Below, in pieces: positions 1 through 64,000 of a stretch of DNA of 64,000 bases (its first letter is position 1; every line of letters begins with the position of its first letter). The notes under the pieces are model-generated. The model saw only the letters and a program-made list of their open reading frames with translations, was not told the origin of the DNA and made no database searches. The translations under genes and the position numbers were made by a program. The DNA lies in contig NSIM01000001.1 of the NCBI GenBank assembly GCA_002737705.1, forward strand, positions 130,472 through 194,471. Direction: 5' to 3'. The stretch is from Flavobacteriales bacterium. GTDB taxonomy: Bacteria; Bacteroidota; Bacteroidia; NS11-12g; UBA955.

Positions 1-990
1 CTAGTGTTTCACCACAAGGACAATATTTAAGGCGGCTCCTACTGTTTTACACACGGTTTCCACCTTGTCTGTATTGCGAAATTTCCCCGTAAAATGCAGC
101 TTGCTGTTAAGACGGCTCGATGGATTCTCATTCCCTAAAATTCGCAAAACCACACCATAACGAGATTCAATGGCAGTCATGAGTTCAGACAATATAGCAT
201 GGTTGAATACCAAATCACCTGTTTTCCATTGAACCGCATCCAAATTAATATTTGATTCAATAAGGTAGGGATTGAGTGCATTGATACTGGTTTGGATTGC
301 ATCTTCGTTAAGCCCAATTGTATTATTTTTTTCATCCACTATTTGGGTGAGCCGCATTCCATTCGTGAGTATTGCCTGAATGCGGGTGTTTTTTTCTTTT
401 GTTGTGACGGTTTTCTCGACCCGAACCCTTCCATGATTTACGGTTATTTGAAGGGGTTTGTTTGTGTAGGACCGAACATCAAAACCGGTACCAAGCACTG
501 TCACCCGATTGCTGCCTGCAACAATTGTAAAGGGGGCATGTGGATTTTTTGCTACTTCAAAATGGGCCATACCCTTGAGTTGGATCAAGCGTTCTGTTTT
601 GCGAATGGTATATGAAACCGAAGAATTTGCATTGAGCGTGAGAACAGAATTGTCGGGCAAGACAATTTGTTTTACTTCAGCTTGATTTGTTTGAATTGTG
701 CCTTCAGCCAGAACAGGAATGCTTGTATCTTGTTGAACTGTCCAATAAGACAAAATACCTACTAGCAGAATAACGGCGGCAGCGGCAATGCGGATAAGTG
801 GCCATCTCGTGCGTCGAAGGGTTGGGATTGGATTCTTTTTTGTTTTCAATGAATCACTGACGGCAGTTTCAAATTTTTTCCAAGCGGCATCATTGCTCGA
901 TTCCAATGCGTATTTATATGAAGCAGCGGCATCCCAAATTTTTTCAAATTGGGGATCGTCTTGGCTGTTTCTAGTTGGATGGGTTGGCAT
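1..990 (-). CDS. FecR-family anti-sigma factor (main part, lacks usual N-terminus)
   Basis: A 329-residue inner-membrane protein of the FecR family, which in Bacteroidota holds an ECF sigma factor and senses a signal relayed by an outer-membrane receptor. Residues 1-60 are cytoplasmic, one membrane segment lies at about 64-83, a FecR domain covers roughly 100-200 (LPDNSVLTLNANSSVSY, then VLGTGFDVRSY), and a DUF4974-like end follows (GKFRNTDKVETVC). The stop codon sits on the first three bases of the window. The cytoplasmic part lacks the usual first helices (KYxxGxxxxxExxxLxxWL). That segment is encoded just upstream in the same frame (994-1191) and is separated only by TAA plus one codon. 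No sigma gene is adjacent upstream; any partner must lie elsewhere. The family is clear; whether this truncated form works is not. Confidence 0.85.
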   Translation of the reverse strand: MPTHPTRNSQDDPQFEKIWDAAASYKYALESSNDAAWKKFETAVSDSLKTKKNPIPTLRRTRWPLIRIAAAAVILLVGILSYWTVQQDTSIPVLAEGTIQTNQAEVKQIVLPDNSVLTLNANSSVSYTIRKTERLIQLKGMAHFEVAKNPHAPFTIVAGSNRVTVLGTGFDVRSYTNKPLQITVNHGRVRVEKTVTTKEKNTRIQAILTNGMRLTQIVDEKNNTIGLNEDAIQTSINALNPYLIESNINLDAVQWKTGDLVFNHAILSELMTAIESRYGVVLRILGNENPSSRLNSKLHFTGKFRNTDKVETVCKTVGAALNIVLVVKH

Positions 991-993
991 AAA

Positions 994-1191
994 TTATGGG
1001 GTCAATCGGGTGTTTTTGGCAGCACCGTTGGAAGGATTAATGGCACTTACTTGTTTTGAAATGATTGCCAATGCAGGCTTAAATTGGGGATTGTTCTTGA
1101 GCCAAGTTTCCAAGGTGTTTAATTCATCGTCTTGCATCAAACCAGCAGCATATTTTGTAAATAGATTGCTTTCAAGTTGTTCAGTGGTCAT
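994..1191 (-). CDS. Small ORF resembling the missing N-terminus of the adjacent FecR protein
   Basis: Sixty-five residues. Residues 11-31 (LFTKYAAGLMQDDELNTLETW minus ends) have the look of the cytoplasmic anti-sigma helices of FecR proteins: a K-Y-x-x-G stretch, acidic residues, then L-E-T-W-L. It is in the same frame as the FecR ORF, with one TAA (994-996) and one Phe codon before the FecR ATG at 988-990. Either the fecR gene has suffered a nonsense mutation, or the two pieces are made as separate polypeptides. A separate small gene cannot be excluded. The region 1192-1329 upstream shows no further gene. Confidence 0.55.
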   Translation of the reverse strand: MTTEQLESNLFTKYAAGLMQDDELNTLETWLKNNPQFKPALAIISKQVSAINPSNGAAKNTRLTP

Positions 1192-1329
1192 AAATTTCTT
1201 AATTTATACGGGGTGAGTCTTGGTGGAAGACACAGATAAATGCATATACCCCCAAAGAAATGGAAAAAGTTTTTTATATAGGGGATGATAATTAAATAAT
1301 CAATTGTAAATCAATCAATTGCATATAAA

Positions 1330-2352
1330 TTATTTTTTCAACAAATGCAATTTTTCGATAATACCCACTACGGCCCTGCCATCCTTGGCATTGGTAATGC
1401 AGCGCTTGTTATGGCTTAGATTGTCAATCACTTCCTGAATTACAAAATGGTGATTGGCCGCACTGCCCGTGTAGGGCCCGTAATGGTTGGCGGGGGCAGA
1501 TTTGGGTATAATTGGCAATGTGTATCCCGGGATGTCACAATATTCAATGGTATTCATATATTGCCCGCCCAGTTTTACGGTGCCTTTTTCTGCAATAAGG
1601 GTTAATGAACTCTCAAAATTTTTGTTTGCCAGACTGGTCGAGAAATTGAGCGAACCTTTACCCCGTTGTCCAAAGGAAAATAACGCTATACCGCTGTCAT
1701 CAAATTCACTAAGGTGTTCATGATTGAAATTTGAAAAAACAGCATGGTCTATGTCGATGGGCCCCAATAACCAATAAAGCATATCAATAAAATGCGAAAA
1801 TTGTGTAAACAAAACCCCACCATCCAAGTCTGCAGTTCCGTGCCAATGGCCAATTTTATAATATCGGTGGTCGCGGTTCCAATAACAGACCACCTGTACC
1901 TGGTAAATTTCGCCCAATAGATTGTCTTCGAGTATCGATTTAAGCCACTGTGATGGGGGCGAAAATCGATTTTGCATCACACAGAAAATATGCTTGCTGT
2001 GTTTTTCTGCTGTATCAATCATTGCATCGCAATCTTCGGTTGATAGCGCCATGGGTTTCTCTACCAACACATTAGACCCAGATGACAGTATCTGAATGGC
2101 ATGCTGGGCATGAAATCCGTTGGGGGTTGCAATAGAAACAACATCAATTTTGGGATGGTGCATGAGCATATCTTCGATGTTTTCATATAAGGGAACGTCG
2201 ATGTCTCCAAGCAGAAGCTCTTCCCGAATGCGAACATCTACAAGTGCTACCAATTTGGCTTGTGGATTCTGCCAAATCATGTGTGCATGTCTACTTCCAA
2301 TATGGCCAACACCGATTACGGCAAAATATATGGGTTCACTTGTTTCGACCAT
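1330..2352 (-). CDS. Gfo/Idh/MocA-family sugar oxidoreductase
   Basis: NAD(P)-dependent oxidoreductase of 340 residues. The Rossmann motif GVGHIG is at residues 14-19 and the family signature EKP at 98-100, followed by the C-terminal substrate domain (LDGGVLFTQFSHFIDMLYWL). The pattern CYWNRDxxYY...WHGT...DGG...NHH resembles enzymes that oxidise UDP-N-acetyl sugars for surface polysaccharide (WlbA/WbpB type); the exact substrate is inference. The frame is open further upstream, but the extra 48 residues are not family-like, so I start at the ATG at 2352. It is divergent from the threonine dehydrogenase gene across about 110 bases. Confidence 0.8.
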   Translation of the reverse strand: MVETSEPIYFAVIGVGHIGSRHAHMIWQNPQAKLVALVDVRIREELLLGDIDVPLYENIEDMLMHHPKIDVVSIATPNGFHAQHAIQILSSGSNVLVEKPMALSTEDCDAMIDTAEKHSKHIFCVMQNRFSPPSQWLKSILEDNLLGEIYQVQVVCYWNRDHRYYKIGHWHGTADLDGGVLFTQFSHFIDMLYWLLGPIDIDHAVFSNFNHEHLSEFDDSGIALFSFGQRGKGSLNFSTSLANKNFESSLTLIAEKGTVKLGGQYMNTIEYCDIPGYTLPIIPKSAPANHYGPYTGSAANHHFVIQEVIDNLSHNKRCITNAKDGRAVVGIIEKLHLLKK

Positions 2353-2462
2353 CTTTAGAATTGGCAAATTTGCATAAGTTTTAGCACAAAACAGTTGCTT
2401 CTTTGCAAACCCAAACAAAAAGGTTTGGTAATGTGGAGTGAAGAGGCAAAATTTGCAGTAAT

Positions 2463-3425
2463 ATGTCGAAAGAAACGGTATTGGTGATTGGCTCATGTGG
2501 GCAGTTGGGAACGGAATTGGTAGAAGCCTTGCGTTCTATTTACGGCGATGCGTTTGTAATTGCCAGTGATGTGCAAAAATCATCGAATCCGGTATTTGAT
2601 GCAGGGCCATTTGAATCCCTGGATATTTTAGACCAAGAGGGTTTGTCTATTGTGTTACAGAAATACAAACCCAGTCATGTATATCATTTGGCCGCATTAT
2701 TGAGTGCCACGTCCGAAAAAAATCCCGATTTTGCTTGGAAGTTAAATATGGATGGATTGTTTAACATTTTGAATGCGGCCCGCGATTCGGGTATTATCAA
2801 AAAAGTATATTGGCCAAGCAGTATTGCTGCATTCGGACCCAATACAGAACGCTTCGGAACTCCCCAATACGGAACCATGGATCCAAGTACCATTTATGGA
2901 ATCAGCAAATTGGCTGGAGAATTATATGTCCAATATTATTTCAATCGGTGGGGTATTGATACCCGCAGCTTGCGTTATCCTGGATTGATTGGTTATAAAA
3001 GTGCACCGGGGGGAGGAACAACAGATTATGCGGTATCTATTTATCACGATGCTTTGAAATCGGGTGAGCACACTTGTTTTTTGGCGGAGGGAACTACTTT
3101 GCCAATGCTGTATATGCCCGATGCCCTCAAGGCAACCCTTGAGATTATGCATGCCCCTGCCGAAAACATAAAAATTAGAACCAGTTATAATTTGGCGGGG
3201 ATGAGTTTTGCGCCTGAGGAAATAGCGGCATCAATTGCCAAGCATATTCCAGCATTTTCCATACACTATGAACCCGATTACCGCCAAGCCATTGCCAATA
3301 GTTGGCCAGCAGTTATTGATGATTCTCGCGCACAATCAGATTGGGGATGGAAGCCCGATTACGATTTGGATAAAATGACTGCAGATATGCTGTTAAATCT
3401 TCGTAAACACTATAAACTGGCGTAA
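2463..3425 (+). CDS. L-threonine 3-dehydrogenase, epimerase (SDR) type
   Basis: A 320-residue short-chain dehydrogenase. The nucleotide-binding motif GSCGQLG is at residues 10-16 and the catalytic pair is Tyr145/Lys149 (YGISK). Stretches such as [26 protein letters not shown] and [20 protein letters not shown] are characteristic of the UDP-galactose-epimerase-like threonine dehydrogenases known from Bacteroidota. These oxidise threonine to 2-amino-3-ketobutyrate with NAD. The length is typical. The 3' end overlaps the end of convergent miaB by 16 bases. A near-consensus box (AAAATTTG) lies 7 bases before the ATG. Confidence 0.9.
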
Positions 3426-4822
3426 CCGATTGCCTTGCCAATGAGCGTGGTGGTTGTCGATTTTTCGATCAATACCTCCACAAAATCTCCTTTTTTATAA
3501 TCTCCACAAGGAAATACCGTTACATTGTTTTGTTCATTGCGGCCCATCCAATCAGCGTCACTCTTTTTGCTTTTGCTTTCAATCAAAACAATGGCGGTTT
3601 TACCAATCATCGCACTGTGTTTATTGCGTGAAATTTGATTCTGCAAGTCGATAATTTCTTGTAACCGCCGGCCTTTAACACTTTCTTGTATTGTATCGGG
3701 TAGTTTTTTTGCTGCTGGGGTACCGGGACGCTCTGAGTATTTATACATATAACAAAATTCAAATTGTGACCATTCCATCAGCGATAGGGTATCTTGGTGC
3801 TCCGTTTCTGTTTCGGTGCTAAATCCTGCAATGATGTCGCAGGAAATTCCGCAATCGGGCAAAATTCTGCGAATCATTCGTAATTTGTCCATATAATATT
3901 CGCGGGTATAATTGCGGTTCATGGCTTCCAATACACGGCTGTTCCCACTTTGTACAGGAAGGTGAATATAGTTGCAGATGTTCTTGTATTGTGCCATCAT
4001 CAGGACCACTTTCTCGCTAATATCTCGGGGGTGGCTTGTGCTGTATCGAATGCGCATGCCTGGAACCGATAGGGCAGTCAATTTGAGTAGGTCGGCAAAG
4101 TCTATACTCCGGTCTTGTTCTTCGACGCTGAGACGTTTAAACTCCTTTTTTGGTCCGCCACCAAACCACAAATACGAATCTACGTTTTGCCCGAGCAGTA
4201 TAATTTCTTTATACCCCTGGTATTGTAAGTTTTGGGCTTCTTTGACAATGCTTTCAGGATCCCTAGACCGTTCACGACCCCGTGTAAAAGGCACTACACA
4301 AAAACTACACATATTATCGCAACCCCGCATAATCGATATAAATGCATTGACCCCATTTGAGTTGAGGCGAACCGGATTAACATCACCATAGGTTTCCTCT
4401 CGGCTGAGCAAGACATTCATTGCCCGTCCTCCATCGTCTACTTCGGCAACAAGGGCTGGCAAGTCGCGGTAGCTATCTGGACCTGCCACCACATCTACCA
4501 ATTGCTCTTCTTCCAAGAGTTTTTCTTTGAGTCTTTCTGCCATACAACCCAATACCCCTATGATCAAATGTTTATTGCGTTTTTTATTGCCCCTAAGGTG
4601 TTTTAATCGTTCGCGGATGCGCTGTTCGGCATTGTCGCGAATGGCGCAGGTATTTAAAAATATAACGTCGGCTTCGGCAGCATCTTGGGCAGTTTCAAAG
4701 CCATGCTCACCCATAATTGAGGCAATAATTTCGCTGTCACTGAAGTTCATGGCACAGCCATAGCTCTCAATATAGAGTTTTCTTGTGTTCGTTTTAATAG
4801 ACTGTTTTACTGATTCTAACAT
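3410..4822 (-). CDS. miaB: tRNA-2-methylthio-N6-dimethylallyladenosine synthase
   Basis: Radical-SAM methylthiotransferase of 470 residues that adds the 2-methylthio group to i6A37 of tRNA. The N-terminal UPF0004 domain has the three cluster cysteines (YGCAMN, NTCAIR, LGCMAE). The radical-SAM domain has CDNMCSFC followed by RGRERSR. A TRAM-like end follows ([16 protein letters not shown]). An upstream in-frame ATG at 4897 would overlap the divergent gene. The ATG at 4822 lies 10 bases after a perfect TATTTTTG box and gives the usual N-terminus, so I chose it. It runs tail to tail with the threonine dehydrogenase gene. Confidence 0.95.
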
Positions 4823-4832
4823 ATTGAGAGTA

Positions 4833-4840
4833 CAAAAATA
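4833..4840 (-). promoter_or_regulatory. Bacteroidota -7 promoter box for miaB
   Basis: TATTTTTG on the minus strand matches TAnnTTTG and ends 10 bases before the miaB ATG at 4822. It supports that start over the longer frame. Confidence 0.6.
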
Positions 4841-4888
4841 CAAGCCATCATTCCAAATCCGAGCAACTTTTTTGTTTCTTTGCAGTGA

Positions 4889-6589
4889 ATGAAACATTTC
4901 TTCACCCTAATTTTCATCGGCCTAATTTTCCAAACTGATTTTGTGTATGGCCAGACGAACGATTCGGAAAGAGGGCAATTTTCTGGAAATTTGTTGCTAA
5001 ACTATCAAAAATATCTCCGCGACGACAGTATTGGAGCCAATACCAAAGTATATAAAGAAAATACAGCCAGTACCGATGCCTGGCTGTTTATGCAGTACCG
5101 CATCAAAGGCTATTCTTTTATTGTCCGCTACGATGCGTTTAACAATTCTCCTTTACTCAATCCACAAGACGCCTATACCAATCAGGGGATTGGTTTTTGG
5201 CAAGTCAATAAGCGTTTAGACAAGTTGGATTTAACGGTGGGTTCATTCTACGAACAATTTGGTACAGGTATTTTATTTCGCAGCTATGAACAGCGATTGT
5301 TGGGAATAGACTATGCCATGCAGGGCATTCGTTTAAAATACAATATCAATGAAAATTGGGTAGTTAAAGGATTTTCTGCCACACAGAAAGGCAATAATAA
5401 GAATCGTTTTGGCCATGCAAATCAGGTGGTTTCGGGGGTCAATATAGAGGGGTTTTTGCCTTTGGGTGCTGCGGGGAAATTGGGAAATGTTCAATTGGGA
5501 TCTTCGTTTGTTAACCGAACCCTAGACCGAGAAACGATGGATCGTTTGGTGTCTAGTATTAACAATTATGATAGCAAGGACCGTTTTTACCCCACCTACA
5601 ATTTTTATGGATACAATGCCTATGCAACCTATACCAAAGGCAATTTTTCTTGGTCAAATGAAGCCAATGTAAAATCACCGGAAGCAATATTGGGAATGAA
5701 CAATTTATTCAAATTGCGTGGCGGGTCTGCTTTGTATACCTCTTTTAGCTGGGGAAAAGGGGGCATAAAAATGGGCAAAAACGAGGCTTCTATTGGACTA
5801 AATGTTCAGGCTAGACATGTTGACAATTTCTCGTTTAAAACAGCACCGACTGAAACATTATTAAATGGATTGCTGGGGTATTTGCCTTCAATGACCCGAC
5901 AAAATACATACCGATTATTGAGCCGATACAATGCTCCCGGACAGGAGTTGGGTGAGGATGGTGTGCAGGGCGAAATCGAGTTCAAGCCCCGCAAAGGGAC
6001 CCAAATTTTTGTGAATATCAGCTATGTTCAAAGTCTGGCCAGCAATGGGAAATTGGATCCTGTTTCGGGAAACCGCGTCGCAGAGAAATTGTTTTCTGAA
6101 AACTACATAGAAGTATTGCATTCAATCAGCAAGCAAGACAAATTAAAGCTGGGAATACAGCGGATTAGTTATAACCAGGCAAGGTATGAATCCGAACCTG
6201 AATACAAGGTTGTAGAAACCTTTACCCCATTTGGAGAATGGTTGCACAAAATGGAGAATGGAAAAAGTTTTCGTCTAGAATGGCAGTTTCTGTCTACACC
6301 CTACGACCAGGGTTCCTTTGCCAATTTGCTTTTGGAGGTGTATTTAAAGAAAAATCTCAGTGTGGCCTTGGGCGATATGGCGAATGTAAAGCCCCATAGA
6401 TATGATCGGATGATCATTGCCAATAAGGTATTGCATTACCCTTCCTTTTTTATTGGGTATACAGAAAAAACCACCTTTTTCTCCTTGGCCTACCTCAAAC
6501 AACAACAAGGAGTTAATTGCTCTGGTGGTATTTGCCGTGAAGAACCTGCCTTTAGTGGTATTCGCTTTACCGTCAGTAGTAATTTTTAA
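4889..6589 (+). CDS. DUF6029-family outer-membrane protein
   Basis: A 566-residue exported protein. It starts with a signal peptide ([21 protein letters not shown], cleavage likely after VYG). The rest is rich in aromatic and glycine residues in alternating strand-like segments and ends in ISSNF-type aromatic sequence (RFTVSSNF), as expected of a beta-barrel. Phrases such as [23 protein letters not shown] and [14 protein letters not shown] recall the DUF6029 family of Bacteroidota, whose function is unknown. It is divergent from miaB, with 66 bases between the starts; TTTCTTTG 6 bases before the ATG is a near-consensus promoter box. Family assignment is from memory of the pattern. Confidence 0.7.
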
Positions 6590-6751
6590 TGGGCACCCAA
6601 ATTCAAACACTACAGGGGGAAATTGGCCCCGGGGTATGTAAATGCGGGTCTGGTAGACGGGTCGACATACAAGGAGGGGTATTAAGATGGATCAAAGGGT
6701 TGGCCTGCCTATGCTTGGGTTTTACAAATATATTTGCCCATTTAGTCTTCA

Positions 6752-7453
6752 TTAAGTTCTACAAAGGGCCGTGCAGGAATCGGCTGATTCATGAAAAGCA
6801 AATCGCTGGTATTCGAGTGCAATGACATGGTGGCAATGCTGTAAAGACAAAGCCAAATCATGGCTACTATACACAATATTCCTTTGTTCTGTTTCTGCAA
6901 TCTGCATCATTAGTTCTAAGAAATCGTTTCTGCTGGGGTAATCGAGAAAGGCGAGTGGTTCATCGAGAAGAATCAATTGACTCTTTTGGGCCAAACACCT
7001 TGCAAGCATTGTTTTTTGCTTAATCCCATCGCTGAGTTTGCCAAAATTTGTCTGGGCATATTGTTCAATATTGCTTTTTTTCATGGCGTCAGTTACAGCC
7101 AGATTGTCTTCCGCAGTGGGATTTCGCCATTGGTGCAAAAATCGTTGTCGACCACTGAGAACCAATTCTTGAACACTCATGAGGTCAATGGCAGGTGGAG
7201 TAGAAAGCATAATACTGCAAAGCATTGCCCTTTTTTCGGCATCAACTTGGTGAATATTGAGCCCATCAATTTTGACAGTGCCATCCAATGCAGGCAATAA
7301 TCCACAAAGGGTTTTTAGGAAAACAGATTTTCCTACACCATTTGGGCCTACGAGAAGCGTCACCTTTCCCGCACCTATACGCAGGTCTATATTTTGGTGC
7401 AAACACGTATTTGTTTCCTTGAAGCCGGTATGAAGATTATGGAGTAATAACAT
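6752..7453 (-). CDS. ABC transporter ATP-binding protein (FepC/HmuV-like), no permease nearby
   Basis: A 233-residue ABC ATPase. Walker A GPNGVGKS is at residues 36-43, the signature region reads LSDGI at 140-144 (family usual LSGGQ), Walker B LILLDEP is at 160-166, and the switch histidine is His198 (SSHD). The overall form is that of ATPases energising iron-siderophore, heme or cobalamin import. No permease or binding protein is adjacent, so the substrate is unknown. The degenerate signature (Asp for the first Gly, Ile for Gln) is unusual, but LSDG variants occur. CATTTTTG lies about 14 bases upstream of the ATG. The 160 bases between this gene and DUF6029 show no clear feature. Confidence 0.8.
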   Translation of the reverse strand: MLLLHNLHTGFKETNTCLHQNIDLRIGAGKVTLLVGPNGVGKSVFLKTLCGLLPALDGTVKIDGLNIHQVDAEKRAMLCSIMLSTPPAIDLMSVQELVLSGRQRFLHQWRNPTAEDNLAVTDAMKKSNIEQYAQTNFGKLSDGIKQKTMLARCLAQKSQLILLDEPLAFLDYPSRNDFLELMMQIAETEQRNIVYSSHDLALSLQHCHHVIALEYQRFAFHESADSCTALCRT

Positions 7454-7486
7454 AAATTACTGCTGCAAAAATGCGAATTTTGAAGG

Positions 7487-8011
7487 GTGAATTTACAGTT
7501 GATTAAGGCAAGTGCCGATAATATTTTTACAATACAAAGCCTTGCATGCAGAATTTGGCAGGTAGCGTACCTTCCCATCATAGGGCAGAAACAAATTGAT
7601 TACATGTTGCAGATGATGTATTCGTTGGATGCAATGCGTCTGCAAATGGAGAGAGGACATCAATTTTATTTGATCCAAGCGGAAGGAGAAAACGTGGGTT
7701 TTATGGGTATAGAGTCAAAAAACGAAGTCAATTTGCATTCCACCCCTGAACGCGAATTGTTTATCCACAAATTTTATATAGACAATGGGAAACAACGAAG
7801 CGGGATTGGCAGCAAAGTATTTGTCTTGATGTTGGAATCGCAATCCATTGTATCTGAAGTTCGATTGCAGGTCAATAGATTAAACTATAAAGCAATTAAT
7901 TTTTATTTCAAATTGGGATTCGTGATCGAAAAAGTGGCTGATTTTGATATTGGTGGGGGTTATTTCATGAACGATTTTATCATGCTGTGGCGAAGAAATC
8001 AGCAGGTTTGA
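7487..8011 (+). CDS. GNAT-family N-acetyltransferase
   Basis: A 174-residue protein with the GNAT layout. A central strand (FYLIQAEGENVGFMGIE) leads to IHKFYIDNGKQRSGIGSKVF, where RSGIGS matches the acetyl-CoA-binding R/QxxGxG/A loop, and LQVNRLNYKAINFYFKLGFV is the typical C-terminal motif B. The substrate is unknown. The start is GTG at 7487; there is no in-frame ATG that would keep the first strand. It is divergent from the ABC ATPase, with 33 bases between them. Confidence 0.8.
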   Translation: MNLQLIKASADNIFTIQSLACRIWQVAYLPIIGQKQIDYMLQMMYSLDAMRLQMERGHQFYLIQAEGENVGFMGIESKNEVNLHSTPERELFIHKFYIDNGKQRSGIGSKVFVLMLESQSIVSEVRLQVNRLNYKAINFYFKLGFVIEKVADFDIGGGYFMNDFIMLWRRNQQV

Positions 8012-8051
8012 TTTTTACTGGGGGTATTGGTTCGTTTTCGGCTGCATGTCT

Positions 8052-8059
8052 TACCTTTG
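8052..8059 (+). promoter_or_regulatory. -7 promoter box that decides the ABC-F start
   Basis: TACCTTTG is a perfect TAnnTTTG box. It lies inside the longest possible ABC-F frame (ATG at 8046) and ends 4 bases before the GTG at 8064, which indicates a leaderless or near-leaderless mRNA starting with that GTG. Confidence 0.6.
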
Positions 8060-8063
8060 CCGC

Positions 8064-10010
8064 GTGTTAGCGTTAAACGATTTTTCTTTTGAATTTGCGG
8101 GCCGATATTTATTTAAGCAGGCTTCTTGGCATATTAAACCGAGTGAAAAAATCGGATTGGTTGGCTTGAATGGAACCGGGAAATCTACGCTGTTGCGTTT
8201 GATTTCGGGGGGTTTTGAATTGCGAGAAGGCACGTTTTCAAAACCTTCAGATTTGCGCATCGGCTTTTTGAATCAAGATTTGTTGAGCATGGATATTGGT
8301 GAAAGTGTGCGCGATGTTGTGTTGAGTGGCCGGGATGATTTGGTGCAACTTGAACATGATATCGAACGCTTAATCGAAAAAATTGAGGTGGCGTATGATG
8401 ATGAAACCATGCAACGATTGTCAGATGCCCAAGAGCGATTTGGTTCTTTGGGTGGATACGAATGGCATGCTGAAGGCGATAAAATATTGGAGGGTTTGGG
8501 TTTTCCAACCCCCAGTTTGGCGCGTCCATTGCGGGAATTTTCGGGTGGATGGCGCATGCGCGCCATGTTGGGGAAATTGTTACTTCAAGCCCCCGACCTA
8601 TTGCTTTTAGACGAACCCACCAACCATTTAGATTTGCCAACCATTCAATGGCTGGAAGAATATCTGGCGAATTATGAGGGCACTTATGTAATTGTATCGC
8701 ATGATCCGTACTTTTTGGATCGCACGGTAAACCGGGTAGCAGAAGTCGCACACCAACAAGTGTTTCACTACAAAGGAAATTTTTCTGATTACCTCGAACA
8801 GAAAGAAGAGCGCGATTCACTGATGATGCGCAAATACGAAAACCAACAAGATTACATCAAGCAGCAGATGAAATTTATCTCCCGCTTTCGTGCCAAAGCC
8901 AGTAAAGCAACCGCGGTTCAGAGCCGCGTTAAGATGCTGGATAAAATTGACAAGATAGAATTGAGGCAAGATGAAAAGCGTGATTTTGATATTCGTTTTA
9001 ACATTAGGGTGGCCCCCGGCAAGGTGATTGCTGATTTGCGTGGCGTTACAAAATCGTATGACGAATTGGAGATTTTAAAAGCCTCAACAGCGAAAATCAT
9101 TCGCGGTGATAAAATTGCTTTGGTTGGAGCCAATGGAAAAGGGAAGTCGACCTTGCTTCGCATGATTTTTGGCAGTGAACCTTGTGGAGGTATAATTGAG
9201 GCGGGATGGAATGTAGAAGCGGCTTTTTTCGCCCAACATCAACTAGAAGCATTGAATTTGAAGAATGATTTATTGGGTGAGTTGGGAACCGTGAGCGCAA
9301 GTTATACAGATGGGGAATTGCGTACGGTTTTGGGTTGTTTTCTGTTTTCGGGTGATGAGGTTTTTAAAAAAGTAAAAGTGCTTTCGGGTGGAGAAAAATC
9401 GCGTTTGGCTTTGGCCAAAACATTAATAACCCAATCCAATTTTTTGCTTTTGGATGAGCCTACCAATCACCTGGATATGTTTAGCACCGCCGTACTCGCC
9501 GAATCTCTCATTGATTATGAAGGTAGCGCCTTGATCGTATCACACGACAGAAGTTTTATCAATAAAGTTGCCAATAAAATTTGGTGGATAGAGGAGGGTG
9601 TATTGCGTGAATATCCTGGCAATTTTGAAGAGTATAACGAATGGAATAAGCAGAGATCAGCCAGTAAAATTTCTTTGTCGAAATTACACGATGGCAAAAA
9701 AAAGCCGGTTACGATAGCCGAAAAGAGTCCATCTTCTCCCTCAGTTTTGCAAGAAAAAAATTTAGCGATTGGTAAAAATAAAGTGAAAAAAGTAGAGGAG
9801 GCGATGCATTTAAAAGAAGCTGAAATGCAACAATTGGAGGCCGTCCGTTTGCGTGTCGAAACGCAATTGCTTTTGCCAGAAATCGCCAGTGATTATCAAA
9901 AACTCGCAGATTTTACCCAACAATACGAGACCGTAAATCAAGATTATCTCAAGGCAAAATTGGCATATGAATGGTTTTTTGAAGAGTGGATGCTTTTGCA
10001 AGATTCTTGA
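8064..10010 (+). CDS. ABC-F family ATPase (ribosome-associated type)
   Basis: A soluble tandem-ABC protein of about 648 residues without membrane segments. The first domain has GLNGTGKST, the signature FSGGW and LLLLDEPTNHLDLP. The linker after it is long and charged (RKYENQQDYIKQQMKFISRFRAKASKA). The second domain has GANGKGKST, LSGGEKSRLALAKTL and LLLDEPTNHLD. The lysine-rich, coiled C-terminal extension (about residues 550-648) resembles Uup/YfmR-type proteins, which act at stalled or E-site ribosomes. I start at GTG 8064, because family members begin LALNxxSFEF and a promoter box overlaps the upstream ATG (8046). Confidence 0.88.
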   Translation: MLALNDFSFEFAGRYLFKQASWHIKPSEKIGLVGLNGTGKSTLLRLISGGFELREGTFSKPSDLRIGFLNQDLLSMDIGESVRDVVLSGRDDLVQLEHDIERLIEKIEVAYDDETMQRLSDAQERFGSLGGYEWHAEGDKILEGLGFPTPSLARPLREFSGGWRMRAMLGKLLLQAPDLLLLDEPTNHLDLPTIQWLEEYLANYEGTYVIVSHDPYFLDRTVNRVAEVAHQQVFHYKGNFSDYLEQKEERDSLMMRKYENQQDYIKQQMKFISRFRAKASKATAVQSRVKMLDKIDKIELRQDEKRDFDIRFNIRVAPGKVIADLRGVTKSYDELEILKASTAKIIRGDKIALVGANGKGKSTLLRMIFGSEPCGGIIEAGWNVEAAFFAQHQLEALNLKNDLLGELGTVSASYTDGELRTVLGCFLFSGDEVFKKVKVLSGGEKSRLALAKTLITQSNFLLLDEPTNHLDMFSTAVLAESLIDYEGSALIVSHDRSFINKVANKIWWIEEGVLREYPGNFEEYNEWNKQRSASKISLSKLHDGKKKPVTIAEKSPSSPSVLQEKNLAIGKNKVKKVEEAMHLKEAEMQQLEAVRLRVETQLLLPEIASDYQKLADFTQQYETVNQDYLKAKLAYEWFFEEWMLLQDS

Positions 10011-10062
10011 ATTTATCTTCCCACGCATTGGGTTGGATATTCTAACATTGGTGCTTATTCAT

Positions 10063-10070
10063 TAAGTTTG
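10063..10070 (+). promoter_or_regulatory. -7 promoter box for the T9SS plug gene
   Basis: TAAGTTTG matches TAnnTTTG and ends 5 bases before the ATG at 10076, so the mRNA is probably leaderless. Confidence 0.55.
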
Positions 10071-10075
10071 AGGCA

Positions 10076-11368
10076 ATGAGGCCAGGCATTTTTTTTACAA
10101 TTGTGTTTTTTATGGGATTCTGGAACAAAGCAGAAGCCAATAAAGACTCAATTCTTCGGGCATGCAATGCAATTTATGAGGCAGACATTCGGACCATAAG
10201 GTTTTATCAACAAAGCAGTGGTTTCCCTTTTCCGATGATGGGTTTGGGGAGTTCCGATGGATTGGTTCTCGAGTTTGATCAAATTAAAAGCGAGCGCGAT
10301 TTTTACCAATATACCCTCATTCATTGCGATGCTAAGTGGAATCCTACGCCGCTATCCCGCACCCAATCTTTGGATGGTATGGGCTATGAAAATATTGAGA
10401 ATACCCAGTTTTCTTCGGGTACATTGATGCAATACACCCACTATTCTGTTGTGCTACCGAGCGATCAGGTTAAACCAAAATTGAGTGGAAATTATCTTCT
10501 ATTGGTATACCGAAATTTTGATGAAAAAGACATTGTTTTTTCTCGCCGAATGATGGTTGTGGCTAACAAGGGATCTATTCAGATGGAGGTGATGCAATCG
10601 CGGCAAGTAGAATTGCGCAGTTCGCACCAACAGATTAATTTCACTTTTAGTAAAAATGCCGATTACTTTATTCCCAATGCCATGCAGGATGTAAAAACTG
10701 TTATCTTGCGCAATGGCGATTGGAACGATGCCATTGCTGGCTTGAAACCCTTATTTATTGTTGGCAACGAGATAAAGTATAACCATCAAATTGGAAACCA
10801 GATGGATGGATTGAATCAATACCGGTTTTTTGATATTCGTACTTTTAGAAGTTCAACAGCAGGGGTAAAACAGAGATTGAATATTGACAATCAAAAACAT
10901 GTGATTTTGGTAAATGATAAGACACGGCAGTTTGAGCGCTATTTCAACTGGGCCGATTATAATGGAAGGGTTTTATACGACAACAGAGATTTGCCCACCC
11001 CCAAAGGAACTTCCTTTGAGAGCGATTATTGCTTTGTGCATTTTGCCGTTTTATCTGAGTCTGAATTGCCCGATCCGGTATATGTATTTGGCGAATTAAG
11101 CGATTGGCGGGTTTTGGAGTCGCACCGAATGTATTTCAACCCAGACAATAAAGCCTATGAAGCGGTGATTCCACTAAAACAGGGGTACTACAACTATATC
11201 TATGGTGTCTTGGATGAAAAAAACAGACGCTTGCATTTCAAGGAATTTGAAGGAAATCATTCTGAAACAGAAAATAATTATATGGTATTGGTATACCACA
11301 AAAATCCGGGAATGGGGTATGATGAGTTGATTGGGTATGGACTCAAAAATAGCACTTCAGTGAAGTGA
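10076..11368 (+). CDS. DUF5103 protein, T9SS plug protein
   Basis: A 430-residue exported protein with an N-terminal signal peptide (about residues 1-21, ending near KAEA). The DUF5103 pattern is clear: FDQIKSERDFYQYTLIHCDAKWNPTPLS, then GNYLLLVYRNFDEKDIVFSRRMMVV, and a late segment VYVFGELSDWR. In Flavobacterium, the Plug protein of this family closes the periplasmic face of the SprA translocon of the type IX secretion system; that role is transferred from the family. Its presence agrees with the T9SS cargo proteins at 48-63 kb. It is convergent with the glycosyltransferase gene, one base apart. Confidence 0.8.
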   Translation: MRPGIFFTIVFFMGFWNKAEANKDSILRACNAIYEADIRTIRFYQQSSGFPFPMMGLGSSDGLVLEFDQIKSERDFYQYTLIHCDAKWNPTPLSRTQSLDGMGYENIENTQFSSGTLMQYTHYSVVLPSDQVKPKLSGNYLLLVYRNFDEKDIVFSRRMMVVANKGSIQMEVMQSRQVELRSSHQQINFTFSKNADYFIPNAMQDVKTVILRNGDWNDAIAGLKPLFIVGNEIKYNHQIGNQMDGLNQYRFFDIRTFRSSTAGVKQRLNIDNQKHVILVNDKTRQFERYFNWADYNGRVLYDNRDLPTPKGTSFESDYCFVHFAVLSESELPDPVYVFGELSDWRVLESHRMYFNPDNKAYEAVIPLKQGYYNYIYGVLDEKNRRLHFKEFEGNHSETENNYMVLVYHKNPGMGYDELIGYGLKNSTSVK

Positions 11369-11369
11369 G

Positions 11370-13139
11370 TTAGTGCCCGCTCGTACTCTTCAACATCGCA
11401 GGTTTTGTGAGTGCACGCCAGGCGTTTTCGCTTGGAATTTTGTATAGATATAAGCCGTTATAGGTATGTCCGAATGCAGCGGTAAATGCCCATCGGGGTT
11501 TTATCATTAGGCTATCGATGGTTTGAAGAAAGGGCACTTGTTTGGGACCTACCCGGGAAAGAAAATACCGCGGTATATTGGGGTTGAAAGGAAAATGTTG
11601 GGGGTAAAATTCAAATCCATAAGTCCAATGTTTTGCTTGTGGTGTTTGGGCCAACCAGTATTCTGCAATGGGCTCACCGAGAATTTCACCCCCACCCATT
11701 TGGTTGAGATTGTTGTTCAGGAATTCGATGGCCGTGCTAGGATTTCTCTCAGGGCTTTGCAAAATAGCCACTGTGTGACGGATTACATAGGGAAATAGCA
11801 GTAAAATTACGCCTGTTCCAACCACTAATTTGCGCAAAAAAGGTGAGCTCCACTCGGGGAATAAGTTCCCATTAGAAACTCCAGGTCGGGTATGAATGGC
11901 AATGAAAATCTCGCGCCTAACCCTGGGTTTGTGGGTGTAAAATAAAACCACAAATACCAGTAGTCCCAGCATGTTTTGGATCGGGTAATAGCGGTGTTGC
12001 GGGGCTAGCAGCATTGCTGCAGGAATCGAAAATGACAGAAATAGTATCGGAATCAGTGTATAAACTTCGCGCGTGTGAGGGTGTGAATCTTTGTTTTTAT
12101 TCAACAAGTTTCGCCAAAATGGTGCTAGGGATTTGTATTGTTTGAATAGCAAATAGAAGGAGGCTATCCAGGCCATACAATGTAGAATAATCGTATAGGG
12201 CTGTTCGAGGGTATAGGGGACAAATCGGGTGTAAAAAAATCCGACAATGTTTTCAAGGAAAGAATTTGCTTGGTGGTCTCTGGCTTGGAAGGAAATTTGT
12301 GCAAACAGGTTATGCCACTCGGGCTTAACGCTCACTATAAAGAGAAGAAACGGAGCCAATAACCCAGTGATAAAAGACACAATAGAAAGCCCGGTTTGGC
12401 GATTTTCTTGTTGGATACATTCTTTGATTAGCCACAGGCTGGAAACAAAGACTATGGGCCAAGTATAGAGGTGTGCCATGGCCAGGGATCCTAAAACCAA
12501 TCCAAGAAAGACCATCTGTTTGGCGAATGTATAGGGTTTGTTTTTTTGAATGGAAGCTTCACCCAATTGTAGGGGCGGCGGCAATTTCTGAATACCATAG
12601 ATTAAACCCAGTAGCAGTAGCATTACCAATACTTCGACCCGCATACTTCTGGAGATTTCAGCTGTCGATTTGTCTAAAAGAAAAATGGCCGTAAACAACA
12701 AAGCCAAACCATGAATTACGGATTCCAAAGAGGAATTCATGGCGGGGTTTTTGGGAATTTTGTTGGGATTTAAAATGGCCAATACGATGCAATAAAAAAG
12801 ACAACCCGAAATGAGTTGAAACAACAGAAAAGGCAATCGAACCATCCATATACTTTTGCCCACATAAAGCCAAAGAGTATGCCAGCCTTCGATGAGGGGG
12901 GGATAGCTTAAGAAATGTGTTTCTGCACCTGGGTTGGGCCATAAACGAGATGCGTATTCGCCTGTAGCATGCCAAACCAAGGCGGGATCCAAATTTTGCA
13001 CTTCATCGGTCCAAGCAATCGGCAATCGATCGAGGTTTATCAATCCCATCAGGCCATAGATCCCTAAGAGTAACCCTATCCATCGTTTTGGGAAAATCAA
13101 TTTTTGGCGATCATGGGTTTGACTGGGTGGCCATTTCAT
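11370..13139 (-). CDS. GT-C fold membrane glycosyltransferase (PMT/ArnT-like)
   Basis: A 589-residue polytopic membrane protein with roughly 11 hydrophobic segments. The first membrane helix (IGLLLGIYGLMGLINL) is followed by AWTDEVQNLDPAL, the acidic Asp-Glu loop typical of GT-C lipid-phosphate-sugar transferases of the family-39/ArnT kind. The C-terminal soluble part contains GEPIAEYWLAQTP. Such enzymes move sugars from a polyprenyl-phosphate donor to lipid or protein on the periplasmic face. Donor and acceptor are unknown. About 175 bases between it and the biotin carrier gene hold nothing I recognise. Confidence 0.7.
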   Translation of the reverse strand: MKWPPSQTHDRQKLIFPKRWIGLLLGIYGLMGLINLDRLPIAWTDEVQNLDPALVWHATGEYASRLWPNPGAETHFLSYPPLIEGWHTLWLYVGKSIWMVRLPFLLFQLISGCLFYCIVLAILNPNKIPKNPAMNSSLESVIHGLALLFTAIFLLDKSTAEISRSMRVEVLVMLLLLGLIYGIQKLPPPLQLGEASIQKNKPYTFAKQMVFLGLVLGSLAMAHLYTWPIVFVSSLWLIKECIQQENRQTGLSIVSFITGLLAPFLLFIVSVKPEWHNLFAQISFQARDHQANSFLENIVGFFYTRFVPYTLEQPYTIILHCMAWIASFYLLFKQYKSLAPFWRNLLNKNKDSHPHTREVYTLIPILFLSFSIPAAMLLAPQHRYYPIQNMLGLLVFVVLFYTHKPRVRREIFIAIHTRPGVSNGNLFPEWSSPFLRKLVVGTGVILLLFPYVIRHTVAILQSPERNPSTAIEFLNNNLNQMGGGEILGEPIAEYWLAQTPQAKHWTYGFEFYPQHFPFNPNIPRYFLSRVGPKQVPFLQTIDSLMIKPRWAFTAAFGHTYNGLYLYKIPSENAWRALTKPAMLKSTSGH

Positions 13140-13314
13140 AGTGTATTTTACAATTGTCGTTGTTTGAAATAAATAGTTAGCCTAAACGGCAGTATAAATG
13201 AATTGTGTTTTTGATTCGATGAGAACCTTGTCCAATGGTGGTGCATGTATAAGTTACGCTAACAATCCTTTGGCTTTGAATGGGTATCGATATAACTGCG
13301 ACTGCCCAATCGGA

Positions 13315-13806
13315 CTATTCGAAGCGAATCAAAACAAGGTTTTTATCAACGGCCTGTCCTTTGCAGATTTCGATTGAGGCAACAACCCCTGCAGTGGGAG
13401 ATTTGATGGCATTTTCCATTTTCATGGCTTCCAATATCAACAATTTTTCACCCAATTCTACTTGTTGTCCTGGGACCACCAAAATATCCAATACCAAACC
13501 GGGCATCGGTGCTTTCAGCAATGAAATTTTCGATTGCAATGCATTTTCTAAACCCATCGTTTTCAGTAATTCATCCATCGGTTCGGTAATCGCTGCCACA
13601 TAATTTTGGTTTTTGTATTGCAGCCTAACTGTTTTGGCTTGCCTATCAATACCAAGACAGCGCAACTCAATGGTTTGGCTTGGGCTTTGGACGAGGAGTG
13701 TATTGGCGTCTTGGAAAATAAAAGCAACGGCTTCTGCATTGGCAGTTACCCAGTGATTGTCTTTTTTTACCAGGGTAATACTCCGGTTTTGAATATCAAC
13801 TTTCAT
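13315..13806 (-). CDS. Biotin carboxyl carrier protein of an acyl-CoA carboxylase
   Basis: A 163-residue protein. A barrel-like N-terminal region leads to a biotinyl domain (about 98-163) with the canonical site EAMKMEN; Lys129 is the predicted biotinylated residue. Conserved MPGLVLDILVVPGQ precedes it and IEICKGQAV follows. It carries the carboxyl group between a biotin carboxylase and a carboxyltransferase, probably of the acetyl/propionyl-CoA kind. Its start is 3 bases after the stop of the polyprenyl synthase gene, so the two are co-transcribed. The only biotin carboxylase in the window is 28 kb away (41646); pairing is inference. No carboxyltransferase subunit is in the window. Confidence 0.88.
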   Translation of the reverse strand: MKVDIQNRSITLVKKDNHWVTANAEAVAFIFQDANTLLVQSPSQTIELRCLGIDRQAKTVRLQYKNQNYVAAITEPMDELLKTMGLENALQSKISLLKAPMPGLVLDILVVPGQQVELGEKLLILEAMKMENAIKSPTAGVVASIEICKGQAVDKNLVLIRFE

Positions 13807-13808
13807 GG

Positions 13809-14786
13809 TTATTGGGTTCTGTCAATTACAAAATTAACCAGTTTTTGTAGGCTTTGTTTGTGCTGTTTTTCGGCGGGGATAGATTCCAATATTTCAAAAG
13901 CCCGATCGCGGAATTCATCCATTTTCCCACGGGAGTATGACATTCCTCCGTGGGCGGTAATGAACGATACAATGTCCTTCATTTTTTGCGCGGTATTGTC
14001 CTCGCTGCGAATGAGTTTTTTTATCTTTTGGACATCCCTGCTGCTGGCTTTTGAAAAAGCATGAATGATGGGCAGGGTTAGTTTGCGTCCCTTAATATCT
14101 ATACCAGATGGTTTTCCGGCTTTGTTGTCACCAAAATCGAATAGGTCATCGCGAATTTGAAATGCCAATCCAACCTGCTCGCCAAAATTGCGCATATTTT
14201 TCTGTACTTCGGTATCGAGTGTGGTTGAGGCTGCTCCAATTTCACAGCAGCAGGCAAATAATGCAGCCGTTTTTTGTTTGATGATATGAAAATAGACATC
14301 TTCAGTAACATTCATGAAACGGGCACGCTCTAGTTGCTGTAATTCTCCCTCGCTCATATCTTTTACTGCCTTAGAAAGTATTTCGAGCATGTCGAAATCT
14401 CGGTGCTCTACGGCAAGCAACAAGCCCTGTGAAAGCAAATAATCACCCACCAAGACGGAAACTTTATTTTTCCAGAGCGCATTGATACTCCAAAATCCCC
14501 GGCGTTGAAAACTGTCGTCTACCACATCATCATGAACGAGACTTGCAGTGTGTAACAATTCTACCAGAGAAGCCCCGCGATAGGTTCTGATATTGATATC
14601 TCCAAACAGCTTGGCAGCATACATGACAAACAGCGGTCGAATTTGCTTCCCCTTTTGCTTGACGATATAGGACAAGATTGTGTTTAAAAGGGGTAAACGT
14701 GTTTTCATGCTCTGTTTGAACATGAATTCGAAGGCTTTGAGCTCTTTTTCTATGGGGATTTTTAGTTCGTTTATCGACACGCTCAT
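13809..14786 (-). CDS. Polyprenyl diphosphate synthase
   Basis: Trans-isoprenyl diphosphate synthase of 325 residues. The first aspartate-rich motif is DDVVDD at residues 86-91 and the second is IRDDLFDF near 210; GKQIRPLFV and GGMSYSRGKM are also typical. It probably makes the octaprenyl-range chain for menaquinone (IspB-like), but chain length cannot be read from sequence alone. I start at ATG 14786, which lies 10 bases after a perfect TACCTTTG box, rather than at the longer frame to 14849. The biotin carrier gene follows immediately. Confidence 0.9.
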   Translation of the reverse strand: MSVSINELKIPIEKELKAFEFMFKQSMKTRLPLLNTILSYIVKQKGKQIRPLFVMYAAKLFGDINIRTYRGASLVELLHTASLVHDDVVDDSFQRRGFWSINALWKNKVSVLVGDYLLSQGLLLAVEHRDFDMLEILSKAVKDMSEGELQQLERARFMNVTEDVYFHIIKQKTAALFACCCEIGAASTTLDTEVQKNMRNFGEQVGLAFQIRDDLFDFGDNKAGKPSGIDIKGRKLTLPIIHAFSKASSRDVQKIKKLIRSEDNTAQKMKDIVSFITAHGGMSYSRGKMDEFRDRAFEILESIPAEKQHKQSLQKLVNFVIDRTQ

Positions 14787-14796
14787 TTTGTATATA

Positions 14797-14804
14797 CAAA
14801 GGTA
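14797..14804 (-). promoter_or_regulatory. -7 promoter box for the polyprenyl synthase gene
   Basis: TACCTTTG on the minus strand, 10 bases before the ATG at 14786. It is one half of a divergent promoter pair with 14809-14816. Confidence 0.6.
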
Positions 14805-14808
14805 ATAA

Positions 14809-14816
14809 TATCTTTG
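14809..14816 (+). promoter_or_regulatory. -7 promoter box for the lipoprotein gene
   Basis: TATCTTTG on the plus strand, 32 bases before the TTG start at 14849. Only 4 bases separate it from the minus-strand box, so the two promoters probably exclude each other. Confidence 0.55.
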
Positions 14817-14833
14817 TGTGTAATAGAATTTAG

Positions 14834-16125
<1,292 letters not shown>

Positions 16126-16354
16126 GGTTTGAGACGAACTAAGGGTTTGGTGTGGTAGAAAAAAATTTATATTCTGTGAAAGTCGGCCCAAGCATAAGGA
16201 CAACACAAAGAAAATACATTTTTCTATTTTTTGTCTTGAAGGCAGTTCAAGGGCGGATGTTTCGATTTTTAGTGGAGTGTCTATTTTTTCATTCAAATGC
16301 AACTTATTAATAAGCAATATGATGCACGAAGAAGCCTATTTTTATTGACTCCAT

Positions 16355-16367
16355 GTGTTGTCAACAC
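16355..16367. promoter_or_regulatory. Perfect palindrome, possible operator upstream of nrdJ
   Basis: GTGTTGTCAACAC is a perfect inverted repeat around a central T. It lies about 75 bases upstream of the promoter box for the reductase. It does not match the NrdR box as I know it. An operator role is inference. Confidence 0.3.
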
Positions 16368-16441
16368 CCTGAATCTATTGTCAGTAAGGGTTTGCCGTAT
16401 TTGTGTGGAAAACATCTTTTAAAATCTTTCAAGTACTACAA

Positions 16442-16449
16442 TAGATTTG
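16442..16449 (+). promoter_or_regulatory. -7 promoter box for nrdJ
   Basis: TAGATTTG matches TAnnTTTG, 57 bases before the ATG at 16507. Confidence 0.5.
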
Positions 16450-16506
16450 TTATTCACACCAGAGTTTTACATATCAAAAGCACCCAGCATACCAATCGAT
16501 TTAACA

Positions 16507-19500
16507 ATGAGCCAGCAAAAAGTAAACAACAAAGGGTTAAATTTTACCCGACAGAATACCCTCGACGGAGTTTCTCCCTTCAAGCAATTCAATTACGATT
16601 ACCGCACATCGGTGATTAAAAAACCCGATGGAAGTATCGTCTTTGAGATGAAAAATGTTGAGGTTCCGGAAGGATGGAGTCAGGTGGCAACCGACATTTT
16701 GGCTCAGAAATATTTGCGCAAGGCTGGTGTGCCACAAGAAGATGGTAGTTTGGGCTGCGAAACATCCGTAAACCAAGTGGTTCATCGTTTGGCTGATTGC
16801 TGGAAATCATGGGGTGAGAAGCATGCCTATTTTGAATCGAGTAGCGATGCACAGGTCTTTTATGATGAGTTGGTATTTTCATTGTTGAACCAAGAATCAG
16901 CACCCAATTCTCCCCAGTGGTTTAATACGGGCTTGCACAATAGTTACGCGATTACTGGAAAACCCCAAGGACACTATTTTGTGGATCCTGAAACCGAAAA
17001 ATTGTTGAAAAGCACCTCAGCATATGAACGTCCCCAGCCCCATGCCTGTTTTATTTTATCGGTTGATGATGACCTGGTAAATGAGGGTGGGATCATGGAT
17101 TTATGGGTTCGTGAAGCCAGAATCTTTAAATATGGATCGGGTGTAGGAACCAATTATAGCCGGATTCGCGGCAGTGGAGAAAAACTCAGTGGTGGTGGAA
17201 CCAGTTCGGGTTTAATGAGCTTTTTGAAGATTGGAGACCGCGCTGCGGGTGCCATTAAAAGTGGAGGAACCACCCGTCGTGCAGCCAAAATGGTATGTTT
17301 AGACCTCGATCATCCTGAATGCATGGCCTTTATCAAATGGAAGAGTGAAGAAGAGAAAAAAGTGGCCTCTTTGATCAAAGACGGCTATTCTAACGATTAT
17401 GAAGGAGAGGCATACAATACTGTATCGGGTCAAAACAGCAACAATTCATTGCGGATTCCCAACAAGTTCTTTCACAATTTAGAGAAGGGGGAAGACTGGA
17501 ATTTTACGGCGCGATCTACCGGTGAGGTGATGCATTCTTTGCCAGCCAGTGAGGTTTGGGATGTCATCGGAAACGCGGCTTGGGCGTGTGCAGATCCCGG
17601 AGTTCAATACGATGATTCGATCAACGATTGGCATACTTGCCCGGAAGGCGGCCGTATCAATGCGTCAAATCCTTGCAGTGAATATATGTTCTTAGACAAT
17701 ACCGCTTGTAATTTGGCGTCCCTCAACTTGCGCAAGTTCTTCAATGAAGAAACCAAACAATTTGATATCGAAAAATTTGAATATGCCACCCGTCTCTGGA
17801 CCACCGTATTGGAAATTTCAGTTTTGATGGCACAATTCCCCAGCAAAGAAGTGGCACAATTGAGCTACGATTACCGCACATTGGGCTTGGGATATGCCAA
17901 TATCGGCTCTGTGTTGATGAGTGCAGGGATTCCATACGATAGCCCAGAAGCCACCGCAATCTGTGGTGCTGTTTCGGCAATATTAACCGGAATATCCTAT
18001 GCTACATCTGCCGAAATGGCGGCAGTAAAAGGCCCGTTCCGCATGTATGAAAAGAATAAAAAGCACATGCTTCGCGTTGTTCGAAACCACCGCTATGCTG
18101 CTTACAATACTCCTTTGGCTTTTGAAGGTCTTGGCATAAACCCAGTGTGTTTGGATGAAAAAAATTGTCCAGATTATTTGTTGAATGCTGCGTGTAATGC
18201 TTGGGACAAAGCCGTTCAGTGGGGTGAGAAATACGGATTCCGCAATGCGCAGTCTACCGTTATTGCGCCCACTGGAACCATTGGTCTATTAATGGATTGT
18301 GACACCACAGGTATCGAGCCCGATTTCGCCTTGGTTAAATACAAGAAACTTTCGGGCGGCGGGTATTTTAAAATTGTAAACCAAACTGTACCGGTAGCCT
18401 TAAAACACCTTGGCTACGATGAAACCCAAACCCAAGAAATCGTAAACTATGCAAAAGGCTACCAAACTTTTGTTGGGGCTCCGCATATTAACCACGAAAG
18501 TTTAACTGCATTGGGATTCAACGAAACTGACTTGGAGAAGATCGAGTCAGAAGCGCCAATGGCATTTGAAATTGGGTATGTATTCAACCAATATTCTTTG
18601 GGAGAAGAAACCCTCAAACGCCTGGATTTTAGCCCCGAACAATACAATAACCCCCGATTTAACATCTTGCAAGCCCTTGGATTTAGCAAAGACCAAATGG
18701 CCGAATGCAATGACTATGTATCCGGAACAATGACCATTGAGGGAGCACCTCACCTCAAAAAAGAGCACTACCCTGTATTTGATTGTGCCAATAAATGTGG
18801 CAACAAAGGCGTTCGTTTTATCCCTGCTGCAGCGCATATACGCATGATGGCTGCTGCCCAGCCTTTTATTTCTGGTGCAATTAGCAAAACAATTAACTTA
18901 CCCAATGAAGCCACCGTTGATGAAATCAAAGAATGTTATAAATTGAGTTGGAGTTTGGGATTGAAAGCCAATGCTATTTACCGCGATGGGTCTAAACTCA
19001 GCCAACCCCTCAGCAATAAATCTGAAACAGCCGATGACAACAAGGAAGAAGCCAATACCCGTTCTGACAATGTCATCGGGGGTAACACAGTTCTCCACAA
19101 TGCGGGTGAGTTTACCCCAGAGATGGTTTTGGAGGCCGCAAAGCGCATATTGAACGAAAGTACCGATACCAAATTCAAACGCCAACTCTCAAATATCGTT
19201 GAGAAAAAACGCTTGCCCAACCGCAGAAATGGATTTACCCAAAAGGGTCGTGTGGGTGGACAAACAATTTTTGTTCGTACGGGGGAATATGACGATGGCA
19301 CCTTGGGTGAAATTTTTATCGACATGCACAAAGAAGGAGCAAGTTTCCGAAGTCTGATGAATTGTTTTTCAATAGCCGTCTCGGTGGGGTTGCAATACGG
19401 AGTTCCGTTGGAAGAATTCGTAGACAAATTTGCTTTTACTCGGTTTGAGCCCAGCGGCATGGTAGAAGGCCATCCCAATGTAAAGAATGCTACCTCAATT

Positions 19501-19872
19501 GTCGATTATATTTTTAGATTATTGGGCTTCGAGTACTTGCGCCGCGAAGATTTGGTTCAGATAAAACCGATTGATTTACGGGCACCTGAAATAGCAGAAA
19601 TACCCGTAATAAGTGAATTCCGACCCAGCTTTAATCCTGAGCCCGAACCCATTGTATCTACCATTGCATCACCCATTGGTTCTACTATTGATTTTCCGGC
19701 TGCCGAAGCCATGTCGGCCCCAGAGCCCTTGGCAAGCAAGAAAGACATGCAAGATTATCTGCGTGAGATTCAAACAGATGCACCTTCTTGCAATGTTTGC
19801 GGTCATATTACTGTTCGAAGTGGGGTTTGTTACAAGTGCTTGAACTGTGGAAACAGTTTGGGTTGCAGTTAA
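16507..19872 (+). CDS. nrdJ: Adenosylcobalamin-dependent (class II) ribonucleotide reductase
   Basis: A 1121-residue enzyme that makes deoxyribonucleotides using adenosylcobalamin. The core includes [25 protein letters not shown], the active-site peptide [19 protein letters not shown] and [19 protein letters not shown]. The C-terminal region (from about residue 960) has [20 protein letters not shown], and the tail carries a cysteine cluster (CNVCG, then [13 protein letters not shown]) typical of the large TIGR02504 form. I use ATG 16507 because upstream codons lack family similarity. No class I subunits are in the window. The cell therefore needs B12; this agrees with TonB-dependent uptake but no B12 transporter is identifiable here. 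Confidence 0.95.
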
Positions 19873-19968
19873 CAGCTCCGGGTAAAAATGTAAAATCTCA
19901 GTTAGAACCTGGGCTTAGGTTTTGGGATTGTGGTGGGTTTTTTTCAATCTGCTTAAACAATATAGCAC

Positions 19969-20000
19969 AAAAAAACCTGCGGCATCGCTGCGGTTTTTTT
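19969..20000. terminator. Bidirectional intrinsic terminator after nrdJ
   Basis: A run of A, then CC, an unpaired T, GCGGC, loop ATC, GCTGC, GG and seven T. The stem pairs through the A and T runs, so it could stop transcription from either side. It lies about 95 bases after the nrdJ stop. Confidence 0.75.
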
Positions 20001-20047
20001 GGCTTCCGATACCATGAAAATTATCAAAAGCCTCGGTTCAAAAGAAT

Positions 20048-20055
20048 TAACTTTG
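20048..20055 (+). promoter_or_regulatory. -7 promoter box for proS
   Basis: TAACTTTG matches TAnnTTTG, about 15 bases before the proS ATG at 20071. Confidence 0.55.
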
Positions 20056-20070
20056 CAATGAGTTCAACCT

Positions 20071-21549
20071 ATGGCTTTTGAAAAAGTAAAACGCAGCGAA
20101 AATTATAGCGAATGGTATAATAACCTGGTTAAAAATGCCGACATGGCCGAACACAGTGCGGTGAAAGGCTGTATGGTTATTAAACCCTACGGGTATGCCA
20201 TTTGGGAGAAAATGCAAGCCCAACTAGATTTTATGTTCAAGGAAACGGGTCATTCAAATGCGTATTTTCCCCTGTTTGTGCCCAAAAGTTTGTTTGAGAA
20301 AGAAGAAAAAAATGCAGCTGGATTTGCCAAAGAATGTGCTGTTGTTACCCACTATCGTCTTAAATCGAACCCGGATAAAGAAGGATCGTTGATGGTTGAT
20401 CCAGAGAGTAAATTGGAAGAAGAATTGGTGGTACGCCCAACCTCTGAAGCCATTATTTGGAATACCTATAAAAATTGGATTCAAAGCTACCGAGACCTCC
20501 CTATTTTGATTAACCAATGGGCCAATGTAGTTCGTTGGGAAATGCGCACACGTCTGTTTCTAAGGACGGCTGAATTTTTGTGGCAGGAAGGCCATACAGC
20601 CCATGCTACAAGAGATGAGGCCTTGGAAGAAACAAAAAAAATGCTCGATGTGTATGCCGAATTTTCAGAAAAGTTTATGGCAATTCCAGTCATTAGGGGA
20701 ATTAAAACAGAAAATGAGCGGTTTGCTGGTGCCGACGATACCTATACCATTGAAGGTATGATGCAGGATGGTAAGGCGCTTCAAATGGGCACAAGTCATT
20801 TTTTGGGACAGAATTTTGCCAAGGCATTTGACGTAAAATTTCAGACCAAAGAGGGCAATCTAGAATATGTTTGGGCCAGCAGTTGGGGCGTTTCTACCAG
20901 GCTTATGGGCGCACTTATTATGGTTCACAGCGATGATGAAGGATTGGTTTTGCCGCCCAAATTGGCACCCATTCACGTGGTTATCGTTCCGGTATACCGC
21001 AGCCAAGAGGAAATGCTAAGCATTGCTGCTGCGATGAAACCCTTGATGGCAATATTGAAATCGAGTGGTTATACCGTAAAATTGGATGATCGTGATACCT
21101 ATAAACCTGGCTATAAGTTTGCAGAATGGGAGTTGAAAGGTGTACCGGTTCGGATTGCTGTGGGTCCGCGCGATCTAGATTCTAAAACTGCCGAAGTGGT
21201 TCGTCGTGATACAAAAGAAAAATCAATCGTTCCGATGGACGATTTATACACCCATATTTGCACATTGCTGTTGGATATTCAAGAAAATTTATACCGCCGT
21301 GCAGAGCAAGTGCGTTCTGTGAAAACATTCCTTGCCGATACTTGGGATGAATTTTTGGACGTAGTCAATGTAAAAGAAGGCTTTGCCATGGCCCACTGGG
21401 ATGGAAGTGCCGAAACTGAAACAAAAATCAAAGCATTAAGCAAGGCAAGCATTCGTTGTATTCCATTAGACCAAATTCAGGAAGAAGGGGTTTGTGTATT
21501 TTCTGGAAAACCCAGCAAAGGGCGTGTGGTATTCTCAAAAGCCTATTAA
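20071..21549 (+). CDS. proS: Prolyl-tRNA synthetase, archaeal/eukaryotic-like (type 3)
   Basis: A 492-residue class II aminoacyl-tRNA synthetase. The catalytic core has [17 protein letters not shown] near the start, [10 protein letters not shown], the motif-2 region [25 protein letters not shown] and the motif-3 region [21 protein letters not shown]. The anticodon-binding domain begins near [10 protein letters not shown]. The short form without the bacterial editing insertion identifies type 3. The C-terminal part ends FSKAY. It is monocistronic between the terminator and the convergent EamA gene. Confidence 0.95.
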
Positions 21550-21566
21550 GTAAGTGTACAAGGCCA

Positions 21567-22511
21567 TTAACCTTTTCTGGATAACCAGGCCTGCGCAAAA
21601 ATGGCCAATACAATAATGCCTGCTCCAAGGTAAAAATAGGGGTTGAGTGATTTATTTTCATGAAATATCAAGGCGCCCAAAATTATACCATAGATGGGTT
21701 CTAAATTAACGGTTAGGTTACAGGTAAAGGCACTCAAATACTGGAGAGAATAAGTTCCTAGGTAGAAGGTTAAATTGGTGCAAACCAAAGCCAGAATAAT
21801 TACCCAAATGCCATCCCATTCACCGCTGGAAAGGGTGTTCAGGTGCAAAAGATGGATGTCTATAGTGGGCCAGAAATAACATGGTTTTTCGGCAATAAAA
21901 GGAAGAATTGCAGTGAGTAGAACCGCTCCCGAAATCATTTCTAGGGTCGAAATGGCCAAGGCGGGGGCTTTGTTAATATGCTGTTTATTCAAAATGGTAA
22001 AGCTTGCAGCCAATAAGGCACTCAATAACCCTGTTAGTATTGCCAAGCCATTTGATACCCCCTGCACCTTGGATTGGGGGAGTGAGAGATAAATCAACAA
22101 TATACCGAGCATTACGACCAAGCCGAGTAGGATGTGTTGCTTCGAAAAAGGTGTTTTCATGGCAATCGGTTCGATGATTGCCGCAAAGAACGTCGCCGAC
22201 CCAAGACAAGCCAGGGTAATAGAAACAGAATTTCCCAATTTAATACTGCCATAAAATGTGAGCCAATGGGCACAGACAATGAGGCCGATACCCAAAAAAA
22301 TCTTCATTGTTTTTAGAGGCAAGCCTTTTAGCTGTCTCCAAACACTGGGAATTAGAAGATAAACCAAGGCGGTAATGAGCATGCGGTGCCATACCAAAGT
22401 AAAGGAGTTATACGAAATTAGTTTGCCCAAAATCGCGGTAAATCCCCAAATAAATACCGCTATGTGCAGTGCTAGGAGGGCGTTGCTTTTGCTTGTAATG
22501 GGTTTTCCCAT
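21567..22511 (-). CDS. EamA-family (DMT superfamily) transporter
   Basis: A 314-residue inner-membrane protein with ten hydrophobic segments arranged as two EamA repeats (ALHIAVFIWGFTAILGKLIS at the start; the second repeat begins near ISTLEMISGAVLL). The proline-glutamate signature LEPIYGIILGALIFHE is present. Such carriers move small metabolites; the substrate is unknown. It lies 67 bases downstream of the mannose-1-phosphate guanylyltransferase gene on the same strand and may share its transcript. Confidence 0.8.
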   Translation of the reverse strand: MGKPITSKSNALLALHIAVFIWGFTAILGKLISYNSFTLVWHRMLITALVYLLIPSVWRQLKGLPLKTMKIFLGIGLIVCAHWLTFYGSIKLGNSVSITLACLGSATFFAAIIEPIAMKTPFSKQHILLGLVVMLGILLIYLSLPQSKVQGVSNGLAILTGLLSALLAASFTILNKQHINKAPALAISTLEMISGAVLLTAILPFIAEKPCYFWPTIDIHLLHLNTLSSGEWDGIWVIILALVCTNLTFYLGTYSLQYLSAFTCNLTVNLEPIYGIILGALIFHENKSLNPYFYLGAGIIVLAIFAQAWLSRKG

Positions 22512-22578
22512 ACTCTGTTTTGCTGCGGTTCGGGAAAGTCTATTGAAAGCAAAAATCGAGCGCAGTAAGTCTCGACGT

Positions 22579-23661
22579 TTAGTTATATTTTCCCTTGTAG
22601 CGGTCTTTGATTTCGTTTACAATGCTGCGAAGTTCTTGTTCTTTGTCTTTGTTCATCACCAGCAATACTTCATCCGATTCTACAATGACAATATTACTAA
22701 GTCCGTTTACAACAATGGGCTTTTGGGTTGTATTGAAAATGAGCGAATCACTGGTATTGTATGAATGAATGTGTTTGCCAATGACTGCATTGTTTTGTTC
22801 GTTGCGGTTATTTACATCCCAAAGGCTTTTCCATGTTCCCACATCATTCCAACCAAAGTTGGAGGGCACAACAAAGACTTCACTTTCTTTTTCCAAAACG
22901 CCATAGTCTATAGAGATACTTTGACACAGGGAATAGGCATTTTCGATTTGGTCAGTATAGTCATCGCTGTCGATAGAAATAGCTTCAAAAAGCTGGTGTA
23001 TTTCTGGAAGGTGTGATGCAATGCTTTTCATGATGGCCTTCACGCTCCAAACAAAAATTCCCGCATTCCATAGAAATTCTCCGCTTTCTACAAAAGTTTT
23101 GGCAATGTCTTCGGTGGGTTTCTCGGTAAATGTTTTCACTTTAAACAAGCCACTTTCATTCACTTTTGGGTTAAATTGAATATAGCCATATCCTGTATCG
23201 GGTCGGGTCGGAGTGATGCCTAGGGTAACCAATGATTGGCTTTTAGCTGCAAATTCCATGGCTCGCTTGGCCGTTTCGATGAAGGCTATTTCATTGCTAA
23301 TTAAGTGGTCGCTGGGTGCAACCAGACAAATCGCATCTGGATTATTCTTGGCGATGTGCAGGTTCGACAAGGCAATACAGGGGGCTGTATTTTTTGCCAT
23401 GGGCTCGCATAATATGCGGGAAATATCAATTTCGGGGATGTGTTCTTGCACCAATGAAACATAGGTAAGATTGGTTACGATAAATATATTTTCTGTGGGA
23501 ACCACATGGGTAAAGCGTGTATAGGTCTGCTTAATGAGCGATTCGCCCGTACCCATAATATCGATAAATTGTTTTGGAAAACTTTTTTTGCTAACGGGCC
23601 AAAATCGACTTCCGATTCCGCCTGCCATAATCAACACATAGTGGTTTTTATTTACAATCAT
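22579..23661 (-). CDS. Mannose-1-phosphate guanylyltransferase
   Basis: A 360-residue nucleotidyltransferase making GDP-mannose from mannose-1-phosphate and GTP. The signature LIMAGGIGSRFWPVSKK with PKQF follows the start, then EPMAKNTAPCIAL, VAPSDHLI and GYGYIQFN. FGWNDVGTWKSLW completes the family pattern. It lacks the isomerase domain of bifunctional ManC enzymes. The ATG overlaps the stop of the sugar-phosphate isomerase gene in ATGA, so the two are translationally coupled and feed surface-glycan precursors. Confidence 0.92.
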   Translation of the reverse strand: MIVNKNHYVLIMAGGIGSRFWPVSKKSFPKQFIDIMGTGESLIKQTYTRFTHVVPTENIFIVTNLTYVSLVQEHIPEIDISRILCEPMAKNTAPCIALSNLHIAKNNPDAICLVAPSDHLISNEIAFIETAKRAMEFAAKSQSLVTLGITPTRPDTGYGYIQFNPKVNESGLFKVKTFTEKPTEDIAKTFVESGEFLWNAGIFVWSVKAIMKSIASHLPEIHQLFEAISIDSDDYTDQIENAYSLCQSISIDYGVLEKESEVFVVPSNFGWNDVGTWKSLWDVNNRNEQNNAVIGKHIHSYNTSDSLIFNTTQKPIVVNGLSNIVIVESDEVLLVMNKDKEQELRSIVNEIKDRYKGKYN

Positions 23662-24638
23662 ACAATGCCTTCTTTATAAAAGTCGTGCAAATGTACCATT
23701 CCAAAGTAAATACTTTCTTGTGTAACAATGATTTGGGTAATTTTTTTGTCTTGCATCATTGCAACAATTTCGCTTGCCAAGGTGCCAACGTCTGCCATTA
23801 CAGGGTTATTTCCCATCATATCAGCTGCCATGAACGAATCAAAATCGGTGTTTTTTTCGAGCATTCTGCGCACATCACCATCGGTTACGATGCCCAATAC
23901 TTTGTTGTGGGCATCGACTACGGCAGTGGCTCCCAAACGGTTTTTGGTGATACTGAGTATTACTTCTTTCCAGGGAGAATTGGGTTTTACCTGGGGTTTT
24001 TGGTTTTGTTCTGCAATGCTTCCGCATTCTAGGTAAAGGCGTTTTCCCAAAGTGCCACCCGGGTGGTATTTAGAAAAATCATCGCTGCCAAACCCCCGCA
24101 TTTGGATGAGTGCGATGGCCATTGCGTCGCCCATTAACAATTGGGCAGTGGTACTGGTAGTGGGTGCAAGGTTATTAGGACAGGCCTCGGTATCGACACT
24201 TGTATTCAATACATAATCGGCTGTTTCGGCCAATTTGCTGTGCATATTGCCCACCATTGCAACCAAAATATTCTGGTAGCGTTTGAGCAGTGGAACCAAA
24301 GATTGTATTTCGGGGGTATTGCCACTTTTAGAAATAGCAATGACAATGTCATTTTTTTGAATCATCCCCAAATCACCATGAATGGCATCGGCGGCATGCA
24401 TAAATAAAGCAGGCTGACCCGTGCTATTCATCGTTGCAACAATTTTTTGGGCAATAATTGCGCTTTTACCGATACCAGTGAAGATTGCTCGGCCCTCATT
24501 TTTCAATAATAATTCTATGACAGATGCAAAGTCATCGCCAACAAAACTCCCCAAATGTTGCAGAGATTGCAACTCGCTGTCAATGGCTTGAATGGCATAT
24601 TTCTTGATTAATTCGGCCTTGCTAGAAGATATTGACAT
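23658..24638 (-). CDS. KpsF/GutQ-type arabinose-5-phosphate isomerase
   Basis: About 326 residues. An N-terminal SIS domain (GRAIFTGIGKSAIIAQK, HAADAIHGDLGMI, ISKSGNTPEI) is followed by two CBS motifs (NRLGATAVVD...VLGIVTDGDVRRML and ITQIIV...). The family makes D-arabinose-5-phosphate, the first step to Kdo for lipid A cores. This fits the Kdo transferase gene at 31212. The frame begins with a TTG five codons upstream; I prefer ATG 24638. Confidence 0.9.
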   Translation of the reverse strand: MSISSSKAELIKKYAIQAIDSELQSLQHLGSFVGDDFASVIELLLKNEGRAIFTGIGKSAIIAQKIVATMNSTGQPALFMHAADAIHGDLGMIQKNDIVIAISKSGNTPEIQSLVPLLKRYQNILVAMVGNMHSKLAETADYVLNTSVDTEACPNNLAPTTSTTAQLLMGDAMAIALIQMRGFGSDDFSKYHPGGTLGKRLYLECGSIAEQNQKPQVKPNSPWKEVILSITKNRLGATAVVDAHNKVLGIVTDGDVRRMLEKNTDFDSFMAADMMGNNPVMADVGTLASEIVAMMQDKKITQIIVTQESIYFGMVHLHDFYKEGIV

Positions 24639-24781
24639 GGATTTTTGTTGCAAATTAACCTAAAATTTTGCGAGGGTTTACAAAATTTGAAATTTGTGTT
24701 GAAGTGCATCTATTTTTTTGTATTTTCACATATTGCTTTATCATTAATCCAGTATGTATTTTATTTTAACTATCTGTGGGT

Positions 24782-26986
24782 ATGCCAACAACCGAAGTGG
24801 GTCATAAATTAGAGCCCCGCAAGGTGCTGAAGGAGTTTTTTGGTTTTGATGGTTTCAAAGACAACCAAGAGGCTGTTATATCCTGTATTTTGGCAAAAAA
24901 AGATTGTTTTGTCATTATGCCCACGGGTGCTGGAAAATCGATGTGCTACCAATTGCCAGCGATGATGATGGAAGGAACCGCCATTGTAATTTCTCCCTTG
25001 ATTGCCCTGATGAAAAACCAGGTCGACAATATTCGTGGATTTGCCAATAAGAGTTCTTTTGCCCATTTTCTCAATAGCACTTTGTGCAAAGCCGACCTCA
25101 GTCAGGTGGTGGAAGATATGTTGAGTGGGGAAACCAAGCTATTGTATGTAGCACCCGAAACACTCAAAAAAGAAGAAACCATCGAGTTGCTTAAACAGGT
25201 TAAAATTTCTTTTGTTGCAGTGGATGAAGCACATTGTATTTCTGAGTGGGGCCACGATTTCAGGCCAGAATACCGCCGCATCAAGCAAATGATAAAAGCC
25301 ATCGATGATGTCCCCCTGATGGCATTGACGGCAACGGCTACACCCAAGGTGCAACAAGATGTTCAAAAAAATCTTGGAATGATGAATGCCCAGTTGTTTA
25401 AGAGTTCGTTCAATCGCCCCAATTTGTTTTACCAGGTCCGTCCCAAGGGCCGCAAAGACATCGTTCACAAAGAAATCATTTCTTTTATTAAGGGGCATCT
25501 CAATTCTAGTGGTATTGTGTATTGTCTATCGCGCAAGAAGGTAGAAGAAGTGGCAGAAATGCTCAATATGAATGGCATCAAGGCCTTTGCCTACCATGCC
25601 GGATTGGATTCAAAGGTCCGTGTGCAACACCAAGATGCTTTTTTAATGGAAGATTGCAATGTTATTGTTGCCACTATCGCTTTTGGAATGGGTATCGACA
25701 AACCAGATGTTCGCTTTGTTATTCACTACGACGTGCCCAAAAGTTTGGAGGGATTTTACCAAGAAACAGGCAGGGGAGGCCGTGATGGTTTGCAGGGAGA
25801 TTGTTTGTTGCTCTATAACCCCAGTGACATTGAAAAACTGGAGAAGTTCATGAAAGACAAGCCTGTTGCCGAACAAGAAATTGGCACCTTACTCATTGCC
25901 GAAACGGCTGCCTTTGCCGAAAGCAGTCAATGCCGTCGTAAAGTGTTGCTTCACTATTTTGGTGAAATATTTGATGAGAAAAACTGCAATAAAATGTGTG
26001 ACAATTGCGCCCATCCCAAGCCAAAGAAAGATGTTACACAGGATCTTGTAGGCATGTTAAAAGCCATTGGCAAGCTCAAAAACGAATTGTCTATTAGCCA
26101 TTTGGTCAACTATTTTGTAGGAAATAAAACCGATGAAATCAAATACTATGGCCACCATGAATTGCCTGATTTTGGATTTGGAAAACACAAAGACAAACTT
26201 TTTTGGAAATCACTGGTTCGATTGGCTTTGGTGCATGGGTTTTTGAATAAAAACATCGAAAAATATGGACTATTGAGTTTGTTGCCCCTTGCCGAGGCAT
26301 ATATCCAATCGCCTACTGCCCATGAAATGGCGGTAGATATAGAATACGAAAGTGTGAATGATGAAGATTTTGAACATTTCAAAGCTGAGAGTATCTGCGA
26401 TGAAGAGTTGTTTTCTCACCTGAAGGATTTGCGTCGAAAAGTCGCCAAAGAAAAAAGTTTACCGCCCTATGTGATATTTCAGGACCCTAGCCTCGAAGAC
26501 ATGGCCACGAAATACCCCATTACAATCGAAGAACTAAGCAATATCAATGGTGTCGGCAAAAACAAGGCAAGAAAATTTGGAGAGCCTTTTGTGGAGTATA
26601 TTGCCAAATTTGTCTTGGAAAACAATATAGAACGCGAGCATGATATTGTGTTAAAGGGAAATTCAGAGCGTTCGGCCAAGCGGGTCAATATTATTCTTAA
26701 TGTCGATAAAAAAGTTGATTTACCTGTTATTTCCAAACAGTTGGGGATTAGTTTCGACGAATTGTTACAGGAATTAAACCAGATTGTCAATTCGGGCACA
26801 AAACTCAACTTGCGCTACTTTTTCAATGAGTTTTTGGAGGAAGACTTGCAAAATGAAATAACGGCCTATTTCCGTACGATGGAAATAGCCGATGTCGATG
26901 CAGCTGTGGATTATTTTGATGGAGAATATAGCCACGAAGAATTGGAAATCATGCATATTCAATTCTTGAGTGATGTAGGCAACTAA
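24782..26986 (+). CDS. recQ: ATP-dependent DNA helicase RecQ
   Basis: A 734-residue 3'-5' DNA helicase for recombination and repair. Motif 0 region FGFDGFKDNQ, Walker A PTGAGKS, DEAHCISEWGHDFRPEYRRI and QETGRGGRDG are all present. The zinc-binding cysteines lie in CRRKVLLHYFGE...CNKMCDNC, then an RQC region, and an HRDC domain (FSHLKDLRRKVAKEKSLPPYV). A C-terminal helix-rich extension of about 100 residues follows. A GTG two codons upstream is possible; ATG 24782 is preferred. Confidence 0.95.
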   Translation: MPTTEVGHKLEPRKVLKEFFGFDGFKDNQEAVISCILAKKDCFVIMPTGAGKSMCYQLPAMMMEGTAIVISPLIALMKNQVDNIRGFANKSSFAHFLNSTLCKADLSQVVEDMLSGETKLLYVAPETLKKEETIELLKQVKISFVAVDEAHCISEWGHDFRPEYRRIKQMIKAIDDVPLMALTATATPKVQQDVQKNLGMMNAQLFKSSFNRPNLFYQVRPKGRKDIVHKEIISFIKGHLNSSGIVYCLSRKKVEEVAEMLNMNGIKAFAYHAGLDSKVRVQHQDAFLMEDCNVIVATIAFGMGIDKPDVRFVIHYDVPKSLEGFYQETGRGGRDGLQGDCLLLYNPSDIEKLEKFMKDKPVAEQEIGTLLIAETAAFAESSQCRRKVLLHYFGEIFDEKNCNKMCDNCAHPKPKKDVTQDLVGMLKAIGKLKNELSISHLVNYFVGNKTDEIKYYGHHELPDFGFGKHKDKLFWKSLVRLALVHGFLNKNIEKYGLLSLLPLAEAYIQSPTAHEMAVDIEYESVNDEDFEHFKAESICDEELFSHLKDLRRKVAKEKSLPPYVIFQDPSLEDMATKYPITIEELSNINGVGKNKARKFGEPFVEYIAKFVLENNIEREHDIVLKGNSERSAKRVNIILNVDKKVDLPVISKQLGISFDELLQELNQIVNSGTKLNLRYFFNEFLEEDLQNEITAYFRTMEIADVDAAVDYFDGEYSHEELEIMHIQFLSDVGN

Positions 26987-26991
26987 AACCC

Positions 26992-27018
26992 TCTCGTCAG
27001 AAATTGAACGAGATTTTT
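26992..27018 (+). terminator. Intrinsic terminator after recQ
   Basis: TCTCGT pairs with ACGAGA across a 10-base loop and is followed by five T. It begins 6 bases after the recQ stop. Confidence 0.6.
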
Positions 27019-27044
27019 GTTACCTTGCAAAATATAGAAGCCCC

Positions 27045-27539
27045 TTGTTGTTGAAACCCATACCTTCATTTGAATCCGTATACAAGCAATACCGTCCGTC
27101 CTTGCTTCACTTCTCAATGTCGATTACCAAAAATATGGCCGATGCCGAGGAGGTTGTCAATGATGTATTTATGGCAATATGGGAGCGCAGGGCCGATATT
27201 TTGGCTGAGGATGGATTAAAAAGTTATCTGTTTCGGGCAGTAAAAAATCGTTGTTTGAACAAAATTAAGAGAGACCGATTGCCCTTTGATTCCATGCCCA
27301 GCAACATGCCTGTACCAAGCAAAGAGAATACCATTTTGCAAAACATGGAAGCCAGAGAAACAGAGGAGAGATTACAAGTGCTTATCGATCGTTTGCCCAA
27401 TAAATGCAAACAGGTTTTTTTGTTTAGTCGAAAGCACGAAATGAGCTACAAAGAGATTGCTGATTTGATGGATATATCTCCCAAGACCGTCGAAAATCAG
27501 ATAGGATTGGCCCTCAAATTTCTGAAAGAGAATTTTTAG
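27045..27539 (+). CDS. ECF RNA polymerase sigma factor without adjacent anti-sigma gene
   Basis: A 164-residue sigma-70-family ECF factor. Region 2 spans FESVYKQYRPSLLHFSMSITKN, with NMADAEEVVNDVFMAIWE and LKSYLFRAVKNRCLNKIKR. Region 4 is VFLFSRKHEMSYKEIADLMDISPKTVENQIGLALKFL. This is the form usually paired with FecR proteins in Bacteroidota, but the next gene is def on the other strand. The start is TTG at 27045 or 27048; no ATG precedes region 2. It could work with the FecR fragment genes at 1-1191, which lack a sigma partner in view, but this is speculative. Confidence 0.88.
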   Translation: MLLKPIPSFESVYKQYRPSLLHFSMSITKNMADAEEVVNDVFMAIWERRADILAEDGLKSYLFRAVKNRCLNKIKRDRLPFDSMPSNMPVPSKENTILQNMEARETEERLQVLIDRLPNKCKQVFLFSRKHEMSYKEIADLMDISPKTVENQIGLALKFLKENF

Positions 27540-27571
27540 GGGTTCTCGCCATGGTAATAATAACAATCAAA

Positions 27572-28126
27572 TTATTTCTTGGGAAATTTCATTTTGTATG
27601 CTGCCTGCACAAGGCCTTTTGAAATAGTTTGCAATTTTTTCTTGAGCATAGTCCTTTTCAGCGGGCTGATGCGATCAATAAACAAGATTCCTTCAATGTG
27701 GTCATATTCGTGTTGAATAATTCGAGCAGCTATTCCACCAAAGGTTTCAGTTTTTTCAATAAAATTCTCGTCTACATATTGAAGGGTAATTTTAGAGGAA
27801 CGTTTTACATCGGCACGAACAAACGGAATGCTCAAACACCCCTCTTCGTATTCCCATGCTGCATCAAATTCCTGTATCATTTTAGCGTTGATAAACACCT
27901 GTTTTAAATTTTTTGTGGTATTGTCTTCATCAATTTTACACCCATCAACAATAAATAAGCGAATAGACAAGCCAATTTGGGGAGCGGCCAGTCCTATTCC
28001 ATTGCTGTCGTACATGGTTTCAAACATGTTTTTAACAAGCTCCTGTAAACCTTCGTATGGAGGAGTGATTGGGTCTGCTTTTCTTCGGAGTACGGCCATA
28101 CCGTAAGCGTAAATGGGCAGTATCAT
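27572..28126 (-). CDS. def: Peptide deformylase
   Basis: A 184-residue metalloenzyme removing the formyl group from new proteins. All three family motifs are present: GIGLAAPQ at 43-50, EGCLS at 95-99 with the metal-binding cysteine, and HEYDH at 139-143 with the two histidines and catalytic glutamate. Its ATG overlaps the ruvX stop (ATGA), so it is read as the second gene of a two-gene operon. It is convergent with the ECF sigma gene. Confidence 0.96.
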   Translation of the reverse strand: MILPIYAYGMAVLRRKADPITPPYEGLQELVKNMFETMYDSNGIGLAAPQIGLSIRLFIVDGCKIDEDNTTKNLKQVFINAKMIQEFDAAWEYEEGCLSIPFVRADVKRSSKITLQYVDENFIEKTETFGGIAARIIQHEYDHIEGILFIDRISPLKRTMLKKKLQTISKGLVQAAYKMKFPKK

Positions 28127-28536
28127 GAAATCTTTTGTAAATAGGTTTGAAGAATTAGGGCAGCACTTACCTTGTCGACGAGTCCTTTGTCGGCTCTTTG
28201 GGTTTTCTTGGCGCCAGACAAAAGAATACTATGTTGGGCTTCTCTGCTGCTGAGTCGTTCGTCTATTATTTCAACAGGAATGCTTGGGTATGTCGTTTTT
28301 AAGGCATTGATGAATTGTTTCACGGGTTGGGTTGCATCGGTATCTTCTCCCGACAATTGTGTGGGCATTCCTACCACAAAACAGTCCACAATTTCATCTG
28401 TCAAATAGGAGTCTAGGTATTGTTTCAGGTCAACAGTATATACCATTTCAAGGGGTTGGGCAATCATTTTCATGGGGTCAGTTATCGCCAAACCTGTTCG
28501 TTTACTTCCATAGTCGATACCCATAATTCGTCCCAT
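28123..28536 (-). CDS. ruvX: RuvX/YqgF-family nuclease (putative Holliday junction resolvase)
   Basis: A 137-residue RNase H-like protein. The catalytic aspartate is in GIDYGSKRTGLA, with VDCFVVGMP, VEIIDERLSSREA and DKVSAALIL completing the fold motifs. Family members process pre-16S rRNA ends or resolve junctions. I chose ATG 28536 because a TATCTTTG box ends only 4 bases before it; the open frame to 28611 would be upstream of the promoter. It is coupled to def. Confidence 0.92.
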   Translation of the reverse strand: MGRIMGIDYGSKRTGLAITDPMKMIAQPLEMVYTVDLKQYLDSYLTDEIVDCFVVGMPTQLSGEDTDATQPVKQFINALKTTYPSIPVEIIDERLSSREAQHSILLSGAKKTQRADKGLVDKVSAALILQTYLQKIS

Positions 28537-28540
28537 TGTG

Positions 28541-28548
28541 CAAAGATA
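28541..28548 (-). promoter_or_regulatory. -7 promoter box for ruvX-def
   Basis: TATCTTTG on the minus strand ends 4 bases before the ruvX ATG, implying a leaderless mRNA. Confidence 0.6.
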
Positions 28549-28925
28549 GTGGATGTCTATCAAACCCTGGCTTAGAGCTAGCAAATGGCATGGATCTGAT
28601 GAGGGTAGCAATGTAAACAGGTGGAAAAATGGCGGTGTTTGGTCTACCCGTTAAAAACGCCTAAAATCAATCGTATTTTTGTCGAGATCGACCATTATTT
28701 CTTCCGGCCGGTGGGATTTACGCAGGCGATGGATCTTTAAGATTACAATCAAATTGGGCGCGGCAATTACAACATGAGGGGAGAAATGATATTTACCCAA
28801 CTTTTTTTTTTGCAATTTTAGGGCCGCCGAAAACATGAGACCATGGATCCTGCGGACGTGCCGAACTCGGAAACCAACGATGATTGCACCAGATGCCTTG
28901 AATTTGCTTTCAGTATGTATAATCC
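28549..28925. other. Gene-poor interval between ruvX and groEL
   Basis: Roughly 380 bases with no recognisable gene. It holds a run of ten T at 28802-28811. On the minus strand a frame stays open from the hairpin to about 28651 (its 61-residue part ends TIDFRRF) but lacks a convincing start. On the plus strand a 31-residue ORF from ATG 28842 runs into the hairpin. The 14-base string TGCCGAACTCGGAA at 28859-28872 matches a conserved part of 5S rRNA, but the flanks do not. It may encode a small RNA. Confidence 0.4.
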
Positions 28926-28969
28926 CAACATAAAATAGGGCAGCACAATGGCTGCCCTATTTTATGTTG
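28926..28969. terminator. 19-bp perfect inverted repeat, probable bidirectional terminator of groEL
   Basis: Left arm 28926-28944 and right arm 28951-28969 are perfect complements around the loop ACAATG. The GC core is GGGCAGC/GCTGCCC, flanked by AT-rich steps that supply the U tract in both directions. It lies about 67 bases downstream of the groEL stop. Confidence 0.75.
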
Positions 28970-29035
28970 AATGGTTTCAAGTTGCTAACGCAAGAATTTG
29001 TCCATCAAGATATGATTAAGCGAGGACGGATGAAA

Positions 29036-30974
<1,939 letters not shown>

Positions 30975-31082
30975 AGTATATATTTTTGTTTATTTTGAAT
31001 AAGCCAATCTCGTGCCAATGGTAAAAAATTGTAAATGTACTATTTTAAGTCCGTAATAGTGTCAGTTTGGCTTTGTTAGGTA

Positions 31083-31095
31083 TGTCAAGTTGACA
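31083..31095. promoter_or_regulatory. Palindrome upstream of groES, possible heat-shock operator
   Basis: TGTCAAGTTGACA is a perfect inverted repeat around one G. On the minus strand it contains TTGACA, and CTGACA recurs about 16 bases further toward groES. No CIRCE element (TTAGCACTC-N9-GAGTGCTAA) is present. A regulatory role is inferred from position only. Confidence 0.35.
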
Positions 31096-31211
31096 ATTTT
31101 TGGGTTTTGGTAGTTGCTCAGATAGGCGGCATGGAATAAAATGGTTTAACCATAAAAGTTTGATGCAAGCACAAGGATTCGGTTTGGGTACAATCGGTTT
31201 GGGCTGCCTTT

Positions 31212-32501
31212 TTAGACAATTTTCGGAAGTGACTTACAGAATTTTAAAATATGGGCTTGCTGAGAAATGGAAAATTGTTTCGAAATTTCTGCGCAATGGG
31301 CAAGCAAATTTGAATCAAAAAACAATCGATTGAGCGTTTCATTAAATTCCGTTTGATTGGAAATTGAAAATCCAAATCCAGCATCTATAGATTGTTGCGC
31401 TTCTGGAAACTTGGAATGATTGGGGCCAAATAGTATCGGCATTCCAAAAACAGCAGCCTCAATGATATTGTGTAAGCCTTTGCCAAATGCCCCCCCAATG
31501 AAGGCTATTTTGGAATGCCGATAGCATTCGGCGAGTGTGCCCATAGAATCGAGAATAACACAATCCCCCAATTCTGTTGAAGTATTCGATAAATCAGTGT
31601 CTTTATTGTGTGTATGATTTGACAATAGTATTGGTTTAAGCACCTCCAATTTTTTTGCAATTTCCTGACAATGTTCTGTTCGAATATCATGGGGGGCAAT
31701 GAGTATTTTCCATCCAACGGGTAGTTCATTAATCTTCAAATAATGGTTTAAGAAACTTATTTCAGCAGGCCAACAACTACCCAAAATAAGTATATTATTT
31801 TGGGTTACCCAATGTAGCAGTATTTTGGGTAGCAATTGAATTGTTTCGAGACGTTGCACTGTGCGGTTAAATTTTGGATCGCCGAAAACAAAAGAATTGT
31901 TCAATCCTTTGTTTTGGGCTAGGGTTAACATGGCTTTATTAATAACGCCAACACTTTGAAACTTACGTATTAATTTTAGCCAGGGTTTGCCAAAAAATGT
32001 AAACAAAAAATGGCGTGGTCTTAAAGCAACACCCAAAGCGTGTATGGGAATCTGTTGGCTTAGGGTTTCTTTAATACAGTTGAACCAGAAATCATATTTA
32101 ATAAAAATGGCAAGTGAAGGCTGCCAATGAGCAATCCATTTTTTGGCATTTTGTTGTGTGTCTAGAGGCAAGTATGCTTTGACATGATGTTTGGACAGGG
32201 CTGCGTTTTGATAGCCCGAAGGCGAAAAGAAACTGAACAATATCCGAATTCCGGGATGTTCATTTTCTAGGGCTGACGCTATGGGTTTGGCCATTTCGAA
32301 TTCCCCCAAGGAAGCGCAATGAATCCAAACCAATGGCGGTTTTTTTGATTCACCTTCCGATTTGTCATTTTCTCCCCCAGTGGGCAAAGTGGCCCAAGCC
32401 AAATCTTGGCCTTGCATTAGGTTTCTTGCCTTCAAATTCCAGAGGGCCGAAAAACGCATCAAGAGGCCAAAGCACCGTATCGCGATAGTATATAAGAGCA
32501 T
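31212..32501 (-). CDS. waaA: 3-deoxy-D-manno-octulosonic acid (Kdo) transferase
   Basis: A 429-residue GT-B glycosyltransferase that adds Kdo to lipid A precursors at the inner membrane. An N-terminal anchor (LYTIAIRCFGLLMRFSALW) is followed by WIHCASLGEFEMAKP with the catalytic glutamate. ILFSFFSPSGYQ, FIKYDFWFN, LGSCWPAE and GGAFGKGLHNIIEAAVFGMP, and FGPNHSKFPEA follow. All are WaaA hallmarks. It starts 3 bases after the outer-membrane protein gene and is co-transcribed with it. Confidence 0.93.
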   Translation of the reverse strand: MLLYTIAIRCFGLLMRFSALWNLKARNLMQGQDLAWATLPTGGENDKSEGESKKPPLVWIHCASLGEFEMAKPIASALENEHPGIRILFSFFSPSGYQNAALSKHHVKAYLPLDTQQNAKKWIAHWQPSLAIFIKYDFWFNCIKETLSQQIPIHALGVALRPRHFLFTFFGKPWLKLIRKFQSVGVINKAMLTLAQNKGLNNSFVFGDPKFNRTVQRLETIQLLPKILLHWVTQNNILILGSCWPAEISFLNHYLKINELPVGWKILIAPHDIRTEHCQEIAKKLEVLKPILLSNHTHNKDTDLSNTSTELGDCVILDSMGTLAECYRHSKIAFIGGAFGKGLHNIIEAAVFGMPILFGPNHSKFPEAQQSIDAGFGFSISNQTEFNETLNRLFFDSNLLAHCAEISKQFSISQQAHILKFCKSLPKIV

Positions 32502-32504
32502 GGC

Positions 32505-33323
32505 TTATTCCAAATAGTCTGAATCTTTTACCCCATTCGAATTTCCGATATTAATAGGAATGATCAGCCCTCCATTTAACCCGATTGCAAAATCAAATTG
32601 TGATGCATCGGGAATTCGATTTGTACCCATATCCCAACCGCGCATATTTCGGGTAAAACTTTCCATCAAGTGAATCCCAAAGGTGAAACTCAGTGTCTCG
32701 GTATTCATGTATTGTAATCGAAATTGTTGCGATAGGCTAAATCCCCTGCGATAATTGTCGTGTCCACTTTCATACACTCCCTCAAGTTGTGGCAAACGGC
32801 CTTTGTCAAATTCGAATTTTGTGTAATGTTCATGGAAACCCATCCCACCCATGGCAATGAACGAAAGCGTTCGGGGATTTTTGGATGTACTTTGTCGTAT
32901 AGGGAATATTTTCCCACCCATTGCACTCAGATTAAAACCGCGTAAGTAAGTCCTAATGATGGCGGGATTTCCGTTTATATCGAACAAGTAATTGGAAGGG
33001 CCAACCATTGCACCATAGATACTATCTTTTCTTACAGTGCCACTAAAATAAGGCATATACTCGAAACCCAAGAGCCATTTTTCTTGGTGTTGGTATTCGG
33101 CACCTGCGTGTAAAAATGCATTGCTTGGGTAACGCGCACGCCAATTTCCTGCATTGAATTGATATCCGGGACCAATGTGCATGCTAACCCATGAGGGTCG
33201 GGGATCGGAAGTGGGCAATTGAACCCGTGCTTTTAATAGCGAATGTGTGTTTCCACGCGCGATGACGAAGGATTTAGCCAGGAAAAGTAGCAACAAGAGG
33301 AGTATTTTCTTTCGCATTTTCAT
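32505..33323 (-). CDS. Predicted outer-membrane beta-barrel protein, function unknown
   Basis: A 272-residue exported protein. The hydrophobic signal (KKILLLLLLFLAKSFVIARG) is followed by strand-like sequence rich in Gly and aromatics (VSMHIGPGYQF, WLLGFEYMPYFSGTV, LSFTFGIHL, FDFAIGLNGGLIIP). I recognise no named family. It is directly upstream of waaA with a 3-base gap, so it may have an envelope role linked to LPS, but this rests only on position. The start is ATG 33323 or the ATG two codons later. Confidence 0.6.
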   Translation of the reverse strand: MKMRKKILLLLLLFLAKSFVIARGNTHSLLKARVQLPTSDPRPSWVSMHIGPGYQFNAGNWRARYPSNAFLHAGAEYQHQEKWLLGFEYMPYFSGTVRKDSIYGAMVGPSNYLFDINGNPAIIRTYLRGFNLSAMGGKIFPIRQSTSKNPRTLSFIAMGGMGFHEHYTKFEFDKGRLPQLEGVYESGHDNYRRGFSLSQQFRLQYMNTETLSFTFGIHLMESFTRNMRGWDMGTNRIPDASQFDFAIGLNGGLIIPINIGNSNGVKDSDYLE

Positions 33324-33356
33324 TCGATGACGAAGGTACGAAAGTGAAAGCAGAAG

Positions 33357-34130
33357 TTAGTGGAGTATTCCTTGCAAACAATCTAAAAAACCTTGTGGAT
33401 TGTCTGCATGGACCCAATGTCCTGCGTTGTTTACCTTGTGAAATCGGGCATTGGGAAAATGCTGTAAAATTCCTTGCTTATCTCCTTCATCGATATAGTT
33501 GCTGTTGCTACCACAAACAAAATCTGTTTTCTTCAAACAGGATGATTTGATGGGCAATTCCCCCACAATTTCTTCATAGTATTGCTCTATTGCATCAATA
33601 TTTGTTTTGAGTGTATACCCCCCACTTGCATTTGATTCGATATTTTTCACAATAAATTGCCTTATAACCCTATCAGGGGCAAAAGGTTCAAAGGCCAATT
33701 CTATTTCTTTTCTTGAACCCAGGGTGTGCAAAGGAACTTCCTTGAATGCACGGAAATAATTTAAATGAGAGGGCGCATAGGCCTTTGGCGCGATGTCTAC
33801 AACGATTAACTGTTTTGTCATTTCGGGATACAGATGCGCAAAGTGCATGGCTGTTTTACCCCCCATACTATGCCCCAAAATGACACCCGTTTTGTCGTTA
33901 AGATGCTGCATCAATTGCTTTAAATCTCCAGACATATCATTATAGGTATTGGAATTCGAATGAAAACTATTTCCGTGATTGCGTGCATCAAAAGAAATTA
34001 CCCTATGGCTTTCGGCGAGTTTTTTAGCAACCAGATGCCAATTGTCGAGCATGCCAAAAATACCATGCAAAATGTAAATCGAGGTGGGATTTTCTGCTCC
34101 GTAAACGCGGTAATTGACCAGCTTGGTCAT
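33357..34130 (-). CDS. Alpha/beta hydrolase (YbfF-like esterase)
   Basis: A 257-residue alpha/beta-hydrolase. The oxyanion loop is ILHGIFGMLDNW, followed by VISFDARNHGNS. The nucleophile elbow is GHSMGGK. The acid probably lies in the segment FVCGSNSNYIDEGD, and the catalytic histidine in NNAGHWVHADNP. The pattern matches the YbfF/abhydrolase-11 esterase group; substrate unknown. It begins 6 bases after the stop of the alanine dehydrogenase gene, so the two form an operon. Confidence 0.85.
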   Translation of the reverse strand: MTKLVNYRVYGAENPTSIYILHGIFGMLDNWHLVAKKLAESHRVISFDARNHGNSFHSNSNTYNDMSGDLKQLMQHLNDKTGVILGHSMGGKTAMHFAHLYPEMTKQLIVVDIAPKAYAPSHLNYFRAFKEVPLHTLGSRKEIELAFEPFAPDRVIRQFIVKNIESNASGGYTLKTNIDAIEQYYEEIVGELPIKSSCLKKTDFVCGSNSNYIDEGDKQGILQHFPNARFHKVNNAGHWVHADNPQGFLDCLQGILH

Positions 34131-34136
34131 GGTATA

Positions 34137-35252
34137 TTAATTCAAAAATTGATCAACCGGAGTATAGTCTAAATTAAAGGCATCTGAGACCCCTTTATAC
34201 ACGATTTTACCATCGATTACATTCAAACCCAGTCGCAATTCAAGATTATCTGCACAGGCTTTTTTCCATCCCTTATTGGCCAACTGGACTGCATAGGGAA
34301 GGGTTGCATTGGTTAATGCCAAAGTTGATGTATAGGGGACCGCGCCGGGCATGTTTGCAACACAGTAGTGAACTACGCCATCGACTTCGAAGCATGGCTC
34401 TGCATGGGTAGTAGGTCTTGAAGTTTCAAAGCAACCCCCTTGATCGATCGCTACATCTACAATCACCGCGCCTTTTTTCATGGTATGGAGCATGTCTCGG
34501 GTTATCAATTTAGGGGCTTTGGCACCTGGAATCAGTACGCCACCGATTACCAAATCTGCGGTTTTAATTGCGTTGCGTATATTGTATTCATTTGAAATCA
34601 GTGTTTCTACGTTTGCGGGCATGATGTCGTCAAGTTGGCGCAAACGCGGCAAACTGATGTCCATTATGGTTACCCTGGCGCCCAATCCAGCGGCCATTTT
34701 AGCAGCTTGTGTCCCTACGATACCACCTCCAAAAACAAGGACTTCGGCAGGTTTTACGCCAGGTACTCCACCCAACAATACACCCCTTCCACCCATCGGT
34801 TTTTCGAGGTATTTGGCACCTTCTTGGATACTCATTCTTCCAGCGACTTCACTCATTGGAACAAGCAATGGCAAACTGTGGTCTGGTTTTTCAACTGTTT
34901 CGTAGGCCAAACAGACAGCACCACTTTTAATCATGGCGTGGGTCAGAGGCTCATAGGAAGCAAAGTGAAAATAGGTAAATAGTAGTTGGTCTTTTTTAAT
35001 CAAACGATATTCACTTTCTATGGGTTCCTTTACCTTGATAATCATCTCGGCAATTGCATATATTTCTTCTATGCTTTTGAGTATAGAGGCGCCAACGGAT
35101 GAATAATCTTGATCTAAAAATCCACTTCCTTCTCCTGCGGTAGATTGCACATACAGGGTATGGCCGTGTTTGATTAATTCACTTGCACCGGCTGGGGTTA
35201 AGGCCACTCGATTTTCGTTATTTTTAATTTCTTTTGGGATTCCAATAATCAT
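34137..35252 (-). CDS. ald: Alanine dehydrogenase
   Basis: A 371-residue NAD-dependent enzyme interconverting alanine with pyruvate and ammonia. The N-terminal signature is IGIPKEIKNNENRVALTPAG. Active-site regions include KVKEPIESEY and FTYFHFAS. The nucleotide fold has VFGGGIVGTQAAKMAAGLGA, and VIVDVAIDQGGCFETSRPTTH follows. I use ATG 35252, six codons inside the open frame, because a TATCTTTG box ends 15 bases before it. The hydrolase gene follows directly. Confidence 0.95.
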   Translation of the reverse strand: MIIGIPKEIKNNENRVALTPAGASELIKHGHTLYVQSTAGEGSGFLDQDYSSVGASILKSIEEIYAIAEMIIKVKEPIESEYRLIKKDQLLFTYFHFASYEPLTHAMIKSGAVCLAYETVEKPDHSLPLLVPMSEVAGRMSIQEGAKYLEKPMGGRGVLLGGVPGVKPAEVLVFGGGIVGTQAAKMAAGLGARVTIMDISLPRLRQLDDIMPANVETLISNEYNIRNAIKTADLVIGGVLIPGAKAPKLITRDMLHTMKKGAVIVDVAIDQGGCFETSRPTTHAEPCFEVDGVVHYCVANMPGAVPYTSTLALTNATLPYAVQLANKGWKKACADNLELRLGLNVIDGKIVYKGVSDAFNLDYTPVDQFLN

Positions 35253-35267
35253 AATTCTGGTATATTG

Positions 35268-35275
35268 CAAAGATA
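35268..35275 (-). promoter_or_regulatory. -7 promoter box for ald
   Basis: TATCTTTG on the minus strand, 15 bases before the ATG at 35252. Confidence 0.6.
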
Positions 35276-35349
35276 CAAAAATGTTTGAATATCAACCCCA
35301 ATGATGCAGATTGAACCAGAAAGTCCGCAAGTAAATTACCCCATTCGGG

Positions 35350-36390
35350 CTATTTAAATGGATTTCTCAGTGTGTATTTTTTGGATTTGTAAAAATAATT
35401 TTTATACAATTTTACCAAGTAGAACAAAGATGTACTCTTCGAAAAAAATGCATAACTATTTTCGACTGCGACTGCTCCCATGGAGCTTTTAATTTCTGTG
35501 GCTGTTCGCCCAAAGCTGACGAATTCTTTTTTCGTTGTGATGCTATACCCAATTAGATCATAAAGCATGCGTTGGTATAATTGGTTGTTCGCTGCTTCAT
35601 CGGTGAGTCCAATATGCATTGCATACAATTCATTTTTGTTGGGGATAGCAGAAATAAATCCACAGAGAGTTTTATTGCGATAATACCCAAAAACGACATA
35701 ATCAGATTTTAACACCCTTGAAAAAGTGTGAAGCATGGCCGACAGGTTGGAAGAAATAACCAAAGTTTTTTCTTTGAGGTTATGCCCCAACATCTTTGCG
35801 CATTGGGGAATCCATTCATTGGCTTCGTGATGGCTTAGTAGTTGACAATGGTATTCTTTTGATGTTTCGAGCGCTTTGTTGGTTCGAATACGGTATTTCG
35901 AATTCATGGCATTGAGGTAATCTCCGAAATGGACCCACTCATTTTTTATTTTTAGAACCATAAACGGTTCTGCTTGAATTACAATGGCATTGGGAATGCT
36001 TTCGTTGCCCAATATATTTGCAATTAACAATCCACATTTTGGATTTAGGGATTCTGCTTTGGTTGTATAGATTTCCTGCAATCTTGGGAAATACAATCCT
36101 GGACAATTCGCATTTCCAATCATGCGCACAAATCCATTTTTGCTAATTTTAGTGAGTAATTTTAGCAGGAATCTCGGCAAATATTTTCCAGTAGGTTTTG
36201 ATAATTCAAAATAGCTTGATGGAAATAGCTCGTTTCCAATGTAAATAGCCTCACTTGCATTTTCAAATGCCAGGTGAAGTTGCTGATAGGTTTTGAAGGG
36301 AAAGGAGTTCAATAGAATTAGAGCCTTCGAAATTCGAGTTTTTTTGCCAATAAGCAATGGTATTTGAGATTTTTGTGGGGTATTCAGCAA
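35350..36390 (-). CDS. FemAB/GNAT-like acyltransferase, function unknown
   Basis: A protein of up to 346 residues with a probable TTG start at 36390; no ATG fits the N-terminus. The second half, YVVFGYYRNKTLCGFISAIPNKNELYAMHIGLTDEAANNQLYQRMLYDLI, followed by FVSFGRTATEIKSSMGA, resembles the C-terminal GNAT domain of FemAB-like proteins, in which a SxGRT/xxxKxxxGA pattern is common. I cannot name a substrate. Ends basic (YKSKKYTLRNPFK). It is divergent from the M49-like peptidase gene, 100 bases apart. Confidence 0.55.
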   Translation of the reverse strand: MLNTPQKSQIPLLIGKKTRISKALILLNSFPFKTYQQLHLAFENASEAIYIGNELFPSSYFELSKPTGKYLPRFLLKLLTKISKNGFVRMIGNANCPGLYFPRLQEIYTTKAESLNPKCGLLIANILGNESIPNAIVIQAEPFMVLKIKNEWVHFGDYLNAMNSKYRIRTNKALETSKEYHCQLLSHHEANEWIPQCAKMLGHNLKEKTLVISSNLSAMLHTFSRVLKSDYVVFGYYRNKTLCGFISAIPNKNELYAMHIGLTDEAANNQLYQRMLYDLIGYSITTKKEFVSFGRTATEIKSSMGAVAVENSYAFFSKSTSLFYLVKLYKNYFYKSKKYTLRNPFK

Positions 36391-36472
36391 GAGAATATTC
36401 CAATTCGATGAAATAGTTGGGTAATTAATGGGTTAGAGTTGGTATACTATTTTGCTTCTGGCAAAATTCTTG

Positions 36473-36480
36473 TAGGTTTG
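36473..36480 (+). promoter_or_regulatory. -7 promoter box for the M49-like peptidase gene
   Basis: TAGGTTTG matches TAnnTTTG and ends 10 bases before the ATG at 36491. Confidence 0.55.
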
Positions 36481-36490
36481 TAATTCGAAC

Positions 36491-38569
36491 ATGAAAAAAA
36501 TCTTTGTTAATTTCTCCGTAAGCCCTAAAAATCCTGTGATATTTTTGGCTGTATTGACTTTAATTATACACCCGATTTATGCGCAGAAAACCCCAAAAAG
36601 CAAAACAACTCCTGAGGGCAACACGTCTTTGCTTCTGCCCGAAAATGTAGCAGCGAAGCAGCTAAAAACCTACAAAAAATTTACATTGTTAACGGATACT
36701 GCAAAGCTTAGTGTTGCAGAAAGAACTTGTATTACACATTTGATAAAAGCTGCAGAGATTTTAGATGGCATTTTTTGGAAGCAAACCATTGGTGAAAAGA
36801 AGAATATCCTCGATGGGATCAAAGATAGCAGCGAGCGCAAATTTGCTGAAATTAATTACGGACCATGGGATAGGCTTAACAATGACAAACCCTTCGTAAA
36901 AGGGTATGGACCAAAGCCTTCTGGGGCAAATTTTTACCCAATTGGATTTGATACGGCGACCGCTGATAAAGTGATGAGGTATCTGATTTACGATCCTTAT
37001 ACTGTGGTGCGTGAATTCAAACCCCCAGGCCCACGAGACCTTAAGGCGGTAGATCCTACCAAACCAATTATCCCAGATCCTGCGGGTTTACCCTTTCATA
37101 CAGCGGGAGGAAAAGACTATCAGACCATAAAATACAGTGAATATTATCGTGGAGACATTATCGAAATTGCTGATGAATTGTTGATCGCAAGCACGGCCAT
37201 TGAAAAAGAAGATTCGGCATTTGCCATGTATTTAAAAGGAAGGGCGATGGCGATGATGACCGACAATTATATAATATCTGATATTGAATGGTTGTCTTTA
37301 CAATCGCATTTGGATATTATTATCGGTCCAATTGAGAATTATGAAGACAAATACGCGGGCAGGAAAACATCCTTCGAAGCTTATGTATTGGTTCGCGATA
37401 AAGAATGGGGCGCCAAACTCGAAAAGTTCATTGCATTTCTCCCCGAATTGCAAGCCAACTTGCCCGTAGAAAAAGAATATAAACCAGTATTGAATGCTTC
37501 AACCATCGATGAAAATTTCATCGATGAGCCCATCATGGAAGTAGGTTTTCCACCCATTACAAAACCAAAATCAGCCTTGAGTCAGTTGGCGGTATTTGAT
37601 GTTGTTTATTATGCCGGCGACTGCAATGCTGGAAGTAAAACAATCGCGGTGAATTTGCCGAATGATGAGCGCATTCAGAAATATTTTGGAACCCGCCGTT
37701 CACAATTAAAAAATACCATGCGTGCAAAATTTGAGCACATCGTTTTGCCTATTTCCCTGATTTCGATTTCCCCTTCTCAGCAGGGTAATATCAAATTTGA
37801 TGCTTTCTTTTCAAATGTCATGTTTCACGAAGTGGCGCATGGTTTGGGGGTAAAGAATTTGGTTAATAACAATCAAACCACTGTTCGTGAAGCACTTGGT
37901 GCCGATTACGCGGCAATTGAAGAATGCAAAGCTGATGTCTTGGGATTGTTCATGGTAACACAATTGTTCGATAAGAAGGAACTCGAGGGAAGTATTGAAG
38001 ACTACTATGTAACTTTTGTTGCGAGTGTATTTCGATCGGTTCGTTTTGGGGCATCCTCGGCCCATGGCAAAGCCAATATGATTATATTTAACACCCTGTT
38101 AAAAGCTGAGGCCATTGCTTTGGAGGAAAAAGGTAAGATTGTTGGTGACAATGCTGCTGAAAAAAGATATTACCGGGTGGATGTGATTAAAATGAAAAAA
38201 GTTATTTCCGATTTGGCAACGGAACTACTCATCTTACAGGGCAATGGTGATGCTTTGGGCGTGAAAGATATACTGGATTCTCGGGGAGTAATCGGCAATT
38301 CTTTGGCGATTGATTTAAAACGCATAGAAGTTTCGGGGATTCCTGTAGACCTTGTTTTTAACCAAGGAATTGAAACCCTGGGATTGGGTAAGTACTATGA
38401 GCCCAAAAAGCGCATGTACAACAATATGAATTCTTTGCAGGGGCCGGGGGGTCGTGGCAATCCGGGTGGACCTGGAGGCAATCCGGGTAGGCCTGGAGGC
38501 GCTATTCCTCCAACACCCCGAGGGCATTCCTCCCCTCCAGGGCAACCGATTCCTCCCAATGGGCCTTGA
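36491..38569 (+). CDS. M49 (dipeptidyl-peptidase III)-like zinc peptidase with Gly/Pro-rich tail
   Basis: A 692-residue exported protein (signal about residues 1-31, ending IYAQK). The zinc site HEVAH is near residue 445, with EECKAD about 30 residues later supplying the third ligand. The surrounding VMFHEVAHGLGVKN...TVREAL...AAIEECKADVLGLF matches bacterial M49-like peptidases, where the eukaryotic HELLGH motif is shortened to HExxH. The last 45 residues are a collagen-like run (GGPGGNPGRPGG, then PPTPRGHSSPPG) partly encoded by a 21-base tandem duplication. I know of no such tail as a normal part of the family. The protease gene that follows starts 40 bases later. Confidence 0.75.
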   Translation: MKKIFVNFSVSPKNPVIFLAVLTLIIHPIYAQKTPKSKTTPEGNTSLLLPENVAAKQLKTYKKFTLLTDTAKLSVAERTCITHLIKAAEILDGIFWKQTIGEKKNILDGIKDSSERKFAEINYGPWDRLNNDKPFVKGYGPKPSGANFYPIGFDTATADKVMRYLIYDPYTVVREFKPPGPRDLKAVDPTKPIIPDPAGLPFHTAGGKDYQTIKYSEYYRGDIIEIADELLIASTAIEKEDSAFAMYLKGRAMAMMTDNYIISDIEWLSLQSHLDIIIGPIENYEDKYAGRKTSFEAYVLVRDKEWGAKLEKFIAFLPELQANLPVEKEYKPVLNASTIDENFIDEPIMEVGFPPITKPKSALSQLAVFDVVYYAGDCNAGSKTIAVNLPNDERIQKYFGTRRSQLKNTMRAKFEHIVLPISLISISPSQQGNIKFDAFFSNVMFHEVAHGLGVKNLVNNNQTTVREALGADYAAIEECKADVLGLFMVTQLFDKKELEGSIEDYYVTFVASVFRSVRFGASSAHGKANMIIFNTLLKAEAIALEEKGKIVGDNAAEKRYYRVDVIKMKKVISDLATELLILQGNGDALGVKDILDSRGVIGNSLAIDLKRIEVSGIPVDLVFNQGIETLGLGKYYEPKKRMYNNMNSLQGPGGRGNPGGPGGNPGRPGGAIPPTPRGHSSPPGQPIPPNGP
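38456..38497 (+). repeat. Two tandem 21-base repeats in the peptidase tail
   Basis: Units 38456-38476 and 38477-38497 differ at two positions. Each encodes a Gly-Asn-Pro-Gly-x-Pro-Gly heptad, so the unit keeps the reading frame and can expand or contract without a frameshift. Confidence 0.8.
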
Positions 38570-38609
38570 TCAAGAAAGAATTTTTTATAAAAATGGATTG
38601 TTAAAGTAT

Positions 38610-40706
38610 ATGAGAAGCAGCAAGTGGATTATTGTAACAACAACGTCAATGGTTTTGGCATTGTTTATTTTTTGTAGTAGTAAGAAATTTGATGGAAGCG
38701 ACAATTTTTTGCGAACGCTATTGTTTATGCTCAATGAGGCGCATTATCAATCCAAAGACATTGACAACAAACTATCTGAAGATGTATTTTCCAATTTGAT
38801 TAATAATATTGATCGAGACAAGCATTTTTTTATGCAAAGCGATATCGACCGTTTATCGGAGTATAAAACTGAGATTGACGATCAAATTTTGCTTGGGAAG
38901 TTTGATTTTTTTGATACAACATGGGTGATATTAATTCGTCAGATGAGCCAAATAGAACCCTTGATTGTCTCTTCACTTTCCCAACCGATGAACTACGATG
39001 GGGATGAGAGTTATACAGTGTATGATAAGCCCCAGGGGTTTCATCCAAATTGGGCTTCTCTGAGCACTGATTGGAATAGATGGCTCAAATTTCAAACCCT
39101 TGAACGTCTTTCACGCAAGATTGAAACCCAAAAAAAGGCCAAGGATTCATCTTCTATCGCCAAACAAAAACCTTTTGACACACTGGAATTAGAGGCTAGA
39201 AACGAAACCAAAAAATTCTATACGGATTGGTTTAAGCGATTGCGAAAAATGGATCGAAAGGATCAAATCGGTATGTATGCAAATACGATCTCAGAAATTT
39301 ATGATCCACACACAAACTATTTTCCGCCCGAAGACAAAGAAAATTTCGACATATCAATGACAGGCAAGTTGGAGGGAATTGGCGCAACACTCACCGAGCG
39401 TGATGGATATGTGAAAGTAGAAAAAATTGTTCCAGGAAGTGCAAGTTTTCGTCAGGGTCAGTTAAAGGCTGGTGATTTGATTTTGAAAGTTGCCCAAGCA
39501 GAGGCAGAACCCATAGACATCGTTGACATGAAACTCGACGATGCAATTCAATTGATTCGCGGAAAAAAAGGCACACAAGTTCGCTTAACAGTAAAAAAAC
39601 CCGATGCATCTGTCGTGGTAATTTCTATCATTAGGGAAGTTGTAGTGATTGAAGAAAGTTTTGCCCGCAGCGCGATCATGAAATTCAATAACAAGTTTTA
39701 TGGATTAATATACTTACCCAGTTTTTATGCTGATTTTAGTCAGCGAGGTCGGGGTCGAAATTGCGCTGGAGATGTAAAAATAGAAATTGAAAAATTGAAG
39801 AAGTCGGGTGTTTCTGGGATTGTCTTGGATTTGAGGAATAATGGGGGTGGCAGTTTGGCAGATGCAATTGAGATGGGCGGACTGTTTATACCCCAAGGGC
39901 CCATTGTTCAGGTTAAAGATATGCGGGGAATTGAAGTCCATACAGACAGAGACCCCATGGTGAATTATAGCGGACCACTCATTGTTTTAACCAATACCTA
40001 CAGCGCTTCTGCCTCTGAAATATTGGCTGCTGCCCTCCAAGACTATGGTCGAGCGATTATATTGGGCAATAAGAGTACGTATGGCAAGGGAACGGTTCAA
40101 ACCTTTGTTCCCCTTGAAGAAGGTTTGATAACAGAGAACTTTCCAAGAGGATATGGTCAGTTAAAAGTGACCATTCAGAAGTTTTATAGAATCAATGGAG
40201 GAACAACCCAATTAAAAGGGGTTGAGTCTGATGTGGTTTTGCCCGATGTTTACGATGGAATCGACCAAGGTGAGAAAGAAATGGATTTTCATCTGGCGTA
40301 TGACAAAATTCCCGCTGCAGCGTATAAACCTTATAATACGTACAAGGAAATAAATCGCAAGAAGGCAATTGAAATTGCCAAAAAACGCATTCTAAAAAAC
40401 GAGTATTATAATTTGGTTGCTAAGCGGGCCATTGAATTGTCTGAAGTGCGCAAAAAATACACGTATTCACTGAATTTGAAGAAATTTGAGGTTCAACAGG
40501 GAATGATGAGAGCAATGGATAAGCCCCTTCGGGATTACAAATACCACAGTATATGCGATACTTTAATGGCGTTAGAAGAAGACATGAAATACGTAAATAA
40601 CGACGCCACCAAAAAGGCACAAAAATTGGATTGGTTGAAGCGTTACAGAGAGGATGCTGGTTTTGACGAGGCTGTGCAGATTTTGAACGATTGGGTTGAT
40701 AAATAA
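38610..40706 (+). CDS. Carboxy-terminal (tail-specific) processing protease, S41 family
   Basis: A 698-residue periplasmic protease. A hydrophobic N-terminal segment (WIIVTTTSMVLALFIFC) anchors or exports it; the cysteine may be lipidated, though the box is imperfect. An N-terminal Prc-like domain (DPHTNYFPPEDKENFD) is followed by a PDZ domain (VEKIVPGSASFRQGQLKAGDLILKV). The S41 core has GIVLDLRNNGGGSL, the nucleophile in SASASE near residue 466, and the general-base lysine in STYGKGTVQ near residue 492. I use ATG 38610, because the upstream frame runs inside the preceding gene. It is probably co-transcribed with the M49-like gene. Confidence 0.92.
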   Translation: MRSSKWIIVTTTSMVLALFIFCSSKKFDGSDNFLRTLLFMLNEAHYQSKDIDNKLSEDVFSNLINNIDRDKHFFMQSDIDRLSEYKTEIDDQILLGKFDFFDTTWVILIRQMSQIEPLIVSSLSQPMNYDGDESYTVYDKPQGFHPNWASLSTDWNRWLKFQTLERLSRKIETQKKAKDSSSIAKQKPFDTLELEARNETKKFYTDWFKRLRKMDRKDQIGMYANTISEIYDPHTNYFPPEDKENFDISMTGKLEGIGATLTERDGYVKVEKIVPGSASFRQGQLKAGDLILKVAQAEAEPIDIVDMKLDDAIQLIRGKKGTQVRLTVKKPDASVVVISIIREVVVIEESFARSAIMKFNNKFYGLIYLPSFYADFSQRGRGRNCAGDVKIEIEKLKKSGVSGIVLDLRNNGGGSLADAIEMGGLFIPQGPIVQVKDMRGIEVHTDRDPMVNYSGPLIVLTNTYSASASEILAAALQDYGRAIILGNKSTYGKGTVQTFVPLEEGLITENFPRGYGQLKVTIQKFYRINGGTTQLKGVESDVVLPDVYDGIDQGEKEMDFHLAYDKIPAAAYKPYNTYKEINRKKAIEIAKKRILKNEYYNLVAKRAIELSEVRKKYTYSLNLKKFEVQQGMMRAMDKPLRDYKYHSICDTLMALEEDMKYVNNDATKKAQKLDWLKRYREDAGFDEAVQILNDWVDK

Positions 40707-40888
40707 GGTTTGCAGATTTTGATTTAGAGGCAATAAGACAGGGTGTTTTTTAAGTTTTGAATAAGCAGAAGTCCTTAAAAAAATCATTCGGTGGACTCCA
40801 TTCTTATTTACTATTCTTTTGGGATTATATGGGACGTTCAAAAAGAAAAATTGTCTACGTTTCGTGCCTTCTCACAGCAGTGTAGTAT

Positions 40889-41548
40889 TTATTCTTTCCA
40901 GAGTGGTTGAAACAATATCCCACACAGAACCACGATGAGAAAATCCAGTGCACCCACCAAGGCAATGTCTTTGTAAACAGAAGAAACAAGTACTGGGTTG
41001 AGTGTCTTGTTTGAGGCTTGCATACCTACCAATATCAGGGGTAAAATAACCGGAAGACTTAGGACAGGTGCTAGAAATCCGGCTTGATTGGCTTTTGTGG
41101 CAATGGCCCCAATAAGGATAAACACACTCCCAATTCCTGCCGCAACGAGTATCAAGTTTGTAAAATAAACACCAGGATGTGCGATCGGAAACCCCATAAA
41201 AAATCCAAAGAGCAAAAGGTTTGCACAGGTTAATACAATCATCGATATCCAGCCATAAACCATTTTAGACCATAAAATAGATTGAACCGAAGAAAGTTGG
41301 TTGAAGTAAATCCATCGGGCTCGATGGACACCCAAAAAATTCTTAGAAATGGCTTGTAGGGTACAAAATAGTAGAATTATCCAAAAAAGACTGCTCCATA
41401 TTTTTGGATTGATACTGGGTTGAGACAAAAACGCCAGTAAAGCCATGGTTGACATTTGTAAGAATGCCGATGCCAGAACAGCAGGTTTTTTAAGGTCCAG
41501 CTGAAATTCTGCACGGATTAGCAAGGCTATGCTTTTCAGTTCATTCAT
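40889..41548 (-). CDS. ccmB: Heme exporter protein B (CcmB-like)
   Basis: A 219-residue inner-membrane protein with six hydrophobic segments. It has the CcmB start (NELKSIALLIRAEFQLDLKKP), FWIILLFCTLQAISKNFLG, and FLAPVLSLPVILPLILVGMQA before the last helix. CcmB is the permease of the CcmABCD complex for c-type cytochrome maturation. No ccmA or ccmC is adjacent, as is common where these genes are scattered. ATG 41548 is chosen; the frame extends upstream to overlap the accC gene, without family likeness. The 180 bases to the protease gene hold nothing recognisable. Confidence 0.85.
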   Translation of the reverse strand: MNELKSIALLIRAEFQLDLKKPAVLASAFLQMSTMALLAFLSQPSINPKIWSSLFWIILLFCTLQAISKNFLGVHRARWIYFNQLSSVQSILWSKMVYGWISMIVLTCANLLLFGFFMGFPIAHPGVYFTNLILVAAGIGSVFILIGAIATKANQAGFLAPVLSLPVILPLILVGMQASNKTLNPVLVSSVYKDIALVGALDFLIVVLCGILFQPLWKE

Positions 41549-41633
41549 TGAAAATGGTTGGTACGAAGGTAATTTAAATCGCGTATCTGAAAGCAAATCC
41601 CATTGAAGTTGATGCAAATCGATTGTCAAAAGC

Positions 41634-41641
41634 GATATTTG
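41634..41641 (+). promoter_or_regulatory. Near-consensus -7 promoter box for the biotin carboxylase gene
   Basis: GATATTTG differs at one position from TAnnTTTG and ends 4 bases before the ATG at 41646. Confidence 0.4.
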
Positions 41642-41645
41642 TGGC

Positions 41646-43169
41646 ATGGTCTTGTTTAAGAAGATTCTAGTAGCCAACCGGGGAGAGATTGCCATTCGTG
41701 TGATGAGGACATGCCGAGAAATGGGCATTTCAACGGTTGCTATATTCAGTGAAGCAGATTCAAAGGCCTTGCATATTCGCCATGCCGACGAGGCATATTG
41801 TATAGGGACAGCCCTGAGTGCAGATAGCTATTTGCGGATGGATCGCATCTTGGATCTTTGCAAGAAAACAGGTGCTGAAGCGGTGCATCCAGGCTATGGA
41901 TTTTTGAGTGAAAATGCCAAATTTGCACGAATGTTAAAGGAAAATGGCATTGTTTTAATTGGTCCAAGTGCGGAATCAATGGAGGTAATGGGGAGTAAAA
42001 TCGCTTCTAAACAAGCAGTAAAAGCTTTCGGTGTTCCCTTGGTTCCTGGGATTGATGAAGCAATTGTGGATCCTGAAAGTGCGTTAAAAGTAGCCTTAAC
42101 AGTGGGTTTTCCGGTCTTGGTTAAAGCGAGTGCCGGGGGTGGTGGAAAGGGGATGAGGGTAGTTTATAATAAGGAAGATTTTTTGTCTAGCCTTCAGATG
42201 GCTCAAAATGAAGCCCGCAATGCATTTGGGGATGACAGTGTTTTTATAGAAAAATATGTAAGCAGTCCGCGCCATATAGAAATACAAATTATGGCTGATA
42301 ATTTTGGCAATACATGCTATTTGTTTGAACGCGAATGCAGTATCCAAAGGCGTCATCAAAAATTGGTAGAGGAGGCGCCCAGTTCGGTTCTTGATTCCCA
42401 GATGCGAAAGCAAATGGGGGAAGCTGCGGTGAATGTTGCGAAGGCTTGTAATTATTCAGGTGCCGGAACCGTGGAGTTCTTATTAAGTGAATCGATGGAA
42501 TTTTTCTTTTTGGAGATGAATACGAGATTGCAAGTTGAACACCCTGTTACAGAAATGATAACCGGTATTGATTTGGTAAGGGAGCAGATTTTGGTTGCAG
42601 CGGGTGAAAGATTGGGATTTTCTCAGGAAGACTTGCACATTCATGGGCATGCGATTGAATTGCGGATTTGTGCCGAGGATCCTGCCAATCAATTTTTGCC
42701 CAATGTGGGTAGGGTGGAAACGTATAAATTACCCCAGGGGATTGGTATCCGTATAGATGATTGTATAGAAAGTGGTACAGATATTCCCATCTACTACGAC
42801 AATCTGTTGGCAAAACTTATAGTTTGGGCACCAACAAGGCTGCAGGCTATCGATCGAATGAGAAGGGCCATCTCTGAATATGTAATTGTTGGCGTAGAAA
42901 CAACCCTCATGTTTGGTGAATTTGTAATGACCCATCCCGCTTTTATTAATGGAAAATTCAATACGCATTTTATCCAAGAATATTTCACGGGGTCGAACAT
43001 GGCTAGCCGTATTTTGAGCCATGAAGAAAGTGATTTATTGGGCATGGCCGCCATACAATTTTTTCAGGCTGAACAACAGATTCCCGTTTCTCAACCCAAA
43101 CAACACGCCGATGATTACACTGCAGAATCTGGGCTATCGGATTGGTATCGACAGCGAAAAGAACAGTAA
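41646..43169 (+). CDS. Biotin carboxylase subunit of an acyl-CoA carboxylase
   Basis: A 507-residue ATP-grasp enzyme that carboxylates biotin. It has the start FKKILVANRGEIAIRVMRTCRE, VHPGYGFLSENA, the ATP loop KASAGGGGKGMRVV, RHIEIQIMADNFGN, CSIQRRHQKLVEEAPS and EMNTRLQVEHPVTE. It is about 50 residues longer than AccC of E. coli, as in Bacteroidota propionyl/acetyl-CoA carboxylases with separate carrier subunits. The matching carrier may be the 163-residue protein at 13315; this is inference. The SerA-like gene follows after 2 bases. Confidence 0.92.
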   Translation: MVLFKKILVANRGEIAIRVMRTCREMGISTVAIFSEADSKALHIRHADEAYCIGTALSADSYLRMDRILDLCKKTGAEAVHPGYGFLSENAKFARMLKENGIVLIGPSAESMEVMGSKIASKQAVKAFGVPLVPGIDEAIVDPESALKVALTVGFPVLVKASAGGGGKGMRVVYNKEDFLSSLQMAQNEARNAFGDDSVFIEKYVSSPRHIEIQIMADNFGNTCYLFERECSIQRRHQKLVEEAPSSVLDSQMRKQMGEAAVNVAKACNYSGAGTVEFLLSESMEFFFLEMNTRLQVEHPVTEMITGIDLVREQILVAAGERLGFSQEDLHIHGHAIELRICAEDPANQFLPNVGRVETYKLPQGIGIRIDDCIESGTDIPIYYDNLLAKLIVWAPTRLQAIDRMRRAISEYVIVGVETTLMFGEFVMTHPAFINGKFNTHFIQEYFTGSNMASRILSHEESDLLGMAAIQFFQAEQQIPVSQPKQHADDYTAESGLSDWYRQRKEQ

Positions 43170-43171
43170 AC

Positions 43172-44152
43172 ATGAGAGCACCCAAAGTATTGTTGATTGA
43201 TGAATTTCATACGCATGTTCACCAACATCTAACAGCATTCGGTTTTGAGGTTTTTGATTACAAAGACATTCTGGCTTCTGAGGTCCTTTCTGTTATTTCA
43301 ACCATACAACCAGAGGGTTTATTGCTTAGAAGTAAGATTCGCATCGACGAGATTGTGTTGAAGGCTGGAGGATGTTTGCGCTGGGTTGGTAGGGGCGGTG
43401 CGGGTATGGACAATATCGATGAACAAGCTGCCGACAAATTGGAGGTATATTGCTTTAATGCTGGAGAAGCCAATGCAGACGCAGTGGGCGAGCATGCAAT
43501 GGCAATGCTCTTGGCCTTGTTTACAAAATTACTCCCCGCACATACTGGTGTCGTGAATGGCCAATGGGATAGGGAAGAAAATCGGGGTATTGAATTGAAA
43601 GGCAGCACAATAGGGATTCTAGGTTATGGTAATACCGGATCTTCTGTAGCCCAAAAATTGGTGGGTTTTGGCGTGAAAATTATAGCGCATGACAAATACC
43701 TTTCTGGATTTTCCAATGGGTATGTAAAGGAAGTTTCTGAACAGGAACTTTTAGCGTGCTCAGATATACTTACCCTCCATGTTCCCTTAACCGCAGATAC
43801 CCAGGATTGGTTAAACGCTTCGCGAATAGCGCAAATTTCGAAGCCTTTTTGGTTGCTTAATCTATCTCGTGGCGGGGTTGTAGATATCCAAGCCGTCTTG
43901 GATGGACTAAATCAAGGCAAAATATTGGGCTTTGCCGCCGATGTGTTGGCGTCAGAACCTCCAATGAAAGGCACTGTATTATTTCAGCATTGTTTTCTTG
44001 CTTTAACAGAAAAATCGAATGTTGTTTTTAGTCCACATATTGCCGGATGGACGGTTGAAAGCCACCGTAAGATTTCTGAGATAATAGTGGATAAAGTATT
44101 GAAATTGTATACAATTGAACGAGAAATTCTCAAATTTACCCCAAGACAATGA
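43172..44152 (+). CDS. D-2-hydroxyacid (phosphoglycerate-type) dehydrogenase
   Basis: A 326-residue NAD-dependent dehydrogenase. The catalytic-domain start KVLLIDEFHTHVHQHL leads to WVGRGGAGMDNID, with EHAMAMLLALFTKLL before the coenzyme domain. The nucleotide motif is GILGYGNTGSSVA. The catalytic arginine is in LNLSRGGVVD, the glutamate in VLASEPP, and the histidine in FSPHIAGWT. This is the pattern of SerA-like enzymes without the C-terminal ACT domain. I use ATG 43172, 2 bases after the biotin carboxylase stop. Confidence 0.88.
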   Translation: MRAPKVLLIDEFHTHVHQHLTAFGFEVFDYKDILASEVLSVISTIQPEGLLLRSKIRIDEIVLKAGGCLRWVGRGGAGMDNIDEQAADKLEVYCFNAGEANADAVGEHAMAMLLALFTKLLPAHTGVVNGQWDREENRGIELKGSTIGILGYGNTGSSVAQKLVGFGVKIIAHDKYLSGFSNGYVKEVSEQELLACSDILTLHVPLTADTQDWLNASRIAQISKPFWLLNLSRGGVVDIQAVLDGLNQGKILGFAADVLASEPPMKGTVLFQHCFLALTEKSNVVFSPHIAGWTVESHRKISEIIVDKVLKLYTIEREILKFTPRQ

Positions 44153-44193
44153 TTGGCATATTAAAATATCCATTTGTTTTTGGGTCGTTAAAC

Positions 44194-44224
44194 TTGATTA
44201 ATTCTATTAAATTGGGTAAACTTG
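44194..44224 (+). promoter_or_regulatory. Promoter of the TonB-receptor operon
   Basis: TTG at 44194-44196, a 20-base spacer and TAAACTTG at 44217-44224 match the Bacteroidota pattern TTG-N19-21-TAnnTTTG with one mismatch. The start codon is 45 bases further on. Confidence 0.5.
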
Positions 44225-44269
44225 CGAGTGGTTAGTTATTTCTAATTCACATACCAAAAAAAATCGCAC

Positions 44270-47200
44270 ATGCTTATGAAGTATAGTATCCGTAAAATTA
44301 CCACCTTAACACTCTGTTTTTTGTCTATTGCATATGGTTTTTCACAGACCAATTTTGCCGATTTTAGAATTACAACAAAGGACGAAGAGGGTAGGAAGTT
44401 GAGTGGCGTAACCATTCGATTAACCCTCAACAATATCGATGTTGCTTCTGACACCACAGATTCTGATGGGAATGCGGGTTTTACTACCCTTAATCCCGGA
44501 ATTTACGATCTCCAAGCCACAAAAAGTGGATTTCCCGATCAGAATTTAACAGGCATTACTTTGTTGAAAGGATTCAATGAACCCGAAGAAATAATTTTTG
44601 TAAAAACTGGCGTCGGTGGCCCCGTTATTATTCGTGTCAAAGGGAAAAGAGGTCCGGTAGACATGTATCGAAATGAACATGTATTGGATGGTGATAAGCT
44701 AATTCAATCTGGTCAGCGTGGAGTGGGATTATTAGAGAGTACAAATGCCGCAATTATCAGTACACCCCAAGGTATTTCAGTCAGGGGTACCCGTGCTGAT
44801 GGCAATGGTACCTATATTGACGGTGTGCGGCAGTTTGGTGGTGGGGGATTACCCACATTGGGTACAGAACAAATTGCAGCAAATGTGGGCGGAATCCCTG
44901 CTGAATTTGGAGATTTGACAGGGGGAGCATTTTCCTTTACCTCAAAAAGCGCGACTGAAAAGGTCGTTTTTCTGGTAGAAGGTCAAACCTCAACCCTGTT
45001 GGATGCGTTTGGACACAATACGGTCCAAGGTGTTGTTACAGGGCCTTTGTGGACAAAAGACGAGAAAGATCTTGTGAGTGGTAAAAAACGCAAAGTGATT
45101 AAACTGGGGTATATGGCTACAGGTACTATCGGATATTACAAAGATCCCGCTCCAACGCGAACTGGGGTATATGTGGTAAACGAATCAAAACTCAGGGAAA
45201 TTGAGGAAACCCCTATGCGGTTCACCCCCAATGGATTTGTTCACAATGCAAGCTACTTGCGAGAATCAGATTTTACCCGGCTAAAAGCAAGACCCAACAG
45301 CCCCAGGGCCGATGCGAATTTTGTCGGAAAATTAGAATGGCGACCTGTTTCGGGTATTACGATCATAGGGTCTCTTAATTATTCGTATTCAAATGGGTTG
45401 GGGGTGACGAATTCACCCATGAACTACAAGAATAATTCACGAAATGATAATTCCAATATTAATGGATACGTGCAGTTTACCCAAAACTTCAAAACCAACA
45501 AAGAAAGTTCGGTTAAAAATGCTTTTTACTTGGTTCGTGCAAATTATTTTAACAATTATTCCGAAACCCGCGATGCTAAGCACCTCGACAATTTTTTCGA
45601 CTATGGTTATCTCGGCACTTTTCAGGCTTATCCAACAGCGGTATTTTATTATCCTGACAACAAAGAACCCAAGATTGTTCGCGACCAATTTGGAAATTAC
45701 GTACAATTGAAGAACTATTGGGAACAAGTGGGCTTTTCCGATACGCTGTTAAAATTTACACCCAGTAACCTCAATTCTTTGCGTGCCAAATACACCGAAA
45801 ATATTTACAGTTATTATAAAAGTCGTGGCTTTGATATTAACAATTCAAATACCATATTGCAGTCACAGGGCTTGCTGAATGGGTTAAATCCCAATTCGGT
45901 TTATTCTTTGTTTCCAACCCCAGGTGGAAATACTTCTGGCTGGAGTAAAAACAACAGTGAGCAATACACCTTGTTTGCCTCAGGTCAGATGTCAGTCAAA
46001 CCCAAAACCGTAGGCGGACGAGAGAGAACACAACATGATTTGTCGGCAGGTTTTTCGTACGAACAACAAATTTTTCGAGGGTATGGCTTGGGTGCCAATG
46101 GTCTTTGGGTGCTGATGCGCCAGTTAATGAACAAGCATATTTCCGAATTGGATTTATCCAATCCGATACTCAGTTATGATGCCAATGGTGTGTTTACAGA
46201 TACGGTTCGCTATAATCGGTTGATTAATTATGGAGAACAATCGCATTTTGACCGGGCATTCAGAGAAAAACTGATTGCCAAAGGGGGAAAGGATGTCTAT
46301 ACGCAAAATATAAACGAACGAAGTTTTGTAGATATTAACTCATACAACCCAGAAGATTTTTCTTTGGATATGTTCAATGCTGACGAATTGCTAAACAATG
46401 GCAATGCATACGTAAATTATTTCGGATATGATTATTTGGGGAAGAGAATTTCGGGAAAACCTTCCATAGAAAAATTCCTAAATAACAAGGATAATAGAAT
46501 TATAGGGGCATTTCAACCTGTTTATATAGCGGCTTGGTTACAAGATCAATTCCAAGTCAAAGATTTAATTTTCCGTCTGGGATTGCGGATGGAACGGTAT
46601 GATGCAAACCAACTTGTATTAAAAGATCCCTATTCTTTGTATCCCATTAAAACTGCCGTAGAGGTAAAAGAAATTAATGGATTAAGCATCAACCATCCTA
46701 CAAATATTGGAGAGGATTTTAAGGTTTACGTTAACGACATTGATGCTCCTACCAAAATTATTGGGTATCGCGATGCCGATCGATGGTATAATTCGGATGG
46801 TTCAGAATTGCGCAGTGCAGAATTCTTGGCCAACCAAACCAGCAATGGTCGAATAGCACCCTACTTAATTAATCCCAATAAGCAAGAATTAACAAAAGAT
46901 GCCTTAGAAGATTTTATCCCAGCAATCAATTTATCTCCTCGGATTTGGTTTTCATTTCCTTTGGAGCCCAAGAAAAAGACGTTTTATGTCTCCTATGACA
47001 TGTTGACCCAAAGACCCAACTCGGGTGCTTCATTTTTAACCATTGACGAACTTTACTACCTCAAAAACAGGCAGGGTTCTACGATATCGAATGGCAACTT
47101 AAAGCCCCGTATTAAAACAGATTATGAGGCGGGATACAAGCAAATATTTGGCATTAAAGGAGATCGTGGTTTAGAAATTGCGGTATCGTATTCAGAAAAT

Positions 47201-48037
47201 AGGAAAGATTTTGGATTGTATCAAATTAGCCAAGGATACCCAGTAACATATACAACCTATCGCAATATTGATTTTTCAACGGTTACAGGATTTCGTGGCA
47301 GTTATATCATGAACAATATTGGAGGCAAAGGAAATATGCCAGGACCTTTTTCATTAATTACCAGTTATATGTTACAATTTGCCGATGGAACAGGATCAAA
47401 CATCAATTCGCAAGCTGCATTAATTGCGAGTAATCAACCCAATTTGCGCAATGTGATTCCCTTAGGCGAACTTGATATTCGCCACAATGTAAAAATCATG
47501 GCTACTTGGGTTTGGGGTGGAGGAATCAACCCAATCAATAAAAAGAATATGTATACTGGACCCCGTTTGGGAGGCAAAGAGATTTTTAAATACACCAGTT
47601 TTAATGTTATTTCAAACTCATACAGTGGAACTCCCTATACGCCCACTGTATTTCCCGTTCAAATTGGCGCTGTTGACCGTTCCCAAATCAAGGGAGTGCC
47701 TTTTGGTGCACGTTTGCCGTGGACACAAACATTTGACATAAACATTCAAAAATCCTTTCGATTTAGCCGCGAAGACAATGCCAAACCCCTCATGTTTGAT
47801 GTATTTTTCATTATTCAAAATGTACTTAATACCAAAAACATTAATGGGGTTTTCCCTTTTACAGGTCAGGCAATGGATGACGGATTTCTCAATTCGCCAC
47901 AAGGGTTGTTGGCTGCTAAAAATCAAATCGATGCCCAGAGTTATATTGATTTATACAAAATATTGTTGAATTCACAAACAGGGCAACTTCAAGGTCCTCG
48001 AACCATTAGGTTGGGATTGCGTGTAAATTTTAAGTAA
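44270..48037 (+). CDS. TonB-dependent outer-membrane receptor with carboxypeptidase-regulatory-like domain
   Basis: A 1255-residue outer-membrane protein. The signal peptide is followed, from about residue 25, by a carboxypeptidase-regulatory-like fold (DEEGRKLSGVTIRL...NPGIYDLQATKSGF). A plug region follows at about 130-230 (ISTPQGISVRGTRADGNGTYIDGVR, then GGIPAEFGDLTGGAFSF). The rest is a barrel ending LGLRVNFK, with a terminal aromatic residue as expected. No SusD-like partner is present; instead a secreted protein and a PorV-like protein follow, 19 bases apart. This arrangement suggests an OAR-like role rather than a classical polysaccharide-utilisation locus. The substrate is unknown. 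Confidence 0.88.
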   Translation: MLMKYSIRKITTLTLCFLSIAYGFSQTNFADFRITTKDEEGRKLSGVTIRLTLNNIDVASDTTDSDGNAGFTTLNPGIYDLQATKSGFPDQNLTGITLLKGFNEPEEIIFVKTGVGGPVIIRVKGKRGPVDMYRNEHVLDGDKLIQSGQRGVGLLESTNAAIISTPQGISVRGTRADGNGTYIDGVRQFGGGGLPTLGTEQIAANVGGIPAEFGDLTGGAFSFTSKSATEKVVFLVEGQTSTLLDAFGHNTVQGVVTGPLWTKDEKDLVSGKKRKVIKLGYMATGTIGYYKDPAPTRTGVYVVNESKLREIEETPMRFTPNGFVHNASYLRESDFTRLKARPNSPRADANFVGKLEWRPVSGITIIGSLNYSYSNGLGVTNSPMNYKNNSRNDNSNINGYVQFTQNFKTNKESSVKNAFYLVRANYFNNYSETRDAKHLDNFFDYGYLGTFQAYPTAVFYYPDNKEPKIVRDQFGNYVQLKNYWEQVGFSDTLLKFTPSNLNSLRAKYTENIYSYYKSRGFDINNSNTILQSQGLLNGLNPNSVYSLFPTPGGNTSGWSKNNSEQYTLFASGQMSVKPKTVGGRERTQHDLSAGFSYEQQIFRGYGLGANGLWVLMRQLMNKHISELDLSNPILSYDANGVFTDTVRYNRLINYGEQSHFDRAFREKLIAKGGKDVYTQNINERSFVDINSYNPEDFSLDMFNADELLNNGNAYVNYFGYDYLGKRISGKPSIEKFLNNKDNRIIGAFQPVYIAAWLQDQFQVKDLIFRLGLRMERYDANQLVLKDPYSLYPIKTAVEVKEINGLSINHPTNIGEDFKVYVNDIDAPTKIIGYRDADRWYNSDGSELRSAEFLANQTSNGRIAPYLINPNKQELTKDALEDFIPAINLSPRIWFSFPLEPKKKTFYVSYDMLTQRPNSGASFLTIDELYYLKNRQGSTISNGNLKPRIKTDYEAGYKQIFGIKGDRGLEIAVSYSENRKDFGLYQISQGYPVTYTTYRNIDFSTVTGFRGSYIMNNIGGKGNMPGPFSLITSYMLQFADGTGSNINSQAALIASNQPNLRNVIPLGELDIRHNVKIMATWVWGGGINPINKKNMYTGPRLGGKEIFKYTSFNVISNSYSGTPYTPTVFPVQIGAVDRSQIKGVPFGARLPWTQTFDINIQKSFRFSREDNAKPLMFDVFFIIQNVLNTKNINGVFPFTGQAMDDGFLNSPQGLLAAKNQIDAQSYIDLYKILLNSQTGQLQGPRTIRLGLRVNFK

Positions 48038-48056
48038 GAAAAATAGAATTGCTATT

Positions 48057-51000
48057 ATGAAACGGATAAAATTTTTTGTTATTGCATTTACACTGGTACA
48101 AATAGCCATTGCTAGGCCTGTCGTAAACCTGAATGGCAGGGCAAATACAGGCCGCTTGGATCGCAGGTCAGGTCAAATGGCCAATACCTGTGAGCCTGCA
48201 TCACAAAGTGCCGACTTGGATGTGAACAATGTGCGAACCAAACTCCTTAATGGTGGAGATATGTGGTGGGATTTAAACAACCCAAAATATGAAATTCCCA
48301 AAATAAATGATCCGAATGCAGTTCGCAAACATTCCTTGTTCTCTGGGGCTATTTGGATTGGTGGAAAGGACAACGGAGGGAGTTTGAAATTGGCAGCGAT
48401 GACCTATCGTCAAAGGGGTTCTGATTTTTGGCCAGGGCCGTTGGATACCACAACTGCCGCCACTGATCCCTTGCGTTGTAAAGCGTATGATAAAATGTGG
48501 AAGGTGACGCGTGATGAGCTAGAAACATTCGAAAATAGCAAGTACCTTACCCAAAGTGCTGGTATTAGAGACTGGCCTGCCGGGCGTCAGCGTGCAGTCT
48601 TAAACGGCAATGAAGCCAAATATTTAGCGCCGTACAAGGAAATCACGCCAGATGGCGTTTACAATCCGTTTGATGGAGAACATCCTGTTTTGGATGACCG
48701 ACGTCCCTCTATTGATAACGGTGTTGAGAAACAGCCTGATATGTTTATTTGGTGGGTTTACAACGACAAAGGCAATATTCATTCTGAAACCCAAGGCCAG
48801 CCTATTGGCGTTGAGATTCAAACTACGGGGTTTGCATTTGCAACCAATGACGAAGTAAACAACATGACTTTTTACAGTTCAAAAATTATCAATAGGGGTT
48901 TTACAACCTTAAATGATTGTTATATGGGCGAGTGGGTAGATGCCGACTTGGGTAATTATGCCGATGATTATGTGGGGTGTGATGTGGGGCGGAGTTTGGG
49001 TTTTTGTTATAATGGGGATGATGACGATGAAGGTGTGTTAGGGTATGGATTAAACCCCCCTACTATCGGAGTAGATTATTTTGAGGGCCCAACGGATTCA
49101 GTAGGCAATCAGATGGGTCTTAGCCACTTCATGTATTACAATAACGACCAGAATGCTGTAAGTGGAAATCCGGGCGATGCAATTGAATTTTATAATTTGA
49201 TGCAGGGGAAATGGCTTGGTGGACAAAATGTTACCTGGGGTGGTACTGGTTTTGGGGGAAGTAGGCCAGCCAAGTATATGTTTCCTGGGGATACAGATCC
49301 AGAACATCTAGGCGAATCTTGGACAGAAAAGAGTTCGGGCAATAAACCCGGTGATCGTCGTTTTATTCAATCTACCGGCCCATTTACTTTGCGTCCCGGA
49401 CAAATACAGCGTATAACATTGGGTGTGGTTTGGGCCAGAACCACCAGTGGGGGTTCTTTGGGGTCTTTAAATTTGTTGCGATTGGCTTCAGACAAAGCCC
49501 AAACCTTGTTCAATAACAATTTTAAAATATTAGATGGTCCCAATTCGCCTGATATCGAAATTCAAGAATTGGAGCAAGAATTGGTGTTGAAATTTCTAAA
49601 TACAAATTCCAGTAAAGTTGAATACTATAAGGAAAAATACAAGGATGCAAAAAACCAATTTCGAACTTACAAATTTGAGGGGTACCTGGTATATCAATTA
49701 AAAGATGCAACCGTAAGCACTACCGATCTTGAAAATGTTGACAAAGCCCGTTTGTTGTTTCAATGTGATGTAAAAAACAACCGTGCACAAATTATCAATA
49801 AAGTGTATGATCCAAAGTTGGCAACCCTTATTCCAGTCGAAAAAGTTGACGGAGCTGACAAGGGTGTTCAACACACATGGAGCATTAAAAATGATCTGTT
49901 TGCCACCATTGCCAATACCCAACTTGTCGATTTTAAGCCAGTCTATTATCTGGTTCTCTCCTATGCTATATTGGCTGATGATACCCTGCAATTAGATCCC
50001 AACCAATTTTTGGCTGGACGTCGAAATATTAAAGTTATTAAAGCCATTCCCCACAAAAGCGAGCCTGAAAATTTTGGAACTGAGCTTAATTCTATTTATG
50101 GTGGTGGACCAGAATTAATGCGCTTGTCAGGACGGGGAAATGGAGGGAATGAATTGAATTTTACCAAAGAAACCCTCAAAGAAATATTGGAAAAAAATGT
50201 GAGTTCCAAGCCAGTTTACAAGAGTGGAACAGGTCCAGTAAAAATTAAAGTGGTAGACCCGCTCAAAGTTCCAAATGCAAAATTTGAGTTTGTATTCAAA
50301 GAAAATAAAATATCTCTAGCCTCTGGATTGAAAGATTCAATGACCAAAAATACCAAATGGTTTATGGTGAAAAAGGGCGAAAATGGAGCCAATAATGACA
50401 CCATTTTTTCTGATACAACCATTGCATATCGGTTTGAATCAGTTCAAGGAAAGAAAGGAGCAAACAATGCAACCAAACAAACCTTGGCCGACTGGGGGTT
50501 GAGTGTAGAGGTTGAGCAAATGTATAATCCAGGTGAGAATTCCACGGCAGACCCTTCTAATGGATTGTTGAGCTGGACTTTAGAATGGGAAGACAATGGC
50601 AAGCAATGGCTCACCGCCATCAATGACAATGATGGCCAAAGTACAGAAAATGCGGGTGCATTATGGCTAAATTGGATTCGTGGAGGTAGCAATGGCAGGG
50701 GAGGCACATTCAATCCTTTGATTCATGATTTTTTCAATCAGGATGGATCTGCTGTTGATCCGGGCCAGGCATTTGAAAGAATTTGGGGTGGTAGAATAGC
50801 TCCTTATGGAATGGTCGCTCGTGAAAAAATGACAGCCACAGGCCGAAACACCTTCGGGTTTGCTTGGTGGGGAAATTCCAGTGGATTGCAAAATCCGATC
50901 AGTGAATTGGCCAGTATTGAATTGGTAATCACGCCCGATAAAACCCTGTGGACGCGATGTCCAGTTATTGAAATGGCTGACGATGAAATGAAAAATAGCG

Positions 51001-51944
51001 TGCAAGGTCAAATGGGTAAATTTAACATGCGTTGGGGCAATTCCAAAGATAAAAATGGCAATGAGATTGCAGGTAGTCAGGGTTTGGGTTGGTTCCCAGG
51101 GTATGCCATCAACATGGAAACAGGTGAACGTTTGGCATTGGCTTTTTCTGAAGATAGCTACTTGGTAGGTGAAAATGGCAGAGATATGATTTGGAATCCA
51201 ACCGATAAGGTTTACAATGACAATGGAATATACCCTGCGATGGGTGGTAAGCACTTTATTTATATTTTTGGAACTGGACTAACTGGTATCTCCAGGAATG
51301 TAAGGGGAGAACGCTATATGGGTGAAGATGAGGCAAATTTTCAACGTTTCAAAACTGCATTGTTGCCAACAGCCGCCGGTGGAAGTACCAATACACTTGA
51401 TAAAACAAGACTTTTAACCCAAGTAATGTGGGTAATCCCAACCTATATGGCCCAAGGATTCTCAATGAAAGATGGGATTCCACCCACCACTGTCAAGTTT
51501 AAAATCAATATTCGAAAAGCCTATACAAGTTTTGATGCAGGCAATAATGTAAACAACAATCGCCCAATGTATGAATTTGATGCTGCCAGTATTGCCCCCA
51601 AGATTTCAAATGATATCGGCAAGAAAAACTTGGATTTGGTTAATGTTGTGCCCAATCCATACCGAGGTTACAGTGCTTACGAAAATAGTCCGCTCGATTC
51701 AAGGGTTAAAATCACAAATCTGCCACCAGAATGCACCATCTCAATTTTTGATATGGCTGGAAATCTGATTCGCAAAATTAAAAAATCTGATGACAATACT
51801 TTTTATGAGTGGGATTTGAAAAATGGGAGCAATGTGCCTATATCCAGCGGATTATATTTGATTCATATCAAAACAAAAAATTTGGGAGAAAAGGTAGTTC
51901 GGTGGTATGGAATAATGCATGCAATTGATTTGGATATTTATTAA
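48057..51944 (+). CDS. Large T9SS-secreted protein with C-terminal sorting domain
   Basis: A 1295-residue exported protein: signal peptide about residues 1-19 (ending IAIA), then a conserved-looking head (LFSGAIWIGGKDNGGSLKLAA, FWPGPLDTTTAATDP). The final 95 residues form a type A-like sorting domain: VPNPYRGYSAYE, VKITNLPPECTISIFDMAGN, WDLKNGSNVPISSGLYLIHI. This marks it as cargo of the type IX system. I recognise no enzyme domain, and a surface or matrix role is a guess. It is the second gene of the operon between the TonB receptor and the PorV-like gene. Confidence 0.75.
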   Translation: MKRIKFFVIAFTLVQIAIARPVVNLNGRANTGRLDRRSGQMANTCEPASQSADLDVNNVRTKLLNGGDMWWDLNNPKYEIPKINDPNAVRKHSLFSGAIWIGGKDNGGSLKLAAMTYRQRGSDFWPGPLDTTTAATDPLRCKAYDKMWKVTRDELETFENSKYLTQSAGIRDWPAGRQRAVLNGNEAKYLAPYKEITPDGVYNPFDGEHPVLDDRRPSIDNGVEKQPDMFIWWVYNDKGNIHSETQGQPIGVEIQTTGFAFATNDEVNNMTFYSSKIINRGFTTLNDCYMGEWVDADLGNYADDYVGCDVGRSLGFCYNGDDDDEGVLGYGLNPPTIGVDYFEGPTDSVGNQMGLSHFMYYNNDQNAVSGNPGDAIEFYNLMQGKWLGGQNVTWGGTGFGGSRPAKYMFPGDTDPEHLGESWTEKSSGNKPGDRRFIQSTGPFTLRPGQIQRITLGVVWARTTSGGSLGSLNLLRLASDKAQTLFNNNFKILDGPNSPDIEIQELEQELVLKFLNTNSSKVEYYKEKYKDAKNQFRTYKFEGYLVYQLKDATVSTTDLENVDKARLLFQCDVKNNRAQIINKVYDPKLATLIPVEKVDGADKGVQHTWSIKNDLFATIANTQLVDFKPVYYLVLSYAILADDTLQLDPNQFLAGRRNIKVIKAIPHKSEPENFGTELNSIYGGGPELMRLSGRGNGGNELNFTKETLKEILEKNVSSKPVYKSGTGPVKIKVVDPLKVPNAKFEFVFKENKISLASGLKDSMTKNTKWFMVKKGENGANNDTIFSDTTIAYRFESVQGKKGANNATKQTLADWGLSVEVEQMYNPGENSTADPSNGLLSWTLEWEDNGKQWLTAINDNDGQSTENAGALWLNWIRGGSNGRGGTFNPLIHDFFNQDGSAVDPGQAFERIWGGRIAPYGMVAREKMTATGRNTFGFAWWGNSSGLQNPISELASIELVITPDKTLWTRCPVIEMADDEMKNSVQGQMGKFNMRWGNSKDKNGNEIAGSQGLGWFPGYAINMETGERLALAFSEDSYLVGENGRDMIWNPTDKVYNDNGIYPAMGGKHFIYIFGTGLTGISRNVRGERYMGEDEANFQRFKTALLPTAAGGSTNTLDKTRLLTQVMWVIPTYMAQGFSMKDGIPPTTVKFKINIRKAYTSFDAGNNVNNNRPMYEFDAASIAPKISNDIGKKNLDLVNVVPNPYRGYSAYENSPLDSRVKITNLPPECTISIFDMAGNLIRKIKKSDDNTFYEWDLKNGSNVPISSGLYLIHIKTKNLGEKVVRWYGIMHAIDLDIY

Positions 51945-51953
51945 TAATTAGAA

Positions 51954-53069
51954 ATGATGAATCGCAAACAAAAGAATATTCTTTTTGCTGGCTTGTTGGT
52001 TTTTGGCTTGTGGGGCAATGTATTTGCTGGTAATCCCGAGCGTCAAGGGCAGGCAGGTGCAGCACAACTTACCATTAATGGCTGGGCGCGTTCTAGTGGA
52101 ATGGGTTGGGCAAATGGCAGCAGCATCAAGGGTGCTGAGGCCATGTTTATGAATGTTGCAGGGCTGGATCGTTTTCGAAATAAGACAGAAATGGTTTTTG
52201 GCCGTACAGAATGGCTAATGGGATCGGGCATTGCCATTAACAATGTTGCATTGGCCCAGAAGCTAGGCGATGAGGGTGATGGGGGAACCTTTGGATTGAC
52301 TGTCATGCAATACAGCATTAAACCCATTGATATTACAACCGAACAAAATCCCTATGGAGGTATTGGAACCTTTCGTGTGAGTATGTCAAATATTGGATTG
52401 GCGTATGCAAAGAGTTTTAGCAACAATATTTCAGCGGGTATAATTGCAAAAATGGTATCTGAGGGAATTCCAGATGCCAATGCATCAGGCATTACGTTGG
52501 ATGTAGGGGTTCAATATATTTCTACATTGCGTCCTGTTCAAGGAAGCATTAAAAAAGATGATTTTAAATTTGGTATCTCAATGAAAAATATTGGTCCAGA
52601 CATGACCCATACTGGTGACGGATTAAGTTATAAAGGAATTTTACAAAACGGAACTTTTACAAAAACCATTCAGGTAAAGGTTGATCCAATAAAAATGCCT
52701 GCGTTACTCAATATTTCTGCTTCGTATGATATACGTTTGGATAAAGACCCCAATCAATACGACAACCGTCTGACCATGGGATTTGGTTTTACAAACTTTT
52801 CTTACAGTGCCAATCAACTTACCTTTGCTGCAGAGTATTCATATAAAGATTTTCTTACTGTTCGGGGTGGGATTCTTTACCAAGGGGGTATTTTTGCAGA
52901 AGAAACACGCAGTTCTGTTTTTACAGGACCCATGGCTGGTTTAAGTTATGATTGGAAAATGGGAGAAGATGGAAATGTTGTAAGTTTGGATTATAGCTTC
53001 AGGGCGACCAATCCCTTCAATGGGGTACATTCGTTTGGTGTTCGCATTGGTTTGGGAAGTGCCGAATAA
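51954..53069 (+). CDS. PorV/PorQ-family outer-membrane protein
   Basis: A 371-residue outer-membrane protein with a signal peptide (cleavage near NVFA). GNPERQGQAGAAQLTINGWARSSGMG minus its ends is the hallmark opening of this family, followed by GAEAMFMNVAGL. Late strands (FKFGISMKNIGPDM and FLTVRGGILYQGG) recall the FadL-like barrel. PorV shuttles T9SS cargo from the SprA translocon to the attachment complex. The operon position directly after a T9SS cargo gene suggests a dedicated shuttle for it; that is inference. The ATG is 9 bases after the cargo stop. Confidence 0.8.
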   Translation: MMNRKQKNILFAGLLVFGLWGNVFAGNPERQGQAGAAQLTINGWARSSGMGWANGSSIKGAEAMFMNVAGLDRFRNKTEMVFGRTEWLMGSGIAINNVALAQKLGDEGDGGTFGLTVMQYSIKPIDITTEQNPYGGIGTFRVSMSNIGLAYAKSFSNNISAGIIAKMVSEGIPDANASGITLDVGVQYISTLRPVQGSIKKDDFKFGISMKNIGPDMTHTGDGLSYKGILQNGTFTKTIQVKVDPIKMPALLNISASYDIRLDKDPNQYDNRLTMGFGFTNFSYSANQLTFAAEYSYKDFLTVRGGILYQGGIFAEETRSSVFTGPMAGLSYDWKMGEDGNVVSLDYSFRATNPFNGVHSFGVRIGLGSAE

Positions 53070-53083
53070 TTAAACAGAATTAA

Positions 53084-53091
53084 TATATTTG
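53084..53091 (+). promoter_or_regulatory. -7 promoter box for greA
   Basis: TATATTTG matches TAnnTTTG. Initiation a few bases later would place the hairpin 53098-53130 at the very start of the transcript. Confidence 0.5.
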
Positions 53092-53097
53092 TATCGT

Positions 53098-53130
53098 GTG
53101 CATCAATCGGTAAGGTGGGTGCACTTTTTT
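53098..53130 (+). terminator. Intrinsic terminator between the PorV-like gene and greA
   Basis: GTGCATC (53098-53104) pairs with GGTGCAC (53118-53124), including one G-T pair, across a 13-base loop, and six T follow. It can end the PorV operon, whose stop is 29 bases upstream. It also lies downstream of the greA promoter box. Confidence 0.6.
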
Positions 53131-53144
53131 AATAAACCAGAACG

Positions 53145-53618
53145 ATGAGTGAAATTCAATATGTATCAAAAGAAGGCTTAGAAAAGCTCAAGCAAGATTT
53201 GCATTTTATTAAGTATGTAGAACGTCCCCGCATCACCAACGCAATTGCCGAGGCAAGGGATAAGGGTGATTTGAGTGAGAATGCAGAATATGATGCGGCA
53301 AAGGAAGAGCAAGGGCAGTTGGAATTTAAGATTAGTCAATTAGAACATACGCTTGCCAATGCAAGGGTCATCGACAATTCGATGATTGACACCAGCAGGG
53401 TAAGTATTATGTGTAAAGTGAAGGTCAAAAACCACAACGTAGGCAATGTTGCCGAGTATCGTCTGGTTTCTGAAACTGAAGCGAATTTGAAAGAGTCCAA
53501 AATATCCATAAAAAGTGCCATTGCCCAAGGTTTAATGGGTAAAATTGTTGGAGATGTGGTTAATATTTCTGTTCCAGCCGGTGTGGTAAAACTAGAAATC
53601 CTTGAAATAGGCTTGTAA
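53145..53618 (+). CDS. greA: Transcription elongation factor GreA
   Basis: A 157-residue factor that rescues backtracked RNA polymerase. The coiled-coil N-terminal domain has GLEKLKQDLHFIKYVERPRI and the acidic tip AEARDKGDLSENAEYDAAKE, required for cleavage. The C-terminal FKBP-like domain ends VKLEILEIGL. The length is typical (about 158). It forms an operon with the HIT gene, 2 bases apart. Confidence 0.95.
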   Translation: MSEIQYVSKEGLEKLKQDLHFIKYVERPRITNAIAEARDKGDLSENAEYDAAKEEQGQLEFKISQLEHTLANARVIDNSMIDTSRVSIMCKVKVKNHNVGNVAEYRLVSETEANLKESKISIKSAIAQGLMGKIVGDVVNISVPAGVVKLEILEIGL

Positions 53619-53620
53619 AA

Positions 53621-54019
53621 ATGGCATCCTTGTTTTCAAGAATAGTAAATGGCGAACTACCCTGTCATAGAATTCATGAAGACGCGTATCATCTCGCTTT
53701 TTTGGATATTAGCCCCTTGGTTCCTGGCCATGTTCTGGTTATACCCAAGTGTGAAATTGACCGTTTGTTTGACATGGATGCTGAGGCGCTTTCTGCCCTG
53801 TGGAAATTTGCCAAACCCATTGCAGAAGCCATTGAAAAATCTGTTCCTTGTAAGCGAATTGGAACGGCCGTCATTGGATTGGAAGTACCCCATGCGCATA
53901 TTCATTTGGTGCCCCTAAATACAGTCGAAGACATCAATTTTAGCAATAAAAAGATGCAGCCTACTACTGCAGAACTTGTGACAATGGCTGCGCTGATTCG
54001 AAGTAATTTATTGCCGTAA
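53621..54019 (+). CDS. HIT-family nucleotide hydrolase
   Basis: A 132-residue HIT protein. The active site HAHIHLVPL places the triad histidines at residues 91, 93 and 95. The start FSRIVNGELPCHRIHED and the segment ISPLVPGHVLVIPK are typical of the Hint branch. Members hydrolyse nucleoside phosphoramidates or dinucleotides; the in vivo substrate is unknown. Co-transcribed with greA. Confidence 0.92.
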   Translation: MASLFSRIVNGELPCHRIHEDAYHLAFLDISPLVPGHVLVIPKCEIDRLFDMDAEALSALWKFAKPIAEAIEKSVPCKRIGTAVIGLEVPHAHIHLVPLNTVEDINFSNKKMQPTTAELVTMAALIRSNLLP

Positions 54020-54046
54020 AAAAGTTTTATCCTTTAGAAATTTGAG

Positions 54047-54054
54047 TAGGTTTG
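54047..54054 (+). promoter_or_regulatory. -7 promoter box upstream of the lgt-like remnant and holB
   Basis: TAGGTTTG ends 6 bases before the ATG at 54061. It would drive both the small ORF and holB. Confidence 0.55.
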
Positions 54055-54060
54055 TATCCC

Positions 54061-54240
54061 ATGAAACCTGAGGTATTCTATTTTACCAGCCTGCATATGT
54101 ATGGTTATGGTTTCTATATCCTGTTGGGTGTTATTTTTGCCCACTCCCATTTGTGGGTTAACCGAAAGCAATTAACAATGGATACTGAAGGCATTGGCGC
54201 AATTATGCTGCGCAAAAAAAACACCATTACAATACCATGA
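54061..54240 (+). pseudogene. Short ORF resembling the N-terminus of prolipoprotein diacylglyceryl transferase
   Basis: Fifty-nine residues. The first 45 (KPEVFYFTSLHMYGYGFYILLG, then DTEGIGAIML) look like the opening and first membrane helix of Lgt, where S/TYGF-hydrophobic and LDxDxI elements recur. The rest of that about 270-residue enzyme is absent; after a short unrelated tail the frame stops in the TGA that overlaps the holB ATG. The promoter box is intact. It is probably a 5' remnant that now serves as leader ORF for holB. A genuine small membrane protein is the alternative. Likeness is by eye only. Confidence 0.45.
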
Positions 54241-55352
54241 AGTTTTCATCAGTCATAGGGCAAGAAGGGCCTAAAAACCGCTTAATACATGGAGTGAAAA
54301 CAAATAGGGTAGCGCATGCCCAATTGATTTTGGGGTCGGAAGGGAGTGGTAATTTGGCATTGGCATTGGCATATATACAGTACCTACTCTGTAAACAAAA
54401 AACTGATAACGATAGTTGTGGCGAATGTGGAACCTGTAGAAAAGTTTCGGCCTTGGTTCATCCAGATGTGCATTTTACGTTTCCATTTCCCAAAAAAAAG
54501 GATGAGATAGAGCAATGTTCTGATGCCTATCCACAATGGCGCGAGGCCTTTATCGATGATCCGTATTTAAATTATGGTGATTGGATGCAACAGATGAATG
54601 CTGAAAATAAGCAAGGCAATATTCCGAGCAAAGAATTGCGGTCTATTATTAAAAAGGTATCCTTAAAGTCATTTGAAGGGGGTATGAAAATTTGTCTCAT
54701 ATGGTTGCCAGAATATATGGGACAAGAGGGGAATATACTCTTAAAATTATTGGAAGAACCTCCCGATCAGACACTGTTTTTATTGGTTGGAGAAAATGCA
54801 GATGATATCTTATCGACCATCATCTCCAGAACCCAATTGATGCGAATTGCCCCTATTTTAGACTCAGATATGGCCCTTGCACTCATCCAAACAGAGGGAT
54901 TGTCTGATGAAGATGCAAGTCGTCTGGCAAGGGTTGCCCAGGGAAATTATCGCTTGGCTCGAGAATTGGCAAAAGAAGCTACAAGCCCCCACCTTGATGC
55001 ATGGAGGCAGTGGATGAGTATATGTTTTAAGCGCAAGATGGTAGAGGCTTTCCAATGGAGTGATGATACGGCAACCATGGGTAGGGAAGGCATAAAGTCA
55101 TTTTTATTGTATGGTATTCAGGTACTGAGAACCTGTGCAATTATTCCTCATAAGGGGGCTGAGGGTTTGTGGGCAGGTCCTGAGTTAGATTTTGTAGTCA
55201 AGTTTAATACCCTCAATATTGGGTTCACTAAAATTGAAGCTATGGTTGAGGTTTTGGAATCGTGTATGGATGAGATTGAGCGCAATGGCAATGCAAAAGT
55301 TATATTGATGGATGCCAGCTATGCCATGGTCAGGGCTATCATGAAAAAATAA
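54237..55352 (+). CDS. holB: DNA polymerase III delta-prime-type clamp-loader subunit
   Basis: A 371-residue AAA-type protein of the clamp loader. The start FSSVIGQEGPKNRLIHGVKTNRVAHAQLILGSEG is typical. The P-loop is degenerate (GSEGSGN, no lysine), as expected of a non-ATP-binding delta-prime subunit. The zinc module is CGECGTCRKV with an upstream cysteine. ILLKLLEEPPDQTLFLL and STIISRTQLMRIAP (sensor region) follow. The ATG overlaps the stop of the lgt-like ORF in ATGA, which suggests translational coupling to it. Confidence 0.9.
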   Translation: MKFSSVIGQEGPKNRLIHGVKTNRVAHAQLILGSEGSGNLALALAYIQYLLCKQKTDNDSCGECGTCRKVSALVHPDVHFTFPFPKKKDEIEQCSDAYPQWREAFIDDPYLNYGDWMQQMNAENKQGNIPSKELRSIIKKVSLKSFEGGMKICLIWLPEYMGQEGNILLKLLEEPPDQTLFLLVGENADDILSTIISRTQLMRIAPILDSDMALALIQTEGLSDEDASRLARVAQGNYRLARELAKEATSPHLDAWRQWMSICFKRKMVEAFQWSDDTATMGREGIKSFLLYGIQVLRTCAIIPHKGAEGLWAGPELDFVVKFNTLNIGFTKIEAMVEVLESCMDEIERNGNAKVILMDASYAMVRAIMKK

Positions 55353-55424
55353 TAATTGGGTATGAGGCAACCCAAAGGGATGAAATTTCTTCTTTGGTCT
55401 AAAGCCTTACCATGATTGTGAAGA

Positions 55425-55961
55425 ATGACAAATCAGCAAGAGCCAAAAGCCAACCAAGTATTGAGGGATTGTATTGCAGGAAATCGCAGTGCCCAATATA
55501 CTTTATACCAGCTTTTTGCCCCCATTGTGTATGCCATTTGTTTGCGTTATATGGGCCAATCTGATGATGCCAAAGACATGTTGCAAAATACCATGATAAA
55601 GGTTTTTCAAAAAGCGGAAGAATTCCGTTTTCAAGGCTCTTTAGAGGGTTGGGTTAAGCGCATTGCTGTGAATACCTGTTTGGATCAATTAAAACAGAAA
55701 AAAAATATTTTTATCGATGGCTTAGAGAGTGCCGAGAAAATCAGTGGAGATGTAAACGCATCGCATATCTTAGAAGCCAAAGATTTAATGCACTTGCTTT
55801 CTGTATTGCCTGTCGGGTATCGAATTGTATTTAACTTGTATGCCATTGAAGGGTATAGCCATGCCGAAATCGCAGCCATTTTAGGCATATCGGAGAATAC
55901 CAGTAAAACCCAATTGTTTAAAGCACGCAAATCACTCCAAAGTAAACTAGAGCGCAATTAA
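55425..55961 (+). CDS. ECF RNA polymerase sigma factor (partner of the downstream membrane protein)
   Basis: A 178-residue sigma factor. Region 2: SAQYTLYQLFAPIVYAICLRY, DAKDMLQNTMIKVFQKAEEF, LEGWVKRIAVNTCLDQLK. Region 4: LPVGYRIVFNLYAIEGYSH, EIAAILGISENTSKTQLFKARKSL. Its TAA overlaps the next ATG (TAATG), so translation is coupled to the membrane protein, as usual for sigma/anti-sigma pairs. The 72 bases after holB contain a small hairpin (TTGGGT/ACCCAA at 55356-55375) but no T tract. Confidence 0.9.
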   Translation: MTNQQEPKANQVLRDCIAGNRSAQYTLYQLFAPIVYAICLRYMGQSDDAKDMLQNTMIKVFQKAEEFRFQGSLEGWVKRIAVNTCLDQLKQKKNIFIDGLESAEKISGDVNASHILEAKDLMHLLSVLPVGYRIVFNLYAIEGYSHAEIAAILGISENTSKTQLFKARKSLQSKLERN

Positions 55962-57223
55962 TGGAAGAGGGCCTTAAGCATATCGACGAACTTTTTCAGC
56001 AACACTTACAAAATGCCATTGTTGAGCCCCCCACAGGTATTTTTGAGCAGTGCATTCAACATCTCAATACCGGTTCTGTTGGAAATGCAAACCCCTTAAG
56101 TCAAACTGTTTTGTCACAGGGAAAGCAATTGGCACTGGCTTCTATAAAAGCCCATATTGTATCGATTTTGGGAGTGGGCATTGTGGCTGTCACAATTGGA
56201 CTTACAGCCTATTTTTTGTCAAAAAAGCAATTGGGAATCCCGTCTAATGTATCTTCAGAAACAGCCATCGTCAAGCCTGTATCAGTGAGTCCAAAAGAAG
56301 GATTGTCGGCGCATTCCAAGCCCGTAAATGGTAGAAACCAAAAGATCCTTGAACGTCAAATTCTCAAAGCAGAACAAGTGGATATTGACAGGCAAGCACC
56401 GAACGCTTCGGGCAGTAGTATGTACAACAATACACCCAAAAAATTAAATGCTAAACCCCATTCAGATCATGTGCAAGCTCAAAACACCTACGAAAAAAAT
56501 GCGAATGTGTCAGGGCATATTTCCAGTAAAATAATCACAAAAACTGAATTTGCGGGCAATCCACCCACTGGTCTTTCGAGCCATGGCAAGTTGCCTGTTC
56601 TACAGGGTGGGAAAACACCCACTGCTGGATCAAATGCCAGCATGATCCATGTTGGCTTGCAGAATAGCATTTGCAATGCTGTTTGGAAGCCCAAGGTAAT
56701 AGACTTTCCCGCGAATGCATTTGAAATTGCCATTGAAGGACAAGCAAACAGTGTATGTATTGATTGGGGTGATGGGGTCAAATCAAATCAAATTTATTGG
56801 CATCAATACCTTGTAGAACACAACCGTAAATTTAACGTGAAGGTGGTAAATACCTATGTTCTTTCAAGCAACGGACACATTAAAACCTGTAAAGACAGCC
56901 AATATTTGCTGATCTCAGCGCAACCCCAAAACGAATTTGTAGGAAATTTTATTCCCGATGTGTTTACCCCGAACGGAGATGGGTTAAATGAAGAATTTTG
57001 GGTAAATATGGCCCAACCTGCCTTGTTTGATTTGTCTATTTACGATACCCAAAACCGCACTGTTTTTCGCACCTCAAATTTCTTTGCCAAGTGGGCAGGA
57101 AATTGTGGTTCAAACCCCTGTTTTCCCGGCACATATCGTGTGGTTATCGCCTATAAATACAGCGGTGATACAGAGTGGAAATATCACCGAAAGCCCCTAA
57201 TATTATTGTACAAAAACAATTAA
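55961..57223 (+). CDS. Putative anti-sigma factor with a periplasmic PKD-like region and T9SS type B sorting domain
   Basis: A 420-residue single-pass membrane protein. Residues 1-60 are cytoplasmic, and the membrane helix is about 64-87 (AHIVSILGVGIVAVTIGLTA). A polar, low-complexity linker runs to about 225. A PKD-like unit follows (VCIDWGDGVKSNQIYWHQY), then a CHU_C/gliding-type sorting domain from about 327 (FIPDVFTPNGDGLNEEFWVN, LFDLSIYDTQNRTVF, FPGTYRVVIAYKY). Coupling to the sigma gene argues that the cytoplasmic part binds the sigma factor. No standard anti-sigma domain is recognisable. There is no cleavable signal peptide, so the sorting domain should stay tethered in the periplasm. 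Confidence 0.7.
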   Translation: MEEGLKHIDELFQQHLQNAIVEPPTGIFEQCIQHLNTGSVGNANPLSQTVLSQGKQLALASIKAHIVSILGVGIVAVTIGLTAYFLSKKQLGIPSNVSSETAIVKPVSVSPKEGLSAHSKPVNGRNQKILERQILKAEQVDIDRQAPNASGSSMYNNTPKKLNAKPHSDHVQAQNTYEKNANVSGHISSKIITKTEFAGNPPTGLSSHGKLPVLQGGKTPTAGSNASMIHVGLQNSICNAVWKPKVIDFPANAFEIAIEGQANSVCIDWGDGVKSNQIYWHQYLVEHNRKFNVKVVNTYVLSSNGHIKTCKDSQYLLISAQPQNEFVGNFIPDVFTPNGDGLNEEFWVNMAQPALFDLSIYDTQNRTVFRTSNFFAKWAGNCGSNPCFPGTYRVVIAYKYSGDTEWKYHRKPLILLYKNN

Positions 57224-57315
57224 ATACGAACTATGAAAGCATGTAACGAATTTGGTAAGCCAAGCAATTTTGAAACAAATCAACCTGATATTTTGGCGAA
57301 TCGGGTAAAAATTTA

Positions 57316-57323
57316 TATTTTTG
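57316..57323 (+). promoter_or_regulatory. -7 promoter box for the PKD-rich surface protein
   Basis: TATTTTTG matches TAnnTTTG and ends 29 bases before the ATG at 57353. It lies within the longer possible frame from 57233, which argues against that start. Confidence 0.5.
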
Positions 57324-57352
57324 ATAAATTGCATAATGTAAACACAACGAAC

Positions 57353-60300
57353 ATGAAAGGTTTTAACAGAATAGCAAAAGGTTTGCTGATGGGTTTGGTA
57401 GTAATTTTTACCTATATCGGCGATGTTTCTGCCCAGTGCTCGATCTCTTCTGATGGGGCACCCTGTGTGGGATCTCCTATCCGTTTTTACGGATCGAATA
57501 CGGGCACCACCCACGATTGGGATTTTAATGGTGAAAACACCCAAACTGGTTTAAAAAACGTGAATTATGCATTTAAAACTGCCGGCAGCAAGACAATCAC
57601 TTACATCACGACCATCAATGGCGCAAAGTGTACAACATCGTTGGCTATTGTAGTGTTTCAGCCTCCTACCATTAAGCTAAAACTACAAAATCTTTATGAG
57701 CAGTGTTTTGAGAAAAACTTATTCTGTTTTATCGATAGTTCATTTTCCAAAAACAAGAAAAAAATAACCAATATCACCTATTTGGTGAGCGATGGACAAT
57801 TGTTTGATTATACCAATCCTACATTGCCTCAAACATTTTGTTTTTCAATTAAAGATGAACGTGGTGGGCTGTTTGATATCTATATTGAGGTAACAGATGA
57901 AAATGGATGTGTATCAAAAGACACCCTTAAAGGGGTGGTTAAAGTCAGAGAAAAAATAGGTGCACGTTTTACCAGTAACAAACCTGTTGCGTGTGATAGC
58001 GTTACAGCAATCATCAAAAATATTTCTCGAATCGATAAAAGTCAGGTTAAAAAAATCACTTGGTATTGGGGTGATGGCACTACCAGCAGTGAGTGGGGTC
58101 CAGATATCAAAAAGAAATTTTATGGCCAAGGAACCTATACCTCTAAAGTGGTCATTGAAACGTTCGATGGGTGTAAAGATTCCTTTACAGTGGTGGCCTC
58201 GGCACAGGTCTTCAAATCTAAGGCCAGGATAATTGCAGATAGAGACTCAGCGTGTATGTCAGATTCTAAAATTGCTTTTAATGTAGACCAAATTCCCAGT
58301 GGAGCCACTGGATTACTTTGGGTATTCGGGGATGTAAATACTGGTCCAAGGAATTTTGACAATAGAACTTGGTCTCCAGAGCACATATTTTCTGGATTGG
58401 GCCCTTTCCAAATAAAACTCACATACAGCCATCCTGTTTGTGGCAATAAAACCGCCTTAGACACAATTATTATATTGGGTCCTCTTTCCATGATTGAGGC
58501 AGGACCTGGCAAACGATTGGCTGAATTTGAAGTGTTTCAGTGTCCCAAGGATGTAATGGATACAGTGCATTTCAAAAACTTTTCGATGTTTTACCACAAC
58601 GACAAAAATTTTACTGATGACGACAGTACTTTTTATAAATGGAATGGCACATTGGGCCACACTTTTAACAACGCCCAAATATGGAGAAAGCGTTGGAATT
58701 ATAATGCCACACCCTCGCAAGGAGGAGGAAATGATCCCCAAAAAAGACAGCGTGTTTGTGCGGTGCGTTTGTGGGATTTTAGCGATGGATATACGCCAAA
58801 ATGTACTACAGATGTAACCCGTAACAAGAATGTCTTTGTAAATTGTAATTTTTCTCGCGATTCCCTGCCATCGCATTATTACAAGTCATGGGATTTGGTG
58901 ATGTTGCAAGATTTTAAAAATGCGCCCATGGAAGATGCAATCTTTATCAAGAAAACGGGTTTGTGTAAAAAAATTCAGGTATGGGCTTCTGATACCCTTG
59001 TTGTCGTAAGAGATTCTATTTTGTTTATTCCAAAAGACACCGACGATTCTTCCACTGCCAATAATCCCAAATATGCCAATTCAATAAAGAAATTTGTTCC
59101 TTACAAATGGTTGAAAGGCAAAGGAGAGCGGTTGGTAGAAGATTCTGTAACCATTGAGTTGGGAGCAAATGATTCGGTGTTTATTAACAATAAACTGTAT
59201 GTTGGTCCTAAAAAAGTATTGGCAAAAGACAAGGATTTAATTCGATTAACCAGCAAAACAGACTCTGTAAAGTATCTCTTCTCAACCTATACAAGGTATG
59301 ATACATTGCCGATGCCCTTTCTTCAAATTAGGATCAAAAAGGGTGAAAATCCAAAGGTTATTAAAATCTTGCTCATGTCTCAAATGGGCAGATTTAGGGG
59401 CTTGAACTACGGAACGGATTACATAATAAATTATAAACGCTTCAGAGATCTTTATTATGCAAGAATACCCAGTTGCAATGCCGTTAGGTTAAATCACAAA
59501 GACACTTGTCATCCCATGCAATGTGAAAATACAGCCGAAAAAATATTGGCCATGCTACACGCAAATGCGGGTGGCGTTGGTTCGGGGTTGCTTAAAACTT
59601 CAATTGAATGTTTGGGAGCCAAAAATCCCCAATATGGTATCACTTTTATCTTAAGTGACTTAAAGCCGGGTTGTACCTTTTCGGATGTACAGATCAATTT
59701 TGATTCTACCTGCAATCCAAATGGTTGGGTTGCTCTTAGTGGTTTAAGTGGTGGCAATCGACCACCAGGTCCTCCTTACCCAGGATACCAGCCTGCAGGA
59801 AATCCGCCCAGTCGATATTCAAAACAATACAGTGCAGCTCAAGTCTGTGACCCTAGTGGCTGTATTACGGTGGGTATTGTTGTAGGAAACGGTGTTAGGA
59901 AGCCCGGAACATTTGCTCCACCAACGAAAGATCGGCCTATGTGTTCAGATACACAATGGTATAGACGTTTTGCTTGTTTCCCTTTGATTGATCCTGCTTT
60001 TGAGGTGATGACCCCCTTGCCGAATCCCAACAATATTCGCAAGATGTGTAAAGGAGAACCGGTAATTGTGCGGCCAATACCTGCAAATAAAACCCGCACT
60101 GACGATTTGAAAACCTTGCGTTGGTCATTTGAAACAGGCAATGCTTGCCCATCATATTCAAGGGGTTGGCGCAGGTTTATTCAGGAGGATTATTACAGGT
60201 ATAAAAAAGTACCGGGCAAAAACCCGAACTATTTATACAGTTATATGGTTCAAACTAGGGGCGGGGAAGATCCTGTTCAGGTTCCTTGTACTGATATTTG

Positions 60301-62686
60301 GAATGATGGCAATACCAAACTTTTCAAAGGACCAGACACAACCTATACCGCTGAAATTAGGGCCTGGCAAGTAGGTGCCGATGTTTCAGATGTATGGGAT
60401 TTAATAAAGGAGAGAGTTGAAGCCCGTGGATTTGATCCATTCTCTCTTACAGGTCCTCAAATTGCCGAAATGATTTGGAATCAAAAAGGGGTAATAGGTC
60501 AACCTTCAACTGGCGCATATGGATGTGTCGATACCACAGGATTTGGTAGATTTATTAAATATTACATTGTGCCAAATTCAGACAGTATGCGTATCTTAAA
60601 TTTGCGGGACTCGAGTATTCGTCCAACAGATATTGAAACCGTTAAAAATGTAAAATACAGTGCATACAAGTTTGTCCCCAAGTGGAGTGGTTATCATATA
60701 ATTAGTTTGGCGATGACCTCCTCAAATGGAAAATGTGATGACATTGCTGCGTTTCCGGTTATTGTTGGTTTTGCCATGGAATTAGAACTTCCCGATAGCA
60801 TCGTATGCCAAGACCAAGCAACGAGTCTGGAGGCATTGCCTAAATACAAAATGTTCCATCCAGATCCAATCAATTTTGGAACATGGGATTATACAGACTA
60901 CTGGAGAGATCCTGTTCGACAGGCAGAAACGGCCCAAGGTTTTAAAAATCGTGAACCTTTTACCAAATGGGATTGGAGCAAAGCTGATGACGACAAGAGT
61001 AAGCCCGTTACCATATTTGGAGGACAACCTTGGGGAGGAACTGGCGTAGGAACAATTTTATCTCCTTGGGTTGATTTGGGTGGCGGTGGATCTTTGGCTA
61101 AATATTATAAAGATGACTCTGGAGTGTATGTTTTCCGAAATGTTGCTGGAGATAGTACTGGATGTTTGGATACAATTGAGCGAAGATTGTTTATTTCTCG
61201 TTTGGATGTGATGTTTAATCTGAATGTCAGAACCCCAGAATGTAATTCAATCATTGAGTTCTTTGACAGCAGTTATCTGTTTGATCCTTGTAACTGGGCC
61301 ATTAAAAACTGTAACGGACCTACACCCATCACCTGTGACTATATCAAAGAATGGTTTATTGATTGGGGCGATTCCAAATCCAACTTATTTAAACGATCTG
61401 CTTCAAATCAGTCTGGATTACCCGACCGCATAGCCCATAAATATAGTCGAAATGGGTGGTTTAAGATTCAATATCGTTTGAAAACGGATCAAGGTTGTGA
61501 AGACACATTCAGTCGCTGGTTAAAAATACCTGGACCAAGACCTAAGTTTGAGTTTACGACCAAAGCGGGAAATACGGTTACCATTTGTGAAGGGGATAGC
61601 CTCCAGTTTACGAACCTCACCGATAGTGCAACAACCTCTGCCGATTGGACTTGGTTCTTTGGTGATGGGGTTATAGACAACAAAAAAGATCAGTTTTTAT
61701 GGCATAAGTATAACAAACCGGGTAAGTTCTACGTATTTCTAGAACAGTTTGATTCTTTGTTTATACCTCCGAATATTCGCAAGTATTGCGATGAATCTTT
61801 TCCTGATACGCCAAACCAAGCAGCCTTTATTGTAACAGTGTTGCCCCGTGACACAGTGCGTGGATTTTTATTGAAGAAGTCCATCTGTATTGGAGACAGC
61901 AATACATTTATAGACAACTCGGATACCATATTCAAATCGTATAGGTGGAAGTTTCACAACCTTAGCACCGGTCAAATTGACACTGTAACCACCTCGTCTA
62001 AATCGATCAGTTGGCGGTTTACGCAAGCGGGAAATATTCGGGTTTCACATTTTGGCGATTACAACCCAAATCGACCGCGACCTTGGTGTCCAACCAAAGT
62101 TGCTGATATGTTCTTCTTGGTAGATTCTGTTGTCTCTGATTTCAGCATCGATTCCTCGAAAACACCCGATTACACCTATACACGCACCGATATCAATGGC
62201 ACGAAATGGAGATGGGGCTACAAGCACCAGAATAATATTAAGTTGACCAAAGAACCCTTGAATGTCGATTATAATGGCGAAGAGAAGATCGTTAAAACAT
62301 CGTACAGCGGAACAGATACTTTCTGGGTTTGTTTAGAAGTTACCAATCCTACTGGTTGCAAAGACACAATCTGTAAACCTGTATACGTCAATCAGTTTAT
62401 TTATTTGTCCAATGTATTTACCCCTGGCGACGAAAATGGAAAGAATGATGTTTTCCGTGTTCCAATTGCGGGTCAGTCTTTGTTTGAAATGCGTATATAC
62501 AACCGATTTGGTGAAAGGGTTTTCAAAACAACGGATCCCAGTATTCAATGGAATGGAAGGGTTAACAACGACGGCCCAGAAGTACCATCGGGTACCTATT
62601 TCTACCAATTGACTTACCAATTCAAAGGGAAGCCAAAAGTAAATAAGGTTAATGGTTCCGTGAATTTGATTCGCAATGCACCTTAA
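57353..62686 (+). CDS. Giant PKD-rich surface protein with gliding-type (CHU_C, T9SS type B) sorting domain
   Basis: A 1777-residue exported protein. The signal peptide (FNRIAKGLLMGLVVIFTYIG minus its end) is cleaved near VSAQ. Several PKD-like units can be seen by their W-x-F/W-G-D-G signature: WDFNGENTQ near the start, TWYWGDGTTSS, WVFGDVNTG, FIDWGDSKSN and WTWFFGDGVIDN. Many cysteines are spread through it. The last 90 residues are the CHU_C sorting domain (LSNVFTPGDENGKNDVFRV, FEMRIYNRFGERVF, VPSGTYFYQLTYQFKG). It should be exported by T9SS to the surface, as an adhesin or gliding component; no enzyme domain is evident. It directly follows the putative anti-sigma gene, which ends in the same kind of domain. 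Confidence 0.85.
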   Translation: MKGFNRIAKGLLMGLVVIFTYIGDVSAQCSISSDGAPCVGSPIRFYGSNTGTTHDWDFNGENTQTGLKNVNYAFKTAGSKTITYITTINGAKCTTSLAIVVFQPPTIKLKLQNLYEQCFEKNLFCFIDSSFSKNKKKITNITYLVSDGQLFDYTNPTLPQTFCFSIKDERGGLFDIYIEVTDENGCVSKDTLKGVVKVREKIGARFTSNKPVACDSVTAIIKNISRIDKSQVKKITWYWGDGTTSSEWGPDIKKKFYGQGTYTSKVVIETFDGCKDSFTVVASAQVFKSKARIIADRDSACMSDSKIAFNVDQIPSGATGLLWVFGDVNTGPRNFDNRTWSPEHIFSGLGPFQIKLTYSHPVCGNKTALDTIIILGPLSMIEAGPGKRLAEFEVFQCPKDVMDTVHFKNFSMFYHNDKNFTDDDSTFYKWNGTLGHTFNNAQIWRKRWNYNATPSQGGGNDPQKRQRVCAVRLWDFSDGYTPKCTTDVTRNKNVFVNCNFSRDSLPSHYYKSWDLVMLQDFKNAPMEDAIFIKKTGLCKKIQVWASDTLVVVRDSILFIPKDTDDSSTANNPKYANSIKKFVPYKWLKGKGERLVEDSVTIELGANDSVFINNKLYVGPKKVLAKDKDLIRLTSKTDSVKYLFSTYTRYDTLPMPFLQIRIKKGENPKVIKILLMSQMGRFRGLNYGTDYIINYKRFRDLYYARIPSCNAVRLNHKDTCHPMQCENTAEKILAMLHANAGGVGSGLLKTSIECLGAKNPQYGITFILSDLKPGCTFSDVQINFDSTCNPNGWVALSGLSGGNRPPGPPYPGYQPAGNPPSRYSKQYSAAQVCDPSGCITVGIVVGNGVRKPGTFAPPTKDRPMCSDTQWYRRFACFPLIDPAFEVMTPLPNPNNIRKMCKGEPVIVRPIPANKTRTDDLKTLRWSFETGNACPSYSRGWRRFIQEDYYRYKKVPGKNPNYLYSYMVQTRGGEDPVQVPCTDIWNDGNTKLFKGPDTTYTAEIRAWQVGADVSDVWDLIKERVEARGFDPFSLTGPQIAEMIWNQKGVIGQPSTGAYGCVDTTGFGRFIKYYIVPNSDSMRILNLRDSSIRPTDIETVKNVKYSAYKFVPKWSGYHIISLAMTSSNGKCDDIAAFPVIVGFAMELELPDSIVCQDQATSLEALPKYKMFHPDPINFGTWDYTDYWRDPVRQAETAQGFKNREPFTKWDWSKADDDKSKPVTIFGGQPWGGTGVGTILSPWVDLGGGGSLAKYYKDDSGVYVFRNVAGDSTGCLDTIERRLFISRLDVMFNLNVRTPECNSIIEFFDSSYLFDPCNWAIKNCNGPTPITCDYIKEWFIDWGDSKSNLFKRSASNQSGLPDRIAHKYSRNGWFKIQYRLKTDQGCEDTFSRWLKIPGPRPKFEFTTKAGNTVTICEGDSLQFTNLTDSATTSADWTWFFGDGVIDNKKDQFLWHKYNKPGKFYVFLEQFDSLFIPPNIRKYCDESFPDTPNQAAFIVTVLPRDTVRGFLLKKSICIGDSNTFIDNSDTIFKSYRWKFHNLSTGQIDTVTTSSKSISWRFTQAGNIRVSHFGDYNPNRPRPWCPTKVADMFFLVDSVVSDFSIDSSKTPDYTYTRTDINGTKWRWGYKHQNNIKLTKEPLNVDYNGEEKIVKTSYSGTDTFWVCLEVTNPTGCKDTICKPVYVNQFIYLSNVFTPGDENGKNDVFRVPIAGQSLFEMRIYNRFGERVFKTTDPSIQWNGRVNNDGPEVPSGTYFYQLTYQFKGKPKVNKVNGSVNLIRNAP

Positions 62687-62760
62687 AAATTGTCCCCATT
62701 GCATTGGGTGATTTGTTAGGGCGATTGAGACAGTAAATAAATAAATAAGACTTGAATTTA

Positions 62761-62789
62761 GAAAGCCCCGCATAACCTGTGGGGCTTTC
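62761..62789. terminator. Intrinsic terminator after the surface-protein gene
   Basis: GAAAGCCCC pairs perfectly with GGGGCTTTC across an 11-base loop. It lies 75 bases after the stop; the A- and T-rich arm ends and following T-rich bases suit termination. Confidence 0.7.
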
Positions 62790-62791
62790 GT

Positions 62792-62799
62792 TATTTTTG
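62792..62799 (+). promoter_or_regulatory. -7 promoter box for mnmE
   Basis: TATTTTTG ends 4 bases before the mnmE ATG, implying a leaderless mRNA. It starts 3 bases after the terminator stem. Confidence 0.6.
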
Positions 62800-62803
62800 T
62801 AAA

Positions 62804-64000
62804 ATGCGGAACGCAGATACGATTGTTGCTAGGGCAAGTGCTGCCGGTATTGGGGCCATTGCTATAATTAGGGTTTCGGGTCCGGATGCATTTTTATTCA
62901 CAGACACACTTTTGGATTCAGGTAGCGTTAAATCTCCCACTCGCCGAACATCCGACCTAAATTCACACACAAGCCACTTGTGCACCCTGTATGATGCCGA
63001 TGGCGCCATGGATGAAGCATTGATCACTCTGTTTAAGGATGGGAAAAGCTATACAGGTGAAAACACGGTTGAGATTTCTTTGCACGGGAGTGAATATATT
63101 GTGGGACGTGTTTTAAAGGCTTTTATCTGTATCGGTGCAAGATTGGCCGATCCTGGCGAATTTACGCAAAGAGCATTTATGCATGGGAAGCTCGATTTGG
63201 CCCAAGCAGAGGCGGTGGCAGATATAATTGCCAGTGAACACAAGATGGCGCATAATTTGGCTTTTAAACAGCTCAAAGGAGGGTTCTCAAGCGACATCTC
63301 TCAATTGAGAGACCGTTTACTGCATTTTACCAGTTTAATTGAATTGGAGTTAGATTTTGCAGAAGAGGATGTTGAATTTGCATCGCGCAAAGATCTCCGC
63401 ATACTGGTTGAAAAAATCAAAGCGGAGATGGATGCGCTTTGTTGCTCGTTTGCTTTGGGAAATGCAATAAAAAAAGGATTTGCCTTGGTTTTGGCGGGTA
63501 GGCCCAATGCGGGCAAAAGCACCTTGTTTAATACGATGCTCAATGAAGATAGGGCCATTGTAAGCGACATCGCTGGAACCACAAGAGACGCCATCGAAAC
63601 CCAATTGTTTATGGATGGCATGGTGCTCCGTTTAATCGATACAGCAGGAATTCGTGAAGCCAATGATGTAATTGAAAAGGAGGGAATCGCCCGAACCTTT
63701 GCACATGTAGAAAAATCAGGCGCGACCTTATATACAATCGATATGGTGCATTGTAGTTTTGAAGATGCCCGGTCAGACCTTCATTCACTTCTGTCTCGAA
63801 CCTCTCGCGTTTGGATGGTTTGCAATAAAAAAGATCTCGCGAACGAGTCGATTTGCAGCCAATGGTTAGAATTGGCTTTAGGCTTGGGATTGCCTGAGCC
63901 TTGGTTTTTGTCGGCAATTGATTCACAAGAGGTAGAAGCACTCAAAAACCACTTGCAACATCGTTTTTTACAAGGCATGGAAGGTTTGGCCGACCAAACC
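62804..64000 (+). CDS. mnmE: tRNA uridine-5-carboxymethylaminomethyl modification GTPase (3' end outside window)
   Basis: Partial; 399 codons to the window edge. The start DTIVARASAAGIGAIAIIRVSG and the formyl-THF-binding region with DPGEFTQRAFMHGKLDLAQAEA form the N-terminal domain. The embedded G domain has GRPNAGKST (G1), DIAGTTRD (G2), DTAGIR (G3) and NKKD (G4). With MnmG it installs the cmnm5 group at wobble U34 of tRNAs. The C-terminal Cys-x-Gly-Lys motif lies beyond the edge. The frame is open to base 64000. Confidence 0.95.
   Translation, partial: MRNADTIVARASAAGIGAIAIIRVSGPDAFLFTDTLLDSGSVKSPTRRTSDLNSHTSHLCTLYDADGAMDEALITLFKDGKSYTGENTVEISLHGSEYIVGRVLKAFICIGARLADPGEFTQRAFMHGKLDLAQAEAVADIIASEHKMAHNLAFKQLKGGFSSDISQLRDRLLHFTSLIELELDFAEEDVEFASRKDLRILVEKIKAEMDALCCSFALGNAIKKGFALVLAGRPNAGKSTLFNTMLNEDRAIVSDIAGTTRDAIETQLFMDGMVLRLIDTAGIREANDVIEKEGIARTFAHVEKSGATLYTIDMVHCSFEDARSDLHSLLSRTSRVWMVCNKKDLANESICSQWLELALGLGLPEPWFLSAIDSQEVEALKNHLQHRFLQGMEGLADQT

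Follow-up and report, generated by a model that had tools for sequence, protein, structure and literature searches.

A membrane-tethered candidate anti-sigma factor in Bacteroidia that ends in an altered type B sorting domain of the type IX secretion system

The window examined here, a stretch of 64,000 nucleotides from a Flavobacteriales bacterium, carries a gene for an ECF sigma factor followed directly by a gene for a single-pass membrane protein whose C-terminal CHU_C domain is a divergent form of the type B C-terminal sorting domains (CTDs) of the type IX secretion system (T9SS). The reading that we favour, with a confidence slightly above even, is that this protein is a Dma-like anti-sigma factor, that its envelope-side domain is a retained, altered type B sorting domain and that the sigma factor controls type B cargo. 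The anatomy, the homology, the conservation, the motif loss, the autoregulatory promoter and, in one family, the type B regulon all appear well supported by sequence analysis.

The sigma factor gene (55425..55961, + strand) encodes 178 amino acids with matches to Pfam Sigma70_r2 (2.3e-15) and r4_2 (3.3e-17). Its stop codon TAA shares bases with the ATG of the tethered-CTD gene at 55961 (TAATG). This second gene (55961..57223, + strand) encodes the membrane-tethered anti-sigma factor candidate of 420 amino acids, an assignment based on the overlap and on a conserved architecture. Gene 3 of the operon (57353..62686, + strand) encodes a giant secreted PKD protein (PKD_4, 68.7 bits). Its type B CTD (62405..62626, + strand) is canonical, with YNRFGE and GSVNLIR intact and a CHU_C match above both cut-offs (Pfam 55.8 bits, TIGR04131 40.1 bits). 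The succession of sigma factor, single-TM CHU_C protein and giant CHU_C protein is thus present, TAATG overlap included, as described in an earlier note on this DNA. The 1777 residues given there for the giant hold when counting starts at an internal ATG (57353), which begins a signal-peptide-like segment, but the reading frame itself is open from 57233 (57233-62686, 1817 codons from the first ATG). The genome measures 1.9 Mb and contains 16 CHU_C matches, nine sigma-family matches, one SprA and four PorP/SprF homologues. None of these four lies in the window.

The tethered protein can be divided into five parts, all encoded on the + strand. Residues 1-40 (55961..56080) make up a cytoplasmic domain that is predicted to bind sigma and is recognized by the motif hIDeLF..hL....PP.g.fe and a profile match. 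The N-terminus comprises about 65 mostly hydrophilic residues, followed by an uncleaved-looking TM segment, and there is no Sec signal peptide. The transmembrane helix is placed at residues 66-84 (56156..56212; hydropathy 2.17), with the model helix at 75-86. Then come a disordered tether (residues 87-226, 56219..56638) with pLDDT below 50 almost throughout, a PKD-like beta domain (residues about 240-320, 56678..56920; pLDDT blocks 81-92) and the tethered type B CTD (residues 328-417, 56942..57211), identified by Pfam PF13585 (CHU_C) and motif comparison. The AlphaFold model consists of helices 6-17 and 27-36, the TM helix, the disordered region 87-226 and two beta domains. As to the PKD-like unit of the earlier note, the model provides a confident beta domain and a homologue (L124) has a Pfam PKD_4 match, but the window copy has no Pfam match there. 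The CTD scores 37.2 bits with Pfam CHU_C (cut-off 27) and 20.9 with TIGR04131 (cut-off 35); since it is above the former and below the latter cut-off, we regard it as a divergent CTD.

It is the N-terminus that connects this protein to a known framework. Dma proteins, as published, possess a sigma-binding domain, a TM helix, a disordered tether and a barrel (PMC13088901). The barrel-type relatives found here, whose C-terminus matches PF13568 whereas that of the window protein is CHU_C, agree with this description, from which their likeness to Dma1-3 is drawn. Comparison of the N-termini of tethered-CTD proteins with those of the outer membrane (OM)-barrel, Dma-like proteins by hhalign gives a probability of 98% (E 1e-13), against less than 2% in column-shuffled controls. 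Across the C-terminal types, profile comparison joins the N-termini at 96-99% probability, with column-shuffled controls at most 5%. Like Dma of Bacteroidota (PMC13088901), the window protein is encoded beside an ECF sigma gene and has a predicted N-terminal sigma-binding domain, one TM helix, a long disordered tether and a folded envelope-side domain. Unlike Dma, it ends in a T9SS type B CTD instead of an OM beta-barrel, and its predicted output is T9SS cargo instead of vesiculation or glycan-use genes.

The pairing of sigma and anti-sigma factor proposed earlier is strengthened by the conserved overlap or close linkage of the two genes and by the N-terminal domain held in common with Dma-type proteins. 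The tethered protein is thus a candidate anti-sigma factor on the grounds of position, homology and anatomy. A survey found class I anti-sigma domains adjoining only 6% of Bacteroidetes ECFs (PMC7406223). In a fused sigma/anti-sigma model of a homologue (L070), where both proteins lie in one frame and the sigma stop, read as Q, forms an artificial link, the ASD helices reach pLDDT 82-95, versus 61-75 for the window protein alone. The higher confidence agrees with folding on sigma, although it is not proof, the compared proteins being different ones.

Conservation of the arrangement in dozens of genomes rules out chance. CHU_C matches to the tethered protein occur in 14 of 14 same-genus genomes; in most of these the sigma/TM-CTD pair could be read directly, and the giant gene comes next wherever the contig reaches. 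The orthologous sigma genes at the same position are 39-93% identical, and in most genera of the family the giant recurs as the third gene with 55-94% identity. A near full-length match to the tethered protein is found in 58 of the 108 genomes of the order. In a second family of the order (L057-L059, L066) the order of the trio is kept while the neighbours are entirely different, indicating that the trio moves as a unit. Within the tethered protein, conservation is found in the first 40 residues and in the CTD, whereas tether identity falls to 7-13% beyond the closest relative; in this nearest relative the CTD is 91% and the tether 54% identical.

The genome search for ECF genes followed by single-TM CHU_C proteins, as advised in the earlier note, extends the family further. 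With a second profile, 59 of the 395 genomes of the class, from about 13 families, proved to encode tethered-CTD proteins of near full length. All 30 tethered-CTD loci inspected lie after an ECF sigma gene, and each product has one TM segment. Among 16 larger stretches inspected, 7 have a gene for CHU_C cargo, 637 to 1837 residues long and from several families, as the next gene; adjacent cargo is absent beside many class members of the tethered-CTD family. Scanning 84,980 species on the basis of the sigma factor yielded 80 loci, at which the gene after sigma almost always encodes a single-TM protein with the common N-terminal motif. The C-termini vary: Bacteroidales have an OM barrel, two groups have CHU_C, and other types occur elsewhere. 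Two independent origins of the tethered CTDs were considered but not adopted: the sigma tree gives two clades, but a single clade is not rejected (p-AU 0.33). Nor does the tethered CTD look like a copy of the neighbouring cargo CTD, its identity to its own cargo being not above that to the best other cargo.

The tethered CTDs differ systematically from those of cargo. In cargo CTDs the sequence [FY]NRWGE is present, and a G precedes the last strand. The tethered ones usually have D for N and are missing the R and the aromatic residue of NRWG; in the window copy DTQN replaces NRWG and the last-strand G is lost. Of the cargo rows, 38 of 43 retain the aromatic residue, versus 3 of 51 tethered rows, a contrast that is if anything understated because two of the "cargo" rows in the motif table (L023, L062) are misfiled tethered proteins. 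In a second set of tethered loci the aromatic is kept in none of 30, the G of NRWG in 18 and the last-strand G in 11, so that only the loss of R and W is general. The motifs FTPNGDG.ND, W.G and G.Y are present in cargo and tethered CTDs alike. Paillat et al. describe five conserved motifs, each of them needed to secrete the type B CTD of SprB in F. johnsoniae (PMC12618676); the lost NRWG and last-strand G would be their motifs B and E. In sum, the tethered protein resembles T9SS type B cargo (SprB-SprF, PG1035-PorP; PMC12618676, PMC9143113) in a C-terminal domain that is CHU_C by Pfam, though below the TIGR04131 cut-off, and that keeps FTPNGDG.ND, W.G and G.Y, but it is fixed in the membrane without a cleavable signal peptide, and its CTD lacks NRWG and, as in many tethered CTDs, the last-strand G. 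It also differs in that no shuttle gene adjoins the tethered-CTD gene, such adjacency being common, though not universal, for type B cargo.

Structure comparison is consistent with this assignment. Residues 514-601 of the homologue L070 match NucA's substrate domain as seen in a T9SS complex (8glk chain D) with Z 9.2 (VIA-align), superposing at 1.9 Å over 72 of 75 residues, and PorZ (5m11) with Z 9.1 (VIA-align). Other Ig-like domains reach Z 9.0 against the same CTD, and hence these matches support a T9SS-CTD fold but do not single out the family. Foldseek with the window protein returned no match below E 1e-3. The description of the domain as a cargo mimic agrees with a T9SS-CTD fold that is kept and an NRWG that is lost only in the tethered copies. 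Nevertheless, the NRWG change may mean that the CTD no longer meets T9SS parts at all.

A predicted autoregulatory ECF promoter, GGCAACC-N15-TCTTCT (55366..55393, + strand), precedes the operon and is conserved at fixed spacing. CAACY-N18-TCT is found at identical spacing upstream of all 24 orthologous sigma genes in the order, those with differing flanks included, with a chance expectation of 0.0008 per shuffled upstream. A similar element precedes many related sigmas of other groups. The element has a single match in the window and five in the genome, the sole intergenic one being that of its own operon. Control of the T9SS machinery by the window sigma left no sign in this genome and was rejected, the other four matches lying inside genes and none being a machinery promoter.

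A regulon emerges in another family, f21, which is probably Crocinitomicaceae since one of its sites is identical to a site of Fluviicola chungangensis. There, cargo is usually not adjacent to the sigma and tethered-CTD genes. The pattern TGCAACYTTT-N14-GTCT, derived from sigma upstreams alone, has 94 sites in the 80 genomes searched, versus 21 for the reversed pattern; shifting the spacing by three bases leaves 4 sites, all within genes. Sigma genes lie downstream of 38 of the 94. At the sigma sites inspected the tethered-CTD gene follows in 40 of 42, the other two running off contigs. Among the non-sigma sites, at least 31 of 56 are located just upstream of an operon with type B cargo as gene 1 or 2, in genomes where type B genes number about 34, or roughly 1% of genes. 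The binomial probability of this enrichment is below 1e-28 even at a 4% background, a figure that overstates certainty because related genomes are not independent. The sites are spread over many genera and different cargo families, and every complete CTD of the target cargo has NRWG or DRWG. It appears, as far as sequence patterns tell, that an anti-sigma factor with an altered cargo CTD controls cargo with intact CTDs. This regulon was seen in f21, a family other than the window's; the window genome has a single credible site, that of its own operon. A regulatory tie to type B cargo is supported in several families by the operon to which both belong and in another by the promoters that they have in common; the link to CTD cargo drawn earlier is seen as a common operon in the window and as a promoter common with type B cargo in f21.

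Two further features of these target operons may be recorded. One type B cargo gene that carries the sigma's promoter, at L347 (G503), has a GldM-like gene 106 nt after it, which may point to a link with T9SS machinery in that genome. At L256, L257, L310, L342, L353 and L354 the cargo targeted by the promoter is encoded by the second gene, the first encoding a small secreted protein (about 120-130 amino acids).

How the CTD might act is a more tentative matter. We lean, with a confidence somewhat short of even, towards a feedback switch operated by decoy cargo, in which a tethered, export-defective signal competes with cargo for the type B receptor and sets the amount of cargo. The two-helix N-terminus would hold sigma at the inner membrane, and the disordered tether of about 140 residues would allow the CTD to extend to the outer membrane. 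At this site the CTD would dock on the cargo-CTD receptor, either the SprA translocon or a shuttle of the PorP/SprF type, but would not itself be exported. Its state, docked or displaced by cargo, would be passed to the N-terminus and set sigma release. We infer the binding of sigma, the docking to the cargo receptor and the release step with its sign; that docking sets release is proposed because the CTD looks like a non-exportable version of the regulated cargo's own signal. In the direction that we favour, sigma is released when an unoccupied receptor catches the CTD and is held when saturating cargo dislodges the CTD. Cargo synthesis would therefore follow export capacity. The tethered CTD would, on this inference, sense T9SS or shuttle occupancy, which suggests that a decoy label lets cells match surface-protein synthesis to export.

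The main rival, to which we assign an appreciable but clearly lower probability, is a gauge of strain or integrity like Dma1/2, spanning the envelope, in which the CTD only anchors the anti-sigma factor to an OM or surface partner. Rather than export occupancy, it would sense the spacing of the envelope, damage to the OM or the loss of the giant surface protein. The N-terminus, TM helix and disordered tether are indeed the same as in barrel-type proteins, and the window genome has two further sigma/TM pairs with barrel-like C-ends. Moreover, type B CTDs stay on PorP/SprF at the cell surface (PMC9143113), which would amount to a barrel anchor in two pieces. However, a pure anchor leaves the type B cargo regulon unexplained.

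The same regulon bears on a more conventional possibility that we judge improbable, an ordinary anti-sigma factor under regulated proteolysis whose signal enters via the PKD-like unit or the tether, the CHU_C fold being a leftover. The window copy does fall below the TIGR04131 cut-off, and many related anti-sigmas have quite different C-termini. Against this, few parts of the protein are as well conserved as the CTD, FTPNGDG, W.G and G.Y are kept throughout the tethered CTDs, and the promoter of the sigma factor points to CTD cargo. Retention of the fold and of several motifs would also suit release coupled to export, with a logic like that of FlgM: cleavage near the inner membrane, export of the CTD fragment by the T9SS and liberation of sigma. 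The long linker could be cut, and the window also encodes a tail-specific protease (38454-40706), with nothing linking it to the operon. But the NRWG of cargo is lost in essentially all tethered CTDs, and secretion of the SprB CTD needed each of its five motifs (PMC12618676), which makes this the least probable of the readings, and an unlikely one.

Setting the decoy mechanism beside other T9SS-linked regulators, the parallel drawn earlier was PorA-PorXY-SigP of Porphyromonas gingivalis (PMC7712824). There, too, a CTD protein stands upstream of a T9SS-linked ECF sigma factor, but the analogy is a loose one: PorA is located at the cell surface and acts on T9SS machinery genes by way of a two-component system, whereas here the CTD belongs to the anti-sigma candidate itself and the predicted output is cargo. 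The SM6 promoters of Flavobacterium psychrophilum (PMC9723704) likewise tie an ECF sigma/anti-sigma pair to T9SS genes by a common promoter. Their targets, however, are machinery genes (gldN, porU), and that paper describes no CTD on the SM6 anti-sigma. We found no description of a CTD-bearing anti-sigma factor in the literature searched, which left out most subscription papers. The claim of a new design can be kept in part, in that the sensor and regulon logic look new; the Dma framework is already known, and the protein is thus a variant of it.

Little is known of how Bacteroidota match the synthesis of very large surface proteins to T9SS export, or of how signals pass over two membranes to ECF sigma factors. 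The present finding assigns candidate anti-sigma factors in many families, with one N-terminal framework bearing interchangeable envelope-side domains (barrel, CTD, others) and a promoter motif that predicts regulons. It also makes a testable claim, namely that a secretion signal has been reused as a sensor. If true, the decoy switch would couple cargo synthesis to secretion capacity across Bacteroidia.

Other loci of this genome and its relatives deserve mention. A second trio (L192:903-5446, C23) comprises a sigma factor, a single-TM anti-sigma-like protein of 517 amino acids with a barrel-like C-end and no Pfam match, and a T9SS cargo with a type A CTD (Por_Secre_tail, DUF7619). A third sigma gene is paired with that of a 471-amino acid single-TM protein, again with a barrel-like C-end (L191:1770-3726, minus strand). 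In the window, 2.4 kb upstream of the sigma gene, a 1295-amino acid protein with a type A CTD (PorZ-like C-end) is followed by a PorV/PorQ-family gene (48057-53069), an order kept in most genera of the family. At 54020-54236 a multi-TM gene of roughly 260 amino acids, which in most relatives is flanked by the HIT gene on one side and the pol III delta' gene on the other (e.g. L064:9984-10766), is missing both here and in the nearest relative (L067).
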